Positions 1 to 64,000 of a DNA stretch of 64,000 nucleotides are shown here, in pieces (the stretch's first letter is position 1; each line of letters opens with the position of its first letter). A program made the position numbers and the translations under genes. The stretch spans positions 1-64,000 of the forward strand of contig PBTE01000109.1 in NCBI GenBank assembly GCA_002726515.1. The letters run 5' to 3'. Source of the DNA: Planctomycetaceae bacterium (GTDB lineage: Bacteria > Planctomycetota > Planctomycetia > Pirellulales > Pirellulaceae). The notes below the pieces were generated by a model. The model was not told the origin of the DNA. It ran no database searches and saw nothing but the letters and a program-made list of their open reading frames with translations.

Positions 1-2367
1 CACGCGGATTGCATCATCCACGCCAAAGTCGAGATCGAGTTCAACGGGTCGCTCAGCCTGAATAGATCGATAAAGATACCCAAAAGCGAAGTCGCCCAAG
101 GCCAGTTCATGAACTTCGCCGTTTTGCCAGTTCTGATCTTTCCAGGCGAGACCTTCAAGCGGTCCAGGTTTGACGGAGGAAAATTCCAGTCCCAGCGATT
201 GCTTTTGTGCAGCCTGCACGCGTTCTGCACTTGTATCGCCCGACTGCCAGATTTCCAGCGGTCCCAGGAAACTCCAGGGCCCGAACGTGGGGGTAGCATA
301 GTCGCGGAGAATATTCTGCTCTGTTTCGGTTTGTCTGTTTTTTAAATCATTCCCCACCTGGCGAACGAGTTCATCTTCGGCCCGTGAGATTTGCTGCTTG
401 ACTTCCTCCAAATCGGCACCGCTAACACGCGCACGCTCGATATGCCAGAAGGGTTTGTCACTCGGCTTCAGATTGCGCATGTCGGGCTCCGGATTTTCTT
501 TCAGGTACGCGGCGACGTTTGCCGTAACCTTGACGGACTGCGGTTGGTCCAGCCGAAGTTCACTTTGCTGGGCCAGCACGGCATCACCGACCGTCAGGTC
601 CATCAGGTGACTGCGCCCGTCCGAGACATACGCGGCACCGTTGCGAATTCCCTCACACCATCGATCGTAATCGAGTGTACCTGGCAGGTTCACGTAGGCG
701 CGGCCCAGGCCGACTCGTTCTCCATAAATACAGGGAAAGTCGGTTTCTCCACTGACACGTGTGCGATAACCGCAATTCAATGTGTGATACCAAATATTTA
801 ACTCTGCTGTGTAGGGTGTGTCGACCATCGATAGAAAATCGACGGCGGGCACCTGATCACCGTTTGGTCCTTCGACCGTATGAGTGACATCAGCAATGTA
901 TTCATTCGCGCCGATGCTGTCGAAAGCGGGAACCTCATAGTTTGGCAGGTCAGTTCCTTGCACGATGATTCCCCATCCGGAATGTGCTGGTCCACAGACA
1001 GCGCCCTGCTTTTTCGCCCAGCGGAGCGTGTTGAGGCACAGCGTCGGCCAGTGATGTGTCGAGTCGCCACCCGGAGGAATCTGTTCCTTCAGTCGCAAAA
1101 GACAAAGGTGGCCGCTTTTGTGAGAACCGAAGCCCGATACTTCGACGTCGTAGCGGAGCAGATAGGGATACCTCGAAACCCGATCGACCGCCCCGGTAAA
1201 GAACTGTTTTTGGTAATCGAAGCATGGTCCCCAGGTCAGATTTGCCCCGACCTTCAAGTCCTCGCCCAGGCAATGACGCAACATGTCGGGCGCATGAACT
1301 CCCTCGGACGGGTTGTCGTAATGGGAGCAACCAGCCGCATGAATGTGATGATCGCCTGACCACCAACCGTATTTCGCGGGATCGGTCCACCGTTGGAGGT
1401 GGACCTGGAAACTCGACACGTCGTCGTTGACTACAAGCGTTTTGTTTTGTTCAAGATACTCTGGTCCGCGCGTGATGGTCACATCATACTCGCCCGGTGG
1501 CAGGTCCACCGTCTCCTTATCGTGTCGATAAATCTGCGGGTGAAACGCAAAATCCGGCGCGAGTCGTTTTGCTTGTGACGGATAAACGCGCCCTTGTTGA
1601 TCCCTGATTTCAAATCCGGCTGTGGCAGGCTGGCCATTCTCGTCCAGAATACGCAATCGCACCGGGACGGCACGTTCCCCTTCGAAGGTGACGCTCACAT
1701 CGTTGCGGAATCCGATGTCTTGCGTGCCCTGACCGACGTTAAATGAAAAAATCGCTGATCGTTTGCCTTCATCACGGCTGTAAAGCTGGATGATCCGGTA
1801 TTCCAATCCGATTCCGGTGAGGCCGGGGGTGAGGGGCGGTGAATCAAACATTTCCATTTCCAACCACAGATCACGAATCTCCTCCTTGGCCGAGCCTGCC
1901 AACTTGCCGGTGTTGGGGCTTTCGGCTGCCAGCCCCGCGGTGACGCCAGCTTGATTATGGACTTTGACCAAAAATTGGCTCCAGCCATTTTGTACAAGGC
2001 GTGGCCCCGCTGGACCCTGCCTAACCTTGACGCGTGATTCTGGATTGATCGACACCTCGAACAGGCAGTTTGGATCAAGAGCCCGCTGGACCAGGTTCCG
2101 TGCGTCGCGGTCCTCGGATTTCGCTGCCAGATCCAGCAGTTCCGATGCGCCACTCGAGAGTGGCTGGCCGAGATAGGCAAGTGCTTCCCGCAGTCGCTTC
2201 ACATGCAGCAATAGCGGTTGCACTTCAACGTCGCTAACCTGTGACAGTTCACGGCCCAACACGTTAACAGGAAATGTCCAGGTCCCCAGGGAAAAGGTTG
2301 CCGATAAAATGAAAACAACCAAACGAGCCGTCCAAACGGACCGTTCTTGAAATGATTTGCTGAACAT
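1..2367 (-). CDS. CehA/McbA-type metallohydrolase, exported (C-terminus cut by window edge)
   Basis: The frame is open from an ATG at 2367 to the left window edge, so 789 codons are visible and the C-terminus is missing. An AGGA ribosome-binding site lies 8 bases before the ATG. The N-terminus is a signal peptide with a hydrophobic stretch at about residues 15-30. Residues 120-330 look like beta-rich carbohydrate-binding or Ig-like modules. The catalytic part begins with a G-D-H-H-I-H motif (residues 338-343), typical of the PHP-like CehA/McbA metallohydrolases, followed by H-S-G-W about 120 residues later. Family members hydrolyse carbamate, phosphoester or related bonds at a divalent metal centre. 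The substrate here is unknown. The last visible part, a W-S-F-L-G-P-L-type module, resembles the non-catalytic tail seen in planctomycete relatives. The family is confident, the reaction is not. Confidence 0.8.
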   Translation of the reverse strand, partial: MFSKSFQERSVWTARLVVFILSATFSLGTWTFPVNVLGRELSQVSDVEVQPLLLHVKRLREALAYLGQPLSSGASELLDLAAKSEDRDARNLVQRALDPNCLFEVSINPESRVKVRQGPAGPRLVQNGWSQFLVKVHNQAGVTAGLAAESPNTGKLAGSAKEEIRDLWLEMEMFDSPPLTPGLTGIGLEYRIIQLYSRDEGKRSAIFSFNVGQGTQDIGFRNDVSVTFEGERAVPVRLRILDENGQPATAGFEIRDQQGRVYPSQAKRLAPDFAFHPQIYRHDKETVDLPPGEYDVTITRGPEYLEQNKTLVVNDDVSSFQVHLQRWTDPAKYGWWSGDHHIHAAGCSHYDNPSEGVHAPDMLRHCLGEDLKVGANLTWGPCFDYQKQFFTGAVDRVSRYPYLLRYDVEVSGFGSHKSGHLCLLRLKEQIPPGGDSTHHWPTLCLNTLRWAKKQGAVCGPAHSGWGIIVQGTDLPNYEVPAFDSIGANEYIADVTHTVEGPNGDQVPAVDFLSMVDTPYTAELNIWYHTLNCGYRTRVSGETDFPCIYGERVGLGRAYVNLPGTLDYDRWCEGIRNGAAYVSDGRSHLMDLTVGDAVLAQQSELRLDQPQSVKVTANVAAYLKENPEPDMRNLKPSDKPFWHIERARVSGADLEEVKQQISRAEDELVRQVGNDLKNRQTETEQNILRDYATPTFGPWSFLGPLEIWQSGDTSAERVQAAQKQSLGLEFSSVKPGPLEGLAWKDQNWQNGEVHELALGDFAFGYLYRSIQAERPVELDLDFGVDDAIRV

Positions 2368-3050
2368 GATTAGCATTCCTGTGATCGAGGACGTAGTGAC
2401 TCTTGTGAAACGCAGCTGGCTTTCCAAAACGGCGAGATCAGGATTTCTCGGTACTTCTCGGCGTAAACACGCGCTCCATCGGGACGAAAATATTGATCCG
2501 GGTCAAATAGAGAGATGCGAGAGGATCTGATCAGCAGTCTTTCGTTTTTCCCATGAAACATGTTAAAGGATTTTAAGCCATCGCCCCATCAATTTCCATT
2601 CTCTTGCCAGACAATTCTTACGCTGTGCCGGCAATTCGGTTTGCCTTTCTCCTTAACACTTGTTGAACTCGTCACGCCGATCCACGGGTACCGGGAATGA
2701 CAGACCTCGTCAGGCACAAAACCTTGCATTCTCACCGGCCAGAGCGTGGTTTCCAGGCAGCAAGGTCATCGTGCAACCGCCGATTCACATTGGAAAGGAA
2801 CCTGGACCGTCCTCGCCTATGGCAGGAAAAGCAGCCAGATCCGGGTGACGGGAAAAAGACAAGAACTTAGGCACGTGGTAGGTGCCGGGGAACGGCAGCC
2901 TGTTAGAATGAGTCGCTCAGAAAACTCGCAGCCGTGTTGGATACAGTCCAGATGGGAAATCCAGGATCCGGGTTCCCATTCAAATAACCCCGAATTGTTT
3001 TATGAATAGTCGAGGGACTTTTCATAGCGAGTGATTGAAGGAGAGGAATC
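2368..3050. other. Intergenic region, divergent promoters expected
   Basis: These 683 bases separate the minus-strand metallohydrolase from the plus-strand BNR protein, so promoters for both should lie here. The only short frames (62-87 codons) have no ribosome-binding site or recognisable protein. No repeat, RNA gene or strong hairpin was seen. Confidence 0.5.
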
Positions 3051-4412
3051 ATGCATTCAAAAACTCATCATGTGGATTCAGGTTCTCCGAAGTCGCGGAG
3101 ACTCTTGGGTAGAAGGTTGGCAGCGAATGTTGTGCTCTTGCTGGCGTTCCCGCTGGCAGGTTCGGCACGGACTGAGCAAACGGTGAATTTGACGACACCT
3201 CAGGCCCCAGACGTTTACGATCTCCAGCACTCGACGATTCACCATGGCAAGAACTGGTATTGCGCTCATCCCCGGATGGTTACCTTCAAGTATTTCGGCG
3301 GAGGGGAGATCGTTGTGGGGCACAACCACGCTCTCTGTGACTACCGCGAAGACACAGACGCGGGCCGCTCTCTCAAGTTGTGGGGCGCGTGGCATGATCG
3401 CCGCACAGGCTATTACACGCAGGCCAAAGTGCTGCTGCAGCGCTCCCTGGATGGAGGGAGGACGTGGGCCGAAGAGAACGAAGTGATCGTGTACGACGAG
3501 GGCATATCTTCGGCGGAGAAACGCAATTTTCTTTATCAGCAGGATAGCCCGCGTGAGTCCTACGACATGTTCCGCCCGGAGGCTGTTTTCTTTTTCGGCC
3601 AGGCATACCTACCGAAGGAGCGTGACATCATTCCCGTCTGTTTCGCTTTGCGGTCGCCGGACAAGGGGGCGACTTGGGAGAAAGTGCCGACGATCATTAA
3701 GCATCCCGACGGCGATAAAAATCCCGACGGCGATTACATTTTTGTGCTTAGGAACTGTTACCCCGTCGTCCGTATGCCAGACCGCCAGACTCTGCTGGCG
3801 CTGGTAGTCGACGTCAAACCGGGTGGTGGTCCGATGGTCTACAGCAGCAGGGACCAGGGTGTTACCTGGAGCTTTCTCAACCATGTGGCTGTTGACCAGT
3901 CCCTCCCCGGTCGGTTTACCTACGAGGGACTGGTGCTGCTGCCCAGCGGAGAATTGCATTGCTATTATCTACACATCTCTTCAGAGGATCAGAATGTGCA
4001 GGGCGTCAAGAACGCGATCTGTATGTCCGTGTCAAAGGACGGGGGCAAGCATTGGTCCCAGGGCGTTCCTATCGTGGGTGATGGTCGAGAGTGCTGGAAA
4101 AACCCGGGTGGTCCGGGAGTCGACTATCGCTCACCATGGCCCATTCTGCTCAAGGATGGTCGCATCCTGGTGATTTTTGGCAGGCGACGGATGCCGATGG
4201 GTATCGGAGGGGTTCTCAGTTCCAATGGAGGCAAGACCTGGAGTAAGGAATTTGTCATTCGAGATGACGCAAGTTCGGGGGATATAGGTTATCCCGTCGG
4301 CGCCCAGTTGGACGATGGTCGCATCTTTACTGCCTACTACTATACCCTGCCTGACGGCAATAAATTTGGCGGCACACGTTTCATCGCCAGCAGCAGCTTT
4401 CGCCTCAGATAA
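3051..4412 (+). CDS. Exported BNR-repeat beta-propeller protein (sialidase superfamily)
   Basis: This 453-residue protein starts after a GAAGGAGAGG ribosome-binding site. It has an N-terminal signal peptide with a hydrophobic core at about residues 25-35 ending in A-G-S-A-R. At least five Asp-box (BNR) turns, of the form S-x-D-x-G-x-T-W, are visible: R-S-L-D-G-G-R-T-W, R-S-P-D-K-G-A-T-W, S-S-R-D-Q-G-V-T-W, S-K-D-G-G-K-H-W and S-S-N-G-G-K-T-W. That spacing gives a six-bladed sialidase-type propeller. The F/Y-R-I-P motif carrying the first arginine of true sialidases is not present; the equivalent position reads A-H-P-R-M-V. A role in extracellular glycan binding or cleavage is likely, but sialidase activity is not supported. 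It converges on the sulfatase gene with a 50-base gap. Confidence 0.8.
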   Translation: MHSKTHHVDSGSPKSRRLLGRRLAANVVLLLAFPLAGSARTEQTVNLTTPQAPDVYDLQHSTIHHGKNWYCAHPRMVTFKYFGGGEIVVGHNHALCDYREDTDAGRSLKLWGAWHDRRTGYYTQAKVLLQRSLDGGRTWAEENEVIVYDEGISSAEKRNFLYQQDSPRESYDMFRPEAVFFFGQAYLPKERDIIPVCFALRSPDKGATWEKVPTIIKHPDGDKNPDGDYIFVLRNCYPVVRMPDRQTLLALVVDVKPGGGPMVYSSRDQGVTWSFLNHVAVDQSLPGRFTYEGLVLLPSGELHCYYLHISSEDQNVQGVKNAICMSVSKDGGKHWSQGVPIVGDGRECWKNPGGPGVDYRSPWPILLKDGRILVIFGRRRMPMGIGGVLSSNGGKTWSKEFVIRDDASSGDIGYPVGAQLDDGRIFTAYYYTLPDGNKFGGTRFIASSSFRLR

Positions 4413-4462
4413 ACGACGTGAAGAGACAAGAGTGCCATTGAGAACAGAAACCGTGCACCACG

Positions 4463-6022
4463 TCAAAGGTCTGGCCTGAGACTCCGTGGCAAGGCTGCAC
4501 GCCAACCCTGTTGTTGAAGTTCTCGCAGCCGGATCAAGGCCTCGTTGTAGACGGGCCGGTCGATCACGTTCGTGTTTTCCTGCGGGTCACCCGCGTGGTC
4601 GTAGAGTTCCTCATGGAGCAACTCGTCGGTGGCGTGAGCCCGCCAGGTCACGTAGCGGTACCGCTTGGTGCGCACCGCGTTGCCTCGAACTTCATCGTGT
4701 TCGGGTACAAGATCACGTAAGAACTGGCTGAACGCTGCTTCCTTCCAGGGTAAATCCGGTTTGGCAAGCAGTGGTTTGAAGCTGGTGCCCTCTACATGGG
4801 CCGGGACAGGCAAACCGGCCAGTTCACACAACGTCGGATAGAGATCTACTGATTCGACCAGTGCCGAAGTGGAACGCCCTGCCATCTCGATGCGTGGGTC
4901 GATGACGATCAACGGAACGCGCGTGTCGATTTCGTAATTGGTCTTCTTGCCCCAACTTCCATGTTCCCCGAGCTTGAATCCGTGGTCAGACCAGAAGACA
5001 ACGACTGTATTATCCGCCAAACCCAGGCGGTCTATTTCTGCCATCAGGCGTCCGACTTGTGCATCGACGAAGCTGACTGCAGCCAGGTAGCCGTGTACGA
5101 GTCGACGACGGTCCGCTTCCGCCAGCACTCCCTCCCAGGGCCGGGGGACCTCCGTGAAGTCGCAGTGGTAGCGCAGTTCGTGCATCGTGTTCATGGCGAC
5201 ATGGGGCGCTCCATCGGGAGGAAACGGATTTTTCGCCTCCGGCAGATTTTCGCGGTCATAAAGATCCCAGTACTTCCGCGGCGCATTGAACGGCAAGTGC
5301 GGGTTGACGTAGCCGACAGCCATGAAAAACGGCTGTTTTCCCTTGGCCACTCGTCGCAAGGTAGCGAGTGTCGCGTTGGTCATTGCACCTTCGTGGCGCA
5401 AACGGTCTGGAACATCAGCATCACAAGTGGTCGGTGGTCGGAGATTCTTGATGACATTGTCGGGACGACCTTCTCTGCGGAGACGTTCACGCACCTGGGT
5501 TAACAAATCCCACTGCCGTTCCGTCCAATACTTGACCGGTGTTTTGGACACCCGATGCGGTTCGCTCCACGACTGGGGATCTGGAAACTTCAAGTGGTAG
5601 ACTTTTCCCCGTCCGACGGTGTGATATCCGTGGGCCATGAAGTGCTCTGGTAGAGTGGTCACATCGGGGACGTTGTTGCGGAAGGGGGTTGCCAGCCTCC
5701 GAACTCCGGACGTGTCGGGTCGCAATCCCGTCATCATGGCGACTCGCGAAGGATTGCACGCTGCGATTTGGACGTAGGCCCGGTCAAAACGCATGCCACG
5801 GCGGCAGAGCGCGTCGATGTTCGGGCTGACTGCCGTCGCATCTCCGTAGCTTCCCAGTGAACAGCGCAGGTCGTCAACCACAATCAGTAGCACGTTCGGG
5901 TGCTCAGAAGCACCACGTGGAACTTGATTGAGTTGGTCGACATCGCCATCTTGCGAGCAAGAAGACAGGAAGACGCAGCAGCTCAAAAGAAAACCTAACG
6001 CCACACGTTGCGTTTCAGCCAT
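4463..6022 (-). CDS. Sulfatase, iduronate-2-sulfatase-like lipoprotein
   Basis: This is an arylsulfatase-family enzyme that hydrolyses sulfate esters, most like iduronate-2-sulfatases acting on sulfated sugars. Numbering is from the ATG at 6022, preferred over 6034 because AGAGGG precedes it. A lipobox L-S-S-C with Cys22 predicts an exported lipoprotein. The metal-binding V-V-D-D (Asp50, Asp51) is followed by the sulfatase signature C-N-P-S-R, in which Cys89 should be converted to formylglycine by an FGE. The second signature region (G-Y-H-T-V-G-R-G-K) and the metal site W-S-D-H-G-F-K-L-G-E-H are intact. No FGE or anaerobic maturase gene is seen in the window. The gene lies 124 bases downstream of the DUF1501 gene on the same strand and may share its transcript. 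Length (519 residues) is normal. Confidence 0.92.
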   Translation of the reverse strand: MAETQRVALGFLLSCCVFLSSCSQDGDVDQLNQVPRGASEHPNVLLIVVDDLRCSLGSYGDATAVSPNIDALCRRGMRFDRAYVQIAACNPSRVAMMTGLRPDTSGVRRLATPFRNNVPDVTTLPEHFMAHGYHTVGRGKVYHLKFPDPQSWSEPHRVSKTPVKYWTERQWDLLTQVRERLRREGRPDNVIKNLRPPTTCDADVPDRLRHEGAMTNATLATLRRVAKGKQPFFMAVGYVNPHLPFNAPRKYWDLYDRENLPEAKNPFPPDGAPHVAMNTMHELRYHCDFTEVPRPWEGVLAEADRRRLVHGYLAAVSFVDAQVGRLMAEIDRLGLADNTVVVFWSDHGFKLGEHGSWGKKTNYEIDTRVPLIVIDPRIEMAGRSTSALVESVDLYPTLCELAGLPVPAHVEGTSFKPLLAKPDLPWKEAAFSQFLRDLVPEHDEVRGNAVRTKRYRYVTWRAHATDELLHEELYDHAGDPQENTNVIDRPVYNEALIRLRELQQQGWRAALPRSLRPDL

Positions 6023-6146
6023 CGGCCCTCTCATTAGATAGTTTGCAAGTCGTGGTTGGGATTATAGCTTTCCGGTGGTTTGAGCGCCAACGAAATCAGT
6101 CAAGGAGGCTGCGAACCGAATGGCGCTCCGAATTTTTGGTCCGGAC

Positions 6147-7556
6147 CTAGCTCACCAGCGGGGTTAGAACACTGGCGTCATATTCGGCGGTGAGTCGTTC
6201 GTTACGACCGTGCGCATCATAGATCAAGTCGCGATGATTGAGACCAAGCTGATGCAGGATTGTGGCGTGCAGGTCGGAGACTTTCACACGGTTCTTGACT
6301 GCGTAATACCCGAAGTCATCGGTTGCACCATATGCCTGCCCGCCCCGGACACCTCCTCCTGCAAGCCAGAGGCTAAAACCCTGCTTGTGATGGTCCCGTC
6401 CGTTACCGTCCTGGCTGACGGGCGTGCGGCCGAACTCGCCGCCCCAAATAACCAGAGTACTGTCGAGAAGGCCGCGACGTTTGAGATCTTGCAACAATGC
6501 GCCCGTCGGCTGGTCGGTCTCCAAGCAGCACTGCTTTGTCCGATTGGCATTTTCTTGGTGCGTATCCCACATCTGTCCACGGATCAATACCTGTACAAAC
6601 CGCACACCATGTTCGACAAGCCGACGGGCCAACAAAAGTCGCGTTCCGTAGCTTGCCGTCTGCTCGTTGTCGAGGCCATATAATCGGTGTGTTTCCCGGG
6701 TTTCCTTTGAAAAGTCAAACGCCGCCGAGGCAGACACTTGCATACGACCAGCGAGTTCGTAGCTGGCAATGCGCGCTTGTAGCTCTTGAGCGATGCCCGG
6801 GTGCGATTCCTTGTGTTTTGCGTTCAATGTTTGCAAAAGATCGAGTCGTAGTCGCTGCACCTTGTCAGAGACACCAGGACTTGGATTTAAATACATGACC
6901 GGTGTGCCTGAGTGGCGGAAGTGTACGCCCTGATAGCGAGGCGGTAGAAATCCGGCAGACCAATTGCGATTTCCATCGACTGGCAATTCGGAATCATTGC
7001 GGAGCACGACGTACTCGGGCAGATTCCTGTTTTCGGATCCCAGGGCGTAACTGACCCAGGCACCGATCGTCGGGCGACCCGAGATGGTTTGCCCCGTGTG
7101 CATCATCCAGAGGGCCTGTTCGTGATTGTTGTGTTCGGTGTACATCGAACGGATCACGGCGATGTCGTCCGCATGTCGGGCCGTGTGTGGAATGATCTCC
7201 GAATATTCGATACCACATTGTCCCGCGGGTCGAAACTTGAAGGGTGTGCCCATCAGCCCACCGTGTTTGGTGATCTGCACCAGGTCCTTGAAGGAGTCGG
7301 GCATCGGTTTTCCGTCGTGCTTGTTCAGTTCCGGTTTGGGATCGAATAGATCCATATGGCTCGGGCCGCCATGCTGGAACAGCTGAATGACAGCGCGGGC
7401 CTTACCGGGATCATGGGGTCGGCGGGCCATTGCAGCTGTTGACTGTTGGTTAAGCAGCAGCGAACCCAACGCGATTCCGCTACTCGTGTGGCGGAAGAGT
7501 TCGCGTCGATTGATCAGACCGCTAAGATCGAGCCGATCATAGTTCTGGCACGGCAT
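6147..7556 (-). CDS. DUF1501 family exported protein
   Basis: A 469-residue DUF1501 protein, a family with an alkaline-phosphatase-like fold found mostly in planctomycetes and related bacteria. The N-terminus carries N-R-R-E-L-F followed by a short hydrophobic stretch, a Tat-type leader. Family hallmarks are the H-G-G-P-S-H-M-D segment near residue 60, the M-Y-T-E-H-N-N-H-E segment, and the C-terminal G-E-F-G-R-T-P segment followed by G-R-D-H-H. The upstream gene is a DUF1549/DUF1553 protein ending 14 bases before this start, the standard planctomycete pairing. The biochemical role of the pair is not established. A function in extracellular polymer degradation is commonly inferred, which fits the sulfatase next door. 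Confidence 0.93.
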   Translation of the reverse strand: MPCQNYDRLDLSGLINRRELFRHTSSGIALGSLLLNQQSTAAMARRPHDPGKARAVIQLFQHGGPSHMDLFDPKPELNKHDGKPMPDSFKDLVQITKHGGLMGTPFKFRPAGQCGIEYSEIIPHTARHADDIAVIRSMYTEHNNHEQALWMMHTGQTISGRPTIGAWVSYALGSENRNLPEYVVLRNDSELPVDGNRNWSAGFLPPRYQGVHFRHSGTPVMYLNPSPGVSDKVQRLRLDLLQTLNAKHKESHPGIAQELQARIASYELAGRMQVSASAAFDFSKETRETHRLYGLDNEQTASYGTRLLLARRLVEHGVRFVQVLIRGQMWDTHQENANRTKQCCLETDQPTGALLQDLKRRGLLDSTLVIWGGEFGRTPVSQDGNGRDHHKQGFSLWLAGGGVRGGQAYGATDDFGYYAVKNRVKVSDLHATILHQLGLNHRDLIYDAHGRNERLTAEYDASVLTPLVS

Positions 7557-7570
7557 GGAAAAATTCTCGT

Positions 7571-9862
7571 TCAGTCAACAAACAGAAACTCGTTACTGTT
7601 GAGCAACACCAAGCATAGCTGAATCCAAGGCGTTGTGCGAGCAGACGGTTGCCCGGACTGACCGCCTGTGTCCGTCTTGTGATCAGCTTCGGTGTGAAAA
7701 ACGTGGTTCAAAAAATCGAAGACTGCTTGCTGTTCCGATTCCCCCGGCGGGCGCGAGAACAACAACTCGTAGACGCGCCGCAGGCGGTCAATCTCAGTAT
7801 CCGGTAATTCGCTGAACAAGCGGTTCGCCAAAACCCGGGCGCTGTTTTCCATAAACGGGCTGTTGAGCATCGAGAGCGATTGAGTGACCACAATTGACTC
7901 GACTCGTTCCGGACAGTTGACTTCCATCCTGGGAGTATCGAGCAGTTCCAACAGGGTTAACGGCTGGCTGCGGCGAACGATCAAATACACACTCGATCGG
8001 TTTCCCTCACCAGTGTCGGAGACGACAACCTGTCCATCCGCCTGCTGTGCGACCGGTATGGGACGGCCAAACATCTGTCGGTTCAGTTTTCCCGAGACGT
8101 GCAAAACAGTGTCTCTCACCACTTCACCCTCATGCCGTTGCGGCGGCCACGATCCGAGGAGAATGTTGTCGGGGTCCGTCTCTTGCAACGCGACATTCAC
8201 CTGTGACGACTGCCGGTAGGCAGTGGACGTCAGTGTCAGCCGATGCAAGCGCTTCTGGCTCCAACCGCCTGAAATCAACTCGCAAGCCAGCCAATCCAGA
8301 AGATCGGGATGGGAAGGAGACGACCCCAACTGTCCGAAGTTATCTACCGTGGCGACAATCCCACGTCCGAAATGATGTGCCCAAATCCTATTTACATGCA
8401 TGCGGGCGGTTAACGGGTTCTGTGGATCGACCAGCCAGCGAGCCAGGGCCAGACGTCTTCCCGTCGAATTGTAGCGAGGTTCAATCAGGAGCCGTCTTCC
8501 GTTTTTAGTCAACACGCCCGGAAGGCCTGGCTCTACCGGTTCGCCTTTCTTGTTGAAATCGCCCCGCACCAGCACGTGTGCCTGGCGTGGTTCGTCGTCC
8601 AGATCGACCAGACCCCGCAGTTGGACGACTGGTTGCTTCAGTTTCTCTTCCGCAGCAACGGCCGCCTGGAGTCTGCTTAGTTCTGTACCAAACGCGGGGA
8701 AACGATCGGCCAGCGCATCCTCTCCAAGATCCACCCCTTCAGCGTGCTGTTCAATGAGTTGTTTCTGTTGCTCATTCCGCTCCTTTGGATCGATCAGCAG
8801 GGCCGCTTGAATTCGCTCGCGCTGATCGGGGATAATGTGTGTTCCCAACACGTCGTCAAGCGTCCTGGCGCGATAGGTTTCAGTTGCCGTGGTGATTTCG
8901 GAACGCAGGCGGTCCAAACGCTCATCGACCTGTCCATTGTGTTGTTCAATTCGTGTTTTGTCGGCATCGGTGGCCAACGGGATGGAGCGCGCTTGCGAAT
9001 GGAGCCATTGTTCAGGGTCATATGACGATAAAAAGATCGCCTCTAGCCGGTAGTAATCCCGCTGGGAAACAGGATCGAATTTGTGGTCATGGCAGCGGGC
9101 ACATTGAAGGGTCATTCCGAAAAACGCGGAGTTGACAATTTGGATGGTGTCGGCCAACACCTTGTGACACTCCAGTGGCTCTGAATAGCCCTCGTAGGTC
9201 GGGTCCAATGCCGTGCGGAGAAACCCCGTGGCGACAAGGTTATCGACCAGTTCGGGGGTCAGTTCGCCGGCGCGCCGCCAGTCGGCCAGTTCGTCGCCAG
9301 CAATCTGCTCCAATACGAAACGGTCGTATGGTTTATCTTCATTCAGCGCTCGAATGACGTAGTCGCGATAACGCCACGCTTCCGTGCGAATCCGATCGGC
9401 CGCCAAGTAACCATCCGAATCGGCGTATCCCGCCACGTCGAGCCAGTGTCGGGCCCAGCGTTCCCCATACCTTGGGGAACTTAAAACGCGGTCGATCAAC
9501 CGCTCATAGGCATCGGGTCTGGAGTCACCCAGGAACTGGTCAACTTCCTGGGGCACGGGTGGCAAACCAAGCAGGTCAAAAAACAATCGCCGGATCAGCA
9601 CCCGCCGCGTGGTATCGTGACGAAAGCCGGCATCTTTCGCTTCCAACCTGGCAAGTAGAAACGCATCCAGCGGGGTGCGGATGCGGTGTTTTAATTGAAC
9701 CGCGGGTACCGCGGGTCGCGATGGCGACTGCAAGGCCCAGAATGATGCATCCTCTTTTGAAATTGGACCCTCATCGGAGGCTCGAAGTTCGTGCGCGCCA
9801 AGCAGCAGAACTAATGTCACAGTAGACACGAGTAAACGCAACGACAAAGGCCGGGAATTCAT
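7571..9862 (-). CDS. DUF1549/DUF1553 exported protein without the N-terminal cytochrome domain
   Basis: This 763-residue protein has a signal peptide (hydrophobic residues about 8-22). DUF1549 spans about residues 60-270 and includes R-R-L-F-F-D-L-L-G-L-P and the R-Y-G-E-R-W-A-R-H-W-L-D segment. DUF1553 covers about residues 460-720, including the N-R-I-W-A-H-H-F-G-R-G-I-V segment. A C-A-R-C-H motif near residue 255 is a single c-type haem signature. Most relatives begin with a PSCyt1 cytochrome c domain carrying another C-x-x-C-H and exceed 900 residues; this one goes straight from the signal peptide into DUF1549. It is the first gene of a likely operon with the DUF1501 gene (14-base gap) and the sulfatase. 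Confidence 0.92.
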   Translation of the reverse strand: MNSRPLSLRLLVSTVTLVLLLGAHELRASDEGPISKEDASFWALQSPSRPAVPAVQLKHRIRTPLDAFLLARLEAKDAGFRHDTTRRVLIRRLFFDLLGLPPVPQEVDQFLGDSRPDAYERLIDRVLSSPRYGERWARHWLDVAGYADSDGYLAADRIRTEAWRYRDYVIRALNEDKPYDRFVLEQIAGDELADWRRAGELTPELVDNLVATGFLRTALDPTYEGYSEPLECHKVLADTIQIVNSAFFGMTLQCARCHDHKFDPVSQRDYYRLEAIFLSSYDPEQWLHSQARSIPLATDADKTRIEQHNGQVDERLDRLRSEITTATETYRARTLDDVLGTHIIPDQRERIQAALLIDPKERNEQQKQLIEQHAEGVDLGEDALADRFPAFGTELSRLQAAVAAEEKLKQPVVQLRGLVDLDDEPRQAHVLVRGDFNKKGEPVEPGLPGVLTKNGRRLLIEPRYNSTGRRLALARWLVDPQNPLTARMHVNRIWAHHFGRGIVATVDNFGQLGSSPSHPDLLDWLACELISGGWSQKRLHRLTLTSTAYRQSSQVNVALQETDPDNILLGSWPPQRHEGEVVRDTVLHVSGKLNRQMFGRPIPVAQQADGQVVVSDTGEGNRSSVYLIVRRSQPLTLLELLDTPRMEVNCPERVESIVVTQSLSMLNSPFMENSARVLANRLFSELPDTEIDRLRRVYELLFSRPPGESEQQAVFDFLNHVFHTEADHKTDTGGQSGQPSARTTPWIQLCLVLLNSNEFLFVD

Positions 9863-10344
9863 CAGAGCAGCTCAATTTTTAAAGGTGGAGAAATGATAAG
9901 CCTTAGACAGTCACGCTTCTTTTGATTCTGTCGACTTTGTTTACGGATGTAAAGTCAGAGATTCTTTACAACAGAAATAAAACAATGACTGACTCAACAC
10001 GAACCGAACGCGGAGCCAGAACACATGCGCCGTTGAAACGGTGGGTTCTTGGAATACCGTGGGCCACTGACCTGGTATCTTCCGGTCAGCGACTGCCTTT
10101 CATTAGAACCCGCACAAGTCACAATTCGTCAGACGGAGAACCTGGACATTTATTATAATGCGTTGGAGACGCAAGTGAAATCTGTTGAAAGTAGAATTCC
10201 CGTCAGCTTATCGACGGGATTGAGATGACCAACTGATTCCACGCTATACCACCAGCCTGTGCCGACTTTATCCTGCAAGTGCGGGAAAGCGGGGTTCGCC
10301 TTGAATTTCCCGCGAGTTTCACTTTTAAGCGGTCCAAAATTGAT
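9863..10344. other. Intergenic region
   Basis: 482 bases between two minus-strand genes. It should hold the promoter of the DUF1549/1553 operon near its left end. A small inverted repeat (TCCCGTC, 8-base loop, GACGGGA) lies at 10198-10219, about 130 bases past the end of the holin-like gene, without a T-run. A 78-codon frame at 9922-10158 has no ribosome-binding site or protein-like composition. Confidence 0.45.
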
Positions 10345-10611
10345 TCATGTATCCCGCACCAAAAAGCGGGCGGATATTTGATTATAAAGCCAAGCGAAAA
10401 CTGCGCCTCCTATCAGGCCATCTATAAACGCCCACACCAATCCAACGACACTGCCGCCAGGAGATATGGTGAAGCCGTGATAGAGACGTCCGATGAAAGT
10501 CGGTTCACCTGTCGCGCCATCAAACGCGATCAACCACCAGGTCAATGAGAAAATACCGATTCCCCAGAAAATTCCGCAGGTGAGCGCAAACGCTCGGACA
10601 TGTAATTTCAT
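10345..10611 (-). CDS. Small holin-like membrane protein
   Basis: An 88-residue protein with two or three predicted membrane helices: about residues 7-28, 50-70 and a G-L-I-G-G-A-V-F-A-W-L-Y segment. It starts after GAGGGAAG at a suitable distance. The pattern A-F-A-L-T-C-G-x-x-W-G and the P-x-G-S-x-x-G-L-x-W-A-F-x-D-G segment resemble small proteins of planctomycetes and other bacteria that databases often label bacteriophage holin. No phage gene lies nearby, so the phage label should be read as a family name only. It stands alone, with long gaps on both sides, and its role is unknown. Confidence 0.7.
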   Translation of the reverse strand: MKLHVRAFALTCGIFWGIGIFSLTWWLIAFDGATGEPTFIGRLYHGFTISPGGSVVGLVWAFIDGLIGGAVFAWLYNQISARFLVRDT

Positions 10612-11222
10612 TTCGTCACTTCCCTCGTTTGGATGGATGATCTGTGACTTTACAGTACCTATTGGACGTTCGTTGATCCAACTTTCGACCAGCCGAATCG
10701 GCGATCTGATTTGGAGGCCGGTGGATAGGTTTCAAATCCAGCAATTTTCATGTGGCGATGGCTTATGAAGTTGAAGACACTCAGGTCGAATTGAAACTTA
10801 AAATCGTGTTCTTGGAAAGAGAAAAACAAAGCGAATTTTTCATCGGTTCCTTCACAAAGGTTCTTTCTGTTCCGGTTCCAGGGACAGCCTAATACTACGT
10901 GCTTCCCTGTAGCTCCGCTTCTCTACTGTCAGAGAGTACCATACCGGTGGGCAATAGGCCCTGCCGTCCCGCTCCTCTTGCCAGGTTCACTTCCAGTCGA
11001 CTGTCCGGGGGGCGGTAGGATGGTTGGCTCCTTTATTTTTACCACTTGTCAGAACAACGATTGGCGAAATCATCCATTTGACAGGCAATTTCAACAGGTT
11101 TAAGTTACACTTCGCAGGTCCGTACCAATTTCTAGCCACGCCTTGCACACCTGTCGCGCCCAGTGGCCGGTAGGGGATGGAATGTGGATGGTCTCGAACG
11201 AATCACAGTGTAGGAGGCGAAT
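10612..11222. other. Intergenic region, divergent promoters expected
   Basis: 611 bases separate the minus-strand holin-like gene from the plus-strand LamG/dimethylformamidase-like gene. No frame here has coding character. The right end carries a strong ribosome-binding site (AGGAGG at about 11211) for the next gene. No RNA gene was recognised. Confidence 0.45.
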
Positions 11223-13658
11223 ATGTCCGATCCGAACAGGAGAGACTTTTTAAAATCGTCTAGTGCTGCTGTCGCCGCGGGAACAGTATTGGGAGCCGAT
11301 GCAAAGATTACCGGCGCGGAGTCGAAGCGACAGGCAGAGGCGTGCATTCCCCCGCACCGCCCCCTTCCCCTCGACGGGGTACACACTTACACCAATCGCC
11401 TGAGTGTGGCGGCGGGCGAAACGATTGATTTTCACGTCAGTAGCACACATCCCTATGAGTTTCAGGTCTGTCGGCTTGGGCCCGATGTGGAGAGCCCAAG
11501 CCAGGATGACGTGCTTCAATCGTGGCAGGTTTCCCAGCCGGTGATGCAGCCCATTCATCCGGGCTCGTACATTCACGTTGAGTCGCCCCTACCGGAAAAT
11601 CAGGAGTTGGGGGCGCTGACGCTTGAGTGCTGGGTCCGGTTGTGGAAGGTGACCGGAAAACAGGGCGTGATCACCCAGCGCGATGAAACGCGCCCCGAGG
11701 GTTACGGACTCTATGTGCGAGAAGATCGTGCTGTCGAATTTTATCTTGGTGGTGCGCAGTTCGTGCAAGAAACACACGGGACCCAGCCGGATACCCTTAC
11801 CGGGCCGGGCGAAAAGGATGAGGATGATTACTTTACGGTTCCACCAGCCAAGCAGTGGCACCATCTGGTAGCAACCTTTGACGGCAGTCACAAGCGAATT
11901 TTTATCGACGGCCAGCGGGTTGGACAATGGAAGGTCAGTGGTCGGGTCAAACCGCCGCGCACGCCGTTACGGGTCGGTGGCGTTGGGCGAGATGGTCAAG
12001 CGGATGGTTTTCTTGACGCCGATATTGCCATGCCCACGATTTATGGGCGCGCCTTGTCGGCCACCGAGATCAAAGCACGTTTGGAAGCGAAGGCACTGCG
12101 GCCACCGGCAAAGGACGGTTTGCTCGCCTGTTGGCCCCTGATAGAAGAACAAGGTGACCACGTCGCCGATGTCAGCGGTCACAACCGACACGGCCGGATC
12201 ATCAATCATGCCACGTGGATGATTGGCGGGCCGAGCTTTGATGCCAACATTGGGCAGTTCAGTAGCTACGACCCGGACCAGGATACGGCCAGGGGCCACG
12301 GTTTGCGACTGGCTTCGGACGACCTGTACGACTGCCGTTGGCAACCAACGTTCCAATACCGGATTCCGGAGGACGCCAAGTCAGGCGCCTACGTGGGACG
12401 GATTCGGTTCCAATTGGACGGCGAGAGCCGACTCTATCACTCGCTGTTTATCGTCAAGAAATCTGCTTCGGCCTCCCGGGCTCCGGTTGCGTTTCTCTTT
12501 TCGACCAACACGTGGAAAGCCTACTCCGTGACGCCATTCTCCCCCACCTGGCCCGGCATCAAGGCTTCCGTAGGAACCGACGGGTACTGGTTTGACCCCG
12601 ACGATCCGAGGTCGCCGTACTGCTGTTATCGACACCACCGCGCGGGGCAACCGGCGTACCAGTTGGGATTGCGCATGCCTTGGCCCACTGCCGGTCCTTA
12701 TACCCTGGAGGGGAGTCCGCAAGCTGATTTCAGCCATCTTTGTCGCGCGGATCGCTTCACGGAAACGTGGCTCGCACGGGAAGGATACGACTACGATGCC
12801 TACAGTGAACTCGATCTTCATCAGGATCCACGCCTGTTGGACGGTTACCAGGCGGTGATGATTGTCGGCCACAGCGAGTATTGGTCCCGACAGCAGTACG
12901 AACACGTTCGGCAATACTTGGAGTCAGGCGGAAATGTCATTTGTCTTTCGGGCAACACGCTTTACTGGCGTGTCAGCTTCGACGAGGACCATTCGGTCGT
13001 GGAGTGTCGCAAGGCTGACGGTTGGGGAGCACAGTTGAGGTCGGAGCGGCGTGGTGAGTGTTGGCACAGTCACGACCGCCGACGCGGTGGTGTCCCACGT
13101 GAGTGCGGCTTTCCCGCCTGGAAACTTCTGGGAGTGGAGTTTTTGTCCTACAATCCCATGGGATCAGCAGGGGCTGGTCCGTTTCGTGTTACCCAGGCGG
13201 AGCATTTTCTGTTTCAGAAACCCAATCGTGTGAATTTAAAGAATGGTGACCGATTTGGATTTGACCCGGACAACCCTCGTCGTCAGGCAATTGGTAACGA
13301 ATCCGACGTGCGTGTTTCCACACTCATGCGGCTTGCAGCCGGACCGATTCCTGAAGATGCGCCAAGCGGGTTAACGGATCCTCCGGGAATCGATGTACTT
13401 GCCCAAGGCGTTTATGATTGGAAACAATTGGGCAGCAACGGTCAATTGAGAGATTATTACCATCGTGTCTTGCCGCCGGAGTTGAGCCAGTCTCATGACG
13501 TGGCGTGCGAAATGATTTACTGGGAACGGGAAGATGGTGGTCGGGTCTTTGCGGCCCCGAGCATCTCGGCCGCGTGGCCGCTCGCCCGGGACGAACAGTG
13601 GTCGAAGTTGCTCAAGAACGTGCTGGACCATTTCGATGTGCGGCCGATGCATGCTTGA
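11223..13658 (+). CDS. Tat-exported LamG / N,N-dimethylformamidase-beta-like protein
   Basis: An 811-residue protein preceded by a strong AGGAGG site 7 bases before the ATG. It begins with a Tat leader (N-R-R-D-F-L-K followed by an Ala-rich core). Residues about 45-110 form an Ig-like domain, and residues about 120-300 a LamG/concanavalin-like domain with L-E-C-W-V-R, W-H-H-L-V-A-T-F-D-G and F-I-D-G-Q-R-V segments. The C-terminal half (about 400-810) matches the large-subunit domain of N,N-dimethylformamidase: F-L-F-S-T-N-T-W-K-A-Y, then G-Y-D-Y-D-A-Y-S-E-L-D-L-H and G-H-S-E-Y-W-S. The true enzyme needs a small alpha subunit, for which no gene is seen nearby. The fold assignment is good; amidase activity is not established, and a carbohydrate substrate is possible given the LamG domain. 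Confidence 0.85.
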   Translation: MSDPNRRDFLKSSSAAVAAGTVLGADAKITGAESKRQAEACIPPHRPLPLDGVHTYTNRLSVAAGETIDFHVSSTHPYEFQVCRLGPDVESPSQDDVLQSWQVSQPVMQPIHPGSYIHVESPLPENQELGALTLECWVRLWKVTGKQGVITQRDETRPEGYGLYVREDRAVEFYLGGAQFVQETHGTQPDTLTGPGEKDEDDYFTVPPAKQWHHLVATFDGSHKRIFIDGQRVGQWKVSGRVKPPRTPLRVGGVGRDGQADGFLDADIAMPTIYGRALSATEIKARLEAKALRPPAKDGLLACWPLIEEQGDHVADVSGHNRHGRIINHATWMIGGPSFDANIGQFSSYDPDQDTARGHGLRLASDDLYDCRWQPTFQYRIPEDAKSGAYVGRIRFQLDGESRLYHSLFIVKKSASASRAPVAFLFSTNTWKAYSVTPFSPTWPGIKASVGTDGYWFDPDDPRSPYCCYRHHRAGQPAYQLGLRMPWPTAGPYTLEGSPQADFSHLCRADRFTETWLAREGYDYDAYSELDLHQDPRLLDGYQAVMIVGHSEYWSRQQYEHVRQYLESGGNVICLSGNTLYWRVSFDEDHSVVECRKADGWGAQLRSERRGECWHSHDRRRGGVPRECGFPAWKLLGVEFLSYNPMGSAGAGPFRVTQAEHFLFQKPNRVNLKNGDRFGFDPDNPRRQAIGNESDVRVSTLMRLAAGPIPEDAPSGLTDPPGIDVLAQGVYDWKQLGSNGQLRDYYHRVLPPELSQSHDVACEMIYWEREDGGRVFAAPSISAAWPLARDEQWSKLLKNVLDHFDVRPMHA

Positions 13659-13763
13659 TGCTTTTAGCCCGGGAGGATCCCAAGACCGTCCTGCGACAGT
13701 CCCGGATGTCAAAGCTGGAACCGCAGGCGTGTGCCGGCGACCAGCAGGAAAAACGGCGGACCT

Positions 13764-13782
13764 GCCAGCGATCTCCGCTGGC
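13764..13782. terminator. Candidate hairpin after the LamG/dimethylformamidase-like gene
   Basis: A perfect 7-base stem (GCCAGCG / CGCTGGC) with a 5-base loop lies 106 bases past the stop codon. It lacks a T-run, so intrinsic termination is uncertain. Confidence 0.25.
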
Positions 13783-13930
13783 TGGCGAAGTTCAAAATAG
13801 ATGAAAGAACCTTGAAAAAACGATGTGGTCGACTAGGCTCGGGATCCGGCCGGCATTGAAATTGCCATCGCCGGGTGCTGGCATGGCTTCTGTTTTCCGC
13901 ATTGAAAAGGTCTTGATTGTGTTTCACGTC

Positions 13931-15184
13931 ATGCGTGCTGTGTTCGTTACAATTCTTGTCGTCGCCACGATTCCGGGAACAACGGATGCGCAGGAGTGGA
14001 CGCGATTTCGTGGTCCAAACGGTTCGGGGATCAGTGACGCGAAGTCGATTCCCTCCCGCTGGACGAAGGATGATTTTAACTGGAAAGTCGCCATACCGGG
14101 TTCTGGTCACTCGTCTCCGGTCGTTTGGGGCAACCGGCTGTTTTTGACATCGGCTGACGAAGCAAGCGGCACATGTTCTCTGCGGTGTATCGACACGCAA
14201 GATGGTCGAACGATCTGGACACACAATTTTTCTAAGGCGGACTATTCGAAACATCAGCTCAACAGTCGCGCATCTGCAACCCCTGCTCTGGATGCGAACC
14301 ACGTCTACGTCTGTTGGGCCACCGATGACGAATTAGTGGCCCAGGCGGTATCTCACCAGGGCGATACGGTGTGGACAAAGTCGCTGGGGCCGTACAAAGC
14401 GCAGCACGGAATCGCGGCATCACCAATCGTTCATGGCGGCCTTCTATTGATTGCCAACGACCAGGACAACGAGAGCAGCGCACTGGCTTTAGAGGCTGGG
14501 ACGGGAAAGACAAAATGGTCGGTGTTGCGCAATACGACGGCCAATTATTCGACCCCGTGTCTGTTCAATACGGGTGACGATATTTTTAACGTCATCTTCA
14601 CCAGTCGCGACAGGGGATTGACTGCCATTGATGTTCGTTCCGGGAAAATTGACTGGGAATTGGCCGCTTTTAAATCTCATGTCTCCGTTGCGTCACCCAT
14701 TATTGCGGATGAGTATATCGTCGGTGCCAGCGGTGGCGTCGGGGTGCCCGATGAAGTGGTGATCGTCGGATTCCGAGATAAACAAAATCTACAGGCTCCC
14801 ACGGAACTTCACCGTCTTGAAGTATCCACTTCATTTGTCCCGACACCACTTTCACACCGTGGCATGTTGTTCACCGTCAGCGACGAAGGTGTTGCGCTGT
14901 GTGTGGATTTAAAAACCGGCAAGCTTTACTGGAAAGAAAGACTCAAAAACAAGTTCTATTCTTCGCCGGTCTGCGTCGACGACAAAATTTATTTCACGTC
15001 CAGAGACGGAGAAGTTGTTGTCGTGGAAGCCGCGGGCGAATTTAACCTGCTTGCTCGGAACCAGGTGGGAGACGAATGTCATGCTACCCCGGCGGTTTCC
15101 GGTGGCAGGATGTATTTGCGAACATTTTCCTCCCTGATCTCCATTGGTGGAAGACGCGCGACAGCAAAACTTAGCAACGATTGA
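13931..15184 (+). CDS. Exported PQQ-like beta-propeller repeat protein
   Basis: A 417-residue protein. The ATG at 13931 is chosen because it gives a clean signal peptide (M-R-A-V-F-V-T-I-L-V-V ending T-D-A-Q-E-W); the frame is open upstream to 13823 and that start cannot be excluded, as no good ribosome-binding site marks either. The mature N-terminus, W-T-R-F-R-G-P-N-G-S-G, is the usual opening of planctomycete PQQ-like proteins. Repeated blades contain A-x-D-x-x-S/T-G-K-x-x-W motifs, such as A-L-E-A-G-T-G-K-T-K-W, A-I-D-V-R-S-G-K-I-D-W and C-V-D-L-K-T-G-K-L-Y-W. Proteins of this type are mostly scaffolds of unknown ligand; no dehydrogenase catalytic residues are evident. It follows the LamG gene on the same strand. 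Confidence 0.88.
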   Translation: MRAVFVTILVVATIPGTTDAQEWTRFRGPNGSGISDAKSIPSRWTKDDFNWKVAIPGSGHSSPVVWGNRLFLTSADEASGTCSLRCIDTQDGRTIWTHNFSKADYSKHQLNSRASATPALDANHVYVCWATDDELVAQAVSHQGDTVWTKSLGPYKAQHGIAASPIVHGGLLLIANDQDNESSALALEAGTGKTKWSVLRNTTANYSTPCLFNTGDDIFNVIFTSRDRGLTAIDVRSGKIDWELAAFKSHVSVASPIIADEYIVGASGGVGVPDEVVIVGFRDKQNLQAPTELHRLEVSTSFVPTPLSHRGMLFTVSDEGVALCVDLKTGKLYWKERLKNKFYSSPVCVDDKIYFTSRDGEVVVVEAAGEFNLLARNQVGDECHATPAVSGGRMYLRTFSSLISIGGRRATAKLSND

Positions 15185-15191
15185 AATAACA

Positions 15192-15216
15192 GGCGACGTG
15201 TCGCCGTCTTTGTTGT
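15192..15216 (+). terminator. Candidate intrinsic terminator after the PQQ-like gene
   Basis: GGCGA-CGTG-TCGCC forms a compact hairpin at 15192-15205, 8 bases past the stop codon, followed by a T-rich stretch (GTCTTTGTTGT). Position and composition suit a rho-independent terminator. Confidence 0.4.
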
Positions 15217-15439
15217 CGGAGTGTCTCAGTTCGGGCGACGACTTCCGATCGCTCATCACGCAAAGTGTTTGAGGGAAACCAATCCGGTCCTGGGATGTTC
15301 TGGATCGCTTCGCTGGGACGTATCGTCGCTCCGAAGTGGATCAGGAATTGACCGGTCGTTGTGACGGCAGGTATACTCCACCCAACGCCTGATGATAGAT
15401 GAAGGCAGGCTGTAAACGCTTGTCAATCGGAGAACAACA

Positions 15440-16354
15440 ATGAGTCGGTTGCCTCAATTAACGCGCCGTGTGTTTCAAAGTAGTGTCGGTTCGGTGTTAC
15501 TTGGCGGGGCGGTTGTCGTGCCGCTTGCGAGTGACGTGCCGGGTGCAGAGGGAGCGGAAGCCAAACAGGACCCGACCGGCACCGGGCCCGCATGCGATTT
15601 TCGGTCTTCGTTCATGACCTGGGATGTGGCGTACCGCAAGGACACACGTCCTTACGCGCGGCACAACATGCCACATGGGAATTTGGCCCGGGTACAGTTG
15701 GACGCTTTGATTGATGTGATTGATCGCCACTCGGGCCAGTCGGAGCGATTCGTACTGATTGCGCCCTGCCGGACCGAGTGGGTCTATGCAGAAGACCGCC
15801 TGTTTCACATGCCCAATGAGGAATATCGCAAAATTTATTCGTTGTCTGAAGATCGCAGCATGGGACAAGCAATCACTGACAGTGGCAGACCCCGCCGGGC
15901 GCGGCAGGTCAGTGGCGTTTACCGGTCCCTGAAGATCGATGTGTGCACGAGTTCCCGCACGCGACAACTGTTGACCCCCGCTGAAATCGTCAAGGCGACC
16001 GGGGAGAACCTGCCACTGGTCGGTCGCACGCAACTTGACGATCCAGATGGAAACCGGCGCTACCTTCTAGAGTATCCCATCAAGACGATGAACTTTCAGC
16101 CCGTAACAAATTCCTTCCAGGTTGACACCGGACCGCTATTGATTCCAGATTTCGATTCACAGGCCGAGTCCGTGATCAATCGGTTGGCAATGGCCCACGT
16201 GGCCTACAATCGTCTGGACCGCGCGGAGTTCATTATTCGGCGCCCGACAGATGTTCAGGACGAACAGGGGAAGTCGCTCTGCAGGGTGTTGCACTATTCC
16301 GAGGTACGGGAGGACAAGACGCAAAACGTGATCCTGACCACGGAAACATCCTAG
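15440..16354 (+). CDS. Unrecognised exported protein (Tat-type leader)
   Basis: A 304-residue protein that I do not recognise. GGAG lies 8 bases before the ATG. The N-terminus (L-T-R-R-V-F-Q-S-S-V-G-S-V-L-L-G-G) is a Tat-type leader. The mature protein is soluble, without evident repeats, and rich in aromatic and charged residues. Distinct segments are W-D-V-A-Y-R-K-D, a Cys pair far apart (near residues 51 and 110), and a C-terminal strand-rich part. It lies 20 bases upstream of the GH32/43-like gene, so the two are probably co-transcribed and act on the same extracellular substrate. No enzyme motif can be named. Confidence 0.8.
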   Translation: MSRLPQLTRRVFQSSVGSVLLGGAVVVPLASDVPGAEGAEAKQDPTGTGPACDFRSSFMTWDVAYRKDTRPYARHNMPHGNLARVQLDALIDVIDRHSGQSERFVLIAPCRTEWVYAEDRLFHMPNEEYRKIYSLSEDRSMGQAITDSGRPRRARQVSGVYRSLKIDVCTSSRTRQLLTPAEIVKATGENLPLVGRTQLDDPDGNRRYLLEYPIKTMNFQPVTNSFQVDTGPLLIPDFDSQAESVINRLAMAHVAYNRLDRAEFIIRRPTDVQDEQGKSLCRVLHYSEVREDKTQNVILTTETS

Positions 16355-16374
16355 GCCAACTACAAGGCATTATT

Positions 16375-18051
16375 ATGACTAAACCTGTCGACGAAAGTGG
16401 TGGAGCGCGACGTCTGTTTCTGAAGTCCGGTTTTGCGGCTGCAACATTGGCTGCCACAGACGGCCGTCTCGGGTTTGTTGATCCCTTATTCGCCGAGCAA
16501 GCGGCTTCTCCAACGCCAACAGGCCGGGCTGCTCTGAACTTGGATACGACACCTGACACGTATGTGCTTTTTCTGGACATGCAGGAAGTCGAAGAACTTC
16601 TTCTCTGTGAGCAGGTGGTGAATCAGGCCACAAAACATCCGGCAAATCCGGTCCTCCCGCTTGGCACCGAAAATCAATGGGATGGAAACCGTGCCAGCCC
16701 ATGGGGCGGGTCATTGTTTTACGACGCGCAAGAGAAACTTTTCAAAGCCTGGTATCATGGTCACGATGTGGAGACAGGAGCGAATACCCAGCGCCGGATG
16801 GCGATTGGGTACGCGGTGAGTGAAAACGGAATCGAGTGGCACAAACCGAAGCTGGGCCTTTACGACTACAAGGGTCGGACGGACAACAATATGTGCTACC
16901 GCGCTCCTGACCGTGCGACCGGGCATTTCAATGTGGTCAAGGATCCGGGGGAACCGGACCCCCAACGCCGCTACCAGGCTCTGGCAGAGATCAACGTTGC
17001 CACCGATGGAAGCAGGCGAGTTCGCCACGTGGCTCACTATTCGGCGGACGGGATTCACTGGCAGAGGTCAGGAAACGGCGTCCAAGAACCAGTCAACGGT
17101 ACGGATGTCGGTTTCATTTTTATCGACGAGGCTGACATTCCCCAGCGCCGCGTCAAAGCTTATGGCCAGCACGCCTGTTTCACAGGGCCGGATATCGAGC
17201 ACTTGAAGTTTGTTGGTAAAGTACTTAGTGCTACCGATGGTAACGAACACGAAAACCACTTCGTCCACACGACTCGGTACCGGAATCATTTTCCGATGTT
17301 GTACGACTTCAACCGTTTTCGACCTTACTACGGACACCATGTCCGGCGTGATGCGGAGCGACAGAAAATCGTGCTGAGCCGCATCGAACGTCGTCGGGGT
17401 TCATTACCTCTGGAAGATTTAGAAAAACAGTATGACATCTGTGTGGGCGACGTCCGTTTGGCCACCAGCCGCGACCCGCTGGCGATGTTCCAGCGGATTC
17501 AGCCGGACTCCGCTGTGGTGGCGCGTGGCGAGCGCGGGGAATGGGATAGCGGTTATCTGGTGCTGGGAGGCGGCAGCCTGATTGTACACAACGATCAAAT
17601 TTTGATTTTCTACTCGGCAATGGCCGAGGAGGCCGCTTCAGCATTTCCCGGCCCGTCGGGACGTACCGGCCCGGTCATGACCGGATTGGCCACGTTACCC
17701 AAGGACGGTTTTACCTACCTCCGGGCCCGGGACGGGCTCACCCGGGGAGCGATGACCACAAAACCGATACTCGTCAGGGAGCCAGGCAATGCGAAATTGT
17801 CCGTCAACGTGTCTCACGTCGTGCCCTGGCATGACTGGGTGAGCGTTGAGGTGCTTGATGCGGAGACCCTGCTGCCGATTCCGGGTTATAGTCGGCATGA
17901 ATCGATGGGAGTTATGACCAACGGGACGAGCAGGATTGCGCGCTGGCAGCGTCACGCGACTTTGCAAGGTGTCAACGTGTCTCAAATCCGCCTCCGCTTT
18001 TATTTTTACGGAAAAGCGCGGTTGTATTCGTTCACGTTTTCGCCGGCGTGA
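16375..18051 (+). CDS. Exported GH32/GH43-like five-bladed propeller protein
   Basis: A 558-residue protein with AAGG at a proper distance from the ATG. It begins with a Tat-type leader (A-R-R-L-F-L-K-S-G-F-A-A-A). The body contains motifs found in glycosidase-like five-bladed propellers: W-G-G-S-L-F-Y-D, F-K-A-W-Y-H-G, Y-A-V-S-E-N-G-I-E-W-H-K-P-x-L-G-L and a later D-S-G-Y-L-V-L-G-G-G segment. The C-terminal 100 residues form a beta-sandwich-like extension ending R-L-R-F-Y-F-Y-G-K-A-R-L-Y-S-F, which is closely mirrored in the protein encoded at 19943-21442. Relatives in planctomycetes are usually called hypothetical or glycoside hydrolase family 32-like. The substrate is unknown. It converges on the BNR lipoprotein gene. 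Confidence 0.8.
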   Translation: MTKPVDESGGARRLFLKSGFAAATLAATDGRLGFVDPLFAEQAASPTPTGRAALNLDTTPDTYVLFLDMQEVEELLLCEQVVNQATKHPANPVLPLGTENQWDGNRASPWGGSLFYDAQEKLFKAWYHGHDVETGANTQRRMAIGYAVSENGIEWHKPKLGLYDYKGRTDNNMCYRAPDRATGHFNVVKDPGEPDPQRRYQALAEINVATDGSRRVRHVAHYSADGIHWQRSGNGVQEPVNGTDVGFIFIDEADIPQRRVKAYGQHACFTGPDIEHLKFVGKVLSATDGNEHENHFVHTTRYRNHFPMLYDFNRFRPYYGHHVRRDAERQKIVLSRIERRRGSLPLEDLEKQYDICVGDVRLATSRDPLAMFQRIQPDSAVVARGERGEWDSGYLVLGGGSLIVHNDQILIFYSAMAEEAASAFPGPSGRTGPVMTGLATLPKDGFTYLRARDGLTRGAMTTKPILVREPGNAKLSVNVSHVVPWHDWVSVEVLDAETLLPIPGYSRHESMGVMTNGTSRIARWQRHATLQGVNVSQIRLRFYFYGKARLYSFTFSPA

Positions 18052-18125
18052 GAGATGGGGGCTCAGTCGCCGAACGTGACCGGACAACCGATGTCACCAA
18101 GTCCCGGTTATTGTTCAACCGAAAC

Positions 18126-19634
18126 CTAGTTCTCCGACTCGTTTCCCTCTTCCGCGTTTTGTAACCACTCGAGGTTGAATCGCGCGACACTAATCTTTTC
18201 CCGGTCACCCGTTTTACCATTGGTATACAAGCAGAGAATGGTTCCGTCCGGCGTGACTGCCAGATCGCTGTAGCGACAGGGATTGGGTTCGATGACCCGG
18301 GAAATTGGCCAGGTCACGCCTTCATCACGACTCAGGCGAACCGTCATATTCTTTGCCGGACTGCCACCTGGTGGATTGGAGAAGAGTAGGATATTTTCTT
18401 TTCCATCTCGGGTGCTGGAGAAGCGAGCCAGACCAGCATGCAGGTTCCGGCATCTCACATCCTCATGTTGACCGTGCCGGTGAAAACTCGCGCCACCATC
18501 AGCACTTCGTGCAAAATGGCGTTTGCCGGTGCGAAGCGTGTTCTTACGATAAGTGGCGTAGATGCCTCCGTCGGTGGTTTCCACCAGGTTCACTTCATCC
18601 GAACCCTCTGGCAGGACGGCGCCAGCTCGCCAGCTCATTCCATTGTCGTCACTATACAACAAGCCGCCCCGAATCCCCGACACCTGTCCGGGTTCACCTT
18701 CCTTGTAAAGAAACGCTGGTAGAACCAGCCGACCGGCAAAGGGTTCGGAGACCAGTTGGATGCCGTGAACACAGTTGTTGGTCCAGGCGACCCAACCGTC
18801 GTCGTTCGGTTGCGGTCTGACGTAGAAGGGATCGGACCAGTTTTGTCCCTCATCGGTACTTTTGACCAGCCAGAATCCGCCACCCTGTTGGGCGTATTCG
18901 CTGAAGTAACCCAGATCGTCCACCACGCCTTCAGGCATTTTCCAGAAGGCGACAAAGACCGTACCGGTCGTGCGGTCTTCGAAGATGGGCCCCAGAAAAG
19001 CAGAGATGCCTTGCTCTTGGAAAATGACTTCCTGACGCTGCCAAGTCCTCCCGTCATCTTGGCTCCGTGAGATCATGACGTCGATTGGGTGGCCGCTGTC
19101 GGCCATCGAGTGATGACGTTTCTGACAGACGGCAATCACTGTTCCCCGCGCCGTGACGAGCAGTCCCGGCAGGTGTATGCCGAACCCGTCAGACTCGTGA
19201 TACCTCGTTTGTGTAAAGTCAATTTCGACCGGTATTTTGGCGAGGGCCTGGACTTCCTGCCTGGTCATGCCTTCCAGGTGGATGATGGCAGACTTCGGTT
19301 CACCGGTGCTGTAGTAGATGTGGCCGACAGCGCGCTGGTCGCGCTTCCAGCGGGGCACGGGTGCCTGGGACAAGGTGTCGCCTAGGCCCGGAAAAAGCAC
19401 GTCGACTTTTTCAAAGAACGGTTTGTGTTTTTGAGGCTCCCCCTGATTGTCGGCCGTGAGACTGGTTGTGATAAAGGTTGGCTGCCTGTTTTCCTGTTCC
19501 GGTGTTCCTGCAACCGAGCTTTCCTCCTGCAATGCAGACAGGCTTCGATCGTCCAGAGGTTCGTTGGAGCATCCGCAGGCAACGAGCATCACAGACAACA
19601 GAATCGTGGGGTTGAATCGTTGGATCCCGGACAT
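18126..19634 (-). CDS. BNR-repeat lipoprotein, sialidase-like with altered catalytic arginine
   Basis: A 502-residue protein numbered from the ATG at 19634, chosen because it begins a lipoprotein signal (L-V-A-C-G-C, likely lipidated Cys20); the frame stays open to 19787. The catalytic-type propeller starts near residue 140. The segment I-H-L-P-G-L-L-V-T at 153-161 aligns with Y-R-I-P-G-L-L of sialidases, but His154 replaces the first arginine of the triad. The I-D-V-M-I-S-R-S-Q-D-D-G-R-T-W stretch that follows is otherwise sialidase-like, including the Asp. Further Asp boxes are S-T-D-E-G-Q-N-W, S-D-D-N-G-M-S-W and S-A-D-G-G-A-S-F. It should be anchored to a membrane and act on glycans. Sialic acid as substrate is doubtful. 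Confidence 0.82.
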   Translation of the reverse strand: MSGIQRFNPTILLSVMLVACGCSNEPLDDRSLSALQEESSVAGTPEQENRQPTFITTSLTADNQGEPQKHKPFFEKVDVLFPGLGDTLSQAPVPRWKRDQRAVGHIYYSTGEPKSAIIHLEGMTRQEVQALAKIPVEIDFTQTRYHESDGFGIHLPGLLVTARGTVIAVCQKRHHSMADSGHPIDVMISRSQDDGRTWQRQEVIFQEQGISAFLGPIFEDRTTGTVFVAFWKMPEGVVDDLGYFSEYAQQGGGFWLVKSTDEGQNWSDPFYVRPQPNDDGWVAWTNNCVHGIQLVSEPFAGRLVLPAFLYKEGEPGQVSGIRGGLLYSDDNGMSWRAGAVLPEGSDEVNLVETTDGGIYATYRKNTLRTGKRHFARSADGGASFHRHGQHEDVRCRNLHAGLARFSSTRDGKENILLFSNPPGGSPAKNMTVRLSRDEGVTWPISRVIEPNPCRYSDLAVTPDGTILCLYTNGKTGDREKISVARFNLEWLQNAEEGNESEN

Positions 19635-19942
19635 GTGGTCGGTATCCCGATTGCTGTCACACCGGCCGGAAATAAAATGTTTCAACATGATCCGTGTTGT
19701 CGCAGTGGGTGATAAAAGTGAACCGGTCCCGGCAATACCCCGACGGATGACGAAGCAGGGTGAGCATAGCTTAAGCAAGTTGGCCATTCAAATCTACAGT
19801 GATGGTACCGATCCGGACAGAAGGATTCCGCCGGGCGGCGGCGAATGGAGGGAGCGGTGCAAAGACGGTATGATTTCTGCCCGTTGTGTCACACGGGTCC
19901 GGCATCCTCCGTTTCACGGAAACCGGCAAAGCGATCTCGCCG
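19635..19942. other. Intergenic region between two minus-strand genes
   Basis: 308 bases between the GH32/43-like gene and the BNR lipoprotein gene. The part up to 19787 is an open in-frame extension of the lipoprotein gene, but has no leader-like character. No terminator with a T-run was found. Confidence 0.4.
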
Positions 19943-21442
19943 CTAACGGAATCGGAACGAAAACAGGTTGGCATCTTTGAGTACGAAACGTAACCGTACG
20001 GGCGTGGATGCCAGATGCTTCACATTGTCCCGGCGCTTCCAGGCAACCTTCCGCTGGATTTCGTCGCCAAAGACTTCGTGACAGTCCGCCTCAGTGTAGT
20101 TCTCCAGCGGTTGACCATTGGAGTCCTGAATCTCGACCCAAATACCGCCGGCTCCAGACGTCGAGTAGTTAATCACCAAGTTGTCGCCGGCAAATACGAG
20201 CGGTTTGGTTACGAACTCGCCACCGTCAAGTGGTGCTTGAATCGATACGAATCCGTCGACGCGAATCGAGTACCGGCGCAAGTTTTGACTCTTTCCTGTC
20301 CAGTAGCCTTCCGTGGCAAAGATCGATAGCTCGGGAGGTGCTGCGGGTTGATCTGATTCCGTATTCAGGATTCCCCAGGAAATGTTATTGTCACCGTACA
20401 CCCAGGAGTTGGTCCGGGATGGGCCTGGCCGCAGAATTGCCTCCCCCCAGCGTTTGAACGTGATTGCGTTACGGCTCGTCATCAGTAGCCCGTCAGTAAC
20501 CGCGCTACCGTAACGGGGCGACGCATCAGCACGTTGGCGGCGAAGTTCGGGATGTGGCAACTTGCCCGTGGAATCGACCCAGCCACGATCAGTGTAACGC
20601 ATGGGGAATCCGAAGAAGATGTGCGGTGCGCGATCGTAGGGTGTAATCTGGTTGGTATAGAGGTGCTCATTGGGCGCGTTCGGAAAGACCAGCCACTCTG
20701 ACTCGCTCCAGTTCAGAAAGTCCTGCGAAGTGGCCGTCTTGATGCCGCGAATCCCGTAACTGAAATCACGGAAGTAGGCTCGATACTCGCCGCGCACAGA
20801 ATCCCAAAATGCGAGATTCTGTGAGTCAAAAACGCCATCCGTGAGGATCAACTGATGGCTGAGAGGGGAGAAGTGAAAACCGTCCGACGACTTGAGGGCG
20901 TAAAGAGCATCCGCATTTCCAGCACGAATGACCGCCTTGTACTTTGCCTCAGGCGGGCATTGCGGGTTCGCGTCTTTGAAAACCGCGATATGGCTTGGGT
21001 CGATTGGTATCTCCTTGATGCTCCCGGCGGCGAGAACGATATTGTTTTGCTTCGATCCGTTGAATTCGACGAGTCCAAGTTTGGGTTTGGTCCAGTGAAT
21101 CCCGTCCCGACTTTCCGCATAGCAAGTGTATGGTTGGTGTGGATAAACCAGCTTTCCTTTGTTGTTCACGTAGTGATGGATGCCATAATACATTCGATAG
21201 CGATCGCCATCCTGAAAGAACGAACTGTACCCGCAGGCATTGCCCTCCCACGGTTCGTCCGTGACCACGGCCACGTTGCGGCGCATCGGCTTGTGTAGCT
21301 GAAGGTGCAGCGATTTGTCCATGGAGCCGATCAGGTAATCGTCAATCATGAGTTCCAGCCGCGTGCCGATGTCGATCGGTTCACTCGCCGTAATGGGCGC
21401 ACACAACAGTAAAGCAAATACGATTGCAGGACCCAGTCTCAT
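19943..21442 (-). CDS. Exported GH32/GH43-like five-bladed propeller protein
   Basis: A 499-residue protein. The ATG at 21442 is chosen over upstream in-frame codons because AAAGGTG lies 8 bases before it and a signal peptide follows (M-R-L-G-P-A-I-V-F-A-L-L-L-C-A-P). The mature part opens with G-T-R-L-E-L-M-I-D-D-Y-L-I, typical of these planctomycete proteins. It shares Y-A-E-S-R-D-G-I-H-W-T-K-P-K-L-G-L, the propeller layout and the C-terminal domain ending L-R-F-V-L-K-D-A-N-L-F-S-F-R-F with the protein at 16375-18051, so the two are paralogues in opposite orientations. A glycan-processing role is inferred from the fold. The next minus-strand gene is the BNR lipoprotein. Confidence 0.82.
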   Translation of the reverse strand: MRLGPAIVFALLLCAPITASEPIDIGTRLELMIDDYLIGSMDKSLHLQLHKPMRRNVAVVTDEPWEGNACGYSSFFQDGDRYRMYYGIHHYVNNKGKLVYPHQPYTCYAESRDGIHWTKPKLGLVEFNGSKQNNIVLAAGSIKEIPIDPSHIAVFKDANPQCPPEAKYKAVIRAGNADALYALKSSDGFHFSPLSHQLILTDGVFDSQNLAFWDSVRGEYRAYFRDFSYGIRGIKTATSQDFLNWSESEWLVFPNAPNEHLYTNQITPYDRAPHIFFGFPMRYTDRGWVDSTGKLPHPELRRQRADASPRYGSAVTDGLLMTSRNAITFKRWGEAILRPGPSRTNSWVYGDNNISWGILNTESDQPAAPPELSIFATEGYWTGKSQNLRRYSIRVDGFVSIQAPLDGGEFVTKPLVFAGDNLVINYSTSGAGGIWVEIQDSNGQPLENYTEADCHEVFGDEIQRKVAWKRRDNVKHLASTPVRLRFVLKDANLFSFRFR

Positions 21443-21898
21443 CACAACACCTTTGTATTGGGTTACTACGACGGAAGTTCGACCAGAGTGTCGCATTTCA
21501 GACGCCTGTCTCAGGATGGTTGTTTCTCGTGTCACATTCAGCGAAAGAAGATCGGATACGGGGCGATCTTTTTGAATGCAAAACCGCATTGAATGGGCAT
21601 GCTCGAGGGTTGACCCACGTTGCCGTCATCTCTCCAGGCAATCACTTGCTCGGTCTGGCCGCCGTTTTGAGCAACCGATCCGTGTGCAAGTACCTGCATA
21701 TGACGGCATCACGTTTGCTACCAACTGACAGGAAGTTTAAACCACTTGGACAGCCTGTCAATGTTCCCGTCGACGTTTTGGACGCCGTGTTGCCACTGGA
21801 CGCGCAAGTCCGCGCGATTGTCACCGTTTTCCTTAATGCCGTTGGCTGCCGGCGGGACAAGCGATCTACGAAAGTCGACCTTCCATACTGGGGAACGG
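21443..21898. other. Intergenic region
   Basis: 456 bases between the decarboxylase gene and the propeller gene, both on the minus strand. Overlapping short frames (77-96 codons) are present on both strands, none with a ribosome-binding site or recognisable protein. Promoter signals for the propeller gene should lie near 21450-21560; no convincing -35/-10 pair was identified. Confidence 0.4.
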
Positions 21899-23584
21899 TC
21901 ACAGTCCCCCAACCGCAACACCCGGTCGCCGAGATTGATTTCGACCAGCAACTACTTTTTTCGCTTCCAGCACGTTTTGCACAACCAATTCCACGTGCTG
22001 CGAATCGATAAAGGGAGAAAGAACGAACGACTTTAAACCAACGATCGGTTCGCCATAGTCAGTTTTCCGGTAAGAGCTTGTCATGGAAATGTGAACGGCC
22101 CGTCCCTGCATTGCCTGTTCGCGCAAGGTTTCAAATATCTGGCGGTTGTAACTGTTGTGTCGTCGTAGCTCGTCACGAGCAGCAGGGTCGGATCGTTCAC
22201 GTTCCAGGATCGTGCCCGTGTCCACACCATCGGGATAAACACGAAAAAGTGTGGCCGGGCCGACGTTGCCGCTGTTCAGTACGATGGTCGACTCGCATTT
22301 TTCCAAATGTTCCCGTAGCAGCTCTGCCATTTCCACGATATGCCCCAGTACTGTCCGCATGCCCGTTTTTCCAAACAAGTGCAGATTCGCATATGCTGCC
22401 AGTACGCTGCCACCGCTGCGCGAGGTTTCCAGCGTGTAAAGCCCCGGATGTCGTTCGCCCGTCTGGAACAAGTAAGGCGTTTCATCGCGTCTGCGTGCCA
22501 GTCGTTGCATCTCTTGACGCGCACGAACGAGAAAAAGACTGGAGACGTAGGGAGCAAAACCCGTCTTGTGAAAGTCGATTCCGACGGAATCGGCCCGATG
22601 CAATTTTGACACGCGGCGACAGGCGGTAGCCAACGCTCGCAGCGTGCGCGGACGGAAACCCAGTTCGTTCTTTTCAAAGTCGTAGTCGTTGAACACCGAC
22701 CATGCCCAACCAATCACGGCGTCGGCGTGGATGTGTGGGCTGTAGTCGAGCTTGTATTCGTCGACCAACTGATTCCGTAGAAGCCAGATGGCTTCCAGGT
22801 CGTCAATACCCAGGGCGTCAGTCGTTCCCATCGTTGCCACCAACGCAACAATTTTCTTTCCGTTTTCTATTGCCTGTCGCGCTACCGTCTCCAGTTGATC
22901 GATCTGCATACCATTCTGAAAATCAGTGGGCACTTCGATCACGTTTTTTTCCCCCAACCCCAGCCAACCCGCTACGTTGAGGCGACAGTGGTGGCTTTGG
23001 GATGAGGTGAGGATGATGCCGTTCTGTCCAACTCCATTAGTCATCGCACCGGGAAACGCTTTTTCAATGCCCAGCTTCAGGCCGTATAGAAGCGTGCCCG
23101 TTCCACCAAACGTGAACACGCCCGTTGCCTCGGCCGGATCGTATCCAATCAAGCTGGACACCATCGCAGTCACATTCACCTCAGCCATCCCCACGCCGCA
23201 CGACGAGTCGTCCGAGACAAGGTTGGGGTTGTAGATGGCTGGAAGCAGTGAACCAATAATACTTGGGATGGACGGTGGGGCGACGACGTTCATTTGCGAA
23301 TACGGGTGTCCCCAAACTGGCATGCCGTGGAGTTGACTCACTAACAATTGAGTAACCTTTTCAACGTCCGCGATGTCGTCAGGCAATTGCATTTCCTGGG
23401 CCGCTTCGTGATCCTGGTGATGATCCTTGGCCAGGAAGGGAGCTTCCGATTTCATCGCATCCACCTGGTCCAGTGCGCGAAGTATCGAAAAGACAAGATA
23501 GGCGTCATGCCTGGGATCCGATGTGGGCCGAGGAAAGTCCTCACGGATCTGCTTCAAAATGTTGTGGTAGGTGGCAGTTGCCAT
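21899..23584 (-). CDS. Pyridoxal phosphate-dependent amino acid decarboxylase (group II)
   Basis: A 561-residue cytoplasmic protein of the group II decarboxylase family (glutamate, aromatic amino acid, diaminobutyrate and related decarboxylases). Visible hallmarks are S-S-Q-S-H-H-C-R-L-N-V-A (cofactor-stacking His), G-T-T-D-A-L-G-I-D-D (cofactor phosphate and ring region), H-A-D-A-V-I-G-W-A-W (the Asp that contacts the pyridine nitrogen) and D-F-H-K-T-G-F, where the Lys after the His should form the Schiff base. Substrate specificity cannot be read from these motifs. It is flanked by long gaps and has no obvious partner gene, and seems independent of the glycan genes. Length is typical for the larger bacterial members. 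Confidence 0.9.
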   Translation of the reverse strand: MATATYHNILKQIREDFPRPTSDPRHDAYLVFSILRALDQVDAMKSEAPFLAKDHHQDHEAAQEMQLPDDIADVEKVTQLLVSQLHGMPVWGHPYSQMNVVAPPSIPSIIGSLLPAIYNPNLVSDDSSCGVGMAEVNVTAMVSSLIGYDPAEATGVFTFGGTGTLLYGLKLGIEKAFPGAMTNGVGQNGIILTSSQSHHCRLNVAGWLGLGEKNVIEVPTDFQNGMQIDQLETVARQAIENGKKIVALVATMGTTDALGIDDLEAIWLLRNQLVDEYKLDYSPHIHADAVIGWAWSVFNDYDFEKNELGFRPRTLRALATACRRVSKLHRADSVGIDFHKTGFAPYVSSLFLVRARQEMQRLARRRDETPYLFQTGERHPGLYTLETSRSGGSVLAAYANLHLFGKTGMRTVLGHIVEMAELLREHLEKCESTIVLNSGNVGPATLFRVYPDGVDTGTILERERSDPAARDELRRHNSYNRQIFETLREQAMQGRAVHISMTSSYRKTDYGEPIVGLKSFVLSPFIDSQHVELVVQNVLEAKKVVAGRNQSRRPGVAVGGL

Positions 23585-24304
23585 GGTGTTGCCGTTGCAT
23601 CGAGCCTTTCGTCACTTGGTTTTTCTGCTTCTATCGTATTGGTATGGACGGCCGGCGCGAATCAACGACCGATCTTGTTCACAAGACGACCCCGGCGAGA
23701 TACAGGACGGCGCAGAGACCGCCGGGAGTCCGCCTTCCTGTCGTCGGCCGGAGTGGTGGCCAGTTGAATTGTTCCGCTCTTTCGGCCGGATCGGATTCCG
23801 AAAACCGGGGAAAAATCTGTTCCAGTTCTTCTCCAGCGTGAAGTTTTAGTGTGGTAAAATCTCAGGAAATGTCTCCCCGGGCAGCTGATCCTGGTTGCTT
23901 GAGCCTCTAAAAAGACCAAGCTTACCATGTTGCTCACGGCTGGGAACCGAGTGTTCGGTTTTGAACTCAAAGAACGCCGATGGCTCGTTGATTCCGGTGT
24001 TTTCCATGCTGCCGCAGGGAAACCACACGTGCTGCGCTGGCCGTTTCCGTACGTGTCCGCCGGCAACAATCCGGAGGGATCCCACCAACTGCCGGCGCCG
24101 AAAAACCGGGCATTACGGGCGTGGAGATTGTTGAAGAAAAGGAATAGAATTTAACAGTTGGGTCATTCGGGATTTCCACTCGTCCGGGGGGCCTGGAAGG
24201 GGCGCATGGCGTTAAGAGACGCCTGAAACACCTACAGTGAAGTTGCAGCACTATTGGAGTGAAGCGTTACGAACGGTTTGACTCCTGATAAAAGGATCTG
24301 AATC
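23585..24304. other. Long intergenic region upstream of the transport cluster
   Basis: 720 bases, divergent between the decarboxylase (-) and the transport cluster (+), so it should carry both promoters. Several frames of 75-135 codons are open on both strands because stops are sparse, but none has a ribosome-binding site, a signal peptide or a recognisable motif. An AAAAGGAT ribosome-binding site for the next gene lies at about 24291-24298. Confidence 0.45.
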
Positions 24305-25543
24305 ATGCGAAGTTTCTGCAGTATGGCGGTGCTGGCGATTCACCTCCAGCTGGCTCTGGATGTGGGAAGGATTCACGCGTGCAACATTCCCGTGTTCCGA
24401 TACGCACTCCAACGCTGGGAACCGGATAATTACGAGCTGGTCGTTTTGCACCGTCAATCGTTGAACGACGAGCAGTTGGAACTGTTGCGATCACTTGAAG
24501 TGGCCCGGGAGGATCCCGTCTCGCCGGTCAACATCAATGTCCGGCTTGTCGCTTTGGACCAACCGTTGCAGCAGCAGGATCAACAACTGTTGAGTCAAGT
24601 GGACCCCCCGGACGTGTCACCGTGGATGTTGGTCCGCTATCCGGCGTTTACTAACACGGATCGACTCGCTTTCAGTGCTCCGTTCAACACGGAAACCGTG
24701 CAGGCGTTGCTCGATTCGCCCCTGCGGCGCGTGATTGTTGAGCGGATTCTGTCGGGTGATTCGGCTGTCTGGGTACTGATTGAATCGGGAAACCAACTGC
24801 AGGATGATGCGGCAGAGCAAGTGCTCAAGCGACGACTTCAACAACTTGAAAAAACACTCCAGCTGCCGGGTCCGATCGAAAATGAAATCGATTCTTTGTT
24901 CCCCACCGACGCGTCGGCTTCCTCAGATGACCAGGAGTACCCGCCGATTCGTTTCGAATTGATCCGGGTTTCTAGAAAAGTCGAGAACGAGCGAGCCTTT
25001 GTATCGATGCTTATCAACAGCGAGATAGATCTCCACGAGTTTGATGAACCTGTTGCAATTCCCATTTTTGGCCGGGCGCGGTCCCACTTTGCATTGGTTG
25101 GGCGGGGGATCAACGAGGAGAACATCGAAGAGTCTTGCCAATTTCTCGTAGGCGCCTGCTCCTGTGAAGTGAAATCGCAAAATCCGGGTGCCGACTTACT
25201 TGTCCGAGCAAATTGGGAGAGTTTTGTTGCCGACGAGGATTACGGCGACGAATCGTCTCTGCAGTTGACCGGTTTGGGGTCTCTAGAAATAGAACAACCG
25301 CAGGCCGAGTTGCCCGATGAAGCGTTACCCGCGGAGGTGACACAGCAGGAACCGACGCATCCTGTGGAAGATGCCAACGGGGAAGTGCAAGATGTGCCAC
25401 TGGCGAAGGTTTCCAACGAACGGATTTACCTGTCGACAGTGGTTATCCTGGCCTTGGGGTTGTTTGTTGTGACCGTTGGCACTGTGTTGATCAAATATCG
25501 TCAAACCAATGGTCCCAATGGGCCTGAAGGACGTTTGCAGTAG
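24305..25543 (+). CDS. Unrecognised exported protein with C-terminal membrane anchor, first gene of transport cluster
   Basis: A 412-residue protein with no named domain. It has an N-terminal leader ending near H-A-C at residues 24-26, then C-N-I-P-V-F-R-Y-A-L-Q-R-W, a segment I associate with planctomycete proteins that accompany FtsX/LolD-type genes. Residues about 130-185 contain D-S-P-L-R-R-V-I-V-E-R-I-L and G-D-S-A-V-W-V-L-I-E-S-G. A pair of Cys (C-S-C) sits near residue 282. Residues about 330-370 are acidic and Pro-rich, and a single membrane helix lies at about 379-400 (S-T-V-V-I-L-A-L-G-L-F-V-V-T-V-G), leaving a short cytoplasmic tail. This gives a mostly periplasmic or extracytoplasmic anchored protein. 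It precedes the FtsX-like permease by about 200 bases and probably works with it. Confidence 0.75.
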   Translation: MRSFCSMAVLAIHLQLALDVGRIHACNIPVFRYALQRWEPDNYELVVLHRQSLNDEQLELLRSLEVAREDPVSPVNINVRLVALDQPLQQQDQQLLSQVDPPDVSPWMLVRYPAFTNTDRLAFSAPFNTETVQALLDSPLRRVIVERILSGDSAVWVLIESGNQLQDDAAEQVLKRRLQQLEKTLQLPGPIENEIDSLFPTDASASSDDQEYPPIRFELIRVSRKVENERAFVSMLINSEIDLHEFDEPVAIPIFGRARSHFALVGRGINEENIEESCQFLVGACSCEVKSQNPGADLLVRANWESFVADEDYGDESSLQLTGLGSLEIEQPQAELPDEALPAEVTQQEPTHPVEDANGEVQDVPLAKVSNERIYLSTVVILALGLFVVTVGTVLIKYRQTNGPNGPEGRLQ

Positions 25544-25745
25544 TTGTGGAACTGCGGCCACGGAGAAAGGTGTGGGAAAGCGGGTTTCCTGGTGTTCGTT
25601 TCGGGTTTTCCGCACAACCGTTGTGGCCGGGGTTTCAAGGTCGAAGATGTCCAAATCCCCGCCCGGCTTGCTCGTTTGTTCCAGTTTATTTTGTTTCGTC
25701 CACCCGACGGTCAAGGCTGCCGGGCAATAGCGATTGAGTCTGAAA

Positions 25746-26978
25746 ATGAAACTCAGCCACTTAGTTTGGAGAGAAATTGTCCATCGCCAGGGCAATTTTT
25801 GTTTAATGTTGATGTCGGTCATTTTGGCGGTCGCCTGTGGTGTGTGTGCCATCACGCTGTTTGATGCGCAACATCAATACAACCAGCAGCAGGTCGGCGT
25901 GTTGGACGACGAAATTCGTAAAATCACCAAGAATATGGGCTTCAATATTTTAATCCTGCCACGGGACCAGAATTTGGCGGATTTTTATGCGGACAACTTT
26001 GCAGCTCAAACGATGCCGGAATCTCACGTCGAGCAATTGGCCAAAAGCCGTGATGTGTTCACCATTCGCCATCTGCGTCCCGCACTCGTGCGCAAACTTG
26101 TCTGGCACGAGCAGAAGCGTCAGGTGATTTTGATGGGAGTGCGCGGTGTGGTGCCCTTTGCACATCGTAATCCCAAGAAACCCCTCGCGGACCCTGTTCC
26201 GCCCGGCAAGATCGATCTGGGGCATCTACTGGCTGAGGAATTGGCAATGACACCGGGACAACGCGTGACACTGCTGGGAGTCGATTTCGAGGTGAACAAG
26301 GTCAATCCTGTGCGAGGCAACAAGGATGACATTACCGTGTGGGTTGATCTTGCTCAGGCTCAACAAATGCTTCATCTGCCGGGTAAGATCAGCATGATTC
26401 AGGCCCTGGAGTGCAACTGTGCGTCGGTCGACCGCCTGGCCGAGATCGAAGCCGAGGTTTCAGGCGTATTGGAAGACGAGGTACAGGTGATTGAATTGGC
26501 AACCAAGGCCATTGCTCGTGCGAAGGCACGGACGCGCGTGAGTGCAGAAGGAGAGGCCAGGTTGCAGAGATGGCGACGAATTGCGGCAGCGGTGATTCCT
26601 TCGACGATCGTTGCGGCTGGTCTTATGGTGGGTCTCTTGTCATTTGCAAATGTGCGGCAGCGTCTGCAGGAGATTGGTATTTTACGGGCACTGGGTTTGC
26701 GGTCGAATCAACTGTTGGGGGTCTTATTGGCAAAACCGGCGGTCGTCGGTATGGTCGGAGCTGTGTTCGGTTATTTGCTGGGCATTGGCGGAGCCTGGAG
26801 CTTGGAGGCCACTTGGTTCATATCTGCGGACTCCCAAGCCCAGCCACAGTGGATTTTCAAGTTCACGGTACTCTTGGTGGTATTGTTGCTGACACCGCTC
26901 TTGACAGTGATGGCTGGATGGCTGCCGGCGTTTTACGCCAGTGGCAAGGATCCCGCGGAAATTTTAAACCTCGAATAG
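25746..26978 (+). CDS. FtsX/MacB-like ABC transporter permease
   Basis: A 410-residue membrane protein with one N-terminal helix (about 18-38), a large extracytoplasmic domain (about 40-270) and three C-terminal helices, the layout of the MacB/LolC/FtsX permease family. The C-terminal region holds the family-typical R-Q-R-L-Q-E-I-G-I-L-R-A-L-G-L segment, which couples to the ATPase. An in-frame TTG at 25734 is an alternative start; the ATG is preferred by codon type. The protein should act with the ATPase encoded 7 bases downstream to move lipids, peptides or lipoproteins, or to transmit force to a periplasmic partner. The previous gene is a candidate partner. No gene for a MacA-type adaptor is seen. 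Confidence 0.88.
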   Translation: MKLSHLVWREIVHRQGNFCLMLMSVILAVACGVCAITLFDAQHQYNQQQVGVLDDEIRKITKNMGFNILILPRDQNLADFYADNFAAQTMPESHVEQLAKSRDVFTIRHLRPALVRKLVWHEQKRQVILMGVRGVVPFAHRNPKKPLADPVPPGKIDLGHLLAEELAMTPGQRVTLLGVDFEVNKVNPVRGNKDDITVWVDLAQAQQMLHLPGKISMIQALECNCASVDRLAEIEAEVSGVLEDEVQVIELATKAIARAKARTRVSAEGEARLQRWRRIAAAVIPSTIVAAGLMVGLLSFANVRQRLQEIGILRALGLRSNQLLGVLLAKPAVVGMVGAVFGYLLGIGGAWSLEATWFISADSQAQPQWIFKFTVLLVVLLLTPLLTVMAGWLPAFYASGKDPAEILNLE

Positions 26979-26985
26979 GCTTTTG

Positions 26986-27687
26986 ATGTTGTTGGAACTG
27001 GAAAATGTGAACAAAACGTTTTCTTGCAATGACCACCCGGTGCGCGCGGTAGAAGACTTGTCATTACAACTCGACCGTGGGCAATTTACGGCAGTGTGTG
27101 GTCCTAGTGGATGCGGGAAATCAACCTTACTACTGATTTGTGGCGGACTCTTGCGACCCGAGACGGGAACGGTGACCCTGCATGGACATAACCTGCTATC
27201 TCTCTCGACTGAAAATCGGGCCAGTGTACGGGCGGCGCACATTGGTTTTGTGTTTCAGCAGTTTCATTTAGTACCGTACCTGAATGTGTTGGACAACGTG
27301 TCGGCGGCGTCTCTCGGCCTACGTTCCGGATCTACAGAGGATCGGGGCAGCATGGAAACACGCGCGTTAGAGTTGATTGACCGTTTTGGGTTGCGAGACA
27401 GGATCCGGCACCTGCCCGCGGAAATTTCGACCGGCGAACGACAGCGTGTGGCGCTGGCTCGCGCCTTACTGAACCGGCCGAAGTTACTGTTGGCGGATGA
27501 ACCGACAGGAAACCTGGACGAAGATAACAGTCAAGTCGTTCTGGACCACTTGCAGGAGTTTGCTGCAGCGGATGGCGCTGTGTTGCTGGTCACCCACGAC
27601 GCTGCGGCGGCCAGTCGGGCGGATTGTTTGGTCCGCATGGCAGGGGGTCAGATTGTCGACCCTGTTATGTCGAAAGGTGAGATGTGA
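26986..27687 (+). CDS. LolD/MacB-type ABC transporter ATP-binding protein
   Basis: A 233-residue ATPase with Walker A (G-P-S-G-C-G-K-S-T near residue 40), a Q-loop (F-V-F-Q-Q-F-H-L-V), Walker B (L-L-L-A-D-E-P-T-G-N-L-D) and the switch His (V-T-H-D). The signature reads I-S-T-G-E-R-Q-R-V-A-L-A-R-A-L, slightly off the usual L-S-G-G-E/Q. The D-E-P-T-G-N-L-D ending is typical of the LolD/MacB/FtsE subfamily and fits the FtsX-like permease just upstream. The start is the ATG at 26986; an in-frame TTG sits directly before it. The stop overlaps the next gene by 4 bases (GTGA), so translation of the tandem binding protein is probably coupled to it. Confidence 0.92.
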   Translation: MLLELENVNKTFSCNDHPVRAVEDLSLQLDRGQFTAVCGPSGCGKSTLLLICGGLLRPETGTVTLHGHNLLSLSTENRASVRAAHIGFVFQQFHLVPYLNVLDNVSAASLGLRSGSTEDRGSMETRALELIDRFGLRDRIRHLPAEISTGERQRVALARALLNRPKLLLADEPTGNLDEDNSQVVLDHLQEFAAADGAVLLVTHDAAAASRADCLVRMAGGQIVDPVMSKGEM

Positions 27688-29216
27688 TCAGGTCCGGGGT
27701 ATTGCATAACTTGTGGTTGTTGGCGTTCTTGTCGCTGGTGATTGTGGCAGGGTTAATTGCACTTTTGGTCTGGAATCCCCTGTCGCCACAGTCGGCAACT
27801 TCCAGTGGGTCCTTGTTGATGTACTGCGCGGCCGGTATCCGTGTTCCGGTGGACCTGATTGCCGAAGAGTATGCTCGCCAGTCCTACGGCCAGCCGATTC
27901 AGTTGCAATACAACGGGTCCAACACACTCTTGAGTCAGCTTGAAGTTTCGGGTGTTGGTGATCTGTATCTGACGGCGGATGACAGCTACATGAAGCTCGC
28001 AACTGAAAAAGGTTTGGTGCGGGAATCACTCCCTGTCGCCTGGATTCGCCCTGTGATTGTTGTTCCGCGCGGCAATCCGAAAAATATCCGTACCGCGGAT
28101 GATCTGTTGCGCCAGGACATGCGTGTCGCATTAGGTAATCCGGATGCGGCAGCCGTTGGCAAGAAGGCTCGCAAGCTGATGAAAGCTGCGGGACATTGGG
28201 AGTCGTTGTCGAAAAATGTAGTTGTGTTCACCCCTACCGTCAACGAGATCGCCACAGCGGTGAAAATTGGCAGTGCCGACGCGGGTATCGTCTGGGATGC
28301 GATCGTTTCCCAATATTCGGAATTGGAAGCGGTTCGGATACCGGAACTTGATGTGGGGACAGCACAGATTGTGCTGGGGGTCCTGACTTCATGCAAACAA
28401 CCCACGGTGGCGTTGCGGTTTGCCCGATATTTGGCGGCGCGTGACAAGGGGCTATTGATCTTTCAGGAGCAGGGATTCGACGCGGTAGACGGGGACAAGT
28501 GGGAGATAAATCCTTCTCTCACGGTTTACAGCGGGGGAGTGAATCGTCTTGCCATTCAGTCGACGCTCGAAAAGTTTCAACAACGTGAGGGGGTACAGGT
28601 CGACATGGTCTACAACGGCTGTGGAGTTCTCTGCACGCAGATGAAGGCGATGCGCGAGGGAGAGCGACATGGCGTGTTCCCGGACGCATATTTTTCCTGC
28701 GATGTTTCATTCATGGAGCAAGTGAGCGACTTGTTTCTGGAGCCTGTCAGTGTTTCTGAAACCGACATGGTGATTGTTGCGCGGCCCGGAAATCCTCTTG
28801 GAATTCGAGTGCTTCAGGACCTGACCCGACCTGGTATTCGATTAGGGGTAGCCAATCCGGATGAAAGTGCATTGGGCACCCTGACCCGGCAATTGTTACG
28901 TGAATTACAGATCGAACACGAGATTCAAGCCAATGTCAGTACGACAACACCGACTGCTGATCTGCTGATCAATGCACTGAAAGTCGGGGGCCTTGAGGCT
29001 GCTATTGTGTATCGCGCCAATACGTCGCAGGTGGCAGACGAACTGGAAGTGATCGACATTGACCACCCGCTTGCCCGAGCCGTGCAAACGTATGCCGAAG
29101 CCCAGGATACGGTTCATCGTCATACTTTTCAGCGGCTGATGGCTGCCATCGGGCAGTCACGATCCCAGTTCGAGGCGGCCGGATTTCGCTACCTGTTGGA
29201 CCTAGGGGCCCCATGA
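27684..29216 (+). CDS. Membrane-anchored protein with two tandem ModA-like substrate-binding domains
   Basis: A 510-residue protein starting with GTG in a 4-base overlap with the previous gene. An N-terminal helix (about 10-30) anchors or exports it. Two periplasmic binding protein units of the molybdate/tungstate ModA type follow. The first (about 43-265) opens S-L-L-M-Y-C-A-A-G-I-R-V-P and contains Y-N-G-S-N-T-L-L. The second (about 275-505) opens L-T-V-Y-S-G-G-V-N-R-L-A and contains Y-N-G-C-G-V-L-C. Both contain the later V-A-L/N-P-D motif (V-A-L-G-N-P-D-A and G-V-A-N-P-D-E-S). Normal ModA proteins carry one unit in about 230-260 residues. The next genes are ModB- and ModC-like, making it their binding protein. 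The ligand (molybdate, tungstate or another oxyanion) is inferred from family only. Confidence 0.85.
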   Translation: MIRSGVLHNLWLLAFLSLVIVAGLIALLVWNPLSPQSATSSGSLLMYCAAGIRVPVDLIAEEYARQSYGQPIQLQYNGSNTLLSQLEVSGVGDLYLTADDSYMKLATEKGLVRESLPVAWIRPVIVVPRGNPKNIRTADDLLRQDMRVALGNPDAAAVGKKARKLMKAAGHWESLSKNVVVFTPTVNEIATAVKIGSADAGIVWDAIVSQYSELEAVRIPELDVGTAQIVLGVLTSCKQPTVALRFARYLAARDKGLLIFQEQGFDAVDGDKWEINPSLTVYSGGVNRLAIQSTLEKFQQREGVQVDMVYNGCGVLCTQMKAMREGERHGVFPDAYFSCDVSFMEQVSDLFLEPVSVSETDMVIVARPGNPLGIRVLQDLTRPGIRLGVANPDESALGTLTRQLLRELQIEHEIQANVSTTTPTADLLINALKVGGLEAAIVYRANTSQVADELEVIDIDHPLARAVQTYAEAQDTVHRHTFQRLMAAIGQSRSQFEAAGFRYLLDLGAP

Positions 29217-30067
29217 TCCCGGCTACACCCATTGACGAGTCCAGTGCATCCCGGGTGCCGCAGTCACCGGGTCAGAAGGCACATCGTGTGGGGTCCGACT
29301 TGCCTTTCTATGCTGGGCTCATCGTGCTGGGGGGTGCGTACCTCTTTTTGCTGTTGGCCATGTTGATCGCGGATCTCTTCTACACGTCTCCCGGGCACCT
29401 GCTGGCCGCGCTGGGAAAACCGGCAATTCAGTACTCCATTGGGTTGAGTCTTATCTCGTGCAGCATCACGGCATTGCTTTCGCTTTGGGTAGCGGTTCCC
29501 ATCGGTTACCTGTTGGCGCGACATCGGTTTCGCGGTCACAGTCTGGTGGATGCGATTTTGGATATTCCAATCGTATTGCCTCCGCTGGTGGTGGGTTTAA
29601 GTCTTCTGATCTTGTTCCAATTCTGGCCGTTTCGCTTGGCAGCCGATTGGGTTGTCTATCAAATTCCGGCGGTAATCCTGGCCCAGTTCATGGTGGCTTG
29701 CGCCTTTGCGACACGCACGTTGCGAACCACTTTCGATCAGATCGACCCTCGTTGCGAGCAAGTCGCTTTAACGCTTGGCTGTAGCCGGGCGCAGGCATTT
29801 GCCAGCGTCGTATTACCTGAAGCACGACGGGGTATCATCACCGCGGCCACATTAGCCTGGGCGCGATCGTTGGGTGAATTCGGGCCCCTATTGATCTTTG
29901 CCGGCGCCACCCGAATGAAGACCGAGGTGCTCTCTACGACGGTGTTTTTGGAATTGAGCGTGGGAGATCTGGAAGCGGCTGTGGCGGTGTCGATGATCAT
30001 GATTGTGGCTGCCGTTGTTGTTCTGATGATTGCTCGCATTTGGGGTTCACGTGATTTAACGTTATGA
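29213..30067 (+). CDS. ModB-like molybdate/tungstate ABC transporter permease
   Basis: A 284-residue permease with about six membrane helices, starting in an ATGA overlap with the tandem binding protein. The cytoplasmic coupling (EAA) loop is visible as A-L-T-L-G-C-S-R-A-Q-A-F-A-S-V-V-L-P-E-A-R-R-G-I, followed by A-W-A-R-S-L-G-E-F-G-P, the classic ModB/CysT-type ending. P-I-V-L-P-P-L-V-V-G-L is also family-typical. It is slightly longer than E. coli ModB because of an N-terminal cytoplasmic extension of about 35 residues. It should form the channel used with the ModC-like ATPase encoded 66 bases downstream. Confidence 0.9.
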   Translation: MIPATPIDESSASRVPQSPGQKAHRVGSDLPFYAGLIVLGGAYLFLLLAMLIADLFYTSPGHLLAALGKPAIQYSIGLSLISCSITALLSLWVAVPIGYLLARHRFRGHSLVDAILDIPIVLPPLVVGLSLLILFQFWPFRLAADWVVYQIPAVILAQFMVACAFATRTLRTTFDQIDPRCEQVALTLGCSRAQAFASVVLPEARRGIITAATLAWARSLGEFGPLLIFAGATRMKTEVLSTTVFLELSVGDLEAAVAVSMIMIVAAVVVLMIARIWGSRDLTL

Positions 30068-30133
30068 TCATGTGCCCTGGAACGTTTGGTAGAAAATGCG
30101 GACCGCTGTCTTGGAATCAGAGAGAATTTGCAG

Positions 30134-30820
30134 ATGATTTGTGTTAAGGATCTTTCCGTTTGCATAGGCGACTTTGCTTTTAAAGGGGTGCAACTGCAAG
30201 TACCCGAAGGTGGATACGGTGTCCTGATGGGTAAGACGGGCAGTGGCAAGACGACATTGCTTGAATCGATTGCCGGGTTGAAGCCGATTCGACAGGGCCG
30301 CATTGAACTCGGTGGCAGAACCGTGACCCACATGCGCCCCGCGGAACGTGGTATTGGATATGTGCCCCAGGATGGTGCGCTGTTTGCGACCATGACGGTT
30401 TATCAGAATCTAGCCTTCGCGCTGGTTGTGCGCAGAACGCGCCGACAGAACGTGGAGCGCAGAATTGATGAAATTGCGGGGCTCTTAAGAATCAGCGACC
30501 TGCTTCAGCGCAAGCCGGCAGGTTTAAGCGGTGGGGAACGGCAACGGGTTGCGCTGGGGCGAGCCTTGTCGTTCGAACCGGCCGTGTTGCTTCTGGATGA
30601 ACCACTCAGCGCGCTGGACGATGACACGCGTTACCAGATGTACGATGTGATTCGTCGCGTGCGTGAGCATACCCGGGTGACTACGTTACACGTCACACAC
30701 AACCGACACGAGGCCTCAGAAATGGCAGATGTACTTTTCCAGATGACAGATGGAGGGGTATCTGAAGTGAGGGGTGGCCCGGAGGCAATTAGTAATCGCA
30801 TTGAAAATCTGGGTGGATGA
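30134..30820 (+). CDS. ModC-like ABC transporter ATP-binding protein
   Basis: A 228-residue ATPase beginning at the ATG at 30134; the frame is open to a TTG at 30086, but the domain starts at the later Met. Walker A is G-K-T-G-S-G-K-T-T, the signature L-S-G-G-E-R-Q-R-V-A-L-G-R-A-L-S, and Walker B V-L-L-L-D-E-P-L-S-A-L-D, followed by V-T-H-N. It has only the nucleotide-binding domain; the C-terminal molybdate-binding (TOBE) domain found in E. coli ModC is absent. It should energise the ModB-like permease. The gene ends 154 bases before the HesA-like gene, which may have its own promoter. Confidence 0.88.
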   Translation: MICVKDLSVCIGDFAFKGVQLQVPEGGYGVLMGKTGSGKTTLLESIAGLKPIRQGRIELGGRTVTHMRPAERGIGYVPQDGALFATMTVYQNLAFALVVRRTRRQNVERRIDEIAGLLRISDLLQRKPAGLSGGERQRVALGRALSFEPAVLLLDEPLSALDDDTRYQMYDVIRRVREHTRVTTLHVTHNRHEASEMADVLFQMTDGGVSEVRGGPEAISNRIENLGG

Positions 30821-30834
30821 AGAAATAAGGAAAG

Positions 30835-30862
30835 TTGACAAAGTCCACCGCGTCGTTTTAAC
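30835..30862 (+). promoter_or_regulatory. Candidate sigma-70-type promoter upstream of the HesA-like gene
   Basis: TTGACA at 30835-30840 is a perfect -35 hexamer; TTTAAC at 30857-30862 is a 4/6 match to TATAAT at 16-base spacing. It lies in the 154-base gap after the ModC-like gene, about 110 bases before the next start. Planctomycete promoters are poorly characterised, so this is tentative. Confidence 0.3.
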
Positions 30863-30974
30863 GGGAAAAGCAGTTTGTATTGAGGACCATTTTGAAAGTT
30901 GAGAATGGCAAACGATCCGCCGCCAGGCGAGGCTTCGTGATCATCGCAGGCCACAATCAACATCTGAACATTCC

Positions 30975-31751
30975 ATGACCAATCAGCGAAGACTAACTGA
31001 CGAAGAACGCGCGATTTGGGAATGGCAGATGTGGGTGCCAGATTTCGGGGAGGCCGGACAGGAGAAATTGAAGAATGCCACAGTTTTAATTTCACGTTGC
31101 GGTGGAGTGGGAAGTGCAGTGGCGTACCAACTGGCGGCGGCAGGCATTGGTCGACTGGTGATTGCGCACCGCGGAAATATAAAGCCCAGTGATCTGAACC
31201 GTCAATTGCTCATGACCCATGACGCGATTGGTACACCACGAATAGATTCGATCGAACGTCGTCTGCAGCAACTAAATCCGAGAATGGATGTCGTTGTTGT
31301 GAATCAAAACGTGGAGGAAACCAACGCGGCGGACTTGGTGGAACAGGCCGATGTCGTGGTGGACTGTGCTCCACTGTTCCAGGAACGTTTTTTGTTGAAT
31401 GACCAGGCTGTTCGCCTTGGCCGGCCCATGGTCGAATGTGCGATGTACGATCTGGAGGCGCGCATCATGACGATCTTGCCTGGTAGGACGGCTTGCCTGC
31501 GATGTCTTTATCCACGTTTTCCCAGTGAATGGAAACGCGAATTTCCGGTGTTTGGAGCTGTGGCGGGTACGGTTGGAAGCATGGGTGCCATGGAAGCCAT
31601 CAAGCTGGTTGCTGGGTTCGGTCAGCCTCTGGCGAACCGGTTGCTGGTCTATGACCTCCGCGATTTTTTCTTCCAAACGGTCCATATTCATCGCGACCCC
31701 AACTGTTGCTGTTGCGGTACGGAAAATTCGGGTATGGAAGAAAAGTGTTGA
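30975..31751 (+). CDS. HesA/MoeB/ThiF-family protein
   Basis: A 258-residue E1-like fold protein. The Rossmann segment reads S-R-C-G-G-V-G-S-A-V-A-Y-Q-L-A-A-A-G, followed by D-L-N-R-Q-L-L-M. A zinc site is intact as C-L-R-C and the C-terminal C-C-C-C-G. Compared with E. coli MoeB, the first Gly of G-x-G-G-x-G is Arg, the D-F-D segment is replaced by H-R-G, the metal-binding Asp of D-C-T-D-N is lost (D-C-A-P-L), and the active-site Cys position is not Cys. These traits recall the HesA subgroup (nitrogenase-linked in cyanobacteria) more than true MoeB. Its place after molybdate-type transporter genes supports a role in molybdenum handling or cofactor maturation, but adenylation activity is doubtful. 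Confidence 0.82.
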   Translation: MTNQRRLTDEERAIWEWQMWVPDFGEAGQEKLKNATVLISRCGGVGSAVAYQLAAAGIGRLVIAHRGNIKPSDLNRQLLMTHDAIGTPRIDSIERRLQQLNPRMDVVVVNQNVEETNAADLVEQADVVVDCAPLFQERFLLNDQAVRLGRPMVECAMYDLEARIMTILPGRTACLRCLYPRFPSEWKREFPVFGAVAGTVGSMGAMEAIKLVAGFGQPLANRLLVYDLRDFFFQTVHIHRDPNCCCCGTENSGMEEKC

Positions 31752-31902
31752 TCAATGCAAGGAGCAGTAGAATTCACGCCCGCTACCCCCGGGCGTCCTG
31801 CGACTGGCGAGATGATCTCGGGCATGCTAGTCTGGTTGGCAGGCCGCACCTCGAGATTGTAATTCCATAAACACACAAAAATCTTCTATCCGTGTAAAGT
31901 CG

Positions 31903-34900
31903 ATGCCACCGCTAAACTGCTTTGCCATACGAACGACGATTTGCCTGGTCGCAATCTTCTGCGGGGATCCGTGGTTACTCGCCGGCGACTGGCCCATGTG
32001 GCGCTACGATGCTAACCGCAGTGGCGCCTCACCCCATGAATTACCCGCTGAACTCCGCTTGTCCTGGGTCCATCAGTACACGCAGCGCGAGCAGGTCTGG
32101 GATGATCCACTCAACCAGGATTTGATGCCCTATGACCGGGTCTTCGAGCCGATCATTTTCAATGATCGGATGTTCTTTGGTTTCAATGACCGTGACAAGG
32201 TGGTGGCTGTCGACCTTCAGTCAGGCCGTCAGTTGTGGCAGTTTTTCACAGATGGACCTGTGCGATTTCCCCCGGTGGCTGCCGACGGCAAGGTGCTTTT
32301 CACCAGTGACGACGGGTACCTTTACTGTGTTAATGCCGCAGACGGGCGGCTATTGTGGCGTTTCCGCGGTGGCCCATCGAATCAGAAAGTTATTGGTAAT
32401 CATCGTGTTATTTCTGCCTGGCCTGCCCGGGGCGGTCCGGTGATCCGTGACGGTCATGTCTACTTTGCTGCCAGCATCTGGCCGTTCATGGGAACGTTCC
32501 TCTATGCCTTGGATGTGGAAACTGGAAATCTCATTTGGGTGAATGACTCCACCAGCGCACAATACATCAAGCAGCCGCACGGGTCACCATCATTTGCAGG
32601 TGTGGCCCCGCAAGGTGCACTGGTCGCCACGCAAAATGTGTTGCTTGTACCCGGTGGACGAAGTGTACCGGCTGCCTTCGAGCGGACAACGGGAAAGTTC
32701 ATGCACTTTACAATCGGAGGGAAAGGGACAGGAGGTTCCTTCGTTTGTGCTGACGAAAAAGATTTCTATGTACATACGCGTATTCGCGGTGTTCGCGCGT
32801 GCGACTTGCAAAGTGGTAAAAAATCGGAGCAGGTCGTCAACGAGCCGGTGCTTGTTGATAATGGAATGGTCAGCTTTGATGGCAGCCTGTTGCAGGCAAA
32901 AACGAAAACCAGCACGTTTTCAACCGCTGTCGATGCTGTGGGGGATGTCATTCAGGCGGGAAGCCGTATCTATGCGGCCGGCAAGGACAGGATCACCGCC
33001 TTGGACCAGGAGGGTCATGTGATGTGGTCGCAACCGGTCCGGGGTCAGGTTTTGCGGCTTCTTGCCGGTGGTGGCAAGTTGGTCGCAGTCACGAAGGATG
33101 GCCGCATACTTGTTTACGGTGAGAAATCAGTTCTGGATCAGCCGCTACGGGAGTCCTTTGAACTTGAACCCCCGGAAGCCGATTCAGAAGCGAGTGCAGC
33201 CCAGTTGATTGACCGTACCGCTGCCACGGAAGGGTATGCCATTTGGTACGGTGCGGATGACGCTCGACTTCTTTCGTCGGTTCTACGGCAGTCCAAGCTG
33301 CGCATGCTTGTGGTAGAACCTCGAGACCAGCGAGTCAAAGAGCTTCGCCAGGCGTTTGATGCTGCGGGCCAATATGGCGGGCGGATCACCGTGCACAAGG
33401 GTCATCCACGATCATTCATGGCACCCCCCTATATTGCGAATCTGGTGGTTGTTGGACCGTCTATGGCCGAGCAGGATCAGTTGTCCCAGGATCTCAAATC
33501 GATCTACCAATCAGTTCGCCCATATGGGGGTGCCCTCTGGTTGTCAGCTTCGCGGGAAAAGTCGCAACACCTTGTGAAAATGGTAGAACGGTTAGAGCTG
33601 GAAAATGCTCAAACGATTGTCTACGACGAAGGTCTGCTGGTTGTCCGGGTGGGCCCATTGGCAGGCGCCGCTGATTGGACCCATCAGTATGGGAATATCG
33701 CGAATACGGTCAAATCGAATGACCGGCGCGTCAAATTACCTTTGGGTGTGCTGTGGTTTGGAGGTAGTTCCAATCTGGACGTGTTACCCAGGCACGGACA
33801 TGGACCACCGGAACAAGTCGTAGGTGGCCGCACGATTATTGAAGGCATGGATTCGCTCAGCGCTCGAGACACGTACACCGGGCGCGTCCTCTGGAAGCGG
33901 ACTTTTGACAGCCTCGACAATTTCGGCGTTTATTTCGACAAGACCTACAACGACACTCCCCTCAGTACGGGTTACAACCAGGTACACATTCCGGGAGCCA
34001 ATGGGCGCGGCACGAACTACATTGCGACCGAGAAGGAGATTTTTGTCATTCTCGGAAGCCATTGTGAGGTGTTGGATGCCCGAACGGGCGCCACGAAGCG
34101 CCAAATCAGCATGCCATCCAGGGAGCCAGACAGGATGCCGCCCTTGTGGGGTTTTATCGGTATTTACGAAGAGATTCTGCTGGGTGGCCTTGGCTTCGCC
34201 AACTACAGCGGTGAAAAAGGAAACCAGGCTTCACGACGGGAACTGGCGATTCTTGACATGTCGGCCAGTGATGGTTTGGTTGGCTTTGATCGGGAAACTG
34301 GCCGCGTCCGGTGGCAGGCAGATTCCCGATTCAGCTTTCTTCATAACGGGATTGTTGCTGGTGGTGGCCGTGTCTATTGCCTGGATAAACTACCGGGAAG
34401 CGTTGAAGCCGGACTTCGCCGTCGCGGTTTGTCCCGCGATCAAAAGTATCGTCTGGCTGCGTTGGATGTGCGTACAGGCGAGTTGCTGTGGGAGCGAGAA
34501 ACCGATATTTTTGGAACCTGGTTGGGCTATTCCGAGGAGTACGACGTTCTGCTGCAGGCTGGTGCTCTAGCCGGTGACCGGTTGCGCGATGAGGTGGGTC
34601 AGGGGATGATCGCCTATCAGGGTGTGGATGGAACCGTGATCTGGAAGGATTTGCAGCTTGCATATAGTGGACCTTGTATGCTGCACCATGACACGATCAT
34701 CACGAACGCGAATTCTTACCAGCGTTCCAGCGGCGCGTACAACTTGCTGGATGGTTCTCCCAAACTGGTGGCCAATCCACTCACCGGACAGCAGGTCCCT
34801 TGGCAGTTTACTAGGAACTATGGTTGCAATACGGCGATCGCCAGTGAGCACTTGTTAACGTTTCGTTCAGGTGCGGCTGGATTTTACGACCTGACAGGTT

Positions 34901-36174
34901 TAAGTGGCACTGGAAATTTTGGTGGCTTCCGTTCCAGTTGTACGTCAAATCTGGTCGCGGCGGACGGCCTGTTGAACGCACCGGACTACACGCGCACCTG
35001 CTCTTGTAGTTATCAGAACCAAACCTCGTTGGCGCTGGTCCACATGCCGGGACTGGAGACTTGGACCAATAGTGTTTATGGAATTGAGGATCGAGTTCGA
35101 CGAATTGGCATCAACTTCGGGGCGCCCGGTGATCGCCTGAGCGATGCAGGTACACTGTGGCTGGACTATCCGAGCGTCGGTGGCGAATCGCCCCAGGTCA
35201 TGGTGAAACTAAGTGGAGATGGGCTGTCTTATTTTCGCCGCCATGCGTCGGCCATTCACACGGGCGATCACCCCTGGGTGGCCTCGTCGGGAGTGGAAAA
35301 CGTCAGAACAGTGTCGCTCCGTGTAGCGAAACGCGTACCGACGGAAAGCGAACTGGTGATTCCCATCGTGGCAGGTCGTGACGATGCGGAAGAGCGTTCC
35401 GACGGGTCGATGTATCTAAACAGCAGTGATTTAGAACTGAGCGAGGATGGTTCACCGCAGTTGGTCGGGATGCGTTTTACGAAGATTCAACTCGGACCAG
35501 ATGACGAGATTCAAGATGCCAGGATTCAGTTCACTACAAAGGAAGTAGGCGAGGATCCGGTGCGGCTGTTGATTCACGCTGTGGCGGCGGATGATGCCGG
35601 CAGTTTTAACGCCACGACCTATGACATTTCGTCACGCTCCAAAACGACCGCCACCGTGGCATGGTCTCCTGGTCGCTGGGGAAAGATTGACAGCATGGGT
35701 GCCGATCAGCGGACACCCAATCTGAAAGCACTTGTTAATGAGGTCATTCGTCGTCCAGGTTGGAAGCCCGGAAACGCCATTGCTTTTGTTATTTCCGGAA
35801 GAGGGAAACGTACGGCAGTGTCCTACGAGGGCAATGCCGAACAAGTCTGCCAATTGAAGATCAAACTGGCTGATCAGTCCTCTCAAAAAAACTCCGTCGT
35901 TTCCAAGCCTGCCGGCGCCCACTACACCGTCCGCCTTTACTTTGCCGAACCAACCGATGTTTTCCAGGGCGAACGAGTGTTTGATGTGGCCCTGCAGGGT
36001 CAAACCGTGTTGCGCAACTTTGATGTGGTCAGGCAGGCGGGGAACCCGTTGCGAAGCGTTGTTCAACAATTTCCTCACATTGATGTGAAAGACGTTCTGG
36101 AAATTTCTCTGACACCGAAATCTGACGGATCGGTTGGTCCCATCTTGAATGGTGTCGAACTGGTGTCTGAGTAA
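31903..36174 (+). CDS. Giant exported PQQ-like propeller protein with methyltransferase-like and malectin-like domains
   Basis: A 1423-residue protein with a signal peptide (hydrophobic residues 11-24, then L-A-G-D-W-P-M-W-R-Y-D). A first PQQ-like propeller covers about 30-410 (blades such as V-D-L-Q-S-G-R-Q-L-W). Residues about 430-585 resemble a class I methyltransferase fold: G-Y-A-I-W-Y-G-A-D-D at 444, an acidic V-V-E-P end of strand 2, and I-T-V-H-K-G-H-P. The glycine-rich S-adenosylmethionine loop is degenerate. A second propeller follows (about 590-1130). Residues about 1145-1320 match a beta-sandwich module common in secreted proteins (R-D-D-A-E-E, then G-M-R-F and A-R-I-Q-F-T, with R-P-G-W-K-P-G-N-A). 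The last 90 residues are malectin-like (Y-T-V-R-L-Y-F-A-E-P). It is a secreted or surface protein of unknown ligand. Confidence 0.85.
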   Translation: MPPLNCFAIRTTICLVAIFCGDPWLLAGDWPMWRYDANRSGASPHELPAELRLSWVHQYTQREQVWDDPLNQDLMPYDRVFEPIIFNDRMFFGFNDRDKVVAVDLQSGRQLWQFFTDGPVRFPPVAADGKVLFTSDDGYLYCVNAADGRLLWRFRGGPSNQKVIGNHRVISAWPARGGPVIRDGHVYFAASIWPFMGTFLYALDVETGNLIWVNDSTSAQYIKQPHGSPSFAGVAPQGALVATQNVLLVPGGRSVPAAFERTTGKFMHFTIGGKGTGGSFVCADEKDFYVHTRIRGVRACDLQSGKKSEQVVNEPVLVDNGMVSFDGSLLQAKTKTSTFSTAVDAVGDVIQAGSRIYAAGKDRITALDQEGHVMWSQPVRGQVLRLLAGGGKLVAVTKDGRILVYGEKSVLDQPLRESFELEPPEADSEASAAQLIDRTAATEGYAIWYGADDARLLSSVLRQSKLRMLVVEPRDQRVKELRQAFDAAGQYGGRITVHKGHPRSFMAPPYIANLVVVGPSMAEQDQLSQDLKSIYQSVRPYGGALWLSASREKSQHLVKMVERLELENAQTIVYDEGLLVVRVGPLAGAADWTHQYGNIANTVKSNDRRVKLPLGVLWFGGSSNLDVLPRHGHGPPEQVVGGRTIIEGMDSLSARDTYTGRVLWKRTFDSLDNFGVYFDKTYNDTPLSTGYNQVHIPGANGRGTNYIATEKEIFVILGSHCEVLDARTGATKRQISMPSREPDRMPPLWGFIGIYEEILLGGLGFANYSGEKGNQASRRELAILDMSASDGLVGFDRETGRVRWQADSRFSFLHNGIVAGGGRVYCLDKLPGSVEAGLRRRGLSRDQKYRLAALDVRTGELLWERETDIFGTWLGYSEEYDVLLQAGALAGDRLRDEVGQGMIAYQGVDGTVIWKDLQLAYSGPCMLHHDTIITNANSYQRSSGAYNLLDGSPKLVANPLTGQQVPWQFTRNYGCNTAIASEHLLTFRSGAAGFYDLTGLSGTGNFGGFRSSCTSNLVAADGLLNAPDYTRTCSCSYQNQTSLALVHMPGLETWTNSVYGIEDRVRRIGINFGAPGDRLSDAGTLWLDYPSVGGESPQVMVKLSGDGLSYFRRHASAIHTGDHPWVASSGVENVRTVSLRVAKRVPTESELVIPIVAGRDDAEERSDGSMYLNSSDLELSEDGSPQLVGMRFTKIQLGPDDEIQDARIQFTTKEVGEDPVRLLIHAVAADDAGSFNATTYDISSRSKTTATVAWSPGRWGKIDSMGADQRTPNLKALVNEVIRRPGWKPGNAIAFVISGRGKRTAVSYEGNAEQVCQLKIKLADQSSQKNSVVSKPAGAHYTVRLYFAEPTDVFQGERVFDVALQGQTVLRNFDVVRQAGNPLRSVVQQFPHIDVKDVLEISLTPKSDGSVGPILNGVELVSE

Positions 36175-36409
36175 TGTGCCTCCATCATCCGGTGACCCCG
36201 TACGGTGTCGCTGATTGGTTGGACCCCTGCTTGATCCGCAACCGGGTGAAATCAGCCGGCGATGTCAGCGCTGATCAGGGAGTGGCGTGAAGAAGTCCTG
36301 GTCGGACGTAAAACAAGCGTGTTGCCCTTTTGCCTTCGATCCGTCGATTACGTATACTCGGAACTGTTATCCAGTATTTTGGACCTTGCCGATCAGGGAG
36401 TGAACAGGA

Positions 36410-37276
36410 ATGGGTATCAAGATCAACCGATTGGAGGGGTGCATCGGCGCCGAGGTGGAAGGCGTTGACATCACTGGGCCCATCGACGCACAGACCTACC
36501 TGCAGTTGCAAGACGCGCTCGACGAGCACATCGTGTTGGTCTTTCACGACCAGGACATTACTGACGCCCAACAGGTCATCTTCAGTGAACGTTTCGGGCC
36601 ACTCGAAATGAGTTTGCCCAGTGATCCCTTTGGCGGTGGCGGACCTGTTTTCAATATTGCGAATGTCGATGCTGACGGTCAGATCAGACCAGCGGAGGAC
36701 CCTCTCACGCTGTATCAGTCAGGGAACTTACTCTGGCACTCCGACGGCTCATTCAGGGAAGTTCCTTTACAAACATCTTTTCTTTCGGCAAAAGTTATTC
36801 CACCAGAGGGAGGCGAGACAGAGTTTTCCAGCCTGCGCGCAGCGTATGCCGCCCTGCCGTCGGAAAAAAAAGTTCTTCTGGAGGGTCTTGTTGCCGAACA
36901 CAGCATGGCTCACTCGCGTGCCCGGATCGCTCCTAACCTGTTGAGCAAATCCTTTCAGGATGAAGTGCCTCCTGTTCGCCACCTTCTCGTCCGCACGATT
37001 TCAGCAACGGGCGAAAAGGTGCACTTCGTTGGGTCGTACGCTTCCCATGTCATTGGATGGCCGTTCGAGAAGGGCAGGGACTTGTTGCAGGAACTGTTGC
37101 AATGGTCCACACAACCACAATTCGTCTATCGTCATCAATGGCGAGTGAATGATCTGGTCATGTGGGACAATCGCCTTTCCCTTCACCGGGGCCGACCCTG
37201 GGATGTCGGAAAATACAAACGCATCATGCACCGCACCACCCTGGCTGGTGAGGGCTCCACCGTCCCGCAAGACTAA
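36410..37276 (+). CDS. TauD/TfdA-family 2-oxoglutarate-dependent dioxygenase
   Basis: A 288-residue Fe(II)/2-oxoglutarate dioxygenase. A GGGAGTG ribosome-binding site lies 8-9 bases before the ATG. The N-terminus I-N-R-L-E-G-C-I-G-A-E-V-E-G-V-D-I is typical of the family. Iron ligands are His110 and Asp112 in W-H-S-D-G-S-F and His259 in L-H-R-G-R-P-W; Arg271 or Arg275 in R-I-M-H-R-T-T should bind 2-oxoglutarate. Family members oxidise taurine, phenoxyacetates, sulfonates or other small acids. The substrate cannot be told from sequence. The SDR gene follows at 253 bases on the same strand and might act on the same pathway. The enzyme is cytoplasmic, with no leader. Confidence 0.92.
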   Translation: MGIKINRLEGCIGAEVEGVDITGPIDAQTYLQLQDALDEHIVLVFHDQDITDAQQVIFSERFGPLEMSLPSDPFGGGGPVFNIANVDADGQIRPAEDPLTLYQSGNLLWHSDGSFREVPLQTSFLSAKVIPPEGGETEFSSLRAAYAALPSEKKVLLEGLVAEHSMAHSRARIAPNLLSKSFQDEVPPVRHLLVRTISATGEKVHFVGSYASHVIGWPFEKGRDLLQELLQWSTQPQFVYRHQWRVNDLVMWDNRLSLHRGRPWDVGKYKRIMHRTTLAGEGSTVPQD

Positions 37277-37529
37277 GAGTCAACTTTGCGGCGCTCCGGT
37301 AGCAGGCGATTCGGGTGGCGACACAGACGTTGTAACGGTAACGGTGCGTATCGTGTTCGTGTTGGGTCAAGCTCTTCGTCCCTCCAAAAAATCAGGAGGT
37401 ATCGGGACCATCTGTCCTTTTCAAAGGCGTCGTCGCGTGTCGGCCCTCCGGCCCGTTCACAGGATTTCTGAAATCAGTTAGATTGCGTGTCGTTTTCTAC
37501 GCTCTGCAATTTGGTTTTCGGAGTTGCTG

Positions 37530-38309
37530 ATGGACTTACATCTTACTGACAAGATTGCCTTGGTTTCAGGAGGCAGTCGAGGGATTGGACGAGCAACCGC
37601 TTTGCGATTTGCCGAGGAAGGTTGCAAGGTGGGCATCTGCGCCCGTGGTCAGGAAGGGTTGGATCAGGCCCTGGAAGTTCTGCTTGGCCATGGTGTTGAA
37701 GCATTCGGTCTGGTTGTTGACGTGTTGCAGCCTGGCGAGATCGAACGCTTTGTGAACGCCGCTGCCGAAGCTTTGGGGGGAGTCGATATTCTTGTCAACA
37801 ATGTTGGTGGTTCGGTTGGATCTCGTGAGTTTGTGAACTCCAGCGATACGGACTGGCAGCAGACCTTTGACTTGAATCTCTTTCACGCAGTACGAGCGAC
37901 TCGGGCTGCCGCCGTTCACATGCAACGACGTGGGGGGGGGAGCGTCGTCAACATTTCTTCCATATCCGGCTGGAAGCCGTCCAATCAAAACGCGCAATAT
38001 GGTGCCGCCAAGGCGGCTGAAATGTTTCTCGCCGGCGCGCTCGCATGGGAATTGGCCCAACACCCGGTTCGAGTGAATACCGTCTGTCCCGGATCAGTCT
38101 ATTTCGAGGGTGGAGCCTGGGATCGGTTCAGCAAGGAAAATCCGGAACAGTTTGAAATATTCCGTACCCGCGAATTTCCGGCCGAGAGGCTTGGCACGGA
38201 TTTCGAAGTTGCCGATGTCGTTGTGTTTCTCTCATCCGACCGAGCCCAATGGGTCAACGGTGCTTCGATTCCCGTGGACGGTTCACAGGGCAGACCGAAT
38301 GCGTTCTGA
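37530..38309 (+). CDS. Short-chain dehydrogenase/reductase (SDR family oxidoreductase)
   Basis: A classical 259-residue SDR. The ATG at 37530 is preferred over an in-frame TTG at 37524 because GGAG ends 6 bases before it. The cofactor motif is S-G-G-S-R-G-I-G (residues 13-20), the structural N-N-V-G lies at 90-93, and the catalytic residues are Ser143 or Ser144, Tyr157 and Lys161 (Y-G-A-A-K). A polar or basic residue after the glycine motif (A-R-G, Arg39) suggests NADP(H), though this is weak. The C-terminal W-V-N-G-A-S-I-P-V-D-G is standard. The gene stops one base before the convergent oxidoreductase gene. Confidence 0.93.
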   Translation: MDLHLTDKIALVSGGSRGIGRATALRFAEEGCKVGICARGQEGLDQALEVLLGHGVEAFGLVVDVLQPGEIERFVNAAAEALGGVDILVNNVGGSVGSREFVNSSDTDWQQTFDLNLFHAVRATRAAAVHMQRRGGGSVVNISSISGWKPSNQNAQYGAAKAAEMFLAGALAWELAQHPVRVNTVCPGSVYFEGGAWDRFSKENPEQFEIFRTREFPAERLGTDFEVADVVVFLSSDRAQWVNGASIPVDGSQGRPNAF

Positions 38310-38310
38310 T

Positions 38311-39606
38311 TCAGCCGATCCCGCGGGGCGCTGCCCAGTGGTTGTCTTGATAGGTCCTACCCAGGAATGTATCGGCCTCCGCGTCATCGATGAAACGCTC
38401 TTGTTGTGGGTTGAAATTCAGGGCGCGGCCGAGTCGAATGGATAGGTTGCCCAGATGGCAGAGGGATGTCGTGAGATGGGCGATTTCCGCGTCAGCGTTC
38501 GGTAGTCGATCCTCTCGAATTGCGCTTAGAAAATCGTCGACGTGGGCAACGGTGTCCTGCGGCACGAGCGGGACATCCAGGGCGTGCTGCTTGTTGCGGT
38601 CCAGTCGCACCTGAAGCTTGCCACGTCGGCTCAAAAACATTTGCCCTTGTGTGCCGTAAAATTCAACTCCGCTGTCACATTGGTGGGGATAGTTTGTCGA
38701 CCACAGGCGTTCTTCGTAAATCAGTAGCCGTTTCTTATCGAAAAGTTTGGTGGCAGGGTATTCAAAGTTGACTTGCTGGGTATCGGGAAATTCCGCCTCG
38801 TCGTCGTAAAAATAACGCCCTCCAGCAGCCGCCACAAACGTCGGATGTGATTCGACGCCCAGGCCCCAGCGGGCGTAGTCGATATCGTGGATGCCATCGT
38901 TCCCTATTTCTCCCGTGCCGAAATGTTGCAACCAGTTCCATCTTGAAAACAGCGTGTCGTGGTAGGGTACTGGTGGCACCGGTCCCAGCCACATGTCGTA
39001 ATCCAACTCCGGGGGCGGTTCCAGCAACAAGGCAGGTCCTCTACCGGCGCGGCGTTGGATGTTCCATGCCTTGGAAACCAGGACCTCCCCGATCAGGCCG
39101 GCACGCAACAGGCGCACTCCTTCGGCGATGGTGCTGGTGCTCCGCACCTGGGTTCCGTGTTGCACCACGCAATGGTTTCGTCGAGCCGCTTCGACCAGCA
39201 AACGTCCTTCACGGATGTTGTGCGAACATGGTTTTTCTACGTAGACGTGTTTGCCCGCCTCGCAAGCCAGGATGGTCGCCGGGGCATGCCAGTGCACTGG
39301 CGTGGCAACGATGACGGCGTCGACCGACTGGTCGTCCAGTATCCTGCGAAAATCGCCAGTCGCCACCGCTGTAGCGGCGAACTGTTTGGCTGCTTCTGCC
39401 AGGCGGTGTTGGTGGGGATCCGCCACGTAAGCGATTTCGGCGTCATCGCGGACGGAGAATAGACTCGCATCGAAGCGGCCGCGGCCTCCACAGCCGATCA
39501 GACCGATACGCATACGCTCATTTGCGCCTGAGGCTTGCGCCCGAGATTTCCAGGTCATTGCTGCGGCCGCCGTGGTACCCAGGAAGGTTCGTCGATTGTT
39601 TGACAT
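38311..39606 (-). CDS. Gfo/Idh/MocA-family oxidoreductase, Tat-exported
   Basis: A 431-residue NAD(P)-dependent sugar oxidoreductase. AGGGGA lies 7 bases before the ATG. The N-terminus N-N-R-R-T-F-L-G-T-T-A-A-A-A is a Tat leader, so the enzyme should be exported folded with its cofactor, as is usual for planctomycete members. The Rossmann motif is G-L-I-G-C-G-G-R-G-R, and the conserved E-K-P segment (Y-V-E-K-P-C-S-H-N, the Lys being catalytic) follows near residue 125. The C-terminal domain has the D-I-D-Y-A-R-W-G-L segment. It is the second gene of a pair with the symporter (2-base gap), which suggests linked processing and uptake of a sugar or polyol derivative. Confidence 0.93.
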   Translation of the reverse strand: MSNNRRTFLGTTAAAAMTWKSRAQASGANERMRIGLIGCGGRGRFDASLFSVRDDAEIAYVADPHQHRLAEAAKQFAATAVATGDFRRILDDQSVDAVIVATPVHWHAPATILACEAGKHVYVEKPCSHNIREGRLLVEAARRNHCVVQHGTQVRSTSTIAEGVRLLRAGLIGEVLVSKAWNIQRRAGRGPALLLEPPPELDYDMWLGPVPPVPYHDTLFSRWNWLQHFGTGEIGNDGIHDIDYARWGLGVESHPTFVAAAGGRYFYDDEAEFPDTQQVNFEYPATKLFDKKRLLIYEERLWSTNYPHQCDSGVEFYGTQGQMFLSRRGKLQVRLDRNKQHALDVPLVPQDTVAHVDDFLSAIREDRLPNADAEIAHLTTSLCHLGNLSIRLGRALNFNPQQERFIDDAEADTFLGRTYQDNHWAAPRGIG

Positions 39607-39608
39607 TA

Positions 39609-41180
39609 CTATTCCCCTGTTGCAGTGTGTTGTTTGGTGGTCGTCCAGATTGTCAGTCCGTTTAAAGGACGGTCATGTCGGTTCACGACGATCCAACTGA
39701 CTCCATAAGCCACGGAAAACAGCAGCGTGTTCGCCAGCGTACCTACCCAGAGCTTGTCGGGCATTTGCACTTTCCAGGATGGAAAGAAACGGTCGGCAAG
39801 GGCCGAATCGACCCACAGCCACCCGCCGACACTGAAGGCCGTCACAATCGTCGCTACCAGGGCGGCTCGACCATCGACGCGCAACGTCAGAAATCCCAGC
39901 AGAAACAACCCCAGTAACCCACCGCTGAAAATCGACAGTAACGTTCGCTGTAAATCGTCGAGTGTTTCGGACGACCGCGTGTAATAGATGGCACAAGCCG
40001 TACTGATCATCGCGATGCTAAAAAGTAAACTGATCATCTTGCCTACGAGGGCGTAATGCCGAGTATCCCGCTGCCTGCCCCACAGCCGTTTGTAAAAGTC
40101 GATCGTCACGGTGGCGGCGACCGCATTGATACTCGAATCCAGTGTCGACATGGCCGATGCGAAAAGTCCCGTCAACATGAAACCAGCCAGGCCAGCGGGC
40201 ACTTGTGTGAGGATAAATCGGGGAAAGACTTGATCTGCGCTCAGTCCTTCGAGTCCGGTCTCAGGTACCACCTTGACGAAAACGTAAAGGCATGTGCCAA
40301 GAAACAAAAAATAAAGCCAGGTGGGGACCGCCAGCAAGCATCCGAATGCGGCTGCTTGAGTTGCTGCCTTGTCACTCTTGGCCGCTGCATACCGCTGCAC
40401 GTTCGTCTGGTCGGTTCCCAACAGCTGCATGAAGAGGACGAATTCGGCCAGCAGGTAGGCCCATACCGTTTTTCCACTGAGGGTCAGTTCTGTACTTCCC
40501 AGGTTGAATTTGTCATCTTGCGCTGCCACTTGCAAAAGCTGTCCGAAACCACCGGGTAATTGCATGACGATGATTGGCAAACAGATGAAGCCTCCCACGA
40601 TCAATGCGATGCCCTGTAGTACGTCAGTCCAAATGACGGCCTGGAGACCCCCGACAATTGTATAGATTGAGACGATCGCGCCCGCGATACAAATGATCCA
40701 CGGCAGGGAGTCAGCCTCCAGTTGCAACATGGACTGGACTGCGAGCGAAACGGCATACAGTACAATTCCGGCGCGAAAGAATTGAAATAACACAAAGCTC
40801 GCGGCAGCGTACAGCCTCGCCCACAATCCAAACCGCCTTTCCAAATATTCATAGGCCGAACTGACACGTGATCGGCGATAAAAAGGGATGAACAGAAAGA
40901 TGGCAATAGCGATGGCAGGAATGTAAGTGAAGTGCGCCAGACAATTCCTCCAATTTGATTCGCCGAACGCAAAGGCTGGTAATGCGAGGAAAGTCATGGA
41001 ACTGACGATCGTGGCCATCATTGAAAAGCCGACGACCCAGCCGGGCATGGAACGGCCCGCCAAAAAATACCCTTCATCGGTCTGACTCCGGCGTGCGCAG
41101 AGCAATCCGATTACAATCAACAATATGAAACCCAAGCCGACCACGATTTGATCGGCCGCTCGAATGGGTAGTGCAGACAT
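39609..41180 (-). CDS. Sodium:solute symporter (SSS family)
   Basis: A 523-residue transporter with about 13 membrane helices. The ATG at 41180 follows GAGGG by 6 bases and is preferred over the in-frame ATG at 41192. Family signs include G-Y-F-L-A-G-R-S-M-P-G-W, F-R-A-G-I-V-L-Y, the G-G-L-Q-A-V-I-W-T-D segment of helix 5 and N-A-V-A-A-T-V-T-I-D-F-Y. It should couple sodium entry to uptake of a sugar, sialic acid-like, vitamin or organic acid substrate; the Gfo/Idh/MocA gene 2 bases downstream favours a sugar or polyol. A -10-like TATACT with a poor -35 lies on the minus strand at about 41209-41237 in the divergent gap to the DUF1592-type gene. Confidence 0.92.
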   Translation of the reverse strand: MSALPIRAADQIVVGLGFILLIVIGLLCARRSQTDEGYFLAGRSMPGWVVGFSMMATIVSSMTFLALPAFAFGESNWRNCLAHFTYIPAIAIAIFLFIPFYRRSRVSSAYEYLERRFGLWARLYAAASFVLFQFFRAGIVLYAVSLAVQSMLQLEADSLPWIICIAGAIVSIYTIVGGLQAVIWTDVLQGIALIVGGFICLPIIVMQLPGGFGQLLQVAAQDDKFNLGSTELTLSGKTVWAYLLAEFVLFMQLLGTDQTNVQRYAAAKSDKAATQAAAFGCLLAVPTWLYFLFLGTCLYVFVKVVPETGLEGLSADQVFPRFILTQVPAGLAGFMLTGLFASAMSTLDSSINAVAATVTIDFYKRLWGRQRDTRHYALVGKMISLLFSIAMISTACAIYYTRSSETLDDLQRTLLSIFSGGLLGLFLLGFLTLRVDGRAALVATIVTAFSVGGWLWVDSALADRFFPSWKVQMPDKLWVGTLANTLLFSVAYGVSWIVVNRHDRPLNGLTIWTTTKQHTATGE

Positions 41181-41457
41181 CCGTACCCTCATGTAGGAGA
41201 TTTGCTACAGTATACCGAGCCACTATCTGAAATTCACCGGGCTGGGGTATGGATTTCAGCGTGAAGAGCTTGAGTTTCCGTTGCGATTGAATGAGCCTGT
41301 TGGCCAGGGGAGGCGTCGGGCCAGTCAAACGATGTGGGGATGTAGGGTAACGATTTGGGCAAGAGCCGGCCGCTGGAGTTGACGGGAAAGTGGGATTCTT
41401 CGGTTGAAGTACCCGCTATTTGGCTTAAAATGACTGGTATCTTCAGCGGAATGACCC

Positions 41458-44400
41458 ATGCGACTCAGAGATGTGATCACAGGACGCCGACAAATTGGCG
41501 CTGACGCGGTCAGCGGGCGAGATCGTTTTCTGTGTTCTCTCAATGTTTCATCACGGTTTGTGGTTGCCATCACGTGGACCCTGATGGGCCTGAGTGCCCA
41601 GTTCGCAATTGCAGAACAAGGCGCAATTGGTGGGATTCGAGGTCATCTGGAACGATTTTGTTTCGAGTGTCACAGTGAAGATCATGCGGAAGCGGGAGTC
41701 AACCTCCAACTTTTGGCAACGGAGACCTCCTTGGCGCCGCATTTCAGAGTCTGGCAAAGAGTAACGGACCAACTGCAGCAGCGACGGATGCCTCCACAGG
41801 AGGAGATGCAACCGGACGACCTGCAGCGGCAACAATTGCTTGCCGGTATTCGTACCGGATTGCGCCAGGCGGTGGATCAGTATGCGGGTGATCCGGGCAG
41901 AGTGGTCATTCGCCGGCTTACAAGTGCAGAGTACGCGTACACCGTTCGCGACCTGACCGGGTTGGATCTTGCGCTCGACCAAGGTTTCGGCAGCGATGCT
42001 GTGGGGGGAGCGGGTTTTACCAATACGGGAATTGTGCAATTTATTCAGGATTCGACCCTGGAACGTTATCTCGAAGCGGCCCGCCAAATTGCGGATCGGG
42101 CTGTTCTGGGGGCTGGTCCGTTGACCTTCTACCAAGATCCCGGGACGATTGGATTTGAACTGTCCGCAGTCCATCGGATTCAGAAAATCTACCGGCTCCA
42201 CGGATTTCGGACCGCGGCTGGAGAATTTGGTGAGGCATTTGGGCTGGAAAAATTTCCCCGGGCCTTTTTTGTAGCTTGGCGCTACAAGCACCGCGAGAAA
42301 ATCGGTTGTCCCGACAGTTCACTTTCTTCGTTGGCGGATGACGAAGAAATCGAGCCTCGATTCGCCGAGTATATCTACCAGTTGATGCGGCGGGACGATT
42401 TGTTATTTCCGACTTCAGAGATTGTCGATTCCTGGCGGCGGTTGCCGGTTCCAGAGGGTCCGAATAAGGAACTGTTGCTTGAAGTTCGTCAGCAATGCGA
42501 CGAGATCACAAAACAGGTACACACCTGGCAGTCTCGGTTTGCGGAGAATGCGGATGACCCGGAACAATCGCCCGTTTTAAGAGAAGACCTCTTTCATGCA
42601 ACAAAAACTCATGCGTTTGAAATGGATCTGACGTGGCCGGAGGAGAGTACGACGTTAGAGATTGCCGTAACGATCGAACCGGCGATGAAGAACACGAATC
42701 CGGACAGCGTCGTCATTTGGAGAAACCCCGAAATCCAATTTCTGTTGAATGACCAGGCAACGCAGGATCTCCAGCCTCTGCGGGAGCTGGTCACGTTACC
42801 GATTGAACAGGATCTACAATTTGGATTCCATCCACGGGGTGGAAAAATAGGACCGGATGACTTGGTCACGGTCGGGATGCAGTCTCTGGTACTGGAATTG
42901 CCGATTCCGACCGGGGTGAACTCGGCTCTTTTGCAGATCACACCAGAAATCGATACCACCTTCGGCGAAGATTGCATCGTGCGCTGTAAGGTTGAACTGC
43001 TGAAAGCACCTCCGGGGGTTCCTCCGGTTTCGGGACTGTTGGCAAATGATACCAGCGCGGAGTTCAAGTCCTGGAGATCGGGTATCTTTCAGTTTGCCCG
43101 GCTTTTACCCCCCAGGTCTCACGGTGAGCCGGCACCATCCGACCGCGACCCGATTCCTCCCTTGATCGACTCCAAATACAACAACCCGGAACGAAACAAT
43201 TTCCATTCGAGAATCAAGTACTATCGCGACGACAAATTTCTTGTCAACAATGTTCTCGACGGCGCTGTTCGCGAACGTCTCGACCAAGCGTGGGACGATG
43301 TGCTTGGATCGTTCGAGTTCCATGACTGGTGGTTGAGGTTCATTGCCCGGAAATTTGAGACCGAATTGGGTGAGCAAAATATGGCGAACCTGGATACGGC
43401 GTGGGTCGACGGCCTTCCCACCGAGGCACGTCTCCATGTGCAGAATTTACATCGCGAATTTCACTCGATTCATGCGTCGTTTGAAGCGGCTCAGGATGGA
43501 CATGTTGAAGATGTGGTTCATCTGGCAGCCCGTGCGTGGCGCCGACCGTTACTGGCATCGGAAGCAGAGCGTCTGCGGTCCTACTATCGAACGTTACGCA
43601 CGGACTTGAAACTGGAACATCGTGCGGCGGTGAGGGCCCTGATCTCGCGTGTGTTTGTCTCCCCCGAATTTCTCTATCGTGCCGAACACGTAACAGAAGA
43701 AAAGCAAACCACCGCGCTGTCTGATTTTGAACTGGCTAGCCGGCTGAGTTATTTTTTATGGTCCTCGCTGCCCGATGAAGAACTGAGGCGTGCGGCTAAT
43801 GAGGGTGAACTGAGTGACCCGCAACAATTGGTTCAGCAGTCTCAGCGGATGCTTAAGGATCCCAGAGCGGAGCGCTTTGCCACTGAGTTTTTCGGTCAAT
43901 GGTTCGGCTTTTACCGTTTTGATCAGCATCGTGGGGTCGACGCGGAAATGTTTCCGGAATTTATAGACAGTCTTAAACGGTCCATGTATCAGGAAGCGAT
44001 TGCATTCTTCGACCATATTGTGCGTAATAATCGTCCGGCAAATGAAATTTTGTTTGCCAATTATTCATTTCTCAACCGGCAACTGGCGGAGCACTACGGG
44101 GTCGACGTCGACCTTGCGGATGAGCGGGTTCTTCAGAAAGTCGACGATGTCGGCCGATTTCATCGTGGTGGGCTGCTGAGATTGGGTGCTGTACTGACGG
44201 TGACGTCGGCACCGCGACGAACCAGTCCTGTCAAACGGGGCGATTGGGTGCTCCGGCGTACGCTGGGGGCGATGATTCCCCCGCCGCCGGCGGATGCCGG
44301 TTCGATACCTGCTGATGATGTGCTGGCCGACGGCCTTTCCGTTCCAGAGCGACTGGTAGCCCACCGCCGTGACGTAGCATGTGTCAATTGCCATTCGCGA

Positions 44401-44754
44401 TTTGACGCCCTGGGATTTGCGCTGGAAGGTTTTGATCCGCTTGGTCGTTGGCGAGACCAGTACCGGGATGGAAACCCGATTGACAATTCGGGGGAATTAT
44501 GGGACGGCACCCGGATTTCCGGAGATGATGGCCTGCACGAATATCTTGCCAGCCAGCAAGACCGGTTTCACAGGACCCTGTGCATCAAGCTTTTAGGCTA
44601 CGCGCTGGGTCGTCAAGAATCCGTCGGGGACCTGCCGTTGGTCGAACAAATGCAAGATCACCTTGCCCGGGGCGGGGGATTATCAGAACTGGTGGAATAC
44701 CTCGTTGGCAGTCGTCAGTTCCGGTACCATGAGGTGATGATGGAACAGCCGTGA
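41458..44754 (+). CDS. Planctomycete cytochrome-type DUF1587/1592/1588/1585 exported protein
   Basis: A 1098-residue secreted protein. A membrane segment at about 34-50 ends in A-I-A, probably a late signal peptide. A c-type haem motif C-F-E-C-H follows at about residue 69, then DUF1587 (R-R-L-T-S-A-E-Y-A-Y-T-V-R-D-L-T-G-L), DUF1595 (about 685-745), DUF1592 (about 760-890, R-L-S-Y-F-L-W-S-S-L-P-D), DUF1588 with a second haem motif C-V-N-C-H and F-D-A-L-G-F-A-L-E-G-F-D-P-L-G, and DUF1585 at the end (L-L-G-Y-A-L-G-R). This multi-DUF cytochrome-like protein is characteristic of planctomycetes and forms a unit with the DUF1552 gene downstream. Its enzymatic role is unknown; an oxidative role on extracellular polymers is often suggested. 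Confidence 0.93.
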   Translation: MRLRDVITGRRQIGADAVSGRDRFLCSLNVSSRFVVAITWTLMGLSAQFAIAEQGAIGGIRGHLERFCFECHSEDHAEAGVNLQLLATETSLAPHFRVWQRVTDQLQQRRMPPQEEMQPDDLQRQQLLAGIRTGLRQAVDQYAGDPGRVVIRRLTSAEYAYTVRDLTGLDLALDQGFGSDAVGGAGFTNTGIVQFIQDSTLERYLEAARQIADRAVLGAGPLTFYQDPGTIGFELSAVHRIQKIYRLHGFRTAAGEFGEAFGLEKFPRAFFVAWRYKHREKIGCPDSSLSSLADDEEIEPRFAEYIYQLMRRDDLLFPTSEIVDSWRRLPVPEGPNKELLLEVRQQCDEITKQVHTWQSRFAENADDPEQSPVLREDLFHATKTHAFEMDLTWPEESTTLEIAVTIEPAMKNTNPDSVVIWRNPEIQFLLNDQATQDLQPLRELVTLPIEQDLQFGFHPRGGKIGPDDLVTVGMQSLVLELPIPTGVNSALLQITPEIDTTFGEDCIVRCKVELLKAPPGVPPVSGLLANDTSAEFKSWRSGIFQFARLLPPRSHGEPAPSDRDPIPPLIDSKYNNPERNNFHSRIKYYRDDKFLVNNVLDGAVRERLDQAWDDVLGSFEFHDWWLRFIARKFETELGEQNMANLDTAWVDGLPTEARLHVQNLHREFHSIHASFEAAQDGHVEDVVHLAARAWRRPLLASEAERLRSYYRTLRTDLKLEHRAAVRALISRVFVSPEFLYRAEHVTEEKQTTALSDFELASRLSYFLWSSLPDEELRRAANEGELSDPQQLVQQSQRMLKDPRAERFATEFFGQWFGFYRFDQHRGVDAEMFPEFIDSLKRSMYQEAIAFFDHIVRNNRPANEILFANYSFLNRQLAEHYGVDVDLADERVLQKVDDVGRFHRGGLLRLGAVLTVTSAPRRTSPVKRGDWVLRRTLGAMIPPPPADAGSIPADDVLADGLSVPERLVAHRRDVACVNCHSRFDALGFALEGFDPLGRWRDQYRDGNPIDNSGELWDGTRISGDDGLHEYLASQQDRFHRTLCIKLLGYALGRQESVGDLPLVEQMQDHLARGGGLSELVEYLVGSRQFRYHEVMMEQP

Positions 44755-44950
44755 TAATCACGTGTCAAAGAGTCTGGATTGTCGCTGGCAAGCTACAGCA
44801 AGTTGGAACATAAAACGGTCGGGAGATTGCTGGAACCGGATTGATTGATTCTGTGGTGACAATTGATGGTTCAAGGGCCTGACCCAACTGTTAGAATATG
44901 ATAACAATGGCTGCGGTCGCCTGCTTTTTAATCCATGTGGAGACATCACA

Positions 44951-46309
44951 ATGAGCGAACGCTTCCACTGGTCGACAGGGATTTCGCGACGTGGTTTTTT
45001 GCGCGGAGCCAGCCTTAGTCTGGCCCTGCCCTGGCTGCCGTCGCTATCGGTTCGGGCAGCATCTGGCAAGCGTGTCGATGTTTTGGATTCCAAGCCGCCG
45101 CAGAGATTTGCCTGTGTCTATTTTTCCAACGGTGTGGAACCGGTCCACTGGTGGGCGAAAGGCCGTGGAGCGGAAATGAAAGTCGGACCGGGGCTTGAGC
45201 CGCTCCAGCCGTACAGTGAGGACATTGTTGTGGTTGACGGCTTGTTCAATGCGCAAGCGGCTGACAACCCGAGCGCTCACCTGGGCCGAATGCCCAATCT
45301 GTTATCCGGAGCACGGGTCAGCTCTGACCAAAATGACCTGCGCGTGGGCCGCACGATGGATCAAGTGCTTGCACAGCGACTGGGACAGCAAACCGTGATT
45401 CCCAGTTTGGTATTGGGAGTTGAACCGACCGAACTCCGTTTAGAAGACGGGATCTCGATGATTTACGGCTCTTGCATTTCATGGGCGAAAGCGACGAGGC
45501 CGGCGACCAAAGAAATCTATCCTTCGCGCACCTTTGATTTAATCGTCGGTAACGGACGCGAGCGGAAGCTGGATCGCAGTATTCTTGATCAGGTGCTCTT
45601 TGATGCAAAGTCCTTGAAAAAACAGGTTTCATCAACGGACCGTGTCAAGCTGGACGAATATCTGGAGTCGATCCGTGACATTGAACAACGGATTGACCGG
45701 GCTGTCGTGGACCAGCGACTGGAAGGCTGGAAACCGACCCTCTCCAAACCTGACATGCCGCGTCCGCAAGACAAACTGCCCCAGGATGTACCCGAACACA
45801 TGCGTCTGATGCTGGACCTGATCGTCCTGGCGTTCCAGATGGATCGGACACGAATCGCAACCTGCATGCTCAACAACGATCTGTCACAGATGAATTTCGG
45901 TTTCCTCGAGGGAGTGAAGGGCAGTTTGCACCTGGACCTGACGCACAATGGTCATGATCCAGTGCTTGAGGCAATGTATCTAAAAACCAATCAATTCCAC
46001 GTCGCACAGTTCGCACATTTTCTGCAGCGGTTGAAAGAGATTGATGAAGGCGGGCAGTCGCTGTTAGACAGTTCACTGTTATTACTCTGCTCGAATTTAT
46101 TTGATGGCGACAGTCACCAGGCGGATCGGATGCCCATGGTACTCGCAGGAGGAGGTGGCGGGACGCTTGAAACGGGTCGTGTGCTGAACTATCTGGACAA
46201 CGGGGACGAAAATCGTCGCGCGTGTAGTCTATATCTATCTCTCATGGACCGTATGGGAGTGCAGATACCGCGCTTTGGCGATGCCGATCGGCGGCTTGCC
46301 AATCTCTGA
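44951..46309 (+). CDS. DUF1552 family exported protein
   Basis: A 452-residue DUF1552 protein with GGAGAC 6 bases before the ATG and a Tat leader ([18 protein letters not shown]). Family-typical segments are [13 protein letters not shown] (followed by a bleaching-like L-S-G-A), [13 protein letters not shown], and the C-terminal [11 protein letters not shown]. It lies 196 bases after the DUF1592-type gene, and the pair parallels the DUF1501 and DUF1549/1553 pair at 6147-9862. The biochemical role is not known. It should be exported folded by the Tat system. Confidence 0.93.
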
Positions 46310-46359
46310 TGGCTGTGGTTCTTCTGGTTTTGCAGTCTCAAACCAGTGTGCGGTTCACC

Positions 46360-46401
46360 CAGCCAGAACGAGGCAGTCAGGCCTCGGTGCCTACCTGGCT
46401 G
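46360..46401. terminator. Candidate bidirectional terminator between convergent genes
   Basis: Nested inverted repeats: an outer arm CAGCCAG (46360-46366) with CTGGCTG (46395-46401), and an inner perfect stem CGAGGC / GCCTCG (46369-46386) with a 6-base loop. It sits in the 131-base gap between two genes that end facing each other. There is no T-run on either strand, so function is inferred from position and symmetry. Confidence 0.35.
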
Positions 46402-46440
46402 AATTAGCGCGTTCTTGAAAAGAGAACAGCGCTGTAATCG

Positions 46441-48576
46441 TCAAGAAGATCCTGGATCAGTTGGTTTAAAGAGTTGGTCGAGCCACTCCCGGCCCTTCTG
46501 CGGCGCCAGTGTGGTGTCGCCCTGTGGCGTGTGTAGCAACTCACCAACTTCTCGCAGCTGATAAACGGCCTTTGCCTGAGAAATGTTCTTGGCGGTGGGA
46601 TGTTCAGCAATCAATGTGTGAAAATAAACCGCCCGAGGTGCTATCGCAGCCAGGATTTGTTCGATGCGCAAAGGAGTTGCCAGCCCACTGACGGAGGTAA
46701 GAGTTTCCGAGGCGATGGTGGCGACCAGACGCTGATCCAAGGCCGCTGTCAACAAGGCCAGTTGGCCAGCCGGCCCCTGTCCCGCACACGCGATACGATT
46801 CCTGTCAACTGAGCGCATGGCCTCGAGAAGATCGATGGCTCGCAGATTGGTCCACACTACCTGAGCGAGGTCCATTGTCGGATCGCTTGCAGGAACGATA
46901 CACACGTATCCCCGGGTTGCGAAATCTTCAGCCATCTGGAAGACCGGACTCCGCTGTGTGGTCAACTTGTTTTCGAAATCCTTTGTCCCGACTGCCCGGA
47001 TGCAGAGTACGGCGGGAAGCTTGGCTCCTGCCGAAGAATGGGAGGGAATCAGGAGGTCAGCATCGACCCGTCGCTGGCTGCTGGCCCGGAAAGTGATGCT
47101 TTGGCGAGTGTAGTGCTCAGTTGTACTTTTCTCAACCAGTTGGACATCAAGTCCGACGCGTTCGGAACTCGGAGGAAGTGGTCCCAATTGATGTTGCATT
47201 TGAGTCACAAGATGTGCCCGTCGGCGACCCCAGTCGAATGGTGAAGTAACAGGCTTTTTAAGGCCGGCGTGGTTGCGCACCAGCAGCAGTGGATCGTCGG
47301 TATCGTAATCGGGTACGCGGGGGTTACCGGCGGAATTTGCGGGTATGTTTTCCAACCAGTACAGACCACTGCGACCGGAGACAACTAAATCAAGGTCTCC
47401 GTCGCCATCCAGATCTTCTGCCTTCGGGTCCAGTCCGAAACCGACCTGTTCGTCATACGAGATGAGATTGCGGTGCCAGGTTCGGGTAGTGTTGCTGAAT
47501 TCGTAGCGATAAGCGACGAGGGGATCGTAGGCACCCGCATCGCGACCTTCGTGTGCCATGTAGCGTTTTCCAGCCACAAGTTCCATCCGGCCATTGCCGT
47601 TGAGATCAACCCAGAGAGGTGCATGACACTGAGACCAACTGGTGTCGATGGTGTGATGAATCCATTGACGCTTTCCGTCGACTTGGACTTGCTCCAACCA
47701 GTAGAGTCCGAAACCATGTGCGATAGACCACACGACGTCATTGTCTCCGTCATCATCCGGATCTACGACCAGGATAGGAATGCTGGCGGATCCCAGTTCA
47801 AATTCCGGGTTCCAACGCCAGCGATCGGTCCGCGCATTCAGCGGAGCCTTCAGCCAACCTTCAGGACCGACGATGTCACCACGCCCGTCGCCATCGATGT
47901 CACCGAATCCGATTCCATGCCCGGCAACTTCATTTGGCAGGTCATGCTGGGACCAGCGCGGATGGTTGCCCCTTTCGACCGACCACCAGACGGCTGATTG
48001 AGTGCCGTTGGGCAGGACGTCGATTTGTCCATCACGGTCCACATCGATCAGACGCCCCGTTTCCATGTTATCGAAATGACCAGCGGTATGGGTCTTCCAG
48101 GCTCCGGAGTCGGAACCCGGGTTTTGGATCCACTTGATGCTGTGGCTGCGCAAATTGACAGTGACCACATCGGTCCAGTCATCTTGATTCACATCCAGTG
48201 GCAGGTGCGAGTAACCGTCGAACCGTCCCCGGATGTGTTCCACTTCACGTACGAAATGCTGGTTCCAGGTGGGCGCTTCGTACCAGAGACCTCCACAGAC
48301 GATATCCAGCTGGCCGTCACGGTTGACGTCGATTACCGCTGCCGCGCTATATTCGGATTGTTGGTTGATCACGTGTCGACGAAAAGTAATCCCGTTGGTC
48401 TGGCCGGATGCTGGTGTGAGCAGCACGATGGCGACCAGAATGAATACGAATCCCGTCATCCGAGGCTTTAGATTTGTTCCTGAGATGGGTCTATCACCAC
48501 TCATCGCACGACGGCCGAAGTCGTGTACCCATTGTACTGCTGCCGAAGATCGGAGATAAAACGTTGCTGAAGACAT
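46441..48576 (-). CDS. Exported FG-GAP/VCBS-repeat protein with C-terminal esterase-like domain lacking the catalytic serine
   Basis: A 711-residue protein. The ATG at 48576 is chosen because AAGGAA lies 7 bases before it; a signal-type hydrophobic segment follows at about residues 40-56. Residues about 65-410 hold FG-GAP/VCBS-type repeats with calcium-loop motifs D-x-N-x-D-G-x-x-D (D-V-N-R-D-G-Q-L-D, D-V-D-R-D-G-Q-I-D, D-I-D-G-D-G-R-G-D, D-L-D-G-D-G-D-L-D), giving a propeller. Residues about 430-705 resemble acetyl-xylan-esterase-type alpha/beta hydrolases. At the nucleophile elbow the sequence is G-Q-G-P-A-G, with Gly601 where the serine of G-x-S-x-G is expected, and no clear catalytic His follows. 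The domain is therefore probably inactive and may bind a ligand. Function is otherwise unknown. Confidence 0.82.
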   Translation of the reverse strand: MSSATFYLRSSAAVQWVHDFGRRAMSGDRPISGTNLKPRMTGFVFILVAIVLLTPASGQTNGITFRRHVINQQSEYSAAAVIDVNRDGQLDIVCGGLWYEAPTWNQHFVREVEHIRGRFDGYSHLPLDVNQDDWTDVVTVNLRSHSIKWIQNPGSDSGAWKTHTAGHFDNMETGRLIDVDRDGQIDVLPNGTQSAVWWSVERGNHPRWSQHDLPNEVAGHGIGFGDIDGDGRGDIVGPEGWLKAPLNARTDRWRWNPEFELGSASIPILVVDPDDDGDNDVVWSIAHGFGLYWLEQVQVDGKRQWIHHTIDTSWSQCHAPLWVDLNGNGRMELVAGKRYMAHEGRDAGAYDPLVAYRYEFSNTTRTWHRNLISYDEQVGFGLDPKAEDLDGDGDLDLVVSGRSGLYWLENIPANSAGNPRVPDYDTDDPLLLVRNHAGLKKPVTSPFDWGRRRAHLVTQMQHQLGPLPPSSERVGLDVQLVEKSTTEHYTRQSITFRASSQRRVDADLLIPSHSSAGAKLPAVLCIRAVGTKDFENKLTTQRSPVFQMAEDFATRGYVCIVPASDPTMDLAQVVWTNLRAIDLLEAMRSVDRNRIACAGQGPAGQLALLTAALDQRLVATIASETLTSVSGLATPLRIEQILAAIAPRAVYFHTLIAEHPTAKNISQAKAVYQLREVGELLHTPQGDTTLAPQKGREWLDQLFKPTDPGSS

Positions 48577-48940
48577 GTTGTGTTCCTTGTTCTCAACCAC
48601 CCTTCCCGCAACCCCGTTATGTATTATTGTTGATTCGGTTGCCGCCGGCCAGGAACAACGTCACGCAAGCCTGGTTCGGGACAACGCGCTGGTTACTTGC
48701 CAGTGTTGCAGTCCGGCTTCCAACCGGCAACCGGGGAGACGCTCGAACATCGGTGAGACAGGTTGTTGTCAACAAGCGGAAGCGCCGGATCCGGGGTAAT
48801 GAGAAATGTTGCAAGAGTGAAGCGGCAGCATCGTTTCAGGTGGTTGTGGCAAGCGAGAACGTCGGGGGTCGCCGCTCCGGGACAGAGCAGGCAAATACAA
48901 AATCAAGCAATGCTTTCCAAAGGCCAGGGAGATCTGCCGT
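48577..48940. other. Intergenic region, divergent promoters expected
   Basis: 364 bases between the FG-GAP gene (-) and a BNR gene (+). Both should be transcribed from here. GGGAG lies before the BNR start. Overlapping short frames are present, but none is supported. Confidence 0.45.
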
Positions 48941-50005
48941 ATGAAAACGATTGAAGTCTTGGAATCGGGGCACGTGGACCGACGTGATTCGGCCTTTCCT
49001 ACTTTGGTCCAACTCGAACCGGGTGGAGACATCATTTGTGGTTACAATGTGGGTGGTGGGCCCCATGCCCGGGGTGGAACGGAATGCTCACTTTCCACTG
49101 ACGGAGGACGCAGCTGGCGGCATCAGAGCGTGGTTCTGGGACCCAGTACCGATCTACTGACAACAAATCATCTACGTCTTAGTGGGACTTCCGACGGTAC
49201 GATACTGGCCTATGGCCAGCGGGGTCACAGCCAGGAGACGGCAGCGGGTTCCAAACAGGTTGCTTGTGATGCCGTTTGGTGTCGATCGGCTGATGGAGGT
49301 GCCAGTTGGTCACCCGCCGAGATAATTGACATGCAGATGCCGGGACCCTATGAAATATCCAATCCGATCGTGATCACCGACGATGGCCGCTGGTTGGCAC
49401 CAGCCGCATCGTATCATGCGGGTCGATACGGGGAACGTGTCGTATTGCACGAGTCGGAGGATCAGGGTCAAACGTGGCCAAAGATGCAGACAATATTTGA
49501 ACACCCGCAGACAAAACATGGTTACCTGGAACAAAAAGTCATCACCTGTGGTTCCGGGAAACTGCTGGCGATCGCTTGGTTGCAGGATTTTGAAAACGAC
49601 ACGGATTTGAAGAATGTCTACAGTTTCTCTGCGGATGGTGGTTGCACCTGGAATGGACCTCACACCACGGGGATTCAAGGTCAGACCATGACACCGATTT
49701 GGCTCGGTGGTGATCGTTTCCTGGTGTTGTACAATCGTCGTTTTGGTGAACAAAGTGTCCAAATGTGTTTGGTACGGGCGGTCGACAGCAGTTGGACGCT
49801 TGAGTTTGAGGGCACGTTGTGGAACGCCCGGACCATGCTGGAGTTAAACTCAGAGGTCAGTAGTCAAGAGGAGATTCGCCGCATCCAATTCGGTTACCCG
49901 ATGGCTTTGCGTTTAGACAACGAGACCGTGTTGGCTGTCCACTGGTGTGTAGAAGAGGGAGTCTGCGGGATCCGATGGACGCGGTTGCGTGTGGTGCTTG
50001 AATAG
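48941..50005 (+). CDS. Cytoplasmic-type BNR-repeat propeller protein (sialidase superfamily)
   Basis: A 354-residue protein without a signal peptide, starting after GGGAG. Asp boxes are S-T-D-G-G-R-S-W, S-A-D-G-G-A-S-W, S-E-D-Q-G-Q-T-W and S-A-D-G-G-C-T-W, fitting a six-bladed sialidase-type propeller with little else attached. The N-terminal strand reads S-A-F-P-T-L-V-Q-L where sialidases have Y-R-I-P-x-L, so the first catalytic arginine is absent. It resembles the protein at 53824-54939 in size and layout. The MFS transporter gene converges on it. An intracellular step in glycan or oligosaccharide use is plausible, but the reaction is not known. Confidence 0.82.
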   Translation: MKTIEVLESGHVDRRDSAFPTLVQLEPGGDIICGYNVGGGPHARGGTECSLSTDGGRSWRHQSVVLGPSTDLLTTNHLRLSGTSDGTILAYGQRGHSQETAAGSKQVACDAVWCRSADGGASWSPAEIIDMQMPGPYEISNPIVITDDGRWLAPAASYHAGRYGERVVLHESEDQGQTWPKMQTIFEHPQTKHGYLEQKVITCGSGKLLAIAWLQDFENDTDLKNVYSFSADGGCTWNGPHTTGIQGQTMTPIWLGGDRFLVLYNRRFGEQSVQMCLVRAVDSSWTLEFEGTLWNARTMLELNSEVSSQEEIRRIQFGYPMALRLDNETVLAVHWCVEEGVCGIRWTRLRVVLE

Positions 50006-50078
50006 ACGGAAATGTTGTGAGATGCGTTCGAGATAGTTTCGGTCAATCACGCTTCCTCGGTTAACTCAGCAGCATGGT

Positions 50079-51869
50079 TCATTTTTCTGCTGGGGGACGC
50101 GTGTCGGGCGCAATGGGTTGGGTTGCATCGATCTGTGAGGCGAACAGGCCGGACAAACAGAAAGCCACGGCAGAGGCGATGAAAACAGCGTTCCAGCTTT
50201 CAGTCCGATCGACCAGCCAGCCCACCAGCATGGTTGCAGCCGCAGCACCAAAGTTGCCCCACATGTTGGCCCAACCGAGTACGGACGCCGTGTAGCGACC
50301 TCCTACGTCCTGTTGAAAAGCCCATGCGGCAGGAGTTCCCATGTCGGTAGAGAACGCAACCAGTGAAAATGCGGCGACGGCGGCCCAAGGAGAAGGATTG
50401 GTGAGACAATACAAGTAAGCGGCCATCGCGAAGAATCGTGACAGGGAAATTGGCAGCGCCCGTCCCCACCGCAATCCGATCAGCGTAACGAGGCGATCGG
50501 TCAAAAATCCTCCGCAGAACATTCCCAACCAACCGACCATCACGGGTATGGATGTCATCAGGCCGCGCATCGCGATCGGAACATGATGTTCTTCGTCCAG
50601 GTAAGTGGGCAGCCAGGTCACCAGGAATACCCAGCCACAATTAGTCCACCACTGCGAGATGCAATTGCACCACATGCTGTAGTTGGTCAGTAGTTCTCGC
50701 CAGGGAACCATTCCCACTTGGCCATGCGGGTTTGTGGAATCCGACGGGCGACTATTTTCGATCCACGTTATTTCTTGAGCGTTGCAGCGAGGATGTATTT
50801 GCGGACGATCACGAACCACTAGCCAGTAGACAACTGCCACGATCAAACCGAAGGCCCCATACACAAACATCACTTTCCGCCAACCCGCCCCGTAGACTTT
50901 CAGGACGGATTCCCGATGCATGGCCTCCAGGACGAGTCGATTGAGGCGCTGTGACTCTTGGGCGGTCGGTTGCTCCAGGGAGAAAAGTCTGCGCGCTTCA
51001 CTTTCCAGGGGGAAATGTTCCGCATCCGACGCTTGAAAGAAACCGGGGTGCAGGATGACAATCTGGTTGAGTTCCCGGGATAGACGGCTGATGTCATCAT
51101 CGGACGGCGCCACCAATTCCGTAGGACTTTGTTTTCGGTGCTTTTCGAGGGAGGATTTTTCCTCCTGCTTAATTCTCTCGACCTCGCTGGCATAGCGGAC
51201 TGCGTTTCGGGCCACCGTGGCACGGCTGCTTGGGGAAAGTTTTGAGAGAATGCGCGCGGCGGGCGTTTGTTCGCCGTCGGACGTGGAAGTTGCCGCGCGT
51301 TGAGTCAATTCGTGACTGAGTCGAGACACGTCCAGCAGATCTTCGGGGCGGAGTGTCGAAGGCACATTGAAGGGAACAAATTGAACGATCAACCAACCCG
51401 TCAGAATAGGAGCCAGCCATCCGCCAAATCGCCCGCCGAGCGACACGATTCCACTGGCAGCTCCGCGGGCCGAAAAGAGTACCCACTTGCTGATGACGTT
51501 AGCGGCCGTGGGATAGGCGCCTGCCTGGCCCAGGCCAAAACCAACACGGATTACCAGCAACGCGAAAAATCCGTAGACGATTCCGGTGCAGGCTGTAAAG
51601 AGCGACCACAGGACAATATAAATGGTCAACATCTTTCGCGCGCCAAAACGATCAGTCAGCCATCCGGACGGCACCTGTCCCAACGCGTAAGAATAGAAGA
51701 ACGATGACAGGATCACGCCTACCTGAAATCTTGTCAGCAGCAACTCCTCTTGAATGAACCGAACTGCCATCGAAATACAGAAACGGTCCAAGTACAACAA
51801 CACTGCCATGAGTGCCGTGGCGGCAACCACAAAATGACGGACACTGGTCGGTGTTTGTCGCTCGTTCAT
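50079..51869 (-). CDS. MFS transporter with a long extracytoplasmic insert
   Basis: A 596-residue major facilitator transporter with 12 predicted helices. The first Asp-Arg pair (L-D-R in helix 1) and the loop motif G-W-L-T-D-R-F-G-A-R-K-M (residues 69-80) are typical of the ACS/hexuronate-type group, as is V-R-D-R-P after helix 6. A segment of about 160 residues (169-328) between helices 5 and 6 is hydrophilic, rich in Glu, Arg, Ser and Ala, and absent from standard family members of about 430 residues. The rest aligns normally. The substrate is probably an organic acid or sugar acid. It lies between BNR and DUF3500 genes. Confidence 0.9.
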   Translation of the reverse strand: MNERQTPTSVRHFVVAATALMAVLLYLDRFCISMAVRFIQEELLLTRFQVGVILSSFFYSYALGQVPSGWLTDRFGARKMLTIYIVLWSLFTACTGIVYGFFALLVIRVGFGLGQAGAYPTAANVISKWVLFSARGAASGIVSLGGRFGGWLAPILTGWLIVQFVPFNVPSTLRPEDLLDVSRLSHELTQRAATSTSDGEQTPAARILSKLSPSSRATVARNAVRYASEVERIKQEEKSSLEKHRKQSPTELVAPSDDDISRLSRELNQIVILHPGFFQASDAEHFPLESEARRLFSLEQPTAQESQRLNRLVLEAMHRESVLKVYGAGWRKVMFVYGAFGLIVAVVYWLVVRDRPQIHPRCNAQEITWIENSRPSDSTNPHGQVGMVPWRELLTNYSMWCNCISQWWTNCGWVFLVTWLPTYLDEEHHVPIAMRGLMTSIPVMVGWLGMFCGGFLTDRLVTLIGLRWGRALPISLSRFFAMAAYLYCLTNPSPWAAVAAFSLVAFSTDMGTPAAWAFQQDVGGRYTASVLGWANMWGNFGAAAATMLVGWLVDRTESWNAVFIASAVAFCLSGLFASQIDATQPIAPDTRPPAEK

Positions 51870-52119
51870 CAGGAGGGTTTGATATCAGCTAGAAATTTGT
51901 CACTTAAGGGATTGTAAATCATTCGACTGCGTCTGCTAAGCAGGGACCTCGTCCTACACCGAGCCAGTTTTGTGCGCATGCCCCGATTGGCGGAAGACGC
52001 GGGTTCTCGCCAGTAGCAATTCAAGCCACTGGCAGTTAAACTTCAAGGGCTTCATGCTGCTGCTTTGTTTTCCGAAGGGCGCAAACGACCGAATTACGGC
52101 AACTATCCGAAAGAAATTT

Positions 52120-53166
52120 ATGCCATCACACTCGATCCAAACAGGCAGACGGGGATTGATACTTGGTTGGGGTGTCGTGTTGTTACTCGTGGCCAATGCG
52201 ACGACCCGGGTTCTAGCCCATTCTCCGGCCGAGGCCATGGCCGAAGCAGCCAACGCATTTCTGGCAGGGCTCGACGACCAGCAGCAGGCAATTGCCAGAT
52301 TTTCCTTTGATGATGGAGAACGTATCAACTGGCATTTCATTCCCAAGGAACGGGTTGGATTACCACTGAAACAGATGCGGACCGATCAGCAACAACTCGC
52401 CTATGCGTTGTTGCAAAGCGCTCACAGTCATGCCGGTTTCAATAAGTCGATGCAGATCATGACATTGGAACAAATTCTGCACGAAATGGAAAATCAAAGT
52501 CCTCGTCGTGATCCGTCGCTGTACCACGTTTCCATTTTCGGAGAACCCAGCACTATGAAAACATGGGGCTGGCGGATTGAAGGGCACCATCTGTCGGTCA
52601 ACTTTACTTTGGTGGATGGTAAAAAGGTGTCTTCTACACCTTCATTCTTCGGGACTAATCCCGCGGAAGTGATGGAAGGTCCTCGCAAAGGTTTGCGCGT
52701 CCTGGCTGCCGAAGAAGATTTGGCCCGGCAATTGGCTTTGTCGCTGAATGAAGAACAGCGCCAGTTGGCGATCATCTCGGATGTGGCACCGGCCGATATT
52801 ATCAACGGGCCCGGGCGCGAGGCAGAGCCGTTGGAACCGGTGGGGTTGAGTGCTTCGAAAATGGGGAAGCGGCAAGCGGGAGTTCTTAAGCGACTCGTGC
52901 GGGTGTACGTGGTTCGTTTGCGTCGGAAACTTGCCAGGGAAGCGCTTAAGAAGATTAAAAATGAAGGTTATGACCAACTTCATTTTGTATGGGCGGGAGG
53001 ACTTGAACGCGGAGACAAGCACTATTATCGCGTTCAAGGTCCGACCTTCATCTTGGAATATGACAACACGCAGAATGCTGGCAACCATGCGCATTCCGTC
53101 TGGCGGGACTTCGACGGCGACTTCGGCGAAGATCTATTGAAACAGCATTACGACGCCGCACACTAG
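52120..53166 (+). CDS. DUF3500 family exported protein
   Basis: A 348-residue protein beginning at the ATG at 52120, which opens a signal peptide (hydrophobic residues about 13-25, ending R-V-L-A-H-S); the frame extends upstream to 51970 without leader character. DUF3500 signs are the N-terminal A-F-L-A-G-L-D-D-Q-Q-Q-A-I-A-R-F-S-F-D-D, the W-H-F-I-P segment, and G-W-R-I-E-G-H-H-L-S-V-N-F-T-L in the middle, followed by the C-terminal Y-Y-R-V-Q-G-P-T-F-I-L-E-Y-D-N-T-Q. This family has no established function and is common in planctomycetes and some marine bacteria. The YbaK-like gene follows at 34 bases and may be co-transcribed. Confidence 0.88.
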   Translation: MPSHSIQTGRRGLILGWGVVLLLVANATTRVLAHSPAEAMAEAANAFLAGLDDQQQAIARFSFDDGERINWHFIPKERVGLPLKQMRTDQQQLAYALLQSAHSHAGFNKSMQIMTLEQILHEMENQSPRRDPSLYHVSIFGEPSTMKTWGWRIEGHHLSVNFTLVDGKKVSSTPSFFGTNPAEVMEGPRKGLRVLAAEEDLARQLALSLNEEQRQLAIISDVAPADIINGPGREAEPLEPVGLSASKMGKRQAGVLKRLVRVYVVRLRRKLAREALKKIKNEGYDQLHFVWAGGLERGDKHYYRVQGPTFILEYDNTQNAGNHAHSVWRDFDGDFGEDLLKQHYDAAH

Positions 53167-53200
53167 TTGAGAAATATTTTCACCCCGCCTGGATTTTCCA

Positions 53201-53677
53201 ATGAGTAGCGACACGCTCGAACAGATTCGTCAAATGCTGCAAGCTGCGAAAATCGAATTTAAAGAGGTGGAACATGCACCCACCCATACGTCGGAAGAGT
53301 CAGCGCGCGCCCGCGGAGAACCACTGGGGGTGGGCGCCAAGGCACTTGTTTTGCGAACAAATGAGACATTCCGTCTGTTTGTTCTGCCTGCAGATCGGAA
53401 ACTGGATTGGGCGGCCGTCAAACGGAAGTTTGAGGTCAAAAAGGTCCGGTTTGCAACTGCCGAAGAACTTCTGGACTTGACCGGGTTGGTTCCCGGTTCG
53501 GTACCACCATTCGGATCACCCATCTTGCCGATCGAATTATTCGCGGACGAATCTTTGGGAATGCAGCATGACAGGATCGCGTTCAACGCCGGTTCGCTGA
53601 CACATTCGATCATCATGCAGGCTGTGGACTGGGAGTCCGTCTCAAAACCGCAGAGATTCGCTTTCACCAAAGATTAG
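53201..53677 (+). CDS. YbaK/prolyl-tRNA editing domain protein
   Basis: A 158-residue single-domain protein of the YbaK/ProX/EbsC superfamily, which removes wrongly attached amino acids from tRNA. It lacks a signal peptide and should act in the cytoplasm. Visible motifs are the G-V-G-A-K-A-L-V-L-R segment with the conserved catalytic-type Lys, D-R-K-L-D-W, and the G-S-V-P-P-F-G loop followed by D-E-S-L and N-A-G-S-L-T-H-S. Length is normal for the stand-alone type. Which tRNA is edited (Ala-, Cys- or Ser-tRNAPro types) cannot be told. It lies 34 bases after the DUF3500 gene on the same strand. Confidence 0.9.
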   Translation: MSSDTLEQIRQMLQAAKIEFKEVEHAPTHTSEESARARGEPLGVGAKALVLRTNETFRLFVLPADRKLDWAAVKRKFEVKKVRFATAEELLDLTGLVPGSVPPFGSPILPIELFADESLGMQHDRIAFNAGSLTHSIIMQAVDWESVSKPQRFAFTKD

Positions 53678-53687
53678 CAGGCGTTGG

Positions 53688-53742
53688 AAGGTTGTTGCCG
53701 GAGCGTCTGCTGACAGGCACCCCGTGCAGGGTAACCTTTTTT
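53688..53742 (+). terminator. Candidate terminator after the YbaK-like gene
   Basis: AAGGTT (53688-53693) pairs with AACCTT (53733-53738), followed by TTTT. The 39-base interior contains a small GCAC/GTGC stem. Weak stem strength limits confidence. Confidence 0.25.
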
Positions 53743-53823
53743 CGGCGGGGGTTGTCTGCACCAACTGAAGGACGTCGTGGTTTTTCTTGTGGCGTTCTGG
53801 TTGTGAAGACGTTTCATTGCCCT

Positions 53824-54939
53824 TCACGACAACTCCACCCGTAAACGATGTGTCAGGACGCGGCCCTGGCCACTTTCCACTGCCCAGTGGGTGGCTAGGA
53901 TCTCTCCGTTTTCTAAGGGCAACAACGAAGCCTGGCCAAATTTCAGATTTTGTCCCATCGAGGAGTAAGCTGCCGCTTTCATCGCCGGGGCGTTGCCCCA
54001 GATTTTTTTCTCTTCGACGGTCTGCCAGCGATCCCTTGCAAGATCGACCAGACGCACGAACAACCCGACGTTGTCTCCTTCACGGTGACAATGAATGGTC
54101 AGCAGCAGGTCATCCTTGCAGTACATCAAGTTGGATGCTTGCCCCGGAACTCCCGTGTCGATCGGGTCCGACCAAGTGATGCCGGCGTCATGGGAAACGG
54201 TGACGTGATTGGTGTGGTTTCTGTTGTTGATGTGATCGTGCATCCAGACCAGCGCAACCACCCGATCGTCCTGCATTTCACACAACCGTGGCTCCGAGGG
54301 GGCACACTGTCCCTTGGGGTCTTGGAAGAATCGAGTGTGGTCATCCCAGGTGTCACCGCCATCTTCGCTCTTGAGCAACGCACCTACCGAACCACTGGGG
54401 TTGCTGCCGTCCCAACGGGGAAATAAAGAGCCGCATCCCAAGAGGGTTCCCCGGCGCAGTTGGATCGTGGGGCCAGATTGTTCGATTAGTTCCGGATAGG
54501 ATCTCGGCACGATTCGTGGATCGGACCAGGTGCGACCTTCGTCGTGGGAGAAAGAAATCAGGTTGTCACCTTCACGAACGCCGTCGGTGTCTGGATTGAC
54601 AATGTTTTCATCGGGATCGTCACGATGAAAACGATATCCCATGGCGATCAGTCTGCCGTCATTCAGCAAGGTCGGTTTCAAGTAGTCCGAATGATAACGG
54701 CGCTCTGCATCCCGTGTGTGCAGCGGCCCTTCGAATTTCCAGGTGCGGCCCTGGTCCTGGGAGCGGGAGACTGACGTTGTGCAGTTCGCCGCCTCGAATG
54801 CTTCGCCCAGGGTGAACAGGGCGAGCAGATCGTTTGAGGGGAATTTTACCAGGCCGGGAAAGTAAGCATGCCGGGCCTGATTGTGAGGCGCGGGGTTTTC
54901 ATAAACAACGTGTCGATCGATGACTGAAATATTGGCCAT
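53824..54939 (-). CDS. Cytoplasmic-type BNR-repeat propeller protein (sialidase superfamily)
   Basis: A 371-residue protein numbered from the ATG at 54939; the frame extends to 55188 but that part has unlike composition and no leader. There is no signal peptide. Asp boxes: S-R-S-Q-D-Q-G-R-T-W, S-H-D-E-G-R-T-W, S-E-D-G-G-D-T-W and S-H-D-A-G-I-T-W. The N-terminal strand is H-A-Y-F-P-G-L-V-K-F, without the sialidase arginine. Layout and length match the protein at 48941-50005, and the ends are similar (R-L-R-V-E-L, R-L-R-V-V-L), suggesting paralogues. An intracellular glycan-related role is plausible. It is the downstream gene after the exported propeller gene at 55214-56317. Confidence 0.82.
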   Translation of the reverse strand: MANISVIDRHVVYENPAPHNQARHAYFPGLVKFPSNDLLALFTLGEAFEAANCTTSVSRSQDQGRTWKFEGPLHTRDAERRYHSDYLKPTLLNDGRLIAMGYRFHRDDPDENIVNPDTDGVREGDNLISFSHDEGRTWSDPRIVPRSYPELIEQSGPTIQLRRGTLLGCGSLFPRWDGSNPSGSVGALLKSEDGGDTWDDHTRFFQDPKGQCAPSEPRLCEMQDDRVVALVWMHDHINNRNHTNHVTVSHDAGITWSDPIDTGVPGQASNLMYCKDDLLLTIHCHREGDNVGLFVRLVDLARDRWQTVEEKKIWGNAPAMKAAAYSSMGQNLKFGQASLLPLENGEILATHWAVESGQGRVLTHRLRVELS

Positions 54940-55213
54940 TCTTATCTTTCTGTGAAAGCAAAACGATGTGGTCACCAAGCGGATTTCCCCGGGCAGGAGC
55001 GACGTGAGCCACGCGACGAGCAGAACTCCATCAGTGGTTTTAAGATGAATCGACAATCGTGTCGAGAGTCTTGCGGATTGCACCAGGCGGCCATCTGCCG
55101 GGCGATTCCTGGTCCTTGGTCCGTTTGGCAGGTGGTACGCAGGAGCAGGGGAACAAGGGTCTTGTGTTTCCAGATGTTTCCCGGGCATACACGGGTTTCA
55201 GTCCGGACCTTGG

Positions 55214-56317
55214 CTACTTTAACTTTACTTTCGCCAGGTAGATGCTTGCCTTGCCCTGGTGACTGGAGTAGTAACTGACGTAAAGCAGGTTGTCGTGCCA
55301 AACCAAGCCAGGATAGCTGCAGTCGCCGCCGCTGGGAAGTTTCAGAATTCTGTGCATCTTCGGGTCGTCCACGTCGATCGCAGTCAGTGACAGGTTGGCG
55401 CCTGCGTCATGCATGCGACCGCCACCGATCCAGCCGTAGGAAGTCTCGATCAGGTTTGGGCCACCGAAGGCTTTGAAGTCATCCCCCAGGTCATACCACG
55501 TCCACGATTTCAGGTCGCCCGAACTTTTTCCCAGCAAGGCACTGATGTCGTTGCGGCGACTGAGGGCAAACCCGTTGCCGGAGGCATCGAATCGAATGGC
55601 TGTTTCACTGGATTGACCACCCATGTTGATCGCGTTCGATACGTGCCGCTGCCAGTCGCTACCGTTGCCACTTTTCATGAAGTGCACGACGTAGGTTCGA
55701 TCTTTGTTGGGGAGCCTCTCGTAGGCAAAACCCCAGCAGGTGTCACCACGCCACTTGGTCGTCCAGAGCCACCAGGGAGGATCCAGAATTTTTTGCGGGG
55801 CGACATTTTTCCAGTCGTCCGGATCGGGTCCATCAGCAAAGGCCACGAACGTCCCACCGGCACCGTCTTGATAGAGCATTCCCACAAGCATCAACCGATC
55901 GTCGGGCGTCACAGAAAAGTGGATTTCCCGCGTGTCCCAGCCCATCAGGTCGTTGAGTTGCGGCGATGTTGAGTCGATCAGGGTGGCCGTTTTCCATGAC
56001 TCACCGTCGCGAGACCTGAGAATTCTAACCCTGCCCACATCGCCCGAACCGGCATGCACCGTGCCTTCGCGAAATGCCAGAAAGAAGTGTTCGTGCCAGT
56101 AGATCATATCGGTGAAAGCGTTGTGGTCGGCCACGTCCCAGATCTTCCTGACTTCAACAAGTTCAGCGGATTTGCACGTGGGAGATTCGGTCGACACAGA
56201 GGTGACCCGGAGAGGCAAACTGTAGACGGGTGCATCCTCCGCTATGATGGATCCCGTTTCGACGGGCGACAGCGCGAATGACAGGGCGCAAAAGCGAATT
56301 ATTTTCAAGTATTTCAT
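55214..56317 (-). CDS. Exported sialidase-superfamily propeller protein
   Basis: A 367-residue protein with AAAGG 7 bases before the ATG at 56317; the frame extends to 56386 but lacks a ribosome-binding site there. The N-terminus is a signal peptide (hydrophobic residues about 5-17). The body opens with W-D-V-A-D-H-N-A-F-T-D-M-I-Y-W and F-F-L-A-F-R-E-G, a layout common in planctomycete proteins that databases label exo-alpha-sialidase. Only one clear Asp-box-like turn is seen (R-S-R-D-G-E-S-W). The sialidase arginine motif is absent. It precedes the cytoplasmic-type BNR gene by 274 bases on the same strand; the two may process one substrate outside and inside the cell. Confidence 0.8.
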   Translation of the reverse strand: MKYLKIIRFCALSFALSPVETGSIIAEDAPVYSLPLRVTSVSTESPTCKSAELVEVRKIWDVADHNAFTDMIYWHEHFFLAFREGTVHAGSGDVGRVRILRSRDGESWKTATLIDSTSPQLNDLMGWDTREIHFSVTPDDRLMLVGMLYQDGAGGTFVAFADGPDPDDWKNVAPQKILDPPWWLWTTKWRGDTCWGFAYERLPNKDRTYVVHFMKSGNGSDWQRHVSNAINMGGQSSETAIRFDASGNGFALSRRNDISALLGKSSGDLKSWTWYDLGDDFKAFGGPNLIETSYGWIGGGRMHDAGANLSLTAIDVDDPKMHRILKLPSGGDCSYPGLVWHDNLLYVSYYSSHQGKASIYLAKVKLK

Positions 56318-56976
56318 CAAGTGCCTTTGGTGGTTTGGCCTGTGGTATCCAGGTAAGTGACCGGGTTCCATTGTACGGAAGTACAACCAGTAAGCTAGGC
56401 TTTTGTAGTGAGGGAGGTTTGTTGTGGCGCTTTTTTTGACGTGTTGATTACTTCATTGTTTTACAGAGAAGGAGTGAGTGGTAAAACGTGATGTAAGCCA
56501 CCTGGAGAGCATCACTAGGTGGGAACCAGAATACAAGAAAATCACAACCTGGTTTCAACTGAAAAAGTCCAAACGTTTGGGGAACGAGCTACTTAAAACA
56601 GGGGTCGGCTTGACGACGAGAAAGAGAAATGAAACTATTGCGACAGTATTACGAGAGAATTAAAATTTCCAATACAAACCGGCATCTGGAACAGGAAGTG
56701 ATGTGACACGAAATTGTCTGACAGGCACTCAACTGCCCCAGGGGAAGCTCAATCTGGAGACCTGCAGTGAGATCGTGTCCCCGGCGGGCAGCCAGGCACT
56801 CGGGTATTTCTGTCAAATATGTTCCGCATGTCGTTCGACTCTCCGGCACTTGCAAATTTCAATAGACAACAGTCATCTTCGGTTAACGGCACAACTGACG
56901 AGAACAATTCATGGTTGATGATGACACCGAATCGCGACCGGATGCCGACCTTAGTACGACAAGGGGTGGTGGATCG
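56318..56976. other. AT-richer intergenic region
   Basis: 659 bases separate the propeller gene (-) and the SGNH hydrolase gene (+). The stretch at about 56395-56660 is visibly richer in A and T than neighbouring genes. It contains TTGACG at 56436 with TTTTAC at 56459 (17-base spacing) and AGAAGGAG at 56467-56474. A 61-codon frame from a GTG at 56478 follows, but the spacing to the AGAAGGAG is only 3 bases and the peptide is not recognisable. The SGNH frame itself is open from an ATG at 56911. Confidence 0.4.
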
Positions 56977-58662
56977 ATGAATCCACGCCGGAAAAAACTG
57001 TTAGCCAAGTTGTTCTTGGTGTTTGTGATGCCCGCGATGTTTTTCATGGCAGTCGAGGGAGTGCTGCGGATTTTACCCTTGGATTTTGAAACCGAGCCGG
57101 CGGTCAAGATTGAAGGAAGTACGGCGAGCTTTACTGAAGAGACGATTAACAACGAAAGGTATTATGTTGCCTCTAACGAGTCGTTTCGGCCTCCTAAAAT
57201 AAAAATACCCCGTGATAAGCAGCAGGGAGCTTTTCGGATTGTTAGTATCGGCGGGTCCGCGAGCAACGGGCTGCCACACGCCGTAGGCAATTCCTATCTG
57301 GACTACCTGCAGGATCTTTTTGTTCAGAATCTGCCTGATCAAAATGTTGAGGTCTACAACTTCGGGGGATCGGGTTTTGCCTCCTATCGTCTGAGAACGT
57401 TTATCGGCCAGATCGAACAGTTGCAACCCGACCTGGTGATCATTTACAGCGGAAACAATGAATTTGTTGAAGCTCGCAGGTATGCGACGCGCTCGGGGAT
57501 GACGTGGCGAATTCGACAATTCATTGTGAAGACCAGAATTGGTCAACTGTTGTCTCGTTCTATTTTGCAAACGAAACAAATTGTGCTCAACAACACGGTC
57601 GAAATTGCCGTTTACGACGATACGATTCAAAAGAAAGCATCTAACCTGCGAGCGGAACCCGGGCAAACCGAGATTGTTCTTTCGGAATACGAAGACAACA
57701 TACGGGCGATCATCGATGAAGCCCTGGGTTGGCAAGTTCCCGTACTCCTGTTTACCATCCCGGCGAACCTGCGGGACTGGCGCCCCCACGTTTCTTTCAG
57801 CAAATCCGAAGGCCCTGAGCGAGTGAAATGGTTGCAGGACTTTACCCGTGGGCGAGGCTGCTTCTTCGATGGTGAGTACAAAGAAGCCGAAGTCGCTTTT
57901 CGTAAAGTCATTTCAGTCGAGCCTTTGCATGCAGAAAGCTGCTACTTTCTGGGCAGAGCATTGGAAATGCAAGGACAAAAAGAAAGCTCCTTCGACATGT
58001 ACCTGCAGGCGAAAGAGCTGGATTACGGCCCCTTCCGGGCTTTGAATGTCATCAATGAGACACTGCGGAAGATTGCCGGTGAGAAGGAACAAGTCTACCT
58101 GGTCGATCTGGAACGGGAATTCATAAGTTGTGCCGAAGGCGTTGCCCCTGGTTTTGATTTGTTTGTTGACTACTGCCATCCCACGTACCGCGGCAACAGA
58201 ATCATCGCGAACAAGTCCTTTGAACGTATCGTCGCCGATAATTTGCTGGGTATCTCCGGCTTAACATCTGATGAGTCAGCCATCCAGTATTACGATCTTC
58301 GTGAGACAGAGCCCGATTCGGTCGGCCAGTACACCTGGAACAAGCTTTTCGCCTGGTACGTTGTATTGCACCAACACGAAGCGATTATCGCACTCTCCAA
58401 CAAGTTACAAACGGTCGAAGAGGGGATGATTGCTCAGGGTACGAGAAATCACATAGCTCGCTGGGCGGCGGTGTTGGCGGAGTACGAAGAGTTTAAAAAT
58501 GGAAAGTATCCGGTGAAGCCATGGGTCGATCAGGCGGAACTCAAAAAGTTTTCAGTCCACCTGGATTTCAAAAGGCTCTACCACGAGATGATACGCAAAT
58601 CACAGCGTGAAAACGGATTGCCCGATCACAAACTTCCCTGGTTGCGTGACGAGGTATACTAG
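56977..58662 (+). CDS. SGNH/GDSL hydrolase with internal TPR segment, membrane-anchored
   Basis: A 561-residue protein. The ATG at 56977 follows AAGGGGTG at a good distance; an in-frame ATG at 56911 would add 22 hydrophilic residues. One helix at about 10-30 anchors or exports it. SGNH blocks are I-G-G-S-A-S (nucleophile Ser94), the Gly of N-F-G-G-S-G (130-133), Y-S-G-N-N-E (Asn160 or Asn161) and D-Y-C-H-P-T (Asp398, His401). Residues about 297-352 form one or two tetratricopeptide-like helix pairs inserted between blocks III and V. The fold supports ester hydrolysis or acyl transfer on an exported polymer. The last 140 residues are helical. The next gene, on the other strand, is the acyl-CoA ligase. 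Confidence 0.85.
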   Translation: MNPRRKKLLAKLFLVFVMPAMFFMAVEGVLRILPLDFETEPAVKIEGSTASFTEETINNERYYVASNESFRPPKIKIPRDKQQGAFRIVSIGGSASNGLPHAVGNSYLDYLQDLFVQNLPDQNVEVYNFGGSGFASYRLRTFIGQIEQLQPDLVIIYSGNNEFVEARRYATRSGMTWRIRQFIVKTRIGQLLSRSILQTKQIVLNNTVEIAVYDDTIQKKASNLRAEPGQTEIVLSEYEDNIRAIIDEALGWQVPVLLFTIPANLRDWRPHVSFSKSEGPERVKWLQDFTRGRGCFFDGEYKEAEVAFRKVISVEPLHAESCYFLGRALEMQGQKESSFDMYLQAKELDYGPFRALNVINETLRKIAGEKEQVYLVDLEREFISCAEGVAPGFDLFVDYCHPTYRGNRIIANKSFERIVADNLLGISGLTSDESAIQYYDLRETEPDSVGQYTWNKLFAWYVVLHQHEAIIALSNKLQTVEEGMIAQGTRNHIARWAAVLAEYEEFKNGKYPVKPWVDQAELKKFSVHLDFKRLYHEMIRKSQRENGLPDHKLPWLRDEVY

Positions 58663-58926
58663 GGGTTCTCTTAAAGCCCCCGCCGGACTTCTCCCGCGCA
58701 GCAAAAGTGGCAGAGGCAACGGCCCGGCGTTCGGCCCTGAGTTGTGAGACGAAGACCCGTCGGTAGACAGTGATGCTTGAGTCACTCGAGAGTTTCGGCG
58801 TCTGCTCAGGATGTTGAGTTGCGGATCACGCATACTTCCTGAAATGTTCCACGCCTCTGTGGCGAAGTCATTTTGTCGGACAGGCGCAAAACGCAAGACA
58901 ATTCGAGATGGCTGCTGCGCCACCGG

Positions 58927-60552
58927 TCACTTGCGTTGACGTAACTCGAGTCGGCGAATCTTCCCGCTGATTGTCTTTGGCAGTTCGTCGACGAACTCGA
59001 TCTGACGCGGATACTTGTACGGTGCGGTCACGCGTTTTACGTGGTCTTGCAACTCTGTCTCAAGGTCCTGGCGATCCTGGTAGGCGGCGGCCAACACGAC
59101 AAATGCCCGGACAATCTCGCCGCGCACGGCATCTTTCTTCCCGACCACCGCTGCTTCGACCACAGCGGGGTGTTCCAGGAGCGCATTTTCCACCTCGAAA
59201 GGACCGATGCGGTAGGCAGAACTCGTAATCACGTCGTCGGACCGACCGATGAACCAGAAATAACCGTCCTCGTCCACCGTGGCACAATCACAGGTGTAGT
59301 ACCAACCGTGTCGGAACACCTCGGCGGTCTCTTCCGGAGCCTTCCAGTATTCACGAAATAAACCCAATGGCCGGTCGGGTTCGACGCGAACAGCAATCTG
59401 TCCTTCTTCACCTGGAGGTAGCCGATGACCCTCGTCATCAACAACTGCCAGGTCAATCCCCGGGGTGGGCAATCCCATCGATCCGGGTTTCACATCCACC
59501 CCTGGAAAGTTTCCGCACAACAAGACAGATTCAGTTTGTCCATAGCCGTCACGAATCTCCAAACCCGTTGCCTTGCGCCAGACATCGATCACTTCCGGAT
59601 TCAAGGGTTCCCCCGCTGCCACGCAGTGCCGCAGCGCTGCTGGTTGAAATGCATCCAGATCCTGTTGTACCAGCAGTCGGTAAATCGTAGGGGCGGAACA
59701 CATCGTTGTTACAGGATATTGTTCCAAGAGGGTCAGCACCTCCTGAGGTTCAAATCGACCGACGGTATGTTGAACAAACAGGCTGGCACCACAGATCCAG
59801 GGTCCGAACAAACTGGACCAGGCCGCTTTGGCCCAACCGGTATCCGAAATGTTCCAGTGCAAGTCATTTTCGGTCAGATCAAGCCAGAATCGTCCGGTGA
59901 CTTGATGCCCGATTCCATAGCTGGCATGCGTGTGCAACACCATCTTCGGCATGCCCGTGGTACCGGAGGTGAAGTAGATCAATGCGGGCGCATCACTACG
60001 CGTGTCACAGGGTTCGAATGTCGCACTCGCGGAATTGACAATGCCCTCGTAATTCTGCCAACCGTTTCGCTCTGGACCCAACAGGATTCGGTGTTTCAGA
60101 CAGGGCAGGTCATCATGAATTCCATCAATTCTTTCCGCCCCGGTAACATCCGTAATAACGGCTGCCACTTCGGCGATTTGAGTCCGGTAGGACAGGTCGC
60201 TGGAAGTTAATAAAGACGTGCCCGGCAACGCAACGAGACCGGCTTTGAAGATGCCGACCAGTGATTCCCACCAGGCAACCACTCTCGGTAAAATGACAAG
60301 CACCCGGTCACCAGGTCGAAGTCCCAAGTCGATCAGCGCTTGTGCTACCTGGTTGGATCGAGCGGAGATTTCTGCAAAGGTGATGAGCTGCTCCGTGTCC
60401 TGGCCGACCCAATGGATAGCTGCTTTGTCCGGGCGGGATTTTCCCCAAGCATCGACGACGTCCTTGCCGAAGTTAAACATTTCGGGAGATTCCCAGCGGA
60501 AGGATACTCTTTGCTGGCGGTAGTCGTCCAGATTCTTCATCCCGCTGGGCAT
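58927..60552 (-). CDS. Acyl-CoA synthetase (AMP-forming), medium/short-chain type
   Basis: A 541-residue ANL-superfamily enzyme that activates a carboxylic acid to its CoA thioester. GGGAG lies 9 bases before the ATG. The P-loop motif Y-F-T-S-G-T-T-G-M-P-K-M is at residues 193-204, the A5 motif is D-G-Y-G-Q-T-E-S, and the C-terminal catalytic Lys lies in T-I-S-G-K-I-R-R. Overall layout and the W-N-I-S-D-T-G-W-A-K segment are those of the medium-chain acyl-CoA synthetase (ACSM-type) group, which uses butyrate, isobutyrate and similar acids. It is the last gene of the mutase operon, 94 bases after the MeaB gene, and may supply its acyl-CoA substrate. Confidence 0.92.
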   Translation of the reverse strand: MPSGMKNLDDYRQQRVSFRWESPEMFNFGKDVVDAWGKSRPDKAAIHWVGQDTEQLITFAEISARSNQVAQALIDLGLRPGDRVLVILPRVVAWWESLVGIFKAGLVALPGTSLLTSSDLSYRTQIAEVAAVITDVTGAERIDGIHDDLPCLKHRILLGPERNGWQNYEGIVNSASATFEPCDTRSDAPALIYFTSGTTGMPKMVLHTHASYGIGHQVTGRFWLDLTENDLHWNISDTGWAKAAWSSLFGPWICGASLFVQHTVGRFEPQEVLTLLEQYPVTTMCSAPTIYRLLVQQDLDAFQPAALRHCVAAGEPLNPEVIDVWRKATGLEIRDGYGQTESVLLCGNFPGVDVKPGSMGLPTPGIDLAVVDDEGHRLPPGEEGQIAVRVEPDRPLGLFREYWKAPEETAEVFRHGWYYTCDCATVDEDGYFWFIGRSDDVITSSAYRIGPFEVENALLEHPAVVEAAVVGKKDAVRGEIVRAFVVLAAAYQDRQDLETELQDHVKRVTAPYKYPRQIEFVDELPKTISGKIRRLELRQRK

Positions 60553-60646
60553 GTTGATTCTCCCACGGAAACCCGTGCTCTAGCTGTAATCCAAAGTTGC
60601 CGGAAAATATTTTGTTGTCCTGTGATGCTGTACCTCCAATTACCGG

Positions 60647-61381
60647 TCAGCTTTCAGTTCTTAACTCCAGGACGGCCTTCCATAGTTCGTCCAGACCTTC
60701 TCCTTGAGTCGCACTGACCTTGAATATGGGAACGGGGCGACAACCGGGCAGGTTGAGTTGACCCTGGAGTTGAGCCATCACGGCGTCAGCACCGGGCAGG
60801 TCTGCCTTGTTCACCACGACCACATCGGCCACTTCCAAAATCCCTGCTTTTTCCCACTGAAGTTCATCACCCGTTTCCGGCTGCAGCAACAAAACCAATA
60901 TGTCCGCCAGTTCACGCACTGCCACATCTGCCTGGCCGGCACCGACGGTTTCGATCAGCACGATTTCAAAGCCGTATTCCAATAGAAGCTGACACATCAG
61001 GTCGAGATTTTCAGCGACTGCTTGACGGCCGCCAGGGGTCGCAACACTTCGAATGAATAGACCGGGGTCGGATGCAAGCGAAGACATGCGAATGCGATCG
61101 CCTAGCAGGGCCCCGCCGGTGTAGGGACTTTCTGGATCACAGGCCAGAACGGCCACTTGGATTCCGTCGTTGCGCAACCTTTCTGCAATTCGACCGACGA
61201 GACTGCTTTTTCCCACTCCGCCACTGCCTGTCAAGGCGACGACCGATCCGGTTGGCCTGGGCGTTACTTGCGTGCGAATGATTTCCGCACCTTCCGATTG
61301 GGTCGCATGTGAAAGCAGTCGTGCCAGCGCTCGACGGTCTTTCTGGCGAAACCGTTCGAAGAGTTCTTTCAAATCGCTCAC
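60647..61381 (-). CDS. meaB: MeaB-type GTPase, acyl-CoA mutase chaperone
   Basis: A 244-residue G3E-class P-loop GTPase that loads and protects B12-dependent acyl-CoA mutases. The GTG at 61381 is preferred: it lies 1 base after the stop of the B12 subunit, follows GGAG, and the upstream extension to 61498 overlaps that gene. The Walker A motif G-S-G-G-V-G-K-S is at residues 52-59, the switch segment contains E-T-V-G-A-G-Q, and the base-recognition N-K-A-D lies near 175. Length is on the short side of the family (usually 250-330), lacking part of the N-terminal arm or the C-terminal dimerisation helices. Its place between the mutase and ligase genes makes its partner clear. Confidence 0.92.
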   Translation of the reverse strand: MSDLKELFERFRQKDRRALARLLSHATQSEGAEIIRTQVTPRPTGSVVALTGSGGVGKSSLVGRIAERLRNDGIQVAVLACDPESPYTGGALLGDRIRMSSLASDPGLFIRSVATPGGRQAVAENLDLMCQLLLEYGFEIVLIETVGAGQADVAVRELADILVLLLQPETGDELQWEKAGILEVADVVVVNKADLPGADAVMAQLQGQLNLPGCRPVPIFKVSATQGEGLDELWKAVLELRTES

Positions 61382-61382
61382 G

Positions 61383-61802
61383 TCATCTCCGTTCACGTAG
61401 GAACTCAACGATGTCTTCAATCGGTGTGCCCGGACCGAAAACTCCTGTGACTCCCAGTTGCTGCAACTTCTGGACATCTGCTTCCGGAATGATCCCACCC
61501 ACCATGACCTTCACATTTTCCGTTCCCTGTTGCTGCAGCAAGTTGAGCAGATCCGGTAACAGTGTCATGTGGGCACCACTCAGGATGCTGATCCCCAGCC
61601 AGTCTGCGTCTTCGTCCGCGACCGCCTGGACCACCGCTTCAGGCGCCTGCCACAGACCGGCGTAGATGACGTGAAATCCGTGATCACGGAGTCCCCTCGC
61701 CACGACCTTGATTCCACGATCATGGCCATCCAGGCCAATCTTGGCCAGCACGATTCGTTGAGGGCGATCTGTTTCGTTCATGGAGTCAAGACGCAAAGAC
61801 AT
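61383..61802 (-). CDS. icmB: B12-binding small subunit of acyl-CoA mutase
   Basis: A 139-residue cobalamin-binding domain. The cofactor-lower-ligand motif D-G-H-D-R-G (Asp25, His27, Gly30) is intact, followed by the S-x-L motif as S-I-L-S-G and the G-G-I-I-P motif. The ATG at 61802 lies 4 bases past the mutase stop; an in-frame TTG at 61823 would overlap that gene, and an ATG at 61781 is a shorter alternative. A free B12 subunit of about 136-140 residues is the arrangement of isobutyryl-CoA mutase (IcmA plus IcmB); in methylmalonyl-CoA mutase the B12 domain is usually fused to the large subunit. The symbol reflects this and the signature residues of the large subunit. Confidence 0.88.
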   Translation of the reverse strand: MSLRLDSMNETDRPQRIVLAKIGLDGHDRGIKVVARGLRDHGFHVIYAGLWQAPEAVVQAVADEDADWLGISILSGAHMTLLPDLLNLLQQQGTENVKVMVGGIIPEADVQKLQQLGVTGVFGPGTPIEDIVEFLRERR

Positions 61803-61806
61803 TGTT

Positions 61807-63459
61807 TTACCAGGCCGCGCCAAGTCGGTAACGACCGAATATTTCTTCTAACACCTGCATCGATTCTCCCACGGTGACACGTGCTCTGGCGGTTTCCATG
61901 AGTGCAGGCATGACGTTTGTGCCGGTTTCCGCCACTCGTTTCAGCTCGTCCGTGGTGCGACGAACGTCGTCCCGGCTCCGCTGTTTTTTGATTTGTTGGA
62001 GGGATTGCAATTGATCACGTTCGGCCGATTCATCCAACTCCAGAAGTGGCAACGGCTTTTCGTCTGGTTGCTGAAAATCATTGACTCCCACGAGCACCTT
62101 TTGTTTTGCGTCGACAGCTTGTTGATAGGCGAAGGCCGCATCGCCAATTTCACGGCGGAAGAATCCTGTTTCAATGGCGGCCACCATACCGTGGTGCTGC
62201 TCAATGCGTTCGAAATACTCCTCGGCCTGTTGCTGCATCTGATCGGTGAGTGTTTCGACAAAATAGCTGCCCCCCAAGGGATCGACGGTGTTGGTCACGC
62301 CCGTTTCATAGGCCAGCACTTGTTGTGTTCGCAATGCCAGCGTGGCTGCATGTTCAGAGGGCAGGGCCAGTGTTTCATCCATGCTGTTGGTGTGTAATGA
62401 TTGGCAGCCTCCTAATACGGCTGCCATGGCCTGGTAGGCCACTCGCATCAGATTCACTTCCGGTTGTTTGTCTTGCAGCGAGCAACCGGCAGTCTGAGCA
62501 TGGAATCGCAACTTCCATGAAGATTCGCGTTGTGCGTGGTATCGGTTCTTCATCAAATCGGCCCACAAACGACGAGCCGCCCGGTACTTGGCAAGCTCTT
62601 CGAAAAGGTCGTTGTGTGCGTTGAAAAAGAAACTGAGGCGGGGTGCAAAGTCGTCGATGTTCATGCCGCGTTTTAGGCACTGCTCGACATAGTGCATGCC
62701 GTCAGCCAAGGTGAAAGCCAACTCCTGAACGGCCGTAGAACCCGCTTCGCGTATGTGGTAACCGCTGATGGAAACCGTGTTCCACAAAGGCGCGTGTTTC
62801 GTGCAATACTCGATCACATCTACGACGAGTTTAACGGAAGGCGTGGGGGGGAAGACAAATTCATTCTGTGCGTGAAACTCCTTCAGAATGTCGTTTTGAA
62901 GTGTGCCTCGCAGCTTGTGGGGATCGAAACCGCCATCTACAGCGGCCGCCACGTAGTATGCCATGATGACAAATGCCGGCGCGTTAATCGTCATCGATAC
63001 GGAAACCTGCTCCAGGTCGATGCCTGCGAAGAGCTGACGGACATCATCAATCGTATCGACGGCGACACCCAATCGTCCTACCTCACCACGTGATTGGTAG
63101 TGATCGCTGTCCAGGCCCATCAGGGTTGGCAGATCGAAGGCGGTGCTCAAGCCGGTTTGTCCTTTTTCGAGCAAGAACCGAAATCGCTCATTGGTCTGCC
63201 GCGCCGTACCATAGCCGGCAAATTGTCGCATCGTCCACAGTTGACCGCGGTGCATATTGGCATGCACACCGCGGGTGAATGGATATTGACCGGGATACCC
63301 CAGCTGTTCCTCGTCCGAAAAATTGTCCAGGTCGTCACTTGTGTAGAGTGGTTCAATTGGAAGGCCGCTAACAGTCGTTGCAGGCTGAGGACGAGAAGGA
63401 GCGGCGGCAAGCTCTTGTTGCCAGCGTTTTTTGGCATCAGAGATCAGGGGAGTCGACAC
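61807..63459 (-). CDS. icmA: Acyl-CoA mutase large subunit with isobutyryl-CoA mutase signature
   Basis: A 550-residue catalytic subunit of a coenzyme B12-dependent acyl-CoA mutase. It starts with GTG preceded by GAAGG. Family motifs are Y-P-F-T-R-G, G-L-S-T-A-F-D-L-P-T, S-M-T-I-N, L-Q-N-D-I-L-K-E, S-G-Y-H-I-R-E-A-G (His235, catalytic) and Q-T-A-G-C-S-L. Two residues decide specificity. Methylmalonyl-CoA mutase has Tyr89 and Arg207, which grip the substrate carboxylate; isobutyryl-CoA mutase has Phe80 and Gln198. Here the same places are Phe80 (M-R-Q-F-A-G) and Gln198 (E-F-H-A-Q-N), identical in numbering. Automatic annotation would probably call it methylmalonyl-CoA mutase. It interconverts, by inference, isobutyryl-CoA and n-butyryl-CoA. 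The operon continues with the B12 subunit, MeaB and the ligase. Confidence 0.9.
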   Translation of the reverse strand: MSTPLISDAKKRWQQELAAAPSRPQPATTVSGLPIEPLYTSDDLDNFSDEEQLGYPGQYPFTRGVHANMHRGQLWTMRQFAGYGTARQTNERFRFLLEKGQTGLSTAFDLPTLMGLDSDHYQSRGEVGRLGVAVDTIDDVRQLFAGIDLEQVSVSMTINAPAFVIMAYYVAAAVDGGFDPHKLRGTLQNDILKEFHAQNEFVFPPTPSVKLVVDVIEYCTKHAPLWNTVSISGYHIREAGSTAVQELAFTLADGMHYVEQCLKRGMNIDDFAPRLSFFFNAHNDLFEELAKYRAARRLWADLMKNRYHAQRESSWKLRFHAQTAGCSLQDKQPEVNLMRVAYQAMAAVLGGCQSLHTNSMDETLALPSEHAATLALRTQQVLAYETGVTNTVDPLGGSYFVETLTDQMQQQAEEYFERIEQHHGMVAAIETGFFRREIGDAAFAYQQAVDAKQKVLVGVNDFQQPDEKPLPLLELDESAERDQLQSLQQIKKQRSRDDVRRTTDELKRVAETGTNVMPALMETARARVTVGESMQVLEEIFGRYRLGAAW

Positions 63460-63814
63460 GTTAAACCTTCGAAAGACCGGGCCGGTGAGGGAGCTGGCAG
63501 GACCTGAGCCACAACAAAATTCTGGTAGGCGGTGTCACCAGAGGTGATTATACAGGACTCAGGCGTCTAGCGAGAAGGGAAGGGACTGGCAGCGGACTTT
63601 TAAATTTTCGCCAGGGACACGAAACGATACCTCGTGAGAGTCAGGGACAAGCCCGCCAGGACTCATGGTAGCGGCCCCGAGGACGTTGAACAGAATGGTG
63701 GGTTGGAAATTGGTAACTGCCCGTGGCAGGGATCCGGTTACCGGTACATCGATTAGAAGCTTGTGGAGTACAATGGGGCAAATGGACCCTGGAACGTGTG
63801 GTTATCATTAGAAA
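63460..63814. other. Intergenic region, divergent promoters expected
   Basis: 355 bases between the mutase operon (-) and a truncated gene (+). On the minus strand TATAAT (63546-63551) is a perfect -10 hexamer about 90 bases before the mutase start, but the -35 region is poor. No cobalamin riboswitch motif was recognised. A 101-codon minus-strand frame at 63641-63946 overlaps the start of the next gene and is not supported. Confidence 0.45.
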
Positions 63815-64000
63815 ATGATGAAGAGAATGAATAGCAAATCCCCTCTTCAGCGCAATGTCTTTCCGACACGAAAACTCGTTGTTGGTTGCCTGTTGCCCGT
63901 TCTTCTGCTGGGCAGTGTTGTTGTGTGGTTGTCTCTTCATGTTCAACCAGCGGTGAGAATGCCGGTTTCTCGCCTGCCCGCCTCCACCCGGGAAGCAAGA
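63815..64000 (+). CDS. Unrecognised exported or membrane protein, cut by window edge
   Basis: An open frame of 62 codons from the ATG at 63815 (others at 63818 and 63827) runs off the right edge. A basic N-terminus (R-N-V-F-P-T-R-K) is followed by one hydrophobic segment at about residues 22-40 (V-V-G-C-L-L-P-V-L-L-L-G-S-V-V-V-W-L), a signal peptide or anchor. Nothing further can be said; it could be an exported protein of any type. Confidence 0.55.
   Translation, partial: MMKRMNSKSPLQRNVFPTRKLVVGCLLPVLLLGSVVVWLSLHVQPAVRMPVSRLPASTREAR

Follow-up and report, generated by a model that had tools for sequence, protein, structure and literature searches.

General background on the ModABC, TupABC and WtpABC importers is given in PMC5517513. 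In ModA, the anion is contacted by Ser12, Ser39, Pro124, Ala125, Val152 and Tyr170, as tabulated for perrhenate complexes in PMC8895017; in that source, the perrhenate-contacting residues are equated with those that bind molybdate. Two other systems provide precedents that are relevant for the interpretation of the locus described below. According to PMC8025302, the tandem binding domains of GlnPQ, which differ in specificity, serve a single importer, and in the ModA of A. baumannii, a disulfide bond is reported to lower the affinity for molybdate from 0.177 to 30 nM (PMC11734730). A literature search, which for the most part did not extend to subscription papers, found no paper on a tandem ModA or on this locus.

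The DNA analyzed here (hereinafter, the window) consists of 64,000 nt of Planctomycetaceae bacterium (GCA_002726515.1, contig PBTE01000109.1, positions 1-64,000, forward strand) and encodes a binding protein with two domains and one predicted anchor along with ModB-like and ModC-like proteins. All genes and codons discussed below are on the + strand of the window.

A tandem binding protein with two ModA-fold domains

The gene for the tandem protein (27684-29216) starts with a GTG codon, encodes 510 amino acids and overlaps each of the neighboring genes by 4 nt. The protein contains two matches to the Pfam family PF13531 (SBP_bac_11; 266 bits), and both isolated halves score above the cut-off of 25 for this family (169.8 bits for half 1 and 101.6 bits for half 2). 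The whole protein also exceeds the cut-off of the TIGR01256 modA profile (103.7 bits, with the cut-off at 62.5), as does half 1 in isolation (83.7 bits), whereas half 2 alone falls under it (24.9 bits). The two halves share 29% identity, with an E-value of 6e-22 obtained in a search space that consisted of half 2 joined with seven neighboring proteins and was larger than intended; from that comparison, the alignment between the halves alone was retained.

The AlphaFold model of the whole protein, built with 77 relatives (pLDDT 94.1, pTM 0.87), comprises two complete two-lobed domains, and half 2 was also modeled alone, with 52 relatives (pLDDT 95.1, pTM 0.89). Domain 1 (residues 41-268; 27804-28487), which carries the conserved Cys48 and Ser79, is predicted to adopt the ModA fold, with Z 22.1 over 223 residues and an rmsd of 2.1 in structure comparison with E. 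coli ModA (1wod). The isolated domain 2 (residues 278-504; 28515-29195), which carries the invariant cysteines, matches the same structure with Z 26.0 over 218 residues and an rmsd of 2.2. The only anchor in the model is a predicted hydrophobic helix formed by residues 7-30 (27702-27773). The original prediction of a tandem pair of ModA-like domains behind a single membrane anchor is borne out by the two PF13531 matches, the two-lobed folds and the single helix; structure prediction, the check that had been proposed for it, yielded neither a single binding domain nor a half lacking the two-lobed fold. The predicted structures thus confirm that one chain contains two complete ModA-fold domains behind an N-terminal helix anchor.

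Predicted ligand pockets and conserved residues

To compare the pockets, the numbering of E. coli ModA was placed on the printed alignment by hand counting. At the ModA contact places, half 1 contains Gly51, Ser79, Val158, Val186 and Trp204, and half 2 contains Gly285, Cys313, Leu397, Ala425 and Tyr443, with Val158 and Leu397 aligned with Ala125. The full ModA ligand set of Ser12, Ser39 and Tyr170 is absent from both halves, where the respective residues are Gly51, Ser79 and Trp204 in half 1, and Gly285, Cys313 and Tyr443 in half 2. The ligand segments of the two halves do differ, as originally claimed (YNGSN at 76-80 and YNGCGVLC at 310-317).

Conservation was assessed in a set of 64 two-domain proteins collected by whole-protein searches (26 from a sample of genomes of the order and 38 from a sample of the phylum, with five pairs more than 80% identical). 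Four residues of domain 2 are invariant in all 64 proteins, namely, Cys313 (codon 28620-28622), which occupies the place of ModA Ser39, Cys339 and Asp340 (28698-28703), and Tyr443 (29010-29012), at the place of ModA Tyr170. Cys395 is found in 32 of these proteins (the window protein has Ser) and Cys283 in 15; in half 1, Cys48 is present in 54 proteins, and 60 of the 61 proteins that are not gapped at position 79 contain Ser79. The original prediction placed a C-x-x-x-C pair (Cys313 and Cys317 in the numbering used here) at the expected ligand site of half 2. However, Cys317 (28632-28634) is present in only 4 of the 64 relatives, and accordingly, we rejected this pair as the site: C-x-x-x-C is a local feature, and Cys313 together with Cys339-Asp340 is the feature of the family. 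The invariance of the four pocket residues also led us to reject the view of half 2 as a decaying copy. Judging from the alignment with ModA, the side chains of Cys313, Cys339-Asp340 and Tyr443 could meet at one ligand. As for the accompanying suggestion of different ligands, different affinities or a redox element, the difference between the ligand segments points to different ligands or jobs of the two halves, and a redox element is possible.

The 80 named loci used below for the analysis of gene neighborhoods were retrieved with patterns containing YNGCG and MACD, so that residue counts derived from them are biased, and they were rejected as proof of cysteine conservation; the set of 64 proteins was collected without such patterns. 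The biased residue counts cover 104 loci that are not independent, several of the pattern-retrieved ones coming from the same genomes as loci found by whole-protein searches. L073 and L106, with stops within the match, were omitted from these counts, the truncated L119 was omitted from alignment A3 and from the half-2 rows, and alignment A4 includes 53 of the 78 half-2 rows.

Origin and distribution of the two-domain form

In a phylogenetic tree of 65 domains, from which L152 was omitted, all 26 second halves form one clade (support 100/100), and the first halves together with four one-domain proteins form the other clade (96/86). The one-domain proteins fall in four separate places of this tree. 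The simplest reading of this topology is a single, old duplication followed by several losses of half 2 that left half 1 in place. Three of the four one-domain genes adjoin ModB-like and ModC-like genes (L060-L062), suggesting that half 1 is sufficient for an importer.

The possibility that the gene is peculiar to the window's genome was rejected because the two-domain form is present in 26 of the 60 genomes of the order sample, including the window's own. In these and the following counts, G338, in which the gene is represented by its half 2 end alone, and G331 and G216, where the start is missing, were scored as tandem; G046, in which a short match at a contig edge spans the boundary between the halves, was scored as non-tandem. 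Judging by the record titles, the two-domain form is found in Planctomycetota, Verrucomicrobiota, Kiritimatiellota, Lentisphaerota, Hydrogenedentota, Poribacteria and Omnitrophota as well as in one record from Chitinivibrionales.

Importer genes and molybdenum context

The gene for the tandem protein adjoins genes for a ModB/WtpB-like permease (29213-30067) and a ModC/WtpC-like ATPase (30086-30820), both with matches under the curated cut-offs. The permease, which is encoded by a separate gene and is not fused to the binding domains, scores 181.6 bits with TIGR01581 (cut-off 210.3) and 150 bits with TIGR02141 (cut-off 182.6). The ATPase, a protein of 244 amino acids, scores 221 bits with the WtpC model NF040840 (cut-off 440). 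Given that its match is confined to the first 213 of the 347 positions of the model (1-213), the regulatory region normally present at the C-terminus, a TOBE domain, is apparently missing.

Of the 81 sources compared, which comprise the window and the 80 loci, 78 have a ModB-like gene near the gene for the binding protein. In 26 of the sources, there are ThiF/MoeB-type genes nearby, and in 19, ThiS/MoaD-type genes encoding proteins with a Gly-Gly end; many of these loci are interrupted by contig ends, and the type was tested on three ThiF/MoeB-type and five ThiS/MoaD-type neighbors, with one of the latter five exceeding the MoaD-family cut-off. The window encodes a ThiF/MoeB-type adenylyltransferase (30975-31751; PF00899, 186.8 bits), which contains a C-terminal run of four cysteines (NCCCCG). 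Several relatives (for example, L074, L102 and L116) carry a MoaD/ThiS-type gene between the ModC-like and ThiF genes; the corresponding gap in the window comprises 154 bases (30821-30974), with no MoaD/ThiS-type gene listed there.

MoaA-family matches were detected in all 60 genomes of the order sample, 56 of them over the cut-off. Canonical ModA, defined as a TIGR01256 match at E <=1e-25 outside the tandem gene, is present in 1 of the 26 tandem genomes compared with 13 of the 34 other genomes of the order sample (p 0.002), and in 4 of the 37 tandem genomes compared with 112 of the 257 others in the phylum sample (p 1e-4); the limits of 1e-25, 1e-20 and 1e-30 used in this work were chosen after the score gap had been seen. 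At stricter limits, canonical ModA is found in 2 (1e-30) or 1 (1e-35) of the 37 tandem genomes. TupB-like permeases with scores of at least 130 bits, all of them under the curated cut-off, are present in 8 of the 26 tandem genomes. A profile search for WtpA (TIGR03730) yielded no match in the window's genome; the order sample as a whole contains a single, very weak match, which comes from a genome without the tandem gene. Altogether, 17 tandem genomes, that of the window included, have neither a canonical ModA nor a TupB-like permease. This absence, despite the presence of MoaA-family matches, favors import of a molybdenum or tungsten oxyanion by the tandem system, most likely via half 1, and domain 1 together with ModBC probably imports molybdate or tungstate. 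The lack of equivalents of Ser12 and Tyr170 in half 1 argues against its simple equivalence with ModA.

Genome-wide association with P2 and four-cysteine propellers

Upstream of the binding gene, the window encodes a cysteine-rich protein of no known family that we denote P2 (24305-25543), an FtsX/MacB-type permease (25734-26978; PF02687, 67 bits) and a LolD-like ATPase (26983-27687; TIGR02211, 205.6 bits, under the cut-off), the gene of which is the upstream neighbor that overlaps the binding gene by 4 nt. Searches of NCBIfam with P2 gave no match, those of Pfam gave nothing noteworthy, and P2 does not resemble any solved structure (best E 1.1); Cys26 and the Cys285-x-Cys287 motif are common to the 20 aligned members of the P2 family (alignment A5).

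Farther downstream is a gene for a large β-propeller protein of 1423 amino acids with a malectin-like end (31903-36174; PF13360, PF11721), in which the region 34825-35007 encodes four cysteines (C, C, C-x-C). These cysteines are invariant in the alignment of 18 of 18 propeller family members; given that these members were chosen by the C-x-C motif, only the invariance of the other two cysteines is independent of the selection. Comparison of the cysteine region with the PDB gives weak, general similarity, with tetrathionate hydrolase (E 1.4e-9) followed by quinoproteins and BamB, and no function of the four-cysteine propeller family was found in this analysis. In the order sample, some tandem genomes contain many matching propeller places (30 in G009 and 26 in G024, pieces counted separately), and others contain none.

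Both P2 and the propellers are linked to the two-domain form across genomes, in counts that come from related genomes and were made without a species tree. P2 is present in 23 of the 26 tandem genomes of the order sample (all but G012, G038 and G057) compared with 0 of the 34 others, and in 33 of the 37 tandem genomes of the phylum sample (one of these, G089, scored on a weak match with E 3.4e-5) compared with 13 of the 257 others. It is absent from all four genomes that have half 1 alone. The same contrast holds within individual families: in f21, all 11 tandem genomes and none of the 5 others have P2, and in f1 (order sample), P2 is present in 20 of the 21 tandem genomes but in none of the 16 others, so that shared ancestry alone is a poor explanation of the tie. 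The propellers are found in 25 of the 26 tandem genomes compared with 1 of the 34 others in the order sample (whole-protein search, E <=1e-20; the match in G047, to the malectin end only, was scored against the association), and in 33 of the 37 compared with 15 of the 257 in the phylum sample (cysteine-region search, E <=1e-30). Among the genomes of the phylum sample, 42 have both P2 and the propeller, 4 have P2 alone and 6 have the propeller alone; four of the 37 tandem genomes are devoid of P2, and the propeller is missing from four different ones. Domain 2 co-occurs genome-wide with P2 and the four-cysteine propellers, a relationship not included in the original prediction.

Most of the 13 genomes that have P2 without the tandem gene encode paired domains of a different kind. 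In 10 of them, there are two ModA-like domains, either fused or in separate proteins; G090 and G334 encode single ModA-like domains, and no ModA-like domain was found in G134. The gene order is propeller-SBP-SBP-ModB-ModC-P2-FtsX-LolD in G173 and SBP-P2-FtsX-LolD-SBP-ModB-ModC-propeller in G341. The place of Cys339-Asp340 is occupied by His-Asp in all 12 partner domains examined, including those from G218 and from the second system of G099, and the place of Cys313 is occupied by a residue other than Cys, so that the site differs in the unfused pairs. The second domain that accompanies this gene set thus comes in two versions, each possibly supplying a soft-metal ligand beside the same aspartate. 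In L154, L155 and L160 (from G100, G203 and G218, respectively), the ModA-like pair is fused with the His-Asp partner first, apparently the product of an independent fusion event elsewhere in the phylum. In the genome G099, the tandem gene coexists with an unfused His-Asp pair (L171, L209).

Proposed function and alternative explanations

We favor, with confidence somewhat short of even, the interpretation that the tandem protein is a subunit of a ModBC-type importer in which domain 1 binds a molybdenum or tungsten oxyanion and domain 2 binds a thiol-seeking cargo for the P2/FtsX-LolD/propeller system. Domain 1 would capture a molybdate/tungstate-type oxyanion and pass it to ModB and ModC. The duplicated domains would have taken different jobs, with the pocket of domain 2 rebuilt through replacement of the ligand serine by Cys313, addition of Cys339-Asp340 and retention of the tyrosine; the cargo bound by domain 2 via Cys313 and Cys339-Asp340 is most likely a metal or metalloid that seeks thiols, or else a thio-oxyanion. 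In what is the weakest step of this scheme, P2 and FtsX/LolD might exchange or deliver the cargo of domain 2, and the secreted four-cysteine propellers, which are probably the users of the cofactor, might receive the product. Several observations speak against this interpretation, namely, the lack of Ser12 and Tyr170 equivalents in half 1, the variability of Cys395 and Cys283, the different site in the unfused pairs, the relatedness of the genomes counted, and the existence of tandem genomes devoid of P2 or of the propeller.

The two invariant cysteines of domain 2 could also form a redox switch, whereby a Cys313-Cys339 disulfide would open or close the pocket and tune the binding or hand-over of molybdate, for which the A. 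baumannii ModA offers a precedent. This explanation appears unlikely given that the A. baumannii disulfide (C141-C189) is located at other positions, that Cys313 occupies the place of the ligand Ser39, and that a switch leaves the association with P2 and the four-cysteine propellers unexplained. The association with P2 is also a difficulty for a GlnPQ-like arrangement, in which both domains would share one type of ligand, a Mo or W oxyanion, but differ in affinity or selectivity, and would serve one importer: P2 goes with half 2, and none of the four genomes that have only half 1 encodes it. Such an arrangement would fit the GlnPQ precedent as well as the retention of Tyr443 in half 2 and Ser79 in half 1, but the replacement of Ser39 by an invariant Cys and the addition of a second invariant Cys make it doubtful.

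The strong co-occurrence with P2 and the propellers could be taken further, to an importer in which both halves would serve a cargo of the P2/propeller system other than molybdate, an idea that accommodates the lack of two of the three ModA ligand side chains in half 1 and the ModB and ModC matches under the curated cut-offs. We regard it as improbable because there are genomes in which half 1 and ModBC are present but P2 and half 2 are not, because canonical ModA is rare and the 17 tandem genomes have neither it nor a TupB-like permease despite the ubiquity of MoaA-family matches in the order sample (60/60), and because MoaD/ThiF-type genes are among the neighbors. Hardly any weight can be given to the view that domain 2 is a structural or docking leftover without a ligand: although domain 2 was lost several times while domain 1 was kept, its pocket residues are among the most conserved in the tandem protein and its predicted fold is complete.

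If the favored assignment of a thiol-seeking cargo to domain 2 is true, a cysteine pocket in the ModA fold widens the known cargo of this importer class. The tie between domain 2, P2 and the propellers provides a testable entry into a propeller family that is multi-copy in planctomycete genomes. More tentatively, the wider locus, with genes for P2, FtsX, LolD, the paired ModA-like domains, ModB, ModC, MoaD/ThiF and the four-cysteine propeller, may represent a new, previously undescribed pathway in which a thiol-seeking metal or thio-metal bound by domain 2 and the imported molybdenum or tungsten oxyanion, or a cofactor derived from it, would give rise to a Cys-bound cofactor in a large family of secreted propellers of Planctomycetota and related phyla.

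Comparison with known systems

Among proteins with a ModA-like fold and other ligands, PEB3 and AcfC (3fj7, 4jb7) resemble domain 2 in fold, half 2 alone matching 3fj7 at Z 22.9, lower than the 26.0 obtained with ModA; in structure comparison of half 2 alone, PEB3, AcfC and sulfate binders all rank below ModA, although kinship with them is still possible. The redox-regulated ModA of A. baumannii (8zj6, 8zj8) likewise combines the ModA fold with a functional cysteine pair. The cysteines, however, are located elsewhere (the places of C141 and C189 are occupied by non-cysteines in half 1, and half 2 was judged via its alignment with half 1), the protein has one domain, and no P2 or propeller partners are reported in the accessible portion of its description. 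GlnPQ, with SBD1 and SBD2 (6h30), is similar in having two binding domains in a row, in one chain and for one importer; its domains, however, are fused to the transmembrane subunit and serve for amino acids, whereas here the domains form a separate, anchored subunit of the ModA type.

ModA itself (TIGR01256; 1wod) shares with the tandem protein the fold of each half, the whole-protein score over the curated cut-off and the ModB-like and ModC-like genes that follow. The tandem protein differs from ModA in having two domains and a helix anchor, Gly and Trp in half 1 for Ser12 and Tyr170, and, in half 2, Cys for Ser39, an added Cys-Asp and a score that, for this half alone, is under the TIGR01256 cut-off. 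Given that it has neither one domain per chain nor the full set of ligand side chains, we do not class the tandem protein as ModA; half 1, nevertheless, probably works in the manner of a ModA-type binding protein.
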